Below, in pieces: positions 1 through 38,859 of a stretch of 38,859 nucleotides of DNA. The notes below the pieces were generated by a model. That model saw only the letters and a program-made list of their open reading frames with translations, was not told the origin of the DNA and did not search any database. How positions within the stretch are numbered: the stretch's first letter is position 1; each line of letters opens with the position of its first letter. This DNA is from Desulfovibrionales bacterium. GTDB lineage: Bacteria > Desulfobacterota > Desulfovibrionia > Desulfovibrionales > Desulfomicrobiaceae. The stretch is taken from the NCBI GenBank assembly GCA_012729655.1, contig JAAYCS010000073.1, positions 1 through 38,859 of the forward strand, in the 5' to 3' direction. Made by a program: the position numbers and the translations under genes.

Positions 1-57
1 AAGACTCCGGCAGCGGTGCGGGCCATCCAGAAAGAGGCCGTGAACGTTGCGGCTTGA
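1..57 (+). CDS. 3' end of an unidentified gene (possibly a transposase)
   Basis: An open frame enters from the left edge and ends at TGA 55-57, giving an 18-residue tail that begins KTPAAVRAIQ. It is GC-rich, unlike the AT-rich DNA that follows at once. A Lys-Thr-Pro-Ala motif close to the C-terminus is common in DDE integrase-type transposases, and the sequence just downstream (about 70-100, starting GTGTCC) could be an insertion-sequence end. Both points are weak, and the fragment could be the tail of any gene. Confidence 0.3.
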   Translation, partial: KTPAAVRAIQKEAVNVAA

Positions 58-465
58 TTAACCAAAAACGTGTCCAAAAAACCGTAGACCGATACAGGTT
101 CTTGACTTGTATTAACTTTAAATTTACCCTTTAATAAGGAGTAATCGACTTCTTTGGAATAGAATTTATCTAGTTAATTATGGAATCATTTTACAACTTT
201 ATATTTTGTTTTATGAATCGTATTAAAATTGACCTATTTGGAGATATAATCCATTAGGTCAATTTTATTTTTCATTTGATTGATTATTTTGATAGTTTTA
301 TAAAGAAGACAAATTTCAGTGAAGATGTCTTGATATTTGATCGTTCAGAATTTTTACAAATCTTTTAAGTTTTTTTTAGAATGAAATGCGAAACTGTTGA
401 GATTTTTTTCGGCACAGATTAACGCCGAGTAATTTTGCTGAGACAATAAATGCTTAGGATGGCGT
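58..465. other. AT-rich non-coding stretch
   Basis: About 400 bases with no convincing gene. Composition is strongly AT-rich compared with the rest of the window, including a T-run at 369-377. The only clear structure is the 13-bp inverted repeat at 224-267, listed separately. It may carry the promoter of the Ldh2-family gene at 466, but I see no convincing -35/-10 pair. The composition suggests recently acquired or relic DNA. Confidence 0.5.
224..267. repeat. 13-bp perfect inverted repeat, possible operator or terminator
   Basis: The arms at 224-236 and 255-267 are perfectly complementary (core AATTGACCTA / TAGGTCAATT) with an 18-base spacer. The right arm is followed by a short T-rich run, so it could be a terminator for the gene ending at 57. 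The long spacer also fits an operator for a dimeric regulator of the dehydrogenase gene starting at 466. Confidence 0.45.
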
Positions 466-1470
466 ATGATTATACAAGAATGTGCGTTGCGTGAGCTGGG
501 CTTCAAGATCTTTATTGTCGCAGGCCTAGCGGACTTCGTGGCCCGCGACGTTGTTAATCCCTTGGTACTTGCTGAATTGGATGGCATTCCCTCACATGGT
601 TTTTCGCGCGTTCCGTTCTATATTGACCAAATACGCTCTGGAAAAGTAAACAGCAAAGCCGTTCCGGTTGTCAGCCAACCCGCTCCGGCCCTGGTGCGGG
701 TGGATGCTTGCCATGGACTAGCCTTCCCGGCCATTGCGCAGGGCCTGCAAAAAACCTTGACTGTTGCCAGGATTAACGGTCTGGCCCTGCTGGGTGTCAC
801 GCGTTCACATCACAGCGGCTGCATGGGACACTGGGTGGAAAGCATGGCTCGTGAAGGTCTTCTGGCGCTCGCCTTCACGAATTCCCCGGCGGCCATGATG
901 CCTTGGAAAGGAAACAAGGCCACGTTTGGCACGAATCCCATCGCCTTTGGTTGTCCTCGAGGCAGTTTTGACCCCCTGGTAGTGGATATGGCGCTGAGCA
1001 AGGTGGCGCGGGGACAAATTGTCAACGCCAAAGAAAAGGGTGAAACGTCCATTCCCGAAGGTTGGGCCGTAGACGCCGATGGTAAACCAACCACCGATCC
1101 AGAAGCCGCCCTCAAGGGATCTACGATACCCATGGGAGACGCTAAGGGCGCAGCATTGGCCATGATGGTGGAAATTTTGGCTGCGACGGTCAACGGCGCC
1201 AATTACGGTTATGAGGCCAGCTCCTTTTTTGATCCGGATGGCCCAGCTCCGGGAATAGGGCAGACTTTTTTCCTTCTGGATGTGCAGCGTCTTAATGCGT
1301 CTTTTGCAAACCAGGTTCAAGCTTTGTGCACCTTCATCTTGAAACAACCTGGCACGCGTATTCCGGGGGTGCGTCGCTTTGAAACCAGGGCAAAGTCCAG
1401 AATTCAAGGTGTGAATTTGCCTGATAGTCTATATGAAAAATTACACAATTTGGCAGACGGAAAATATTAA
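466..1470 (+). CDS. Ldh2/MdhH-family NAD(P)-dependent 2-hydroxyacid dehydrogenase
   Basis: This 334-residue protein belongs to the malate/L-lactate/sulfolactate/ureidoglycolate dehydrogenase family, which oxidises 2-hydroxyacids with NAD(P) and is unrelated to classical Rossmann-fold malate dehydrogenases. Family motifs are visible in order: PSHGFSRVP (42-50), SHHSGCMGHW with the active-site His region (114-123), TNPIAFGCP (156-164), DMALSKVARG (174-183) and the PEGWAVDADGKPTTDP block (about 198-213). Length is near the family norm of 330-360. The start is set by an in-frame stop at 439 and an AGGA site at 456-459. Codon use is less GC-rich than in other genes here, and it sits between AT-rich DNA and a MITE-like element, so horizontal transfer is plausible. 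The substrate (malate, lactate, 3-sulfolactate or other) cannot be told from sequence. Confidence 0.85.
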   Translation: MIIQECALRELGFKIFIVAGLADFVARDVVNPLVLAELDGIPSHGFSRVPFYIDQIRSGKVNSKAVPVVSQPAPALVRVDACHGLAFPAIAQGLQKTLTVARINGLALLGVTRSHHSGCMGHWVESMAREGLLALAFTNSPAAMMPWKGNKATFGTNPIAFGCPRGSFDPLVVDMALSKVARGQIVNAKEKGETSIPEGWAVDADGKPTTDPEAALKGSTIPMGDAKGAALAMMVEILAATVNGANYGYEASSFFDPDGPAPGIGQTFFLLDVQRLNASFANQVQALCTFILKQPGTRIPGVRRFETRAKSRIQGVNLPDSLYEKLHNLADGKY

Positions 1471-1538
1471 ATCGACCTTCAAGATCTACGGCTATTTTCC
1501 TGGTCAAAAATTCAAACGTAATTATTGATACATCTGCA

Positions 1539-1572
1539 AGGCTATGCTCCGAATATATTCGGAGCATAGCCT
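1539..1572. repeat. 34-bp perfect palindrome downstream of the dehydrogenase gene
   Basis: The 17 bases at 1539-1555 (AGGCTATGCTCCGAATA) are followed at once by their exact reverse complement at 1556-1572. As RNA this would make a strong hairpin about 70 bases after the Ldh2 stop. No T-run follows, so it is not a textbook terminator. A protein-binding or transcript-stabilising site is possible. Confidence 0.6.
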
Positions 1573-1582
1573 ATTTGACGTT

Positions 1583-1759
1583 ACTGCAAAAAGTCGCAAA
1601 CAAGGCTGAGTGTCATTCATCCTGTCGGGCACAAGCCCGCGAACGTGTGCCAGTCAGGGGAGACGGGCTTTGTCCGAGAGGGTGAATGACACTCTTTTCA
1701 GACAGTTGAAAAAGCATAATGGTATTCCCTTCTCCAAAGGAATGACGATTTTTTGCAGT
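1583..1759. mobile_element. MITE/REP-like hairpin element with nested inverted repeats
   Basis: The terminal arms 1583-1596 (ACTGCAAAAAGTCG) and 1746-1759 are complementary at 13 of 14 positions. Inside them are a second pair, 1608-1623 and 1679-1694, with one mismatch in 16, and a third, about 1626-1639 and 1664-1676, with slight imperfection. A small hairpin also lies near 1723-1743 (ATTCC...GGAAT). There is no open frame. The nested architecture fits a short non-autonomous element or composite REP. The outer sequence ACTGCAAAAA...TTTTTTGCAGT with GGAATGAC next to it resembles intergenic repeats common in deltaproteobacterial genomes. No clear target-site duplication is visible. Confidence 0.55.
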
Positions 1760-1855
1760 GAGATCGTATATTGCATTTATTAAATTAACAAAATCAACGC
1801 ATTTGGATTAAACCTCCAAAATATTGTTGCGTGATCAACCTCAAAGTGGTGTCAT

Positions 1856-4800
1856 ATGTATCAGAATCCCCGCAGTTTTGAAGAAGTGTCCCGGGACATC
1901 CGGGGCAAGAGGATCCTTGTCGCCAACCGCGGCATCCCGGCCAGACGGATAGTCCGTTCCATCAAGGAGGTGTTCCAGGCCGTGCCCATGATCACGGCCA
2001 CGGACGTGGACAAGACCGCGCCCTTCACCGCCGGTGCACAGGAACTTCTGCATCTCGGGGAGAACCCGCGGGCCTATCTCGACATCGACAAGATCATCGC
2101 CATGGCCAAGGCCAGAGGCGTGGCGGCCATCCACCCCGGCTGGGGCTTCGCCTCCGAGGATGACTCCTTCCCGTCCAAATGCGCCGAAGCCGGCATTCTC
2201 TTCATCGGCCCCACGTCCGAGGCCATGCGCCTGCTGGGCAACAAGGTGCAGGTCCGCACCCTGGCCCAGAAGCTGGGCATTCCGGTGGTGCCGGGTTCCG
2301 AAGGGGCCGTGTCCGTGGAAGAGGCCAGGCAGGTGGCGGTGGAGATCGGTCTGCCGGTCATGCTCAAGGCCGAGGGCGGCGGGGGTGGCCGCGGCATCTA
2401 TGAAGTTTTCAGCCAGGACCAGCTGGCCGACGCCTTCGTCAAGGCCTCGACCCTGGCCCAGGCGTCCTTCGGCAATCCGCGTCTCTACGTCGAACGGCTG
2501 CTGACCTCCGTGCGGCACATCGAGATCCAGGTCATCGCCGACAAGTACGGCAACGTCTTCGCCTTCGATGAGCGCGACTGCACGGTGCAGCGCAACCATC
2601 AGAAGCTGGTGGAGATCACCCCGTCGCCGTGGGCGGGCATGACCCAGGAGCTGCGCGACCAGCTCAAGGCCTACTCGCGCCAGCTGGTGCAGGCCGTGGG
2701 CTACCACTCCCTGTGCACGGTGGAGTTTCTCGTGGATTCCAAGGGCGAGGCATACCTCATCGAGGTCAACACCCGCCTGCAGGTCGAACATGGCATCACC
2801 GAGTGCCGCTACGGCATCGACCTGGTGGAGGAACAGATCGCCGTGGCCTTCGGGGCCGAGCTGCGCCTCTCCGACGAGAACTGCACGCCCAAGAGCCACG
2901 CCATCCAGGTCCGGGTCAATTGCGAGGACCCGCAGCACAATTTCGCGCCCAATGCGGGCCGCATCACGCGCTACATGTCGCCGGGGGGACCCGGCGTGCG
3001 GGTGGACTCGTGCGTGTGCGCCGGCTACGAGTTCCCGGCCCAGTATGACTCGGCAGCGTCGCTGCTCATCGCCTACGGCCCGCAGTGGAACAAGGTCCTG
3101 GGCATCATGGAGCGGGCCTTGGGCGAATACATCATCGGGGGCATCAAGACGACCATCCTGTTCCACCGGCAGATCATCGCCCACCCGCGCTTCCGCAGCG
3201 GCGACTACGACACCAAGTTCGTGGCCAGCGCGCCGGAGCTCATGAACTACATGGACAAGGAGTCCGAGGCGGTGCGCCTGTCGCGCCTGGTGGCCGAGAT
3301 CTCGGCCCACGGCTACAACCCGCACGTCAAGCTCGGCGAGTACCGCACGCGGGAAGGCAAGCGCATGGACGCCTTCAAGCCTTCCCTGCCGGCCATCGAG
3401 CCCGAGTACTACCACTACCCGTACCCGCGCGGCGACCGCGACGCGATCCTGTCGTACGTTCGCGATTCCGGCCACGTCCATTTCACGGACACCACCGCCC
3501 GCGACATCACGCAGTCCAACTCGGGCAACCGTTTCCGGCTGGCCGAAGACCGCATCATCGGCCCCTATCTGGACAACTGCGGCTTCTTCTCCCTGGAGAA
3601 CGGCGGCGGGGCGCATTTCCACGTGGCGATGCTCGCGAACATGACCTACCCCTTCTCCGAAGCCCGCGAGTGGAACGAGTTCGCGCCCAAGACCCTGAAG
3701 CAGCTGCTCATCCGTTCCACCAACGTGCTCGGCTACAAGCCCCTGCCGCGCAACATCATGCGCCGCGCCGGCAAGATGATCTGCGAGCACTACGACGTGT
3801 TGCGCTGTTTCGATTTCCTGAACCACATCGAAAACATGCGCCCCTTCGCCGAGATGGCCCTGGCTTCAAGCAAAAACATCTGGGAACCGGCCATCTCCCT
3901 GTCCTTCGCCAAGGGCTTCGACGTGCCGCACTACCTCGGCGTGGTGCAGGAGATCATAGACATGAACGCCCAGGTCCTGGGCTGCTCCAAGGACGCGGCG
4001 GAAAAGACGTTCATCCTGGGCCTCAAGGACATGGCCGGGTCATGCCCGCCGATCTTCATGACCGAACTGGTCACGGCCATCCGCCAGGCCCACCCCGACC
4101 TGATCCTGCACTATCACCGCCACTACACCGACGGCCTCTTTGTTCCCGCCGTGGCTGCGGCGGCCAAGGCCGGCGCGCACATCGTGGACACGGCCATCGG
4201 CGCCTCGGTGCGCTGGTACGGCCAGGGCGAGGTGCTCTCCACGGCGGCCTACATCGAGGAACTGGGCCTGAAGACCAACCTGAACAAGGACATGATCCGC
4301 ACCACGGGCTTCGTGCTGAAGCAGATCATGCCCTACTACGACCGCTACACGGCCCCCTACTTCCAGGGCATCGACTACGACGTCATCGAGCACGGCATGC
4401 CCGGCGGCGCGACCTCCTCGTCCCAGGAAGGGGCCATGAAGCAGGGCTACATCCACCTCTTGCCGTACATGCTCAAGTTCCTGGCCGGCATCCGCAAGAT
4501 CGTGCGCTACCACGACGTCACGCCGGGCTCGCAGATCACTTGGAACACGGCCTTCCTGGCCGTGACCGGCGCCTACAAGCGCGGCGGGCGGCGTGGGCTG
4601 CGCAAGCTCCTGTCCGTCCTGGATCAGGTCGTCACCTTGCCCGAAGCGAGTCTGACCGACGAGATCCGGGCCGCGCGCCTGGAGATCTATCAGGATGCCA
4701 ACGACGCCTTCCGCAACCTCCTCCTGGGGAAGTTTGGCCGCCTGCCCCTGGGTTTCCCGCCGGAATGGGTCTACGAATCGGCCTTCGGCCCGGAGTACAA

Positions 4801-5545
4801 GGCCGCCATTGCCCGCCGCACCGAGTCGTCGCCCCTGGCGACGCTGCCGGAGGTGAACGTGGCCAAGGAGCAGCAGAGCCTGGCCGAGCACATCGGCCGC
4901 ACGCCCACGGAAGAGGAATTCCTCATGTACCTGAGTCACCCTGGCGATGCGCTCAATACCATCAAGTTCGTGGCCCGGTATGGCGACTGCAACCGCCTGC
5001 CCCTGCATGTCTGGTTCGAGGGTCTGAAGGCCGGTGACGAGATCATGTTCAAGGACAGCAAAGGCAAGCACCACGTGCTGAGCATGAAGCACGTCTCCCG
5101 GCCCGACGACCACGGCATGAGCCTCGTCTCCTACACCCTCGACTCCGAATCCTTCAGTCAACAGGTCAAGGTGGCCGAAGCGGCCGGACATGCGGAGACA
5201 GGCGTGGAGATGGCCGACACGAGGGATCCGTACCAGGTCGGCTCGCCTTCCAGCGGGGACCTGTGGGTCGTGCATGTCAAGCCCGGGGACATGGTCAGGA
5301 AGGGCGAGGAGCTCTTCAACATCTCCATCATGAAGCAGGAAAAGTCCGTGCTGGCCCCTGTGGACGGCATGGTCGAGCGGGTGCTCAAATTCGCCGACTA
5401 CCAGGAGGACAAGAAGATGGTCCCGGTCAAGGAAGGCGAACTCCTGGTCGTGCTCGTGCCCGCGCCGCGCAAATGCCCGACCTGCTCCGCGCCGGTGACC
5501 AGGGACGACTTCAGGTTCTGCCCGGCGTGCGGGCAGAAGGTGTAG
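1856..5545 (+). CDS. pyc: Pyruvate carboxylase, divergent, with C-terminal zinc ribbon
   Basis: This 1229-residue single-chain biotin enzyme should carboxylate pyruvate to oxaloacetate with ATP and bicarbonate. Domains: biotin carboxylase about 17-470 (ATP-grasp loop KAEGGGGGRGI 171-181, catalytic EVNTRLQVEHGITE 303-316); carboxyltransferase about 530-1000 (TDTTARDITQS 544-554, LKDMAG with the expected active-site Lys 723-728, metal-binding HYHRHYTDG 752-760); biotinyl domain about 1128-1200 with the acceptor Lys near 1160 in SIMKQEK; and a C-terminal ribbon CPTC...CPAC (1207-1225). Oddities: the usual RDAHQS reads RDITQS, the GGQYTNL-type loop reads GGATSSS (850-856), and the biotin site is MKQ rather than MKM. 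No clear ribosome-binding site is seen, but the N-terminus has the length expected for the family. It is followed one base later by the phosphatase-family gene. Confidence 0.88.
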   Translation: MYQNPRSFEEVSRDIRGKRILVANRGIPARRIVRSIKEVFQAVPMITATDVDKTAPFTAGAQELLHLGENPRAYLDIDKIIAMAKARGVAAIHPGWGFASEDDSFPSKCAEAGILFIGPTSEAMRLLGNKVQVRTLAQKLGIPVVPGSEGAVSVEEARQVAVEIGLPVMLKAEGGGGGRGIYEVFSQDQLADAFVKASTLAQASFGNPRLYVERLLTSVRHIEIQVIADKYGNVFAFDERDCTVQRNHQKLVEITPSPWAGMTQELRDQLKAYSRQLVQAVGYHSLCTVEFLVDSKGEAYLIEVNTRLQVEHGITECRYGIDLVEEQIAVAFGAELRLSDENCTPKSHAIQVRVNCEDPQHNFAPNAGRITRYMSPGGPGVRVDSCVCAGYEFPAQYDSAASLLIAYGPQWNKVLGIMERALGEYIIGGIKTTILFHRQIIAHPRFRSGDYDTKFVASAPELMNYMDKESEAVRLSRLVAEISAHGYNPHVKLGEYRTREGKRMDAFKPSLPAIEPEYYHYPYPRGDRDAILSYVRDSGHVHFTDTTARDITQSNSGNRFRLAEDRIIGPYLDNCGFFSLENGGGAHFHVAMLANMTYPFSEAREWNEFAPKTLKQLLIRSTNVLGYKPLPRNIMRRAGKMICEHYDVLRCFDFLNHIENMRPFAEMALASSKNIWEPAISLSFAKGFDVPHYLGVVQEIIDMNAQVLGCSKDAAEKTFILGLKDMAGSCPPIFMTELVTAIRQAHPDLILHYHRHYTDGLFVPAVAAAAKAGAHIVDTAIGASVRWYGQGEVLSTAAYIEELGLKTNLNKDMIRTTGFVLKQIMPYYDRYTAPYFQGIDYDVIEHGMPGGATSSSQEGAMKQGYIHLLPYMLKFLAGIRKIVRYHDVTPGSQITWNTAFLAVTGAYKRGGRRGLRKLLSVLDQVVTLPEASLTDEIRAARLEIYQDANDAFRNLLLGKFGRLPLGFPPEWVYESAFGPEYKAAIARRTESSPLATLPEVNVAKEQQSLAEHIGRTPTEEEFLMYLSHPGDALNTIKFVARYGDCNRLPLHVWFEGLKAGDEIMFKDSKGKHHVLSMKHVSRPDDHGMSLVSYTLDSESFSQQVKVAEAAGHAETGVEMADTRDPYQVGSPSSGDLWVVHVKPGDMVRKGEELFNISIMKQEKSVLAPVDGMVERVLKFADYQEDKKMVPVKEGELLVVLVPAPRKCPTCSAPVTRDDFRFCPACGQKV

Positions 5546-5546
5546 C

Positions 5547-6377
5547 ATGGCCGCCGAGATGAACGCCGACCCGAAACGCAGTGATGAGTTGATCGATCTG
5601 GACGCGGCCCTCGCGGCCTGCCTCGACGCGGCGCGCGAAGCCTGCGCGATCCTGGTGCGGGGCCGGGCCGAACTCACGGGAGACATGGTCAGGACCAAAA
5701 GCCCCGGCGACGTGACCACGGACATTGACCGCCGCGCCGAGGACGCCATCCGCGGCCGGCTGCAGGCCGCCTTTCCCGATTTCGCCTTCACGGGCGAGGA
5801 AGGCGGCGCGCGCGGCCATTCGCGCTGCCGCTGGATCGTCGACCCCCTCGACGGAACCATGAACTACGTGCACGGCTTTCCCTTTTACGCCGTCTCCCTG
5901 GCCCTGACCGTGGACGACGAGGTCGTCGTGGGCGTGATCGCCGACCCGGTGCGCGGCGAAACCTTCTGGGCCGTGGCCGGCCGCGGGGCTTTCCTCGACG
6001 GCAAACCCATGGCCGTCTCGGACGTGAATTCGATGGACAAGGCGCTGGCGGGCACGGTCTTTCCGCCGCCCTCCTGGCCGGGACTGGATGCCTATCTGAA
6101 AAGATTTTGCAGGTTGACCTCGCACGCGGCCGGCGTCCGCCGGGCCGGGGCCGCCGCCCTCGACCTGGCCTACGTCGCGGCTGGCCGGCTGGACGCTTTT
6201 TTCGTCGAGAGCCTCAAGGCCTGGGACATCGCGGCGGGAATGCTGCTCATCACGGAAGCGGGCGGACAGGTCTCGGACATCTTCACGGAGGAGGCGCCAT
6301 TGCGGACAAACCGCCTCGCCGCGGCGAACGCGCATCTGCTGCCCGCGCTGCTCGAACTGCTTCGGCGGGAAGACTGA
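5547..6377 (+). CDS. Inositol monophosphatase family protein
   Basis: This 276-residue Mg-dependent, Li-sensitive-type phosphatase (IMPase/SuhB/CysQ superfamily) should hydrolyse a small phosphate monoester such as myo-inositol-1-phosphate. Family signatures are the metal-binding GEEGG (about 83-87), DPLDGTMNYVHGFP (about 98-111) and WDIAAGMLLITEAGG (about 226-240). The start is one base after the pyruvate carboxylase stop, with AGAAGG at 5535-5540, so the two are almost certainly cotranscribed. A metabolic link to carboxylation is not obvious. The precise substrate is undetermined; a SuhB- or fructose-1,6-bisphosphatase-like role is also possible. Confidence 0.88.
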   Translation: MAAEMNADPKRSDELIDLDAALAACLDAAREACAILVRGRAELTGDMVRTKSPGDVTTDIDRRAEDAIRGRLQAAFPDFAFTGEEGGARGHSRCRWIVDPLDGTMNYVHGFPFYAVSLALTVDDEVVVGVIADPVRGETFWAVAGRGAFLDGKPMAVSDVNSMDKALAGTVFPPPSWPGLDAYLKRFCRLTSHAAGVRRAGAAALDLAYVAAGRLDAFFVESLKAWDIAAGMLLITEAGGQVSDIFTEEAPLRTNRLAAANAHLLPALLELLRRED

Positions 6378-6409
6378 AAAACCCTCCGTTCAGGCGGCTG
6401 TCCTACGAT

Positions 6410-6925
6410 CTAGAAGCCGAGATGGGCCAGGGCGTACGGCTCCTCCCATTTCCGGCCCTTCCCGCACAAGCTCTCGATCTCCATCTGCAAGACAAGGCAT
6501 TCGTGCAGACGATGTTCGATATGCCTGTCGCCCCTCTCCAAAAAATCCGGGGCCAGCTTCTGCACGAAAAACTTCAGAAGTTCCCTCTTCGCATCGGGAT
6601 CATCAACGATTGCAACCCGCCCGGAGACCATGGCGCTGGCGTACGCGGTGCTGAACTTGTCCGGAAGGATCCTGGGATCTTCCACCACTACGAAGGCCCC
6701 GTGAGGCCTACTCTTCAGACATTCGATCTTTCGGCCTTCACGGGCACAATGAAAGATCAGCCGAAGCCTGTCCCCCGTATCCTGCAGGACGTAATTAAGC
6801 GGCACCCCGTAGGGCATTCCATCGGACCCGGCAAGGGATAGCACTCCCCAATCACAGCGTCGGAGCACCTCCACCGCCTCAGCGTCCTCGATTTTTCTTG
6901 CCTTCCGGCGTAACGAATATTCCAT
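6410..6925 (-). CDS. Pyridoxamine 5'-phosphate oxidase-like FMN-binding protein
   Basis: This 171-residue split-barrel protein resembles the NimA-like/PPOX family of cytoplasmic flavin-binding proteins (5-nitroimidazole reductases and relatives). Visible features are the opening MEYSLRRKARKI, the strand pair around GVLSLAGSDGMPYGVPLNY (about 31-49) and the FHCAREGRKIECLK segment (about 62-75) that is typical of the FMN phosphate site. GAGAAGG lies just upstream of the ATG. It converges with the phosphatase-family gene, ending 32 bases from it. The physiological substrate cannot be told; small-molecule detoxification or flavin storage is inference from the family. Confidence 0.8.
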   Translation of the reverse strand: MEYSLRRKARKIEDAEAVEVLRRCDWGVLSLAGSDGMPYGVPLNYVLQDTGDRLRLIFHCAREGRKIECLKSRPHGAFVVVEDPRILPDKFSTAYASAMVSGRVAIVDDPDAKRELLKFFVQKLAPDFLERGDRHIEHRLHECLVLQMEIESLCGKGRKWEEPYALAHLGF

Positions 6926-7373
6926 GCCTTCTCCTCGATCGTCTGGCTGGATTAGATATAAGTTCGCACAATAATGTGCCGATAATGAAAATTTCCCTCA
7001 GAACAAAGGCAGGGAACGCCACAATCCTTGACAAATGCAACCCAAACACCGGACCCGATGATTGCAAGCCTCAAGCAGGCGGCAACAAATTTGGAACAAT
7101 CAGCGCATGCATCCGGCATCTGCTCGTCGTCTGCAATAAATCTTGAGTCCCTGGCCAAGAGGGATGCGCATCATCCCAAGCGGTACTTGATGCACCCGAT
7201 CCTGACCACATCGTGGAAACACCAGGCATTTGCGGCTTCCTGGAGCGTCAAGCCAAAATTCCTTGTTCAGGAACGGACGGCACGCTTTGCAAGGTCGCCT
7301 GGATTGCCGCATTTCATGGTTCTCTTGTGGAAGTTAGCCAGCGCGCAGGCAGCAAAAAAACTGCCGCCCCCCA
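6926..7373. pseudogene. Gene-free gap; possible decayed Cys-rich gene on the minus strand
   Basis: No intact gene is convincing in this 450-base gap. On the minus strand one frame runs from an ATG near 7318 to a stop at 6952 but is broken by two TGA codons. It would encode a Cys-rich segment including DACADCSKFVAAC. A decayed gene is the likeliest reading. The part next to the PPOX gene holds a short palindrome, GCACA-ATAA-TGTGC (6966-6979), that could be an operator. A GGCAG/CTGCC hairpin with an A/T loop lies at 7348-7365, just past the end of the next minus-strand gene. Confidence 0.35.
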
Positions 7374-8159
7374 TCAATTCCCGCTGACATCCACCACAAA
7401 CCCCACCTCGTGGACCTTCCCGGATCTCTGGAATTGTCCCCACCCCTTGTACACCCCGGGGCCCGGGAAATGCACGTCAAAAACCACTTCGCTGGGTTTT
7501 GCGCCTGTTACGGGGTGCGCATGCACGAACGTGTGCCCATCCGCGCTGACCACCACCAGGTGTCCCATGGCCCCCAGATATGGCTCCAGATCCGCGACCG
7601 GAGACCCATCCAATCCGGAAAGCGTGAAGCCGATTTGGCGCCTGCCATAGCTCTTCTGCACGCTGATGTCGGCCAACAGGTCCGCAGTCTGCACCCTCCC
7701 GGGAACATGCGGCTGCAGTGGCGGGGCGGCCGGGGCATCTCCCGCAACCTGCACCTTGGCCATGAGGGTCATGCCCTCGGCGTTCTGGGGCTTGAAATCC
7801 GCATACACCAGATAGGTTCCTCCCACCGGGAAGACGAGGCCCATGCTCATCACCCCGGCCGCATCCATTTCAGGATGCAGGTGGGCAAAAACATCAAGAC
7901 CCTGGCGGATGACAAAAAGGTGCAGCTTCTTTTCATGGACAACCTCCAGTTCCGTGACCGCCGACCCAAAGTCGTCTTTCAGCACCAGATCCAGACGAAC
8001 TGGCTTGCCTGCCTCCACCGTGGCAGGGTCCGTGGCCAGGAGAAGCTGGTATCCCGCACCGTGACCATGCCCCGCATGGGTTGAGGACTCACCCATTCCG
8101 GCAGACCACACGGGCCCGGCCATACCCAGAAGGAAAAAAAGGAAAACGAGGAAACGCAT
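7374..8159 (-). CDS. Exported protein with duplicated HxHP (putative metal-binding) module
   Basis: This is a 261-residue protein of unassigned family. A hydrophobic signal peptide ends near residue 20 (cleavage around VWSA), followed by a His-rich patch THAGHGHG (28-34). Two similar modules then follow 120 residues apart: HLFVIRQGLDVFAHLHP (80-96) and HLVVVSADGHTFVHAHP (200-216), each followed by a GTY/GVY beta-strand (114-124, 235-243). The modules look like Ig-type beta domains, and the paired HxH motifs suggest copper or other metal binding in the periplasm; that is inference. The start was moved inward from an upstream ATG because GGAGGTGA precedes 8159 perfectly. No neighbour clarifies the role. 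Confidence 0.75.
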   Translation of the reverse strand: MRFLVFLFFLLGMAGPVWSAGMGESSTHAGHGHGAGYQLLLATDPATVEAGKPVRLDLVLKDDFGSAVTELEVVHEKKLHLFVIRQGLDVFAHLHPEMDAAGVMSMGLVFPVGGTYLVYADFKPQNAEGMTLMAKVQVAGDAPAAPPLQPHVPGRVQTADLLADISVQKSYGRRQIGFTLSGLDGSPVADLEPYLGAMGHLVVVSADGHTFVHAHPVTGAKPSEVVFDVHFPGPGVYKGWGQFQRSGKVHEVGFVVDVSGN

Positions 8160-8317
8160 GGTCACCTCCATTCTAACGGTGTGTATGTACATTCCTTTTC
8201 ATAAGCATGGGAGAGAACAGGGCAAGAAGAAACGCGACAAATCTCCAGGACAACCACCGGAACACCGCCTCAGATCAGAGGGGCCGCATTGCCCGATGGG
8301 CAATCCGGGCAGTCGGC

Positions 8318-8704
8318 TCAGTTCTGGGCATTGATGTCCGTGATCTGCCTGTTCAGGGTCCAAAAATCATACATGTACCCGACCAGGAAGAGTCCCCCGG
8401 TCAGTAGATAAAGAACCCCCGTGACCCACTTGCCCATGTACATGCGGTGCGCCCCAAAAATTCCCAAAAAGGTCAGCAGGACCCAGGCCAGGGAGTAGTC
8501 GATCCTGCCCGGACGAAAGCGCAGGCTGGCCTTGCGGTCCATGGAGGGAATCAAAAAAAGATCGACGATCCAGCCGATGAAAAGGACCCCAAGGGTGAGA
8601 AAATAGACGGTCCCGGAGACGGGTCGCCCGTAATAGAAGCGATGCGATCCGGTAAAGCCGAAGATCCACAGCAGATAGCCCATGAACTTGCTGTGTGTTT
8701 CCAT
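8318..8704 (-). CDS. TM2 domain membrane protein
   Basis: This small inner-membrane protein (about 128 residues) carries two TM2-like modules. Each has a helix pair with the charged turn typical of the family: GFTGSHRFYYG near the N-terminus and LGIFGAHRMYMG in the second half, each followed by a Gly-rich helix and a DFW/DLF end. TM2 proteins are widespread and of unknown biochemical function. The start METHSKF at 8704 is preferred because TM2 proteins usually begin just before the first helix; an ATG at 8725 with GGAG close upstream would add seven residues. It is divergent from the M20 peptidase gene. Confidence 0.75.
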   Translation of the reverse strand: METHSKFMGYLLWIFGFTGSHRFYYGRPVSGTVYFLTLGVLFIGWIVDLFLIPSMDRKASLRFRPGRIDYSLAWVLLTFLGIFGAHRMYMGKWVTGVLYLLTGGLFLVGYMYDFWTLNRQITDINAQN

Positions 8705-8808
8705 GTCCCTCGTTTCTCCCTTCATAACTCCACCCGGTCTTGTTGACCTTGCTCATTGAAAAAGCAATGGTATTGCGGACTGCCATCCAAAGAGGACACC
8801 GAGCAACC

Positions 8809-9915
8809 ATGATTGACCCCCATCGCCTCACCAGCGTGTTCCTTGACCTGGTCCGTATCGACAGCCCTTCGCTGGGCGAAAAGGGCGTGGCGGACCACCT
8901 CAAGGCACGGCTCTCCGGTCGGGGATACGATATCCGTATCGACGATGCCAACCTCTCCACCGGTGGGGACACAGGAAACGTCATCGTCCGTGTTCCGGCC
9001 ACTGGCCCCGGAGATCCCATGGCCTTTTCCGCCCACATGGACTGCGTGCCCCCGTGCCTGGGCGTAACGCCTGTCCTTGACAACGGCATTCTTCGCAGCT
9101 CCGGCAACACGGTGCTGGGCGGGGACGACAAGGCCGGGATCAGCGCCATCCTGGAGGCCCTGTTTCATCTGGAGGAAGAAAGAATCCCCCATCCGGATCT
9201 CTACCTGCTCTTCACCGTGTGCGAGGAGGCGGGCATGTTCGGGGCCAAGGGTCTGGACTTCTCCAGGATTTTGGCCCGCGAGGTCGTGGTCCTGGACGCC
9301 TGCGGCGACGTGGGCACCATCATCGTCCGGGCCCCGGCCAAGGCCGGCCTGAAGGTGGCCTTCCATGGCCGTGCAGCCCATGCCGGCATAGAGCCGGAAA
9401 AAGGGATCAGCGCCATCCAGATGGCGGCCGCGGCCATCAGTCGCATGCGGCTCCTGCGCATCGACGAGGAGACCGTGGCCAACCTGGGCCGCATCGAGGG
9501 CGGGGGGCCGACCAACATCGTCCCCGACTCTGCCACCTTGACCGGAGAAGCCCGTTCCCAGTCGGAAACGACGCTCATGAATCAGATCGGACACATGCGT
9601 GGCTGCTGCATGGACGCGGCCAGGGAATTCGGGGGCAGCTGCGATTTCAGCTTTGACATCTCCTACCCGGCCATGCACGTGCCTCAGGAGAGCGCGCTGC
9701 TGGGCCGGGCACTGCATGCCTGCGAGCGCCTGGGCCTGGTGGCCGCCGTCAAGGGCACGGGCGGGGGAAGCGATGCAAACATATTCTCCGGTCACGGGCT
9801 GTCCTGCATCAACCTGGGTATCGGCATGAGCAGGGTCCACACGACGGATGAATTCATCCGCGTTGCGGACCTGATCAAAACGGCCCGGCTGACTGCGGAG
9901 CTGATGCAAAGCTAG
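8809..9915 (+). CDS. M20-family (peptidase T-like) metallopeptidase
   Basis: This 368-residue cytoplasmic zinc peptidase resembles tripeptidase PepT and its relatives. Metal-site motifs are in order: FSAHMDCVPP (about 72-81) with the first His and the Asp two residues on, GGDDKAGISAILEAL (about 105-119) with the bridging Asp, and CEEAGMFGAKGL (about 139-150) with the catalytic Glu pair. A dimerisation-domain GRAAHAG motif follows (about 187-193). The C-terminus has the last ligand region around GGGSDANIFSGHG. The start at 8809 gives the family N-terminus and is preferred over an ATG at 8740 that would add 23 unrelated residues. It probably cleaves N-terminal residues from short peptides; exact specificity is unknown. 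Confidence 0.85.
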   Translation: MIDPHRLTSVFLDLVRIDSPSLGEKGVADHLKARLSGRGYDIRIDDANLSTGGDTGNVIVRVPATGPGDPMAFSAHMDCVPPCLGVTPVLDNGILRSSGNTVLGGDDKAGISAILEALFHLEEERIPHPDLYLLFTVCEEAGMFGAKGLDFSRILAREVVVLDACGDVGTIIVRAPAKAGLKVAFHGRAAHAGIEPEKGISAIQMAAAAISRMRLLRIDEETVANLGRIEGGGPTNIVPDSATLTGEARSQSETTLMNQIGHMRGCCMDAAREFGGSCDFSFDISYPAMHVPQESALLGRALHACERLGLVAAVKGTGGGSDANIFSGHGLSCINLGIGMSRVHTTDEFIRVADLIKTARLTAELMQS

Positions 9916-9933
9916 ACAGCCGGCCACCCAGTC

Positions 9934-9966
9934 AAAAACACGGGCGACCCGCTGGGCCGCCCGTGT
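9934..9966 (-). terminator. Rho-independent terminator of the nadK-gatB unit
   Basis: Read on the minus strand, a 9-bp perfect stem ACACGGGCG/CGCCCGTGT (9958-9966 and 9938-9946) with an 11-base loop is followed by five T residues (9934-9938). It lies about 120 bases past the gatB stop. The plus strand after the M20 gene lacks a T-run here, so termination is mainly on the minus strand. Confidence 0.8.
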
Positions 9967-10084
9967 GCTTGTGCTGGATTCCAGACCGGACCGACGTCCG
10001 TCAGCAAAGATGGCCTCCCGCGCTCCCGCCCGTGTTCATCAGACGGGCCGCAAACAAGGGCGAAGCCCCTCATGCGCCAACCCA

Positions 10085-11515
<1,431 letters not shown>

Positions 11516-11531
11516 GCGCTCTCCTCGCGCT

Positions 11532-12167
11532 TCAGCCCAGGGGCTTGGCGGCGTACAGCTCCGGATTGAGGGCCGGATCATTATACATTTTGCACTGGAA
11601 ATAGACCTTGGGGCTCTTCACACCCCCGGCGTAGTCGTCGACCAGATCCAGGATGGCCCGGCCCAGATCCTGGTGCTGGGCCCTGAGCACGGCCAGCTTG
11701 TCCTGGCAACGGGACCGGTGTCCCTCGTCCACATCCTTTCGGTCAACCTGCTCGACCATGTGATAGATCTTCAGACTGAGGATGGACATGCGGTCCAGGG
11801 CCGCGCCCAAGGTCTCGGTGTTGAAGCGCCGCATTGTCCCGGACAGACCTTGCTGGGCGGGGAACCCCGCGATGGCTTGCACCAGCCAGTCGTCCACCTG
11901 CTCCATGAGGTCGTTCCGACGCTGATTCAGCATGTCGATCTCGCGCTTGCACGCGGTGATGACCGCGTCGTCCACGTCCCGGCGGCGGGCCCGATCCTCC
12001 ACATGCCAGAGCAGGAAATTCTGCAGGTGCTGGCGCTGGACCAGGGCGACCAGACCTTCCCCGGCCTGGACCGCAGGCTCCACCTTGTGCCACAGGACAA
12101 CGCATTCCATCTGGTCCGCGCATGCGGCGTGCAGCAGGCCCTTCAGGGCTTCAGGAGTAATGTGCAT
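11532..12167 (-). CDS. DUF4254 family protein
   Basis: This 211-residue, mostly helical cytoplasmic protein carries the DUF4254 signature [15 protein letters not shown] (50-64). Helical runs follow, including [20 protein letters not shown]. The function of the family is unknown. The start has GAGG upstream. It lies 17 bases after mltA and 16 bases before gatB, so it is within the nadK-to-gatB unit. I cannot assign a biochemical role. Confidence 0.8.
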
Positions 12168-12184
12168 CTGGATGCCTCGAACCT

Positions 12185-13327
12185 TTATTTTTTGAGCAGG
12201 AGGTACACGCGGCTGCGCTCCTGCAGATGGCCGGCCAGAAATTCAGCCCTGGCTCCGGCTCCGCAGAAAAGGTCCAGCCGGCTGCCCTTGATGGCCCCGC
12301 CCCGGTCCTGGGCCAATCCCAGGAATGCCGTCCTCGACCGGGTTCCGTCAGGTTCCGGCAAGGCGGCCTCCACGGCCAGGATGCTGCCCAGGGGCAGAAA
12401 GGCTGAATCAGTAGCCATGCTGACCATCGGCGTCAATGTCCGACCCATGGCCCCCAGCGGGCCGGCATCGGCCAGACGGAAAAAGACATAACTCGGATTC
12501 GTGAACAACAGATCCCACATCTCCCGGGGATGATCCTTGAGGTAGGCCCTGATGCGCTGCATGGACATCTCTTCCCGGGGGATGAGACCGCGCTCGATCA
12601 TGACCTTGCCCAGGGAAACGTACTCGTGGCCGTTTTTGCCAGCATACAGCACATGCCGAACCGTTCCCCCTGGCAGCAGCAGCCGGCCGGAGCCCTGAAT
12701 CTGCAAAAAATAGACGTCCACAGGGTCGTGTGTCCAGGCGATGGGGGGTTCCATCCCCTCCAAGGCCCCATGCCCATCGATCTCCTCCCTTGTAAAAAAA
12801 GGTGCAATCTCAGCTCCTTCCATGCGATAGGTCAGGGTCTGGCCAGACCAGCGGGGATGAAAGCGGCCCAGGTCAGCGCTGCGCAACGACGATGGGAGAC
12901 CGTAGATGGGCACAGGGTAGTCGGGACGGGGTTCCAGGCTTCCTTCCAGTTCCGGCTCATAGTAGCCGGTCATGAGCGGCTCAGGGCAGACCTCCTGCCA
13001 CATGAAGTCGCGGGCCAGCAAGCCAGGCTCTGTCTGAAGCCGGGGGAGGATGGCTTGCAGATGTTCCAGGGAAGCCGCCAGAGCGCCCCAGGTCCACGTC
13101 GTCCCGGCCGAGGAAAGCGCCTTTTCCCCCTGGGGCCTGTTTCGTGCGTATGCCAGGGAATAAGCCACGGCCCTGGCAGTGGCCTCGGCGTTGCCCGCCA
13201 CAGCTGCGGCTACCCGGACCGGGAATTCCTGACCAGGATCGCTTTCCACCAGCAGAGGCTGCCTGGTTGGCGCCGCGCAGGCGCAAAGAAGCACCGCCAA
13301 CAGGAGGACCGGGACACACCTGCTCAC
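12185..13327 (-). CDS. mltA: Membrane-bound lytic murein transglycosylase A, lipoprotein
   Basis: This 380-residue enzyme cleaves peptidoglycan glycan strands to 1,6-anhydromuropeptides in the periplasm. The N-terminus is a lipoprotein signal with a Cys-containing lipobox (LLCAC, acylated Cys about 15-17). MltA-family motifs are GYYEPEL (about 121-127), YFLQIQGSGRL (about 206-216) and the 3D domain with ATDSAFLPLGS and AQDRGGAIKGSRLDLFCG, which supply the conserved aspartates. The start overlaps the upstream DUF89-like gene by four bases (ATGA), indicating coupled translation. It is unlikely to be part of the flagellar cluster, although a flagellar FlgJ lacking its hydrolase domain is encoded nearby. 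Confidence 0.93.
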   Translation of the reverse strand: MSRCVPVLLLAVLLCACAAPTRQPLLVESDPGQEFPVRVAAAVAGNAEATARAVAYSLAYARNRPQGEKALSSAGTTWTWGALAASLEHLQAILPRLQTEPGLLARDFMWQEVCPEPLMTGYYEPELEGSLEPRPDYPVPIYGLPSSLRSADLGRFHPRWSGQTLTYRMEGAEIAPFFTREEIDGHGALEGMEPPIAWTHDPVDVYFLQIQGSGRLLLPGGTVRHVLYAGKNGHEYVSLGKVMIERGLIPREEMSMQRIRAYLKDHPREMWDLLFTNPSYVFFRLADAGPLGAMGRTLTPMVSMATDSAFLPLGSILAVEAALPEPDGTRSRTAFLGLAQDRGGAIKGSRLDLFCGAGARAEFLAGHLQERSRVYLLLKK

Positions 13328-15093
13328 AAGGCCCGTCCCTTGTCTGGAATGCGGGCGTCGAAATACTTGCCCACGCCGTATTCCATGCGCCGGAAGAAGC
13401 GCTTGGGATCGGGACCAATGATCTGCATCTCAGGGTGTTTCTGCTGCATGTCCAGGGCGATGTGCATTTCCTTGGTGCAGCCGGTGGAAAACGTGGCATC
13501 CTTGCCATGCCATTCCGCCGGAACCGGCTCGCCCATCAGCTCGAAACTGGCCTCGATGTCGGCCACTGTCTGAAACCTCCACACGTCGATGAAGCCGCTG
13601 CGCTGGACCCGCTCCCACATGTACATCAGATCATCTCCGTCCATCCCTTCCACGAAATGCTCGGCCGGATTGATGATCAGCAGGTTGGCGTGTTTGGCCC
13701 GCAGGTTGCCCACAAAGGTGTTGACCACTTTCACGGCCACCTTCACCTGGCCCGGAATGCTGCCGATAATGGCGCTGTAGAACATGACCTGCTTGCCTTT
13801 GCCCCTCGCCGTGCGCATACGGGCGATGATGGCATCGGCCTGGGCCACGACCTGAAACTCGGTGATCTTTCTGACGCGCTGCGATTTCTCCTTGAAGCAG
13901 ACCTGGTCCGCACCAAGCCCATCCTGGTACAGGCAGAGAATGTCCCGGGTAAAGAGATGGGAATTCTGGATCAGGCGGCGATGATTCGGATACCCCTTGG
14001 CGATGATCAGATCCGCCTCCTTCCAGGAGCGCGCGAATGTCACGCTGGTCCTCCACAAATTGAGGCGCTCGCGCGTCCCGTCGGATATCACCAGCAGCGC
14101 ATTCTCCCGCAAGGCCCGCAGCAGTTCGTTCTTGGACATGCGGCTGTTTTCCACGAAGAAGGCCTCACCCAGGGCGCTGGCCAGGGCCGGGTCGTACTCC
14201 ACGTCCCAGAAGACCGGATTGTCCAGGCTGAAGCCTTCCTTGAATACCAGGATGACCTTGTGCCCCAGGCGGATCAGCACGCGGATGAAACGGAGATCGA
14301 AGATGATCTCACCGCTGCTGCCGGCCAAAAACAGAATCTTGAGGGACTTCTGACCCGATTCCGGCCCCATGATCCGGGTCAGGATCTCGGCAAATTCCGG
14401 CCAGGGGGTTCCCACGTCTGCAATGAGGGCCGTGTTGTCCCTGGCCTTGACCGAGCCCTGCCAGATGGACGGGCGCAGAGACAGCCGACACAGACGGGCC
14501 AGCTCAAGCACGTCAAGCTTCCAGCGCAGGTGCTGTATGGATGTGCATCCCAGGGTCGAATCGGGACAGGAGTAGAGACAGTTGTTCATGGCCGCGCTGT
14601 CCATGAACTCCAGGGCCCGCTTGTTGGCCTGGCGTTTCTCATTGCGCTGCGGGTCGTGCACCCCGCTCATGGCCATGAAAATGGTCAGGAGCTGTTTCAG
14701 AAAGCGGGAGGGGATCAGAAACGGGGCATGCAGAACCTGCCTGACCTTGTGCCGGGACAGGGCGAAAATCTTGCGCCGTGTATAGCGGTCCTTGATATTT
14801 GTCTTGGCCAGATGCACGAGCATGCGCCACTTCTCCCGGTATTCGAGGCGCAGGGCCGTGGACAGGCGGGTATGCAGCAGGTTCTCGAACATCTCGTCCG
14901 AACAGGGCACGAAGACCTGGTCATCTTCCAGGTCCACCATGAAACGAAGCTGCTCCAGCTGCGCATTCTCCCCCGGATTGACGTTGGGCTCGATGTTGTT
15001 CTCGGTCATGAAATGCAGCAGCCATGCGTCGAGATAGGGGTCGCGGCCGTACCTCAGCTCGCGAACCGTGGAGAAGTCGGGCAGTTTGGGCAT
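13324..15093 (-). CDS. DUF89-like (ARMT1-type) protein with altered metal site
   Basis: This 589-residue protein is weakly related to DUF89 damage-control phosphatases. The second half has the family layout: a strand-loop AGSSGEIIFDLRFI (257-270) where the family has a D-N-A/S-G-E loop, then FKEGFSLDNP (284-293) resembling the segment with the second metal Asp, then ADLIIAKGYPNHRRL (360-374) matching the conserved ad-lviaKGqgN stretch. The first 200 residues are unlike the classic domain and include a Cys cluster NCLYSCPDSTLGC (171-183). The normally metal-binding Asp-Asn pair is Ser-Ser here, so it may be inactive or use other ligands. It overlaps nadK by one base and mltA by four. A link to damaged metabolite repair is inference only. 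Confidence 0.6.
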   Translation of the reverse strand: MPKLPDFSTVRELRYGRDPYLDAWLLHFMTENNIEPNVNPGENAQLEQLRFMVDLEDDQVFVPCSDEMFENLLHTRLSTALRLEYREKWRMLVHLAKTNIKDRYTRRKIFALSRHKVRQVLHAPFLIPSRFLKQLLTIFMAMSGVHDPQRNEKRQANKRALEFMDSAAMNNCLYSCPDSTLGCTSIQHLRWKLDVLELARLCRLSLRPSIWQGSVKARDNTALIADVGTPWPEFAEILTRIMGPESGQKSLKILFLAGSSGEIIFDLRFIRVLIRLGHKVILVFKEGFSLDNPVFWDVEYDPALASALGEAFFVENSRMSKNELLRALRENALLVISDGTRERLNLWRTSVTFARSWKEADLIIAKGYPNHRRLIQNSHLFTRDILCLYQDGLGADQVCFKEKSQRVRKITEFQVVAQADAIIARMRTARGKGKQVMFYSAIIGSIPGQVKVAVKVVNTFVGNLRAKHANLLIINPAEHFVEGMDGDDLMYMWERVQRSGFIDVWRFQTVADIEASFELMGEPVPAEWHGKDATFSTGCTKEMHIALDMQQKHPEMQIIGPDPKRFFRRMEYGVGKYFDARIPDKGRAL

Positions 15094-15941
15094 CAGCTCT
15101 CCCGGATGAATCCCTTGGACTTGAGTTTGTGCGCGTACTGGGAATGCACGGGGCGGATGAGGTGCAGCCGTTTTTCCGCCCTGGAGGCAAAGACATTGTC
15201 CCCCGGCACGAGAACCACTCCGGTCTGGCCGTCCTGGGTCAAATACACGTCGGAGACCGCCTCCCGCACCAGCACGCGCAGATCGTTTTCAAAAGGCAGG
15301 ATCATGGGCCGGAAAGCGTGCAGGAAGGGGCAGATAGGTGTCAGGGCAAAGACGTCGAGTTCCGGATAGACCAGGGGACCGCCTGCGGAAATGGAGTATC
15401 CCGAGGACCCTGTGGGCGTGGCCACGATCATCCCGTCGGCACGCACCGTGCCCAGGTGATCGTTCCCATACCACATGTCCAGGCGTATCATGCGGGCCAG
15501 GCTGCCGCAGCTAATGACCAGATCGTTGACCGCATAGCCTCGGAAATGTTCCTGCCCGCGCCGGATGACGCTGAAGCTGATGACCAGACGCAGGGACATG
15601 TCGTATTCCCCGCGCAGGATTGATGTCAGGGATTCCCGCCAGTCCGTGGGGGATAGCTCTGTCAGGAACCCGACCTTGCCCAGGTTGAGGCCCAGAATGG
15701 GTATGTCCAGATCCAGGACGGCCCGGGCGATGCTCAACAGCGTCCCGTCTCCTCCCAGGGTCAGGATCATGTCCACATCCTCCCAGGTCGAGACGCAGTG
15801 CACCTTTTCCTTGGTGGATTCGACGATGCGGACCGACCGGCCCTCGACGATCAGCCACTCCCTGATCTGCCCGGCCATATTCCCGGCGAGTTTGTTGCCA
15901 TCGTTGTAGGCGAGGACGATATTGGAGATGATTTTTCCCAT
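15093..15941 (-). CDS. nadK: NAD kinase
   Basis: This 282-residue cytoplasmic enzyme phosphorylates NAD to NADP. Motifs are LTLGGDGTLLSIAR (GGDG active site, about 60-73), LGLNLGKVGFLTEL (NxGxxGFL, about 83-96), VNDLVIS (about 131-137) and the ATPTGSSGYSISAGGPLVYP block (about 166-185). The start at 15941 gives the normal N-terminus; upstream in-frame sequence to 16139 is unlike the family and overlaps the sigma-28 promoter on the other strand. It is the first gene of the minus-strand unit and is divergent from the flgM-side genes. Its promoter must lie in 15942-16064; I see a hairpin CCTCTGC/GCAGAGG there (15989-16007) but no clear sigma-70 pair. Confidence 0.95.
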   Translation of the reverse strand: MGKIISNIVLAYNDGNKLAGNMAGQIREWLIVEGRSVRIVESTKEKVHCVSTWEDVDMILTLGGDGTLLSIARAVLDLDIPILGLNLGKVGFLTELSPTDWRESLTSILRGEYDMSLRLVISFSVIRRGQEHFRGYAVNDLVISCGSLARMIRLDMWYGNDHLGTVRADGMIVATPTGSSGYSISAGGPLVYPELDVFALTPICPFLHAFRPMILPFENDLRVLVREAVSDVYLTQDGQTGVVLVPGDNVFASRAEKRLHLIRPVHSQYAHKLKSKGFIRES

Positions 15942-16064
15942 GCGGCGGACTCTACGCAAAAGCACAGGGGTGTTCAAGAACAGCCCGGCCTCTGCAGACC
16001 GCAGAGGAATCTCTCCCTGTTCCCCCGCTCCGGACAGTCTCCTTCGCGTACCCTGAAAAAAACC

Positions 16065-16091
16065 TAAAGTTTTTTTCCGCCTGTCCGATAA
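16065..16091 (+). promoter_or_regulatory. Sigma-28 (FliA) promoter
   Basis: The sequence TAAAGTTT (16065-16072), an 11-base spacer, then TCCGATAA (16084-16091) matches the sigma-28 consensus TAAAGTTT-N11-GCCGATAA at all but one base. The predicted start is near 16098, giving a leader of about 16 bases to the GTG start at 16114. It would drive the FlgM-like gene and flgM. Confidence 0.93.
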
Positions 16092-16113
16092 GGCGTTGTG
16101 AGAGGTATGAACC

Positions 16114-16530
16114 GTGACAGTGAGCCCATTTCTTGTCAAAAACGTGATGCGGACCTATGACCAGCAGCAGGAGACCGGCAGGCGGATCGCCAGGTTCAAG
16201 AAATACATGGACCGCGCCGGAATGGGAGACTCCGTATCCATTTCCAGGGAGGCCAAACGGCGCCAGCTCGTGGAAAAAGTGGCCAGGGAAATCGTGGACA
16301 ACCTTATCGGTTCCGAGAGTTCCAATCCGGTGGTGCAGGATATCAAGAGGCAGCTTGCCAGGGAATTTGGAAATGACCTCGTTTTCAGATACCCTTCGGA
16401 CGGAAACGGGCTGCAGATCCTCAAAAGAACAGACATTGGCGTTGCGGAATTGACCAACGGACAAAAGGATGCTTTCATGCAGCGTCTGTGGGAAGTCGCC
16501 GTAACCCGGGTTGACGAGACAATGCTGTAG
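16114..16530 (+). CDS. Small FlgM-like protein encoded upstream of flgM
   Basis: This 138-residue, charged, soluble protein starts at GTG with AGAGG at 16101-16105. It lies directly behind the sigma-28 promoter and ahead of flgM, so it is a late flagellar gene. Its residues 39-48 (DSVSISREAK) match the FlgM segment at exactly the same position in the neighbouring protein (DRVSISDEAR, 39-48), and both have Gln/Arg-rich N-termini. The C-terminal half differs from FlgM and lacks an obvious sigma-28-binding helix pair. A paralogous regulator, a FlgM partner or a secretion-related protein are all possible. I recall an uncharacterised gene in the same place in Desulfovibrio vulgaris. Confidence 0.7.
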   Translation: MTVSPFLVKNVMRTYDQQQETGRRIARFKKYMDRAGMGDSVSISREAKRRQLVEKVAREIVDNLIGSESSNPVVQDIKRQLAREFGNDLVFRYPSDGNGLQILKRTDIGVAELTNGQKDAFMQRLWEVAVTRVDETML

Positions 16531-16600
16531 GGGCTTTCCGGGGACGACATACGCCACCTGAAAGCCAGCAAGGCCGGTGTGTACCCGGCAGGAGCGGACC

Positions 16601-16903
16601 ATGACCATCAACACCATCACAACTCGTGTCGGATACGAATCGCATCGACTGGAACAAGCGGAACAGCAGCGTCAGGAGACCCAGCAGGTCCCCGCGCAGC
16701 AGGACGCCTCGTCCGACCGCGTATCCATATCCGACGAGGCCCGGATCAAGGCCGGCACACTGAAGGCCGCCCAGGAAAGCGATGGGGTGCGGCCGGATGT
16801 GGTGGCCGAGGCCAAGGCCAGGATCGCCGCTGGCCAATACAAGATCGACAGCCGGGATATCGCCGCCAGCCTGGTCAAACAGGAACTCGACCTGTGGGGG
16901 TGA
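16601..16903 (+). CDS. flgM: Anti-sigma-28 factor FlgM
   Basis: This 100-residue negative regulator binds sigma-28 (FliA) in the cytoplasm and, in known systems, is exported through the finished hook so that late genes switch on. The C-terminal helices VRPDVVAEAKARIAAGQYKI (about 65-84) and DIAASLVKQELDL are the typical sigma-28 contact region, and the DRVSISDEA segment (39-47) precedes it. CAGGAG upstream supports the start at 16601 rather than 16577. It is cotranscribed with the FlgM-like gene from a sigma-28 promoter, so it is under its own target's control, a standard feedback loop. A terminator follows. Confidence 0.93.
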   Translation: MTINTITTRVGYESHRLEQAEQQRQETQQVPAQQDASSDRVSISDEARIKAGTLKAAQESDGVRPDVVAEAKARIAAGQYKIDSRDIAASLVKQELDLWG

Positions 16904-16935
16904 ACCCCGGATGCGTGTAACTGCCTGAAGGATCG

Positions 16936-16965
16936 AAAGCCTGGCCTCACCGGCCAGGCTTTTTT
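16936..16965 (+). terminator. Terminator after flgM
   Basis: A 9-bp stem AGCCTGGCC/GGCCAGGCT (16938-16946, 16952-16960) with a 5-base loop is followed by six T residues. It extends by AA/TT. It abuts the stop of the convergent fliW; read on the minus strand it has only a short T-run, so it would terminate fliW less strongly. Confidence 0.92.
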
Positions 16966-17435
16966 CATGCGTTGACCAGCCGCTGGTCAGGACCGCCCAG
17001 GTCCTTGAGCAGGATGCGGGAAGGGAAGCCCAGGTCCATCTGTGGAGACTGCAGGCCCAGGCGTTCCCGGACATTGATGCAGATGGGTCCGCTCAGGTTG
17101 AGGGTCGTTTCCCCGGGATTTCCCTTCGGCACGGTCACACTGACCAGGACGACCAGGTCGCGCATGGCTCTCGCCTTGAGAATGCGCTCCTCGGCCTCGG
17201 CCAGCCTGATCTCGTATCCTGGCAAAAAGGAGAGGGGGTCCGCCAGCATCATGCCCATGGCCGCAGTCTCCAGGCTCTGCAGGAAATGAAAGGGCGAACC
17301 GGGCTTGAACTCCACCAGCGCGAATTCCCGCAACGTCTCGAATCCGATCAGTCCGCGGGGGAAAAAAATTGTTCGGTCCGGGGAGACTTCCAGCGGACCG
17401 ATGCGGGAATCTAGCGTTGTACTGTTCTTGCCCAT
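16965..17435 (-). CDS. fliW: Flagellar assembly factor FliW
   Basis: This 156-residue cytoplasmic protein binds CsrA and flagellin and so links filament assembly to translation of the flagellin mRNA. Family segments are ISRIGPLEV-like SRIGPLEVSPDRTIFFPRGL near the N-terminus, IGFETLREFALVE, the Cys-free LSFLPGYEI strand, and VLVSVTVPKG, with NLSGPICINVRERLGLQ near the end. It overlaps csrA by 25 bases with no strong ribosome site of its own, so translation is probably coupled. Flagellin itself is not in the window. It is the last gene of the flagellar run. Confidence 0.95.
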   Translation of the reverse strand: MGKNSTTLDSRIGPLEVSPDRTIFFPRGLIGFETLREFALVEFKPGSPFHFLQSLETAAMGMMLADPLSFLPGYEIRLAEAEERILKARAMRDLVVLVSVTVPKGNPGETTLNLSGPICINVRERLGLQSPQMDLGFPSRILLKDLGGPDQRLVNA

Positions 17436-17650
17436 AGTGTCGCCGCCGCCATGAGGTCGTTGTTGTCGTGTTCCAGAGCCGAAGTGTTCTGGGACCGGAC
17501 CTTGATGTAAATCTCTTCCCTGTACACGGGCGTATGCTCAGGCACCTCGAGACCGATCTTGATGTGCTGGCCGTTGACGCTGAGGATCGTAATCTTGATG
17601 TCATCGCCCACATGCACGCTTTGCCCTGGGCGACGGGACAGAATCAGCAT
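17411..17650 (-). CDS. csrA: Carbon storage regulator CsrA
   Basis: This 79-residue RNA-binding dimer represses translation by binding GGA-containing hairpins in mRNA leaders; in flagellated bacteria with FliW it controls flagellin. The start MLILSRRPGQSVHVGDDI is diagnostic, and the EVPEHTPVYREEIY segment carries the conserved VP and REE residues used for RNA contact. The C-terminal tail is longer than the approximately 60-residue enterobacterial form. GGAAGGATGT precedes the ATG. It sits between flgL and fliW, and the overlap with fliW suggests a balanced CsrA:FliW ratio. Confidence 0.96.
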   Translation of the reverse strand: MLILSRRPGQSVHVGDDIKITILSVNGQHIKIGLEVPEHTPVYREEIYIKVRSQNTSALEHDNNDLMAAATLWARTVQR

Positions 17651-17659
17651 ACATCCTTC

Positions 17660-19462
17660 CTAGAGGTAGTCGACCAGGCTCATCCGCATGATCATTGACG
17701 AAGATTTGAGCACTGTCTGATACGCAAGCTGCTGATTGGAGAGATCCGTCAAAAGCGAGGCCAAATCCACGTCTTCGATGGCACTCATGCGTTCTTCCTG
17801 GTTCAGCTTCAGCCCGGCCAGTACGGCGCCCGCTACATCAAGCCGGTTCTCCCGTGCGCCAACCGAAGCGAGTTGGGTGGAAAAGTACTCCTGGGAGACC
17901 TTCAAATTTTCGAGGCCAGCGGCGCATCCCTGCTGATCGTTGTTTTCCAGGGCCGCGACCAGCTTGCCCACGCTGACGAAAATATTCCTGGCCACATCGG
18001 AATCGGCGAATACGGGTTCGGCCCCATTCTCGTAATAGCCGCCAAAAATTTCTGACCCGATGTTGTTGATCTGCACATACTGGCCAGCGGAAATCTCCAG
18101 GTTGTGCCTGGCGGTCTGGGGGTGGATGACAAACTGGGCATTTTCAGCCAGGAGGCCGTTTCCATCCCGTTCCGTGAGCATGAGCCTCCCGCCGGGCACC
18201 AGCAGTAGGGCCTCGTCTGGGCCGGCATTTTCAGCCGAATGCCCTGCGGACCAGCTCAACCCTCTGTCGGTGCTGTAGGAATAGCTGATTGCCGTTCCTG
18301 AGCCAATGGTTGCCGCGCTGTCGATGCGAACCATGACGTCGCCCGGAAATACCCCCTTGCCCACAGCGTTGATGGAAGCCCCGAGCTGAATCACGCCGGT
18401 AAGATCCGCGTGCACAGTCAGGACCAGCCCCGTGACGCCCTGACCGGGCGGACCTGCCAGCCGCACTGCGCCATACGGAGTTTCCAGCCTCCCCTCTTCC
18501 ACGCCTGTATTCACTTCCACAGGAGTGGGGGGGGCCCAAACCGAAGACCCTGCAAGCCGATACTGATAGGCGATGTTCCCGCCGATGGATCCGCCCACAA
18601 CCTGCACTTCGACACTTCTGGAAAAGCCGCCGACCGGCACCGCCGTGACGACGGGGTTTCCGCCCTGGTACGTCACGGCGGACTGGGACTCGTGATCGCC
18701 CATGTACATGGCCGTTGGCGCGATGGTCAGCCAGGAGCCGCTTGAGATTTTCGTATTGGATGCCGGACTCAGCGCCACCTCATATCCCTCCTGCAGCGCA
18801 ACGCTGACCCCGCCCAGATCAAGTGCGAATGGTCCGACTGAACCCAGGGTTTGGGTAGTCCAGGTCGCACCTCCATCCTTGCTGTAGCGGTAGTCGATGT
18901 CCTGGCCACCCACCGCCGCGGTGGCCCCCTGATCTCCCAGAAACTGCACCATGATGCTGCGGGTGGACGAGCCAGTGGCCGTGCCCAGGGCGTTCCCATC
19001 CTGGTCGTAGACCATGAGGGCCTCGGCATAGGCGTTGGCATCGAACTTGTGGCCTGCGAAAATGGACGACCCCTCGTAGGTGGTATTGGCCAGATTCACC
19101 AGCTGGCTGAAAAGCTGGCGCGCTTCATGGGCAATGGCCTGCCGGTCCGGAGCGGTCATGGTGCCGGTGGACCCCTGTTCGGCCAACGCCTTCAATTTGC
19201 TCAGAATGGTGCTGACCTGGGTCATGGATTCATCGGCCAAGCCCAGCCAGCCTGACGCCGTGTCGATATTGGCCTGGTATTGGGTGATGGCTGAAAGGGA
19301 ACTGCGGTAGTTCAAAATCCTGGCCGCACCGATGGCGTCATCCGAAGGCTGGTTGATGCGCTTCTGGCTGGAGGCCTGTGTGTTCAGTTCCATCAACCTG
19401 GATTGGGTGTTCTCCAGGTTATAAAGAAAACTGCTGTATTGACTGCGAAGGGATACACGCAC
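17660..19462 (-). CDS. flgL: Flagellar hook-associated protein 3 (FlgL)
   Basis: This 600-residue protein forms the second hook-filament junction layer and is secreted through the flagellar export apparatus. The N-terminus is a typical D0/D1 flagellin-like region (LRSQYSSFLYNLENTQSRLM, RINQPSDDAIGAARILNYR) and the C-terminal coiled region ends with LSNQQLAYQTVLKSSSMIM. Between them is a roughly 300-residue insertion of beta-rich sequence, making it about twice the size of the E. coli protein. The start is GTG 19462 with AGGAGG upstream; residues before it are unlike FlgL. It follows flgK by 10 bases. Confidence 0.92.
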   Translation of the reverse strand: MRVSLRSQYSSFLYNLENTQSRLMELNTQASSQKRINQPSDDAIGAARILNYRSSLSAITQYQANIDTASGWLGLADESMTQVSTILSKLKALAEQGSTGTMTAPDRQAIAHEARQLFSQLVNLANTTYEGSSIFAGHKFDANAYAEALMVYDQDGNALGTATGSSTRSIMVQFLGDQGATAAVGGQDIDYRYSKDGGATWTTQTLGSVGPFALDLGGVSVALQEGYEVALSPASNTKISSGSWLTIAPTAMYMGDHESQSAVTYQGGNPVVTAVPVGGFSRSVEVQVVGGSIGGNIAYQYRLAGSSVWAPPTPVEVNTGVEEGRLETPYGAVRLAGPPGQGVTGLVLTVHADLTGVIQLGASINAVGKGVFPGDVMVRIDSAATIGSGTAISYSYSTDRGLSWSAGHSAENAGPDEALLLVPGGRLMLTERDGNGLLAENAQFVIHPQTARHNLEISAGQYVQINNIGSEIFGGYYENGAEPVFADSDVARNIFVSVGKLVAALENNDQQGCAAGLENLKVSQEYFSTQLASVGARENRLDVAGAVLAGLKLNQEERMSAIEDVDLASLLTDLSNQQLAYQTVLKSSSMIMRMSLVDYL

Positions 19463-19472
19463 TGTCCGCCTC

Positions 19473-21539
19473 CTAGGACTTGAGCCCCAACAAAACCTCC
19501 AACATGGATTCCGCGGTGGTGACGAGCTTGGCCGCCGCGGTATAGGCATGTTGAAACTTGATCAGATTGGTCATTTCCTCGTCCAGATTCACGCCGCTGA
19601 CCGCCTCCTGCTGGGCCTTTAGGTCAGCAGCCAGGGCCGCGTTGAATTCATGCCTGAACTTGGCGTTGGCGGTGTCGGATCCGATCAGGGCCACGAAGGC
19701 GGAATAATATTCCCCCAGGGTCTGCGACGTGATGCCGCCGGAAGACGTGCCGATCCTGACATCGGCCCTTTGCAGGGATGCGATGGCCGAGGCGGTCGTG
19801 TTGTCCCCGCGATTCATTTCCCCTGCCCCGTTCACATGCCCGGCATTGATGAACGAGGGATTGTTCGCGACAGTGGCGTTGAGGGTCAGCGTCCGCGCAT
19901 CCGAACCGTCAAAAAACGTGTTGATGCCCAAGGCCGCCATCAGCCCGCTGGAGTCAGACCCAAAGGCGAACCGGGATCCATCCTCCGCTGCCAGGTGCAG
20001 CCTGCCGCCCAGAATGCTGGCCTCAATGCCTTCGATGGAGGAAAATGCAGCGACCACATCCTCCAGGGAATGGGCCTGGGGGTCGAAATTGACTCCGGAA
20101 AACAACGGTTGTGAGTTTTTCAAAACGCCGGTGGTCTGATCGTACACATAGACCATGACATTGCCGTTGGTCAGCCTGTCCCGGAATACCAGCCCCGCTT
20201 CTGCAGTGCCCAGTCCGGATGCCGCGTCCGAAACCCCGTACGTGCCGACAACCTCCGCGAACCGGTCCGTGCCCGCCCCCTGGGAATGAATCCTGTTCAC
20301 CTCCCACGCCAGGCTGGAGGAAAAGGCGTCCAGCATTTCGATGTATCCCCCCGCGCTGGCATCGCGGAATTGGAAATATCCGGCCAGGCTTCCTCCGGTC
20401 AGCCTGCGCTCGTTGTCTCCCCCATTGGGAAGAACCTGCGGGGTAATATTGACCTTTGAGGTTGCCGTTTCATACCAGAAAAGCGTTTTCTGGGTCAGAA
20501 CATGGAATGTGTCCCCGGCGGCCAGGGGATTTCCTGACCCGGCATCGAATGTGAGCACCCCCCTGCCATCAGGCAAACGCAGGCCGGACTCGCTGGTGGT
20601 GAAAATGCTGACCCCATTCCCGTCCGTGAGCCAGGTTTTGCCACCGTCGTTGGACACCCGGTATGTGGCCGTGCCCACGGCTCCTGCGTCTACGATCTTT
20701 ACGGTATAGCCGGTGGAGCTTTCACCGCTGAATCCGACGGTTCCATCAAATGCCGAAGGGCTGGCCAGATCGGCGATGGTCTGAGGCCCCTCGAAGGCCA
20801 AGCGGAAAAATCGGGCTCCATCGACCAGGGTTTGCCCGGCCTTGGTCAGAACCGTCACATTGCCCAGACCATTGTCGATATAGGTAATGTCCATCTTCTC
20901 GGACAGTTGACGGACAAGTGCCGCCCGTTCGTCTCGCAGCCCGTTGGCGTTGTTCCTGCCCGTTTCCTCACTGACGGTGATCTGTGTGTTTATGGATGCG
21001 ATATTGGCCAGAATCGCGTTGATTGTGTCAACTTCCTGGGAGATCGCATCGTCTGCGCTTGTCTGCAGGGCTTGCAGATCCTCTTCTGCCGCCTGGACGG
21101 CGTTCTGCAGATTGAACGCGTGGCCCAAAAGGGCGTTGCGGATGCCCGAGTTTTCCGGATCCGCCGAGAGGTCCTGCCAGCTGGCCCAGAATTGCGACAG
21201 GACAGCATTGAGACCACCGGAATTGGCTTCGTTGAAAATTTTTTCTAAACCATTCAAATTACTATATAATGTTGACCAGCGCTCCTGTTCGGACAATTTG
21301 GCGTTGTACTGTTTCTCTACGAACTCGTCGAAATGGCGGATGACCTGGGTCGCATTGACCCCTGTGCCAAGCTGGCCCGGCGAGTAGTTGATGTAGAGGC
21401 CGTCCTCCAGCACCACAGCCTGGCGGCTGTACCCTTCTGTGTTGGCGTTGGAGATGTTGTTGCCGACAACCTCAATGGCTGCCTGGCTGGCAAACAGGGA
21501 TTTTTTGCCGATGTCGAGCAGGCTGGTGACACCGGGCAT
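19473..21539 (-). CDS. flgK: Flagellar hook-associated protein 1 (FlgK)
   Basis: This 688-residue junction protein is placed directly on the hook tip. The N-terminus has SLLDIGKKSLFASQAAIEVVG then NNISNANTEGYSRQ, the shared rod/hook motif, and the C-terminus ends INLDEEM-type NLDEEMTNLIKFQHAYTAAAKLVTTAESMLEVLL. The long middle carries beta-rich domains including repeated VSNDGGKTW and related segments, longer than the E. coli 547-residue form. The start at 21539 has GGGAGG upstream and overlaps the FlgN-like stop by one base (TGATG). It is required for filament growth. Confidence 0.96.
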   Translation of the reverse strand: MPGVTSLLDIGKKSLFASQAAIEVVGNNISNANTEGYSRQAVVLEDGLYINYSPGQLGTGVNATQVIRHFDEFVEKQYNAKLSEQERWSTLYSNLNGLEKIFNEANSGGLNAVLSQFWASWQDLSADPENSGIRNALLGHAFNLQNAVQAAEEDLQALQTSADDAISQEVDTINAILANIASINTQITVSEETGRNNANGLRDERAALVRQLSEKMDITYIDNGLGNVTVLTKAGQTLVDGARFFRLAFEGPQTIADLASPSAFDGTVGFSGESSTGYTVKIVDAGAVGTATYRVSNDGGKTWLTDGNGVSIFTTSESGLRLPDGRGVLTFDAGSGNPLAAGDTFHVLTQKTLFWYETATSKVNITPQVLPNGGDNERRLTGGSLAGYFQFRDASAGGYIEMLDAFSSSLAWEVNRIHSQGAGTDRFAEVVGTYGVSDAASGLGTAEAGLVFRDRLTNGNVMVYVYDQTTGVLKNSQPLFSGVNFDPQAHSLEDVVAAFSSIEGIEASILGGRLHLAAEDGSRFAFGSDSSGLMAALGINTFFDGSDARTLTLNATVANNPSFINAGHVNGAGEMNRGDNTTASAIASLQRADVRIGTSSGGITSQTLGEYYSAFVALIGSDTANAKFRHEFNAALAADLKAQQEAVSGVNLDEEMTNLIKFQHAYTAAAKLVTTAESMLEVLLGLKS

Positions 21540-22012
21540 CACAACCTCCCGCGCACCAGGGCTGCAGTGGACGGACGATTGTGCCAGGAGCCCTTGGCCG
21601 TGTAGGTGTTGCGTTCCCTGGGAGCGACCTGATTCTGAAAATGGCTGAGCAGCTGCCCGCTCTGCTTCCACATGGCCATGGCCAGATCGGCATTCATGGT
21701 CGCCTGCCGGGCGCAGTCCTGCTCCCAATCAGCGAGTTTTCTCCTCCACAGCAAGAAATTGTCCGCAGAGGGCCCATCCACTCTCCCCACGAAATCGTTC
21801 AGACCAGCATATCCCCAACCATTGAGCAGGCGCCTCATGCATTCCCGCTCGCGCACCAGCTGTCTGATCAATTCCTGGATGGACATTTCCAAGCCAGCCA
21901 CGTGGTCCGGCCGCCCGGCCCGGAGCAGGGCGTACTCCTCCTGCAACAGCATGCACAGAAGTTCCGTGCCCTGGGCCTGACGATGAAGCGCATCGAATAT
22001 GCTCTGCTGCAT
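21539..22012 (-). CDS. FlgN-like flagellar export chaperone
   Basis: This 157-residue, helical, charged protein is predicted to be the chaperone for FlgK/FlgL by position and character: a coiled-coil-rich cytoplasmic protein encoded directly before flgK with a one-base overlap. The first 70 residues (ALHRQAQGTELLCMLLQEEYALLRAG) fit the FlgN family, which starts with a short helix and a long heptad helix. The start at 22012 has AAGGA upstream; an in-frame ATG at 22126 would add 38 residues with low similarity. Sequence identity to FlgN is not obvious, so the name is inferred from context. Confidence 0.65.
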   Translation of the reverse strand: MQQSIFDALHRQAQGTELLCMLLQEEYALLRAGRPDHVAGLEMSIQELIRQLVRERECMRRLLNGWGYAGLNDFVGRVDGPSADNFLLWRRKLADWEQDCARQATMNADLAMAMWKQSGQLLSHFQNQVAPRERNTYTAKGSWHNRPSTAALVRGRL

Positions 22013-22201
22013 GGCGTATCCTTGTGGGTGAAATATGAAGGCGCGGGGTCCGGAATTCTGTGCCGGGTCCGCCCCCTTTGTGCAAATGATCTGCAATGAT
22101 CCGGCCATATCAGTTTTCGGTGCCAACGCCTTGGGAATCGGGGGTTCACGTTGCCCTGCCTGCCGCCAAGGCCCCGGGCTGCCGGCAACTTTTTCCCGCC
22201 C
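22013..22201. other. Long intra-operon gap between flgJ and the FlgN-like gene
   Basis: This 189-base stretch is unusually long for the otherwise tight operon. I find no gene. A GC-rich, self-complementary core lies near 22150-22189 (GTTGCC...GGCAAC) and is followed on the plus strand by a short T-run. I searched by eye for sigma-54 and sigma-28 motifs upstream of flgK and found no good match: TGGCACC occurs on the minus strand but without the downstream GC. Confidence 0.4.
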
Positions 22202-22807
22202 TTACAGGTCTCCCTCGACATCCATGCGAACCACCCGCAGCGCTTCCTCCAGTTCCGACATGGAATCTCCGGCTGCGGCCAATCCGGCCTGCATGCCGCC
22301 CGCTGCGTGCTTCCGTTCAATGCGCTCGGCCAACTTCTCGGCCTCCTTCTGGGCCGCCTGAGCGGCCAGAGTGCTGGCCTGGACTGCCATGGCCTGGGCC
22401 GCCACGGGCTCCCTGGCCATCTTACTTTTGTCCAGCGGCTGGAGGGGACTGGCAGATGACGTATTCCGACTGGCGTTCATCAACCGCTCGGAAAGACTGG
22501 TGTAAAGCAGGTCAGACAGACCGATGCCACCGCCCTGGGCCATCTTCACAGACAACTCCTGGTCGAACATGGAAAGGTAGCTTTCCTCCTCCTTGGAGTG
22601 GAGCATCCCGTCTTTGGGCACGGACCCTCGCATCTGCTTCCAGATCTGGCTGATGAACACCGCCTCGAAATCCTGGCAGGCCTTCTTCAGCTTGACCGCG
22701 TTCAGCTTCTTTTCCGGATGCAGGCCGGACCGCAGTTCCTCCAGACGTTGTTCCAGATTCTGGGTGGCGTCGCCAGTCAATGGGGCATTGGTAACCAGTT
22801 CGCTCAT
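22202..22807 (-). CDS. flgJ: FlgJ-type rod-binding protein without hydrolase domain
   Basis: This 201-residue protein has the N-terminal rod-capping domain (KLKKACQDFEAVFISQIWKQM, about 42-62; YLSMFDQELSVKMAQGGGIGLSDLLY, about 77-102) followed by an Ala/Glu-rich low-complexity tail. The beta-N-acetylglucosaminidase domain of enterobacterial FlgJ is absent, so the peptidoglycan opening for the rod must be done by another enzyme. Single-domain FlgJ is common outside gammaproteobacteria. It lies between flgI and the FlgN-like gene and has GGAG upstream. Confidence 0.9.
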   Translation of the reverse strand: MSELVTNAPLTGDATQNLEQRLEELRSGLHPEKKLNAVKLKKACQDFEAVFISQIWKQMRGSVPKDGMLHSKEEESYLSMFDQELSVKMAQGGGIGLSDLLYTSLSERLMNASRNTSSASPLQPLDKSKMAREPVAAQAMAVQASTLAAQAAQKEAEKLAERIERKHAAGGMQAGLAAAGDSMSELEEALRVVRMDVEGDL

Positions 22808-22825
22808 GATGTTTTTCTCCCGCCG

Positions 22826-23944
22826 CTAGAGGACTTCAAGATCGGCGTGCAGGGCTCCGGCCGACTTCATGGTCCGCAAAATGGAAATAAGATCCCGCGG
22901 CGTGGCCCCGATGGCGTTCAAGCCATCAACCAGCTCCTGGATGGACGCCCCGCTCATGAGCACAAGCCGCCTCTGCTCCTCGCGGACCGCCAGCTGGGTT
23001 TGCGGCGTGACTGTGGTCTGACCCTGTGAAAAGGCACCTGGCTGGGAAACCTGGGGCTGTTCGGCCACAATCACGTTCAGATTGCCGTGGGACACAGCGA
23101 CTTTGGACAATGTCACGTTCGACCCCAAAACCACGGTTCCTGTCTTTTCATCCACCACCACCTTGGCCCGCCCGTCTGGACGCACCTCGATGTTTTCCAG
23201 GGAGGCCATCAAGGAGACAATGTCTCCCTGATGCCGCTCAGGAACGCTCAGTTTCACCGTGGAGGCATCCTGGGCCCGGGCATACTGGCCGCCCATGGCC
23301 CGGTTCAGGCTGTCAGTGACCTGCTTGGCAGTGGAAAAATCTTCCACATGCAGATGGATGGCCACGTCCTTTTGCTCATTGAAGCTGAAAGGAACGCTGC
23401 GCTCGATGACAGCCCCCCCCGGAATGCGCGCCACCGTCGTGATATTCTTGCTGGCCGAGGACGCCTCCCCTGCGGCCGAATATCCCCCCACAGCCAGGGG
23501 TCCCTGGCTCAAGGCATAGACATTCCCGTCCACTCCCTTGAGGGGGGTGAGTAAAAGCACCCCGCCAAAGAGAGAGGCCGCATCGCCCACGGATGAGACC
23601 GTGACGTCCATCTTGGCACCTGGTCGGGACGAAGCCGGCATCTTGGCCGTGACCATAACTGCAGCCACGTTCTTGGGCTTCAGCGAGCTGCGGTCGACCT
23701 TGACTCCCATGCTTTCCAGCATGTTGGCCATGGACTGGATAGTGAACTGCGATCCGCTCTTGTCGCCGGTGCCGGCCAGGCCGACCACTAGGCCATATCC
23801 AACCAGATCGTTGCTCCGCACGCCCCCGAAATTGGCTATGTCCTTCAGCCTCACTCCCCAGGCCTGGACCACCATGGCCAGGAGGAACAGGGTCAGCCCC
23901 ATGGTCCGCCAGAACAGACGCATTCCTTTAGAACGGCCACACAT
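22826..23944 (-). CDS. flgI: Flagellar P-ring protein FlgI
   Basis: This protein (about 372 residues) forms the periplasmic P-ring around the rod in the peptidoglycan layer. After a signal peptide ([14 protein letters not shown]) the mature start [31 protein letters not shown] is diagnostic, and the end [19 protein letters not shown] is the usual FlgI terminus. The start is ambiguous: ATG 23944 has GGAGG ten bases upstream and overlaps the flgH stop by 17 bases, whereas ATG 23923 (seven residues shorter) has AAGGA touching the codon, too close to work well. Folding depends on the chaperone FlgA, encoded two genes upstream. Confidence 0.95.
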
Positions 23945-24617
23945 TGTCGAGTATCCTCCCCAGCCAGCCGGGCTGCTGTTTTTCCGCCAGCACGCCCTCG
24001 CCGTACAACTCGATGCGGGCTTCAGCCAGGCTCGTGGATTTGATGGTGTTGTCTGCGTTGATGTCCCGATCCCGGGCCACGCCCTGGACCAGCACAATCT
24101 GTGTTTCCCCGTTGACTCTGGTTTCCCGGGCGCCGACCACTTCCATCAACCCTCCGCCCAGGACCCGGGTCACCCGGGCCGCCACGGTGGTGGTGATGAC
24201 GCTTTCACGCTTGGTCTCGCCGTCGCCCTCGAAGTCGCTCTTGGATCTCGCGCTGATCATCGGGCCCTCTCCCACCTCGGCTCCAGGGATCAGGGGCAGC
24301 TTGTCCCGCCCGAGGAAGGCGCTCACCCCCAGATCCATGGTGTTTTCCTTGTCTGCCGTGGTCGAGGCCTTGTTCTTGGCCAAGGTGGTTTCCATGACCT
24401 TGATCAGCAAAATGTCCCCCACCCTTCTGGCCCTGGCGTCGGAGAAAAGCGCTGTGGCCCCGTCAGGGTCGTAAAGTGAACCCGGGTTGGCCGCCGGAGC
24501 CATCCGCTCCTGTGGTGGCGGGGCAACCACCGCGGCGGGCATCGCCGGCCGGCCCGCAGCCCTGCATCCCGCCAAGCCCAGGGCCAGCAGCCCTATCATA
24601 TACAATCTGTTGTTCAT
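23928..24617 (-). CDS. flgH: Flagellar L-ring protein FlgH (lipoprotein)
   Basis: This 229-residue outer-membrane lipoprotein forms the L-ring bushing. The signal ends in a LAGC lipobox (15-18). The mature family core [32 protein letters not shown] (about 47-78) and the C-terminal [20 protein letters not shown] are typical. A Pro-rich linker follows the lipid anchor. It starts 12 bases after flgA with GAGGG upstream. Confidence 0.95.
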
Positions 24618-24629
24618 GTTTCCCTCTGG

Positions 24630-25577
24630 TTACGGCACCTGCGCCGTTTCTGCATCGACCACGCGTGCCGCCACCATCCGACGGCTCTGCACGTTCCGGA
24701 CCCGGATCACGCTTCCGATGCTCCCGTCTTCAAGGCTTTCCACAGGCACGCTCAGCCTCAGATGCTGCCCCGCGTAGACCAGGGTCAGCACCTTGCCTTT
24801 GACCACTTCCGGTATACGTTCCACAGCCTCGGCCGCGATGACCTGTCCCTCGCCCACAGGGGCCGCCATGCGCAGAGCTACTCCCCGACCGTCCCAGCAA
24901 GGACGAGGCAGATACGCCAGATTCTTGCGCGCGAAGGTTACCAGCGCAGGTTCCAGCACATCCCCTCTGTTCAGGACGCGGGCCGCGCACGGCACTGTTT
25001 TCCAAACGTCGGCAAAGACCGTTCCCGTGAAGCTCTGCACCACGCCGCCTTCCCTGTTCAATGCCTCCAGGCGCAGACTGATCCGCCCGGGAGCCAACAC
25101 CCCGGCTGGAACAACCCTGATCTGCACGGGAGTCTTGTCCTTGATGAACAGGTAATCGGCGATGCGGTAGTCGCGGATCTCCACCTCGCCCTCGAGATGC
25201 GCCAAGGCCTGAGTCAAAATTTTGTTAATGTCCTCGCGCATGGCCACAGCGCTGATGACCTGCCCTCCCCGCTGCACCTGTACCTGCTCCGGGACTTCGA
25301 TTTCCGGCAATCCCGGTCCGAACCGCTGGATAATAAGCTCCTTCAGCCTGGATCCGCTCAGATTGGCCCGCGCCCCATCGAACCTGGGCGCGGCCAGCAA
25401 GGGTCTGTCCGCAATGCTGGCCATGGCCGCCACTGCCCCGTCCCCCTCTGCCCGGGCCAGGTCCGCCAGCCTCAGCACCGGCCCATCCACGCATACGGCC
25501 CCGGCCAGGATCAGACGCCCCTCGGCTTGGGCCAGCACAGGGAAAAGCATAAGAAGAAGGACCACGGCGGCACGCAT
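24630..25577 (-). CDS. flgA: P-ring assembly chaperone FlgA
   Basis: This 315-residue periplasmic chaperone assists FlgI polymerisation. It has an N-terminal signal peptide (VVLLLMLFPVLAQA) and a C-terminal SAF-like half with RGDVLEPALVTFARKN (about 204-219) and GSIGSVIRVRNVQSRRMV (about 285-302), the typical beta-clip. It is longer than the approximately 220-residue enterobacterial protein owing to an extended N-terminal half. It starts four bases after flgG, with GAGGT overlapping the flgG stop. Confidence 0.92.
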   Translation of the reverse strand: MRAAVVLLLMLFPVLAQAEGRLILAGAVCVDGPVLRLADLARAEGDGAVAAMASIADRPLLAAPRFDGARANLSGSRLKELIIQRFGPGLPEIEVPEQVQVQRGGQVISAVAMREDINKILTQALAHLEGEVEIRDYRIADYLFIKDKTPVQIRVVPAGVLAPGRISLRLEALNREGGVVQSFTGTVFADVWKTVPCAARVLNRGDVLEPALVTFARKNLAYLPRPCWDGRGVALRMAAPVGEGQVIAAEAVERIPEVVKGKVLTLVYAGQHLRLSVPVESLEDGSIGSVIRVRNVQSRRMVAARVVDAETAQVP

Positions 25578-25581
25578 GCGA

Positions 25582-26364
25582 CTACCTCTTCATCTGGTTG
25601 GCGATCTGCAGCAGGGTATCGGCCGTGGTGATGGACTTGGAGTTGGCCTCGTAGGCGCGCTGTCCCACGATCATATTGACCATTTCCTCCACGATCTCCA
25701 CGTTGGACATTTCCAGGAAACCCTGGGCCAGGGTCCCGGCGTTGTTCTCGCCCGGGACGCTTTCCACGGCTTCGCCCGAGCCGTCTGTCTGCACATAGAG
25801 ATTGCGCCCCACGGCCTTGAGTCCGGCAGCATTGACAAAGGTGTAGATGGGGATGTCCGTGGCCGCTAGCTCCGCTCCGGACTTGTCCACACAGGTCAGG
25901 TGCCCGTCCTCGGTGACGACGATGTTCTGGGTTTCTTGGGGAACAATGAATTCCGGCTGCAGGGGATGCCCGTTGTCCGAGACGATGCGGCCATCGCTGT
26001 CGAGCTTGAAGGCCCCGTTCCTGGTGTATGCCTCCTCGCCGTTCCGGTCCACGCGGAAGAAACCGTCCCCTTCGATGACTAGGTCGAGCTGGTTGCCCGT
26101 GTTCTGGAAATCGCCCTGGGAGAAAATCTTGTGCACCGAAACTGGCCGCACTCCCATGCCGACCTGCATGCCCACGGGCAGCTCATTGCCGTCCTGGGTG
26201 GTGGAGCCGGCGATCTTCATGCTCTGGTACATGAGATCCTCGAATTCGGCCCGGTTTTTCTTGAATCCCGTGGTGTTGACGTTGGCCAGGTTGTTGGCTG
26301 TCACGTCCAGATTGAGCTGCTGGGCGATCATGCCCGAAGCGCTGGTCCATAATGCGCGGATCAT
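25582..26364 (-). CDS. flgG: Distal rod protein FlgG
   Basis: This 260-residue protein builds the distal rod. It opens MIRALWTSASGMIAQQLNLD and carries NNLANVNTTGFKKNRAEFEDLMYQ (about 27-50), the diagnostic distal-rod motif; it ends SNVEIVEEMVNMIVGQRAYEANSKSITTAD. Length equals the E. coli protein. AAGGAGA lies upstream. It follows flgF by 65 bases. Confidence 0.97.
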   Translation of the reverse strand: MIRALWTSASGMIAQQLNLDVTANNLANVNTTGFKKNRAEFEDLMYQSMKIAGSTTQDGNELPVGMQVGMGVRPVSVHKIFSQGDFQNTGNQLDLVIEGDGFFRVDRNGEEAYTRNGAFKLDSDGRIVSDNGHPLQPEFIVPQETQNIVVTEDGHLTCVDKSGAELAATDIPIYTFVNAAGLKAVGRNLYVQTDGSGEAVESVPGENNAGTLAQGFLEMSNVEIVEEMVNMIVGQRAYEANSKSITTADTLLQIANQMKR

Positions 26365-26429
26365 TTTTCATCTCCTTGCGGCGTTGCGTGATGTCTGCTC
26401 CAGGCCACCCCGGCGGGACACGCTGCGCA

Positions 26430-27206
26430 TCAGCGCGGCGCGCCGACTTCGGCGATGGCCTTCTTGTCTTGCTCAAAAGTCCCGGTGATCATTTTCTGGT
26501 AGGCTTCAAAGGCGCGAATGGCCTCGATCATGTTGACCATTTCCCCGACCACCTCGACATTGGCGCTTTCCAGGAAACCCTGCTCGATGCTTGCGGTTCC
26601 GGTCGCCACAGGCTGGACCAGGGTCTCGGGCCTGACCCGCAGCAAAGAATTACCCGCCTTTTCCAAGGATTGGAGATCCTCGACCGTGACCAGGGAAATG
26701 GTGTCGATGCGCTCCCCGTCCACGGTCAGAGAGCCGTCCTCGCCCACCAGGACGACTCCCGTTTCCGGGATCTGCAGCGGTCCACCGTCGCCCAGCAGCC
26801 TGTTCCCGTGGCCGTCGACCACAAGTCCCTCGCTGGAACGATGGTAGACTCCCTGGCGGGTCAAAAATTCCCCTTCCGGAGTCTGGACCCGGAAGAATCC
26901 TTCCCCGGAAATCGCCAGATCCAGCGGATTTCCAGTGGCCTTGAGGCTCCCCTGGGAAAAATCAATGACCTGCTCGGCGACCTTGGTCTGGGCCAGGAGG
27001 TGACCCTTGGGCCAGGGCACCTGCCTCTCCAGTGTCGTGTTGGGGTCAAGCAGATCATGGGCATGGCGGCGGAATGTGTCCTGGAATGCCAGCTTGTCGC
27101 CCTTGAAACCTGTGGTGTTCACGTTCGCCAAATTATTGGCGATGATGTCCAGGCGATTCTGCTGGACCAGGGCACCGAATGTGGCGCTGTAACTGCTTTC
27201 CTGCAT
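26430..27206 (-). CDS. flgF: Proximal rod protein FlgF (flagellar hook-basal body protein)
   Basis: This 258-residue rod protein shares the N-terminal NNLANVNTTGFKGDKLAFQD motif (about 24-43) and C-terminal SANVEVVGEMVNMIEAIRAFEAYQK with FlgG but is otherwise divergent, as expected for the proximal rod subunit. The start at 27206 is fixed by AAGGAGGG at 27213-27220. It is the first gene of the minus-strand flagellar run and lies about 18 bases downstream of the start predicted for the sigma-54 promoter. Confidence 0.92.
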   Translation of the reverse strand: MQESSYSATFGALVQQNRLDIIANNLANVNTTGFKGDKLAFQDTFRRHAHDLLDPNTTLERQVPWPKGHLLAQTKVAEQVIDFSQGSLKATGNPLDLAISGEGFFRVQTPEGEFLTRQGVYHRSSEGLVVDGHGNRLLGDGGPLQIPETGVVLVGEDGSLTVDGERIDTISLVTVEDLQSLEKAGNSLLRVRPETLVQPVATGTASIEQGFLESANVEVVGEMVNMIEAIRAFEAYQKMITGTFEQDKKAIAEVGAPR

Positions 27207-27234
27207 GGGAAACCCTCCTTGACATGTGGTGGAA

Positions 27235-27250
27235 AGCAAATACCAGGCCA
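27235..27250 (-). promoter_or_regulatory. Sigma-54 (RpoN) promoter for the flgF operon
   Basis: Read on the minus strand, TGGCCTGGTATTTGCT matches the sigma-54 consensus TGGCACGN4TTGCW at all but two of the defined positions. The invariant GG at -24 and GC at -12 are correctly spaced. The start would be near 27224, just ahead of the flgF ribosome site. Sigma-54 control of rod/hook genes through a bacterial enhancer-binding protein is common in polar flagellates. Confidence 0.85.
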
Positions 27251-27341
27251 GAAAAAAGATCTGTTCTGGAGCCAGGGTCGCAGCCTGTAAAAAAAGACTT
27301 GACGCCCCTCCCCCGCCTCATGCAAGGGAGACGATTGCAGA

Positions 27342-27417
27342 GCGGGTGTAGCTCAATTGGCAGAGTACAAGCTTCCCAAGCTTGGTGTTGCGAGTTCGAT
27401 TCTCGTCACCCGCTCCA
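27342..27417 (+). tRNA. tRNA-Gly (anticodon CCC)
   Basis: A 76-base cloverleaf with encoded CCA: acceptor stem GCGGGTG/CACCCGC, D-arm GCTC...GAGT, anticodon stem CAAGC/GCTTG around loop TTCCCAA (anticodon CCC), T-arm GCGAG-TTCGATT-CTCGT, then discriminator T and CCA at 27415-27417. It decodes GGG. Confidence 0.97.
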
Positions 27418-27458
27418 CTCCTGTATGTAGTCATACTGACATTTCGGTAGCTGATGGG

Positions 27459-27490
27459 GGTGGGCCTTTCCGTGGTCCACCTTTTTTTTT
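27459..27490 (+). terminator. Terminator between tRNA-Gly and rimP
   Basis: An 8-bp stem GGTGGGCC/GGTCCACC (27459-27466, 27474-27481; one G-U pair) with a 7-base loop is followed by nine T residues. It ends 12 bases before the rimP start, so it terminates the tRNA transcript and may act as an attenuator for readthrough into the rimP-nusA operon. Confidence 0.88.
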
Positions 27491-27502
27491 CCGGCAGGCG
27501 AT

Positions 27503-27997
27503 ATGGATACACGTGACATTCACGCTCGGCTTATGGAGATCGTCACTCCCCTCTGCCAGGCCCGGGACCTCGAGGTCTGGGGCATTGAACTGCTGTTCGG
27601 CGCAGGTGGGAGGCACAAGATTGTCCGCATCTATCTTGATTCGGCCCAGGGCGTGGGCATCGACGAGTGCACGGAAGTCAGTCGGCACCTGAGCCAGGTA
27701 TTGGACGTGGAAGACATCGTCCCGGGGACCTACACCCTGGAAGTCTCCTCACCAGGCTTGGAGCGATTGTTCTTCTCTCCCGAGCAGATGGGCCGCTACC
27801 TTGGCCAGACGGTGCACATCCGGCTGGATCGGCCCCTCAATGGCAGAAAGAATTTCAAGGGCCGCCTGACCGCCGTGAATCCTCCCATGTTCAGCGTGGC
27901 CGAAGAGAACTCGAGCTTCGAACTGCACTGGGACAACGTGGGCAAGGCCCATCTCGTCTACGAACATCCCGAACAGGGTAAGCCCGGCAAGCGCTAG
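27503..27997 (+). CDS. rimP: Ribosome maturation factor RimP
   Basis: This 164-residue protein is needed for 30S subunit maturation. Recognisable segments are LEVWGIELLFGAGGRHKIVRIYLD (about 23-46), ECTEVSRHLSQVLDVED (about 54-70) and the conserved YTLEVSSPGLERLFF (about 77-91). It is the first gene of the rimP-nusA-infB cluster, as in most bacteria. The ribosome site is weak (CAGG). It ends 39 bases before nusA. Confidence 0.95.
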   Translation: MDTRDIHARLMEIVTPLCQARDLEVWGIELLFGAGGRHKIVRIYLDSAQGVGIDECTEVSRHLSQVLDVEDIVPGTYTLEVSSPGLERLFFSPEQMGRYLGQTVHIRLDRPLNGRKNFKGRLTAVNPPMFSVAEENSSFELHWDNVGKAHLVYEHPEQGKPGKR

Positions 27998-28018
27998 ATC
28001 CGCACGGATCATTTTTCT
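27997..28018 (+). terminator. Weak hairpin with T-run between rimP and nusA
   Basis: GATCCG/CGGATC (27997-28002, 28005-28010) followed by ATTTTTCT. The stem closes effectively with a GCAC loop of four bases. It begins at the rimP stop and is too weak for full termination, but could act as an attenuator or pause just before nusA, which is autoregulated in known systems. Confidence 0.35.
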
Positions 28019-28036
28019 AGAGAACGGAGGACGTTC

Positions 28037-29332
28037 ATGAATTTGGAACTCAAGAAAGCCATCGACCAGATCAGCAAGGACAAAGGGATTGACCGCGACA
28101 TGCTGATCGACACCCTGGAAGAAGCCATCCGGGCCTCAGTGACCAAAAAGTACGGTGATAAGATGGATATCGAGGTCACCTTCAACGAAGAGACCGGTGA
28201 CATCGAGGTTTACCAGTTCAAGGTCGTGGTGGACGAGGTGGAAGATCCAGACACGGAAATAGCCTTTAAGGAAGCCACCAAGCATGATCCCAATGTGGAA
28301 TTGGATGACGCCATCGGGTTCCGCCTGCAGGTAGAGGATCTGGGCCGCATCGCGGCCCAGAGCGCCAAGCAGGTCATCATCCAGCGCATGCGCGACGCTG
28401 AACAAGAAATTATCTACGAAGAATACAAGAACCGCAAGGGTGAGATCGTCAGTGGCATCATCCAGCGCCGCGACCGCTCCGGCTGGATCATCAACCTTGG
28501 CCGGACCGAGGCCCTGCTGCCCAAGGACAAGCAGATCCCCCGGGAACGTTTCCGCCAGGGGGATCGGGTGGAAGGCCTCATCATCGACGTGCGCAAGGAA
28601 GGCCGCGGGCCGCAGATCATCATCACCCGCTCCGATCCGGAGTATATGATCGCCCTTTTCCGCCGCGAGGTGCCCGAGGTGGCCGATGGGGTTGTCAACA
28701 TCATGGGCGTGGCCCGCGATCCGGGCCTGCGGGCCAAGGTCACGGTCCTGTCCCAGGACTCCAACGTTGATCCTGTGGGCGCCTGCGTCGGCATCCGCGG
28801 CTCGCGCATCCACAATATCGTGCAGGAACTGCGGGGCGAACGAATCGATATCGTGCTCTGGAGCCCGGACATCGCCACCTATGCTGCCAACGCCCTTTCG
28901 CCGGCCCGTATTTCCAAAATTTCCATTGATGAGGAAGAGAAACTGCTGGAGGTCGTCGTCCCCGACGATCAACTGACCCCAGCCATCGGCAAGAAGGGAC
29001 AGAACGTCAAGCTGGCCGCCAAGCTGTTGGGCTGGAAGATCGACATCTTCACCAACAGCCGGTTCAACAAGGTGCACAAGAACAGGCAACTGCTGGAGCA
29101 GCTGGCCAGTGCGGCCCAGATTTCCATCGCCGACTTCGCCGAAGCCGGGTTCGACTCCCTGGAGTCCTTGGCGGCCTGCACCAACGAACAACTGCTGGAC
29201 ATCCAGGGTATCAGCGAGGAAAACATCGGGGCCCTCCGTGGAGCGTTGAATCTGCTGATCAGCCAGAACAAGGACGAGGACACGGACGATTCCTCGGACC
29301 AGGACGATGTCGATGACGGAGACGAAGCGTAG
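28037..29332 (+). CDS. nusA: Transcription termination/antitermination factor NusA
   Basis: This 431-residue RNA polymerase accessory factor has the N-terminal polymerase-binding domain (1-125), S1 domain (about 133-200; GEIVSGIIQRRDRSGWIINLG), then two KH domains (GACVGIRGSRIHNIVQELRGERIDIV about 252-277; QLTPAIGKKGQNVKLAAKLLGWKIDI about 313-338). A single C-terminal helix-hairpin repeat follows, then a short acidic tail (DEDTDDSSDQDDVDDGDEA). It is shorter than E. coli NusA, which has two AR repeats. ACGGAGG precedes the ATG. Its stop abuts the ylxR start (TAGATG). Confidence 0.97.
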   Translation: MNLELKKAIDQISKDKGIDRDMLIDTLEEAIRASVTKKYGDKMDIEVTFNEETGDIEVYQFKVVVDEVEDPDTEIAFKEATKHDPNVELDDAIGFRLQVEDLGRIAAQSAKQVIIQRMRDAEQEIIYEEYKNRKGEIVSGIIQRRDRSGWIINLGRTEALLPKDKQIPRERFRQGDRVEGLIIDVRKEGRGPQIIITRSDPEYMIALFRREVPEVADGVVNIMGVARDPGLRAKVTVLSQDSNVDPVGACVGIRGSRIHNIVQELRGERIDIVLWSPDIATYAANALSPARISKISIDEEEKLLEVVVPDDQLTPAIGKKGQNVKLAAKLLGWKIDIFTNSRFNKVHKNRQLLEQLASAAQISIADFAEAGFDSLESLAACTNEQLLDIQGISEENIGALRGALNLLISQNKDEDTDDSSDQDDVDDGDEA

Positions 29333-29590
29333 ATGACCAGCCCGGACGATGCCAAAGCTGGGGTGGTCAGGCCGATACGCATGTGCGTCATCTGCAGACA
29401 GCGTTTTTTCAAGGACGAACTGGAGAGGTTTACTTGCCCTGTTCACGGAGAGCTCACACTGACCGCTGACAGCACCGGGAAAAGAACGGGACGGGGTTTT
29501 TATTTGTGCCGCGATGCGGCGTGCCGGAACAAATTCGAGCGATTCAAGGGCTGGCAGAAGAAATGCAAGGGGGTTGGGCATGTCCACTAG
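29333..29590 (+). CDS. YlxR-family RNA-binding protein (RNase P modulator type)
   Basis: This 85-residue basic protein belongs to the YlxR/DUF448 family encoded between nusA and infB; the Bacillus member has been reported to bind and modulate RNase P. The core [18 protein letters not shown] (about 16-33) and [15 protein letters not shown] (about 54-68) is typical, with four cysteines that could bind zinc. It starts directly after the nusA stop and overlaps infB by 11 bases. Confidence 0.9.
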
Positions 29591-32381
29591 GTTGCGCGTG
29601 AGAGATCTGGCTACTGAGCTTGAGATCTCCAGCAAAGATTTGATGACATTACTGCGGGAACTCAAGATTCCGGCCAAAAGCCACATGAGTAGTCTGACGG
29701 ACGAGGAAGCCGAGCAGGTCAAAAACCATCATCGGACCAGATCTGCGGCCCCCCAGGCCACGGAAACGCGCTCCCAGTCGGGAGTCATCGTGCGCAAGCG
29801 GCAGAAGACTCCTGTGACGGCAGAAGCACACGTTCCCGCACCCGAAGCAGCCGAAGAGGCTGCCGCCACCTCGCAAGCCGAAGCAACGCAGACCGAACCA
29901 ACCCCCACTGCCAAGACCCGGGAACGCAAGTCCCAGCGTGCCGTGGTCATCGCCCCTGCCCGCGTCGTTTCCGAGCCAGCCCCTGTTCAAGAGACGCCCG
30001 CCGAAACGGTTGCAGAGGCAATTCCCCCCCAGGAGATCGAAGAGGTCGTGTCCGGAGAAGCCCCCTCGCAGGACGAGCCCGCGGAGATTGCTGCCGAGGA
30101 TATCCCTGCCGAATCCGACGCCGATGCCGAAGACAACAAACGCGCGCGCAAGAAAGCCAAAAAACCGAAACCCGCTGCTCCAGCCGTGCAGGTCAAGATC
30201 ATTTCCCGGCCGACCATTGTCGAATTTCCCGATACCCGCCCCGAGGCGATCTCCAGACCCATGGGACCGGCCGGACGGCCGGCGGGGCCTGCAGGTCAGC
30301 TCTCTCGCCCCATGGGTCCGGCAGGGCGCCCGACTGGTCCGGCGGGCCAAATCCCCCGCCCCGCGGGTCCGGCAGGACGGCCAGCAGGGCCAGGACGTCC
30401 CATGGGACCGGCTGAGGCCGGGGCTGTTCGACCGGCCCCCGAGAGCGAAGGCGCCAAGGACGCCCAGCGCGGTAAAAAGAAAAAAGGCCGCCGCACCGTA
30501 GATGCCGAGGACCTGTACCGCAAGGAAGAATTCACCCTGGGCAAGGGCAAGAAGGCCCAGCGGGCCGAAGCCCGTAGGGCCGGCGGAGCAAGGGTCCAGC
30601 CCCAGGTCACGCAGCCGATCAAGGCCTCCAAACGCAAAATCCGGGTCGAGGACACCATCAGGCTGACCGACCTGGCCCATCAGATGGGTATCAAAGCCCA
30701 GGATCTGATCAAAAAGCTTTTCGCCATGGGCGTCATGGCGACCATCAACCAGTCCCTGGATTTCGACACCGCCCTGCTCCTGGCATCTGAATTCCAGTAC
30801 GAGGTTGAAAAGGTCGGATTCTCTGAAAGCGACTTCTTGCTGCCCAAGGAGGCGGACAAGGCAGAGGACTTGAAGCCGCGTCCGCCCGTGGTGACCATCA
30901 TGGGACACGTCGACCACGGCAAGACCTCGCTGCTGGACGCCATCAGACGCACGAGCGTGGCCACAGGCGAAGCGGGCGGGATCACCCAGCACATCGGCGC
31001 CTACCATGTGGCCACCACCAGGGGGGAGGTCGTCTTCCTGGACACGCCTGGCCATGAAGCGTTCACCACCATGCGCGCCCGCGGGGCCAAGGTCACGGAC
31101 ATTGTCGTCCTGGTCGTGGCTGCTGACGACGGCGTCATGGAGCAGACCCGCGAGGCCGTGAGCCACTCCAAGGCCGCGGGAGTGCCCATAGTCGTAGCCG
31201 TGAACAAGATGGACAAGGATGGCGCGGATCCGGACCGGGTCAAGCGTGAGCTGTCCGATCTGGGACTCATGCCCGAGGAATGGGGCGGGGAAACCATCTA
31301 TGCCCACGTTTCGGCCAAGAAACGGCAGGGGCTGGATGAGCTTCTGGAACTCATCCTCCTGCAGGCCGAAGTGCTTGACCTGAAGGCCAACCCTGACAAG
31401 CCCGGCCGTGGACACGTGGTCGAGGCCAAGCTGGACAAGGGCCGCGGCCCGGTGGGCACCGTCCTCATCCAGGAGGGCCACATCAATCAGGGGGATGCCT
31501 TTGTCTGCGGGCTTATCAGCGGCAAGGTCCGGGCCATGTTCGATGATCAGGGCCGCCAGATCAAGACTGCCGGTCCGGCCATTCCGGCTGAGATCCAGGG
31601 CTTCGAATCCATCCCCGAGGCCGGCGACGAGTTCGTTATCGTCAAGGACGAAAAAGTCGCCCGCAAGATCGCTGAAGACCGCCGCATCAAGCACCGCGAC
31701 CGTGAGTTGGCGAAGGAATCCAAAGTCACCCTGGAGAGCTTCCTGGCCTCCAAGGCCGGCGAAGAGGCCCAGACATTGAACCTGCTCCTGAAGGCCGACG
31801 TGCAGGGTTCTCTGGAGGCCATTTCCGAGGCCCTGGTCAAACTGTCCACCGACGAGGTCAAGATCTCCCTGGTCCATGGTGGGGCAGGGGCGATCACCGA
31901 GTCCGACATTTTGCTGGCCTCTGCCTCCAACGCCATCATCATTGGATTCAATATAAGACCCACGGCCAAGATCAAGGAAGTGGCCGAACAGGAAAAAGTC
32001 GACATCCGCTTCTATGACATCATCTACAAGCTGGTGGACGACATTAAGGCGGCCATGTCCGGCATGCTCGCCCCGGATATCCGGGAGGTCTATCTCGGCC
32101 AGGCCGACGTGCAGCAGATCTTCAGCGTGCCCAAGGTTGGCACCATCGCCGGCTGCATGGTCAGCGATGGAAAACTGAAGCGCAACGCCGGGATCCGCCT
32201 GCTGCGCAACGGCGTGGTCATCTACACGGGCAAGCTCAGCTCCTTGAAGCGGTTCAAGGACGACGCCAAGGAAGTGACCAAAGGGTACGACTGCGGCGCG
32301 GCTCTGGAAAACTTCAATGATATCAAGATAGGTGATATTATTGAAGCCTTCGAGTTTGTTGAGGAAGCCCGGACCATCTAA
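29580..32381 (+). CDS. infB: Translation initiation factor IF-2
   Basis: This 933-residue GTPase positions fMet-tRNA on the 30S subunit. It has an IF2-N module at 1-50 ([21 protein letters not shown]), a long low-complexity linker, a second IF2-N module (about 360-410; [21 protein letters not shown]), then the G domain with GHVDHGKT (about 442-449), DTPGHEAF and NKMD (about 542), followed by domains II-IV. The start at 29580 gives the family N-terminus; earlier in-frame codons lie inside ylxR. The linker holds the Gly-Pro-Ala repeats listed separately. Confidence 0.97.
30258..30408 (+). repeat. Gly-Pro-Ala/Arg repeats within the IF-2 linker
   Basis: Three imperfect copies of a 17-residue unit, roughly [17 protein letters not shown], occupy residues about 226-280 of IF-2. 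The DNA repeats are degenerate but alignable in the same frame (CCC-ATG-GG... recurring at 30259, 30310 and, changed, at 30358). It looks like a collagen-like, disordered spacer. Confidence 0.85.
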
Positions 32382-32395
32382 GCCGGGGGGCACCG

Positions 32396-32683
32396 ATGAT
32401 CATCGGCACTCTGCGTCTTGAATTCAGGCTGCATGGCGTTTTTTCCTTGAAGGAAAAAAGAAAAAGCGCCAACAGCCTGAAGCAGAAGCTGCGCAATTCC
32501 TTCAACGTGGCCGTGGCTGAAACCGAGGCCCAGGACGCACACCAGACCCTGGTTCTCGGCGTGGTTACAGTATCCAACGAAACCAGTCACGTGCACACCC
32601 TGCTGTCCAAGGTCTTGGCCATGGTGGAGGCTGCCACCGACGATGAACTCGTTCATGCCGACATGGACGTATTTGGAGCCTGA
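32396..32683 (+). CDS. YlxP/DUF503 family protein
   Basis: This 95-residue small protein opens MIIGTLRLEFRLHGVFSLKEKR and continues SLKQKLRNSFNVAVAE, matching the DUF503 (YlxP) family found between infB and rbfA in many bacteria. Its role is not established; position points to ribosome assembly or translation. It starts 14 bases after infB with GGGGGG upstream and precedes rbfA by eight bases. Confidence 0.92.
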   Translation: MIIGTLRLEFRLHGVFSLKEKRKSANSLKQKLRNSFNVAVAETEAQDAHQTLVLGVVTVSNETSHVHTLLSKVLAMVEAATDDELVHADMDVFGA

Positions 32684-32691
32684 GATTTCCA

Positions 32692-33036
32692 ATGCAACGA
32701 AGCACGAGTCGCCGAGCGGTCCAGATGGGGGACCAAATCATGCACGTCCTGGCCATGCTCCTGGTGCAGGAAGTCGAAGATCCTGTCCTGGAGCTGACCA
32801 CCATCACTGGCGTGCGTTTGAACCGGGATTTCAGCATTGCGGAGGTTCTCTTCACCAATATCCGGGGCCGCAGTGCCGAGGCTGAAATCGAAAAAGCCCT
32901 GAACCGGGCCAAGGGCTTCCTGCGCACCCGTCTGAGCAGGGAGCTCAAACTGCGCAGTGTTCCGGATCTGCGCTTCAAATGGGACGCGTTTCTCGAGGAC
33001 ATGGTCTATGATGCTCCCCCCGCAACAGATCGTTGA
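32692..33036 (+). CDS. rbfA: Ribosome-binding factor A
   Basis: This 114-residue KH-fold protein binds the 30S subunit and helps mature the 5' end of 16S rRNA. Segments LLVQEVEDPVLELTTITGVRLNRDFSIAEVLF (about 23-54) and LRTRLSRELKLRSVPDLRFKWD (about 77-98) are typical. The C-terminus overlaps the NrnA-like gene by 29 bases, suggesting coupled translation. Confidence 0.95.
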   Translation: MQRSTSRRAVQMGDQIMHVLAMLLVQEVEDPVLELTTITGVRLNRDFSIAEVLFTNIRGRSAEAEIEKALNRAKGFLRTRLSRELKLRSVPDLRFKWDAFLEDMVYDAPPATDR

Positions 33037-33973
33037 CCACCTCCGGGCATCGGACAATTTTCTGGTCGTATCCCACGTCGCACCGGACGGGGATGCCCTG
33101 GGCTCCATGCTGGCCATGGGGGAATTGCTGCGTGCTCTCGACAAACACGTACGGCTTTTCAATGAATCCGGCATCCCGCAACGTTTCATGTGGCTGAAGC
33201 CCGAATGGGACATTCTGCGGGAACTTCCTGCTGACGAACCGGCAACCATCATCGTGCTCGACTGTGGCGCCCCAGAGCGCGCCGGTGCGCGCATGGCCCC
33301 CTGGCTGGACTCCAAGACGGTCGTGAACATCGACCACCATCTGGGCAATCCCCATTTCGGGACTATGAACTGGGTGGAGCAGCGTACGTCCTCGGTTGGT
33401 GAGATGGTCGGCGTCCTGGCCCGCGAACTGGGTGTTCCGCTGGCAGGACTGTTGGGTGAATACATCTACCTGGCCCTGATTTCCGACACCGGGGATTTCT
33501 GTTTCAACAACACCCGGCCGGAAACACTGGAAATGGCGGCAGAGATCCTGCGCCTGGGTCTTCTGCCCGGCCCCTTCCACGAGCAGAAGCAATCCACAGG
33601 CACTCTGAACCAGTTGCAGATGCGTGGGACTGTACTGCAGCAGGCCAGGCTCCATGCCCAGGGACGGATCACCCTCATCGCCTTCACCCGGGAAATTTTC
33701 GAACAGACCGGTACCGGCCCAGATGATACTGAAGGCCTGGTCAATACTGTCCTCTATGTACGCGGGGTGCAGGTGGCCATCAGTTTGCGTGAGGAAGAGG
33801 ACCGGATCAAGTTTTCCCTGCGCTCCAAGGGCAGCGTCAACGTGCAGGCCGTGGCAGCCCGTTTCGGAGGCGGCGGCCACCGCAACGCAGCCGGTGGGCA
33901 CCTGTTTCTGGACATGGATGCTGCCAAGCGGGTCATCCTCGACGCCGTGATTGAGGCACTGGCTGTTTCGTGA
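33008..33973 (+). CDS. nrnA: DHH/DHHA1 phosphoesterase (NrnA-like oligoribonuclease/PAP phosphatase)
   Basis: This 321-residue Mn-dependent phosphoesterase degrades very short RNAs and/or 3'-phosphoadenosine 5'-phosphate in known members. Motifs: SHVAPDGDALGS (about 21-32), VLDCG (about 80-84), NIDHHLGN (about 106-113; DHH motif), SDTGDF (about 157-162) and the DHHA1 GGGGHRNAAGG (about 290-300). The start at 33008 has GAGGAC upstream. It overlaps rbfA by 29 bases and truB by four (GTGA). Nearness to pnp fits a role in RNA turnover. Confidence 0.9.
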   Translation: MMLPPQQIVDHLRASDNFLVVSHVAPDGDALGSMLAMGELLRALDKHVRLFNESGIPQRFMWLKPEWDILRELPADEPATIIVLDCGAPERAGARMAPWLDSKTVVNIDHHLGNPHFGTMNWVEQRTSSVGEMVGVLARELGVPLAGLLGEYIYLALISDTGDFCFNNTRPETLEMAAEILRLGLLPGPFHEQKQSTGTLNQLQMRGTVLQQARLHAQGRITLIAFTREIFEQTGTGPDDTEGLVNTVLYVRGVQVAISLREEEDRIKFSLRSKGSVNVQAVAARFGGGGHRNAAGGHLFLDMDAAKRVILDAVIEALAVS

Positions 33974-34893
33974 GTCATCCTCCAATCGCACAGCTTGACG
34001 GCGTCCTGATTTTACATAAACCGGGAGGTCCGACCTCCACGGATTGCCTGAACCGGATCAAACGGCAGCTGGGTCAGAAAAAAATCGGACATGCCGGCAC
34101 ACTGGACCCCATGGCCACAGGGGTACTGGTGGTTCTTCTCGGACAGGCCACCAAACTGGCAGGATACCTCAGCGAAGACCGCAAGACCTATCGCGGAACC
34201 CTCATCCTGGGACAGACAACTGACACCTACGACGTGCAGGGAACCGTGCTGTCTGAGGCTTCCTGGAAAAACATCCCTGCTGATGGTGTCCAGGCGGAAA
34301 TCCTGTCCTGGGTGGGAGCGATGCGTCAGGAGGTCCCTCCTGTCTCAGCGGCAAAACATCATGGCAAGCCGCTCTATGCGTTGCACCGGGAGGGCAAAGA
34401 CGTTCCGGTCAAGGTCAAGGAAGTAACAATTTTCGATGCCCAGGTCCTGGCTTTGGATCTGCCGCGCGTCACTTTTCGAGTCACCTGCTCCGCAGGAACC
34501 TATATCCGCTCCCTGGCCCACAGCCTGGGGAAGCGACTTGGGTGCGGGGCGGTGCTCGGCGAACTGGAACGAGAAGCAAGCCACCCGTTTACCCTCGATC
34601 AGGCCCACAGCTTGGACACGGTTCTGTCCCGTGGGGAACGGCTCCAGGAACTGGTCCTGACTATGGACGAAGCCCTGCCGCACTGGCCCAAGCTGGCCCT
34701 CTCCCAGGAGCAGGCTGAGCTGGTCCGGAACGGGGCTTGGCTCCCGGTTGGGTCGTTCCCGGACTATCCGGCCCAGACAGGAGACCGGGCTCTGCTGCTC
34801 ACCCCGGCCAGGGAACCCCTGGCCTTGGCGGAGGTGCGGACGAGGGGGCAAGGGCCGGCTTGGACCATCCTGCGCGGGCTCTGGCAGGCCTAG
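33970..34893 (+). CDS. truB: tRNA pseudouridine(55) synthase TruB
   Basis: This 307-residue enzyme converts U55 in the T-loop of tRNAs to pseudouridine. The catalytic-Asp motif [16 protein letters not shown] lies at about 40-55, with later family segments [15 protein letters not shown] and [15 protein letters not shown]. The GTG start overlaps the NrnA-like stop by four bases. A C-terminal PUA-like region is present. It is followed by rpsO after 53 bases. Confidence 0.96.
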
Positions 34894-34946
34894 ATTCCGG
34901 TTCGAAGAGGCAAGAGTCAGGCGGAAGAAACATTAAACCGGAGGAT

Positions 34947-35222
34947 ATGGCTGTGGTCTTAACCCCTGAACGCAAGGCTGAACTCATCAAGGAATATGGA
35001 AAGACCGAAACGGACACGGGATCCCCTGAAGTCCAGGTGGCTCTCTTGTCCGCGCGGATCGACTATCTGACCGACCATTTCAAGGGTCATCAGAAGGATT
35101 TCCATTCCCGCACAGGCCTTCTGAAGCTGGTCGGCAAGCGGAGACAGCTTCTGAACTATCTGCGGCACAAGGATATTCAGCGCTACCGCGATCTGATCGC
35201 GAAACTCGGTCTGCGCAAGTAG
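34947..35222 (+). CDS. rpsO: 30S ribosomal protein S15
   Basis: This 91-residue ribosomal protein binds the central domain of 16S rRNA early in assembly. The sequence is highly conserved: [18 protein letters not shown] (21-38), [18 protein letters not shown] (41-58), [19 protein letters not shown] 34947 is preceded by GGAGG; this gives the standard S15 N-terminus, whereas a longer in-frame start at 34737 would fuse unrelated sequence. A terminator-like hairpin follows. Confidence 0.97.
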
Positions 35223-35230
35223 GCACCCAA

Positions 35231-35257
35231 GGCGGGACCACGGTCCCGCCTGCTTTT
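35231..35257 (+). terminator. Terminator/attenuator after rpsO
   Basis: An 8-bp GC stem GGCGGGAC/GTCCCGCC (35231-35238, 35243-35250) with a 4-base loop is followed by TG and then CTTTTT. It lies nine bases after the rpsO stop. Partial readthrough into pnp would resemble the enterobacterial rpsO-pnp arrangement. Confidence 0.82.
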
Positions 35258-35289
35258 TCACCAACCGCACTCCCGGCAGCACTACTCGC

Positions 35290-35347
35290 GGTTTTGTGTT
35301 TAGTGCATGGCCCAACCGCTGTTGAACCATGCACTAAACACCAAACC
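35290..35347 (+). promoter_or_regulatory. Long pnp-leader hairpin, candidate RNase III processing site
   Basis: The arms 35296-35310 (GTGTTTAGTGCATGG) and 35327-35341 are perfectly complementary over 15 bp with a 16-base loop. The stem continues past one mismatch through GGTTT/AAACC, reaching about 20 pairs at 35290-35294 and 35343-35347. It has no T-run, so it is not a terminator. It lies 47 bases before the pnp start, where enterobacteria place the RNase III-cut stem that mediates PNPase autoregulation; that role here is inference. Confidence 0.7.
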
Positions 35348-35394
35348 CGCCGCAGCTGCCATGCACGGAGTGCCCAACCAACATGAGGCTCATC

Positions 35395-37629
35395 ATGGCA
35401 TTCCAACTTACCCGCCGCAGCATCCCCATGGGCGATTCGCAAATCGTCATCGAACACGGCAAACTTGCCCTGCAGGCCAGTGGCGCAGTGACCGTGCAGT
35501 GGGGGGACACCATCGTCCTGGTCACGGCCACCCATCAGGCCATGGACCGCGAAGTGGACTTCCTCCCTCTGACCTGCAACTATCAAGAAATGCTCTATGC
35601 TGCAGGCCGCATTCCGGGCAGCTATTTCCGCCGCGAAGTGGGCCGGCCCAGCGACCACGAAACCCTGACTTCCCGGCTCATCGACCGTCCCATCAGACCT
35701 CTCTTCCCCAAGGGGTGTTCACACGAGATCCAGGTCATCGCCACGGTCGTCTCCTCGGACAAGGAACATGCCCCAGACATCCTGGCCATGATCGGGGCCT
35801 CCACGGCCCTGCACATTTCCGACATTCCCTTTGCCGGACCTGTCGCTGCCATCCGCGTAGGCTACAAGGACGGCCAGTTTCTGCTCAACCCGTCCGCGTC
35901 GCAACTGGCCACCAGCGAACTGAACATGGTCCTGGCGGGCACGCGTGATGCGGTGGTCATGGTCGAAGGCGGGGCCCAGTTTCTGTCCGAAGATGTCATG
36001 GCCGAGGCCGTAGCCTGGGGCCATGCCCAGCTCCTGCCCATCCTGGACGCCCAGGAGGAGCTGCGCGGGCTGCTTGGAAAAGAAAAATTCACTGTTGCCA
36101 CTCCTCCGGAAGATGCGGAACTGATCAACGCCGTGTCCGAACTGGCTGCAGACCCCCTGCAGAAGGCCCTGACCGTTCCAGGCAAGATGGACCGCAAGGA
36201 TGCCAAGAAGAAAGTCCGGCAGGATCTCATGGAAGCCCTCCTGTCGCGCTTTGGCGATAGTCCTGAACGCCTCAGGAACGTCGCCGAAACCCTGGAACAC
36301 CTGGAGAAGAAGCTGGTCCGCCAGCGCATCATGGCGGACAAACGCCGCATCGACGGCCGCGACCTGACCACGGTGCGTCCCCTGACCATGGAAGTGGGGA
36401 TTCTGCCGCGCACCCACGGCTCGGCCATTTTCACCCGCGGGGAGACCAAGGCCCTGTGCACCTGTACCCTGGGCAGCACCCGTGACGAACAGCGTGTGGA
36501 AACCCTGGCCGGCGAGATTTCCAGACGTTTCCTTATGCACTACAACTTCCCGCCCTACAGTGTGGGCGAGGCTCGGCCTCTGCGCGCCCCTTCCCGCCGC
36601 GAGGTTGGCCACGGCGCCTTGTCCGAAAGGGCCTTGGCACCGGTCCTGCCAACTCCCGAGGGGTTTCCTTTCACCATCCGCATCGTGTCCGACATCATGG
36701 AATCCAACGGGTCCTCGTCCATGGCCTCGGTCTGCGGAGGCACCCTGGCCCTGATGGATGCAGGCGTGCCCATCAAAACGCCTGTCGCCGGTATTGCCAT
36801 GGGGCTCATCAAGGAAGGGGATGAATACCTGGTCCTGACCGACATCCTCGGCGACGAAGACCACCTGGGCGACATGGACTTCAAGGTCGCCGGCAGCCGC
36901 GACGGCGTAACGTCCATCCAGATGGACATCAAGATCGCCGGCATCCCGGCAGAAGTCATGAAAAAGGCCCTGCACCAGGCCAAGGCCGCCCGGGTGCACA
37001 TCCTCGACCAGATGGAGACGGTCATCGCCACACCGCGCCGCGAACTGTCCCAGTTTGCCCCCCAGATGGACGTGGTGCACATCTCTCCGGACAAAATCCG
37101 TGAAGTCATCGGACCTGGCGGCAAGAACATCAAGGCCATCTGCGAAGCCACCCAGGCAGACATTGACATTGACGACTCGGGCAAGATCTCCCTTTTTGCA
37201 CCGGATCAGGCGTCCCTGGCCAAGGCCAGGGAAATGGTCCTCTATTACGACCAGAAAGCGGAACTGAACAAGGACTATGACGGTATCGTCAAAAAAATCA
37301 TGGACTTCGGAGCGTTCATCGAAATCCTGCCCGGTCTGGAGGGACTGTGCCACATCTCCCAGCTGGCCCGGGAACGGGTCAACACCGTACAGGACATAGT
37401 CCAGGAAGGTGACGCCATCCGGGTGCGGGTCATCGACATCGAACCGTCGGGCCGCATCAAACTGAGCCGCAAGGCCATCATTTTGGAGGAGCTGGGCGAA
37501 GAGCCGGAGCCGGAGCAGCCCCGCGCCCCGCGCGGAGACCGTCCGCGAGGTGACAACAGGGGTGACCGCCGAGGTGGTGATCGCGGAGGTGACCGCCGTG
37601 GGGGCCCACGCCGAGACCGGGACCGCTAA
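35395..37629 (+). CDS. pnp: Polyribonucleotide nucleotidyltransferase (PNPase)
   Basis: This 744-residue phosphorolytic 3'-5' exoribonuclease has two RNase PH domains separated by a helical domain. The second carries RPLTMEVGILPRTHGSAIFTRGETKAL and GDEDHLGDMDFKVAG with the catalytic acidic residues. The KH domain (IREVIGPGGKNIKAI, about 565-579) and the S1 domain (YDGIVKKIMDFGAFIEILPGLEGLCHIS) follow. The C-terminus is an Arg/Gly/Asp-rich tail (about 708-744). ATG 35395 has GAGG seven bases upstream; an ATG at 35383 is in frame but has no ribosome site. Confidence 0.97.
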   Translation: MAFQLTRRSIPMGDSQIVIEHGKLALQASGAVTVQWGDTIVLVTATHQAMDREVDFLPLTCNYQEMLYAAGRIPGSYFRREVGRPSDHETLTSRLIDRPIRPLFPKGCSHEIQVIATVVSSDKEHAPDILAMIGASTALHISDIPFAGPVAAIRVGYKDGQFLLNPSASQLATSELNMVLAGTRDAVVMVEGGAQFLSEDVMAEAVAWGHAQLLPILDAQEELRGLLGKEKFTVATPPEDAELINAVSELAADPLQKALTVPGKMDRKDAKKKVRQDLMEALLSRFGDSPERLRNVAETLEHLEKKLVRQRIMADKRRIDGRDLTTVRPLTMEVGILPRTHGSAIFTRGETKALCTCTLGSTRDEQRVETLAGEISRRFLMHYNFPPYSVGEARPLRAPSRREVGHGALSERALAPVLPTPEGFPFTIRIVSDIMESNGSSSMASVCGGTLALMDAGVPIKTPVAGIAMGLIKEGDEYLVLTDILGDEDHLGDMDFKVAGSRDGVTSIQMDIKIAGIPAEVMKKALHQAKAARVHILDQMETVIATPRRELSQFAPQMDVVHISPDKIREVIGPGGKNIKAICEATQADIDIDDSGKISLFAPDQASLAKAREMVLYYDQKAELNKDYDGIVKKIMDFGAFIEILPGLEGLCHISQLARERVNTVQDIVQEGDAIRVRVIDIEPSGRIKLSRKAIILEELGEEPEPEQPRAPRGDRPRGDNRGDRRGGDRGGDRRGGPRRDRDR

Positions 37630-37634
37630 CCCTG

Positions 37635-37663
37635 AATCCCCGCCTTCGAGCGGGGATTTTTTT
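37635..37663 (+). terminator. Terminator after pnp
   Basis: A 9-bp stem AATCCCCGC/GCGGGGATT (37635-37643, 37650-37658) with a 6-base loop and a run of seven T residues ends the plus-strand cluster. It sits three bases before the convergent nucleoside-recognition gene. Confidence 0.92.
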
Positions 37664-37665
37664 GT

Positions 37666-38616
37666 TCACGCCCAACAGACATACACTGCAGCGCAGGCGA
37701 TCAGGCTGGCTACCCGGAAACCCTGGCTGCAGACAATAAGTTCAAATGCCAGGACCGGCCTGTAGATGCCTGCGTAGTACGGAAACTGATGTCGGAAGGC
37801 GCGCATGGGAGAGGACAGCACATTGCCCACGACCAGGGCTATGACCACGTCCCGCACGGACATGGATCCCGAGTCCAGGAGGGCGCCGGCCGCGGCCATG
37901 CCGGCCGAAAACTCCGCCGCCAATTGAAAGGCGATGATGCCCATGGACTGAGGGTGGAGCCAGGGCAGACCGGACATGTGGCTGGCCATGAACTGTTCCA
38001 TGGCCGCGAACATGCCGGCCCGCTGCAGGATATGCATCCCGATGTAGATGGGCACGGTGATGAGGACGATCTTCTTGATCCGCCGCCGAAAACGCCTCCA
38101 GGTTTTGTCCAGCACCTGTCGCCATGACGCCTGCTCACTGGTCGGCATGGGGGTCTCAAAACAGCGGTCCATGCCTCGCAGCATCAAACGGCCCAGAATC
38201 AGGATGCTCAAGGTCCTCAGCACCGCCGACCCGACGGTGATGCCCAGATAGACAAAGGCGGCCGATTTGAGAATGGGGGCGGTGATGAAGACCATGCTCG
38301 GCAGGTGTAAAAAATAGGTTGGCACGCTGTTGAAAAGGTTGGACAGGATCAGTTCCCGCCGGCTGAGCTGGCCCTTGTCATAGGCTTCGGCGAGCATGGC
38401 GTTGGCCGTGATCCCGGAAAAGAAGGCCACTGAAAAACTGGCCGCCGAAATGTCGCACAACCGACCGATGCGGGCCAGGGGCTGGGCCAGCCTGGCCACA
38501 AAGCGGGTCCATTGCAGGGCCTCGATCAGATTTCCGACAAAAAGTCCCACAGAGACAAAGACCACCAGCTTCAGAAGGGGGTACAGAATCTGGGTCCAGA
38601 TCTCGACCGGGCTCAT
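37666..38616 (-). CDS. Nucleoside-recognition (Gate) domain membrane protein
   Basis: This 316-residue polytopic inner-membrane protein contains the Gate/nucleoside-recognition domain (SpmA/YjiH-like): LKLVVFVSVGLFVGNLIEAL near the N-terminus, SFSVAFFSGITANAMLAEAYDKG and SNLFNSVPTYFLHLPS in the first half, and QLAAEFSAGMAAAGALLD plus VGNVLSSPMRAFRHQFPYYAGIY in the second. Several hydrophobic helices (about 10-32, 100-125, 185-205, 230-255, 290-315) are visible. Substrate and direction are unknown. Its ATG overlaps the stop of the VanZ-like gene by four bases, so the two are cotranscribed. Confidence 0.85.
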   Translation of the reverse strand: MSPVEIWTQILYPLLKLVVFVSVGLFVGNLIEALQWTRFVARLAQPLARIGRLCDISAASFSVAFFSGITANAMLAEAYDKGQLSRRELILSNLFNSVPTYFLHLPSMVFITAPILKSAAFVYLGITVGSAVLRTLSILILGRLMLRGMDRCFETPMPTSEQASWRQVLDKTWRRFRRRIKKIVLITVPIYIGMHILQRAGMFAAMEQFMASHMSGLPWLHPQSMGIIAFQLAAEFSAGMAAAGALLDSGSMSVRDVVIALVVGNVLSSPMRAFRHQFPYYAGIYRPVLAFELIVCSQGFRVASLIACAAVYVCWA

Positions 38617-38859
38617 GCCCTCCCCCCGCCGGACGCCTTCCGGCTACGCGCCCCATCTTTTGCGCCCCAAACGGCGCGCTGAACAAGGAGGCCGATTCCT
38701 GCGCCCGCTGCATTGGCCACAGCGTCCCAAACCTCTGCGTACCGCCCTGTGGGAAGGATCCCCTGCCCGCATTCCAGAACAGCCCCCAGGCCCGCAGCGG
38801 CCAGAAACCTTGTACTGGGGGACTGAAGAATGAATTCAGGCCACAGACATGTCAGAATC
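38613..38859 (-). CDS. VanZ-like membrane protein, 3' part only
   Basis: The frame is open from the right edge of the window to TGA 38613-38615, giving about 81 residues. It reads RFLAAAGLGAVLECGQGILP, then TGRYAEVWDAVANAAGAGIG and a hydrophilic Arg/Lys-rich tail. The ExxQ...PxR...DxxxNxxGxxxG pattern is the VanZ/phosphotransbutyrylase-region signature of small polytopic membrane proteins of unknown role. The 5' part lies outside the window. The ATGA overlap ties it to the Gate-domain gene downstream. Confidence 0.75.
   Translation of the reverse strand, partial: ILTCLWPEFILQSPSTRFLAAAGLGAVLECGQGILPTGRYAEVWDAVANAAGAGIGLLVQRAVWGAKDGARSRKASGGGRA

Follow-up and report, generated by a model that had tools for sequence, protein, structure and literature searches.

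A DVU0524-family protein encoded ahead of flgM behind a predicted sigma-28 promoter: a candidate FlaG-like protein of the flagellar export gate

Does the gene that lies between a sigma-28 promoter and flgM in the genome of a Desulfomicrobium-like bacterium (Desulfovibrionales) encode a second FlgM, or another flagellar protein that is made together with FlgM? The locus was analysed in a window of 38,859 nucleotides (the whole stretch of DNA under study; contig JAAYCS010000073.1 of assembly GCA_012729655.1, forward strand), and the features are collected in Table 1. The sigma-28 promoter pattern had one match in the window and none in 100 shuffles; the matching element agrees with the consensus at 15/16 positions, and its 3' end lies 22 nt from the GTG start of a gene for a 138-aa protein. 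The stop codon of this gene and the start of flgM, which was identified by profile searches (TIGR03824, 46.1 bits; PF04316, 49.4 bits), are 70 nt apart. Between both genes no second sigma-28-like site was found ahead of flgM (best 9/16, background about 9.5), and the initial annotation was thus right to place both genes behind a single near-consensus sigma-28 promoter. Judged from its sequence, the hairpin with T run downstream of flgM appears to terminate the two-gene unit before the convergent fliW.

Table 1. Features of the two-gene unit (positions in the window).
Feature	Position	Strand	Evidence
Sigma-28 promoter TAAAGTTT-N11-TCCGATAA of the two-gene unit	16065..16091	+	Pattern search; same element 5' of orthologues
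DVU0524-family gene, 138 aa, GTG start	16114..16530	+	NF041863, 90.7 bits (cut-off 40)
N-terminal DVU0524 domain, residues 1-64, two predicted helices	16114..16305	+	NF041863 profile positions 1-64; AF2
FlgM-like segment DSVSISREAK, residues 39-48 of the 138-aa protein	16228..16257	+	Pattern and profile comparison
FlaG-like C-terminal domain, residues 72-138, predicted helix-strand-strand-strand-helix	16327..16527	+	FlaG HMM matches in orthologues; hhalign; AF2 topology
flgM, anti-sigma-28 factor, 100 aa	16601..16903	+	TIGR03824 and PF04316 above cut-offs
Matching segment DRVSISDEAR, FlgM residues 39-48, first positions of PF04316	16715..16744	+	Sequence; PF04316 alignment
Putative terminator, 10-bp perfect hairpin then T run	16937..16961	+	Sequence; RNA fold z = -5.7

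The 138-aa protein was assigned to NCBIfam NF041863 ('DVU0524 family FlgM-associated protein'), a model that comprises the N-terminal 64 residues only and names no function; the match was above the curated cut-off and spanned residues 2-65 (profile positions 1-64 of 64). Members of the family were found in 48 of 61 relatives, with Desulfomicrobium and Desulfonatronum among the named close ones, and in 125 of 395 genomes from a phylum-wide sample, compared with 0/14 control genomes; DVU0524 was mentioned in no paper found by literature search. The gene is therefore real and conserved, and belongs to a family that has been named but not characterised. Some members are only about 70-110 aa in length and lack the long C-terminal half, among them some that adjoin flgM, so that this half is not essential everywhere. 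At one locus of a nearly complete genome (L032 in G441, 1277-1732) the family gene is broken into two overlapping frames, by a frameshift or a sequencing error.

The C-terminal half, which lies outside NF041863, was compared with FlaG. Pfam FlaG (PF03646) gave no match to the 138-aa protein itself at E<=1 and matched four orthologues at the same threshold (best 3.6e-4), and an HMM built from 29 FlaG proteins of the same phylum picked up four orthologues (1e-8 to 1e-5; 54 sequences searched), each in its C-terminal half. When 75 family C-termini were aligned with FlaG by hhalign, the match reached 95% (E 2e-8, 49 columns); the window's own clade was matched to FlaG directly at 33% (E 4.5e-4) and to the FlaG-like clade at 97% (E 3.5e-11, 72 columns), and with the smaller set none of 200 column shuffles scored as high as the real alignment in the three FlaG comparisons. 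Since the direct match of the window clade is only 33%, the link to FlaG runs through the orthologues: by profile comparison, the C-terminal half of the family is a distant relative of FlaG, and for the 138-aa protein the direct link is weak. A separate, canonical FlaG is encoded in the same assembly (L075, G000:C44:11096-11320; 62.8 bits). The 138-aa protein of the DVU0524 family thus comes in addition to it, as a further FlaG-like protein whose role cannot just be the one of FlaG. With FlaG it has in common the related C-terminal half, the predicted strand order and the nature of a late flagellar gene, but it differs in its N-terminal domain and in its linkage to flgM.

Structure prediction was performed in two AF2 runs, both of low confidence (pLDDT 62 and 65). 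Helices were predicted for residues 5-35 and 43-66 of the N-terminal domain with low to moderate confidence, and for the C-terminal half the order H-E-E-E-H, as in FlaG, with modest confidence. In Foldseek searches with these low-confidence models, Helicobacter pylori FlaG (6jsx) was at rank 1 for one model (E 0.22, non-significant) and outside the top 50 for the other; a profile match to the same entry covered residues 82-130 (E 0.24). Sequence search of solved structures gave no significant natural relative of the 138-aa protein, and the entries that had low E values in this search were designed helical proteins and were attributed to composition. HP1076, a FliS co-chaperone, was listed at a low rank in one of the Foldseek searches and was rejected, PF16522 giving no match.

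Gene neighbourhoods were then compared. Among the first 56 distinct loci, flgM was the next gene downstream in all but one, which was cut by a contig end. In the full set of 123 distinct loci, 95 were linked to flgM (74 with the long form) and 28 were not, a few of these being cut by contig ends: 8 followed fliS, 7 preceded a response regulator gene with no fliS in view and 13 were unassigned, contig ends cutting some of them. All 15 loci that followed fliD-fliS or preceded a response regulator gene encoded shorter forms, and three genomes had the order flaG-fliD-fliS-(fliT-like)-DVU0524-family gene-response regulator. The order of the window, with the DVU0524-family gene and flgM followed by convergent fliW-flgL-flgK, recurred in several families. 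A sigma-28 site with at least 13/16 agreement, scored within 120 nt upstream (shuffled means about 9-9.5), was present at 79/95 flgM-linked loci and at 18/28 others (4/8 fliS-linked, 6/7 response-regulator-linked, 8/13 of the rest). As such sites lead most loci of both kinds, no association of the gene is more constant than that with the sigma-28 promoter. Whereas the named family without a function was already known, and the protein of the window agrees with it over the full model and in its position next to flgM, the FlaG-like C-terminal half and the sigma-28-led contexts independent of flgM are new.

A role at the export gate is suggested by analogy. PMC12445086 (citing Waller et al. 2024, PNAS 121:e2414393121) describes Campylobacter FlaG as a secreted protein that limits the length of the filament and is in competition with FliS-flagellin for FlhA, on which FlaG and FliS act as antagonists at sites near each other. 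By this comparison, there is about an even chance that the 138-aa protein is a late (class 3), sigma-28-dependent flagellar protein that acts at FlhA in the manner of Campylobacter FlaG. It would be made after export of FlgM, when sigma-28 has been released; its FlaG-like domain would dock on FlhA, and the docked protein would modulate how late substrates are delivered, among them FliS-flagellin and probably also FlgM or FlgM-sigma-28, FlgM being encoded on the same mRNA. Like Campylobacter FlaG, it might itself be secreted. The N-terminal domain, through its FlgM-like segment, may contact a partner that is common to FlgM. A wider proposal is that of a phylum-wide control layer, in which a protein made by sigma-28 combines a FlgM-like segment for contact with a FlaG-like domain for docking at the gate. 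One operon would then balance sigma-28 release, FlgM export and flagellin export at FlhA; this proposal we regard as rather unlikely.

The same neighbourhoods bear on a related explanation, in which the protein is dedicated to FlgM, as its export adaptor or as a partner secreted with it: it would bind FlgM or FlgM-sigma-28, present it to the gate and set the rate of FlgM exit. Such a role would agree with the 95/123 loci in which flgM is the next gene, on the same strand and behind one promoter; the FlaG-like half suggests docking at the gate, and the common segment could mark a shared binding partner. However, 28/123 loci are unlinked to flgM, and in 14/15 genomes of the non-linked kind that were checked FlgM is encoded elsewhere, and a dedicated adaptor or partner is accordingly an unlikely explanation.

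For the preferred role as a FlaG-like protein at FlhA, the part that remains to be placed is the segment which had given rise to the question of a second FlgM. The motif D-x-V-S-I-S-x-E-A-K/R at residues 39-48 of both products, on which the initial annotation was based, was confirmed on the sequence (DSVSISREAK in the 138-aa protein, DRVSISDEAR in FlgM). When the profile of 37 N-terminal domains was compared with that of 36 FlgM sequences, the match was 86% over 26 columns, with a score of 32.7 compared with at most 20.1 in 200 column shuffles of FlgM; with larger sets (123 family and 94 FlgM sequences) the values were 73% and 21 columns, and the segment of family members away from flgM matched the FlgM profile at 78%. 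The likeness is thus above chance but short (21-26 columns). A relaxed form of the motif occurred three times in the 2.84-Mb assembly, in the two adjacent genes and in topoisomerase I; the third was taken as chance, and a common flagellar signal in the genome was rejected. Significance of the identical position 39 was rejected as well, because the motifs start at the same residue of both proteins in only 6/53 genomes scored. In several lineages whose DVU0524-family gene adjoins flgM the motif is degenerate; as it is also kept in members away from flgM, the segment is a property of the family and not a mark of its neighbour. Either shared ancestry or convergent binding of one partner may be behind these columns. 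The FlgM chains of the solved entries 1rp3 and 9wsf include the segment that matches the motif. In a separate observation, the FlgM profile weakly matched the N-terminal part of SipD over the motif region (2ym9_A, 7rye_F; E 0.22), probably by chance, although the segment may occur again among proteins secreted by type III systems.

From the motif and the promoter it had been proposed that the first gene may be a diverged FlgM paralogue, or a protein with a secretion or regulatory signal in common with FlgM, and that the two form a two-protein anti-sigma system. As a paralogue, it would be a second anti-sigma factor which binds sigma-28 via the common segment and the next helix. Besides the profile matches of the segment, the sigma-28 promoter in all types of context agrees with what is expected of a feedback regulator, and in a six-frame scan of the assembly with the FlgM model the 138-aa gene was the only other place that was scored (11.2 bits, E 1.3, cut-off 25). 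Profile searches with PF04316 and TIGR03824, however, gave no match to the 138-aa protein at E<=1, and none of 63 family members matched PF04316 at E<=0.01. The two proteins have in common one 10-residue segment and a helix start, in addition to their promoter and operon, but the likeness ends after about 26 columns: the sigma-28-binding C-terminal helices of FlgM (VRxxKVxxLKxxIxxGxYxxDxxxIAxKM) are absent, the N-terminal domain is a different one, and family C-termini (n=75) matched FlgM at 0.5% by hhalign and are FlaG-like instead. In the orthologues, too, the likeness does not go on beyond the motif, which at the level of sequence is the outcome that the initial annotation had named as refuting its proposal. 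The degenerate motif in lineages that retain the gene beside flgM, and the separate FlgM of genomes which carry the family gene elsewhere, also argue against an anti-sigma factor. By the profile searches and the short extent of similarity, the 138-aa protein is not a paralogue of FlgM, and the two-protein anti-sigma system found no support; what held of the proposed companion gene is that it is conserved, co-oriented with flgM and provided with a non-random segment, and its product may have a regulatory signal in common with FlgM. A second anti-sigma factor is therefore improbable, and of this explanation only the weak form survives that the short segment might touch sigma-28. Four genomes (G231, G335, G355, G411) had two matches each to the FlgM model above cut-off, some of them in long frames, which are possible second copies of FlgM.

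A chaperone function for filament proteins, as a co-chaperone of the FliS type or a FliT-like chaperone, suggested by shorter members directly after fliD-fliS(-fliT-like) in several lineages and by the helix-rich fold predicted by AF2 at low confidence, is very improbable, as the gene of the window sits with flgM instead and FliS_cochap (PF16522) gave no match to it at E<=10.

To our knowledge, little is known about the balance of flagellar export and sigma-28 release outside enteric models. The operon may tie the switching-on of late flagellar genes to flagellar export, and a role of its first product at FlhA offers a testable function for a family so far named after its neighbour alone. If an anti-sigma factor and a FlaG-like protein are indeed paired in this way, a single promoter would govern both the timing of late genes and the growth of the filament across a large anaerobic group of bacteria. 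Away from flgM, six loci (L176, L178, L179, L183, L184, L185) consist of a sigma-28-type promoter, a gene for a DVU0524-domain protein of 66-69 aa and a response regulator gene; loci of this type often carry a further regulator-domain protein and possibly represent a sigma-28-driven signalling unit.
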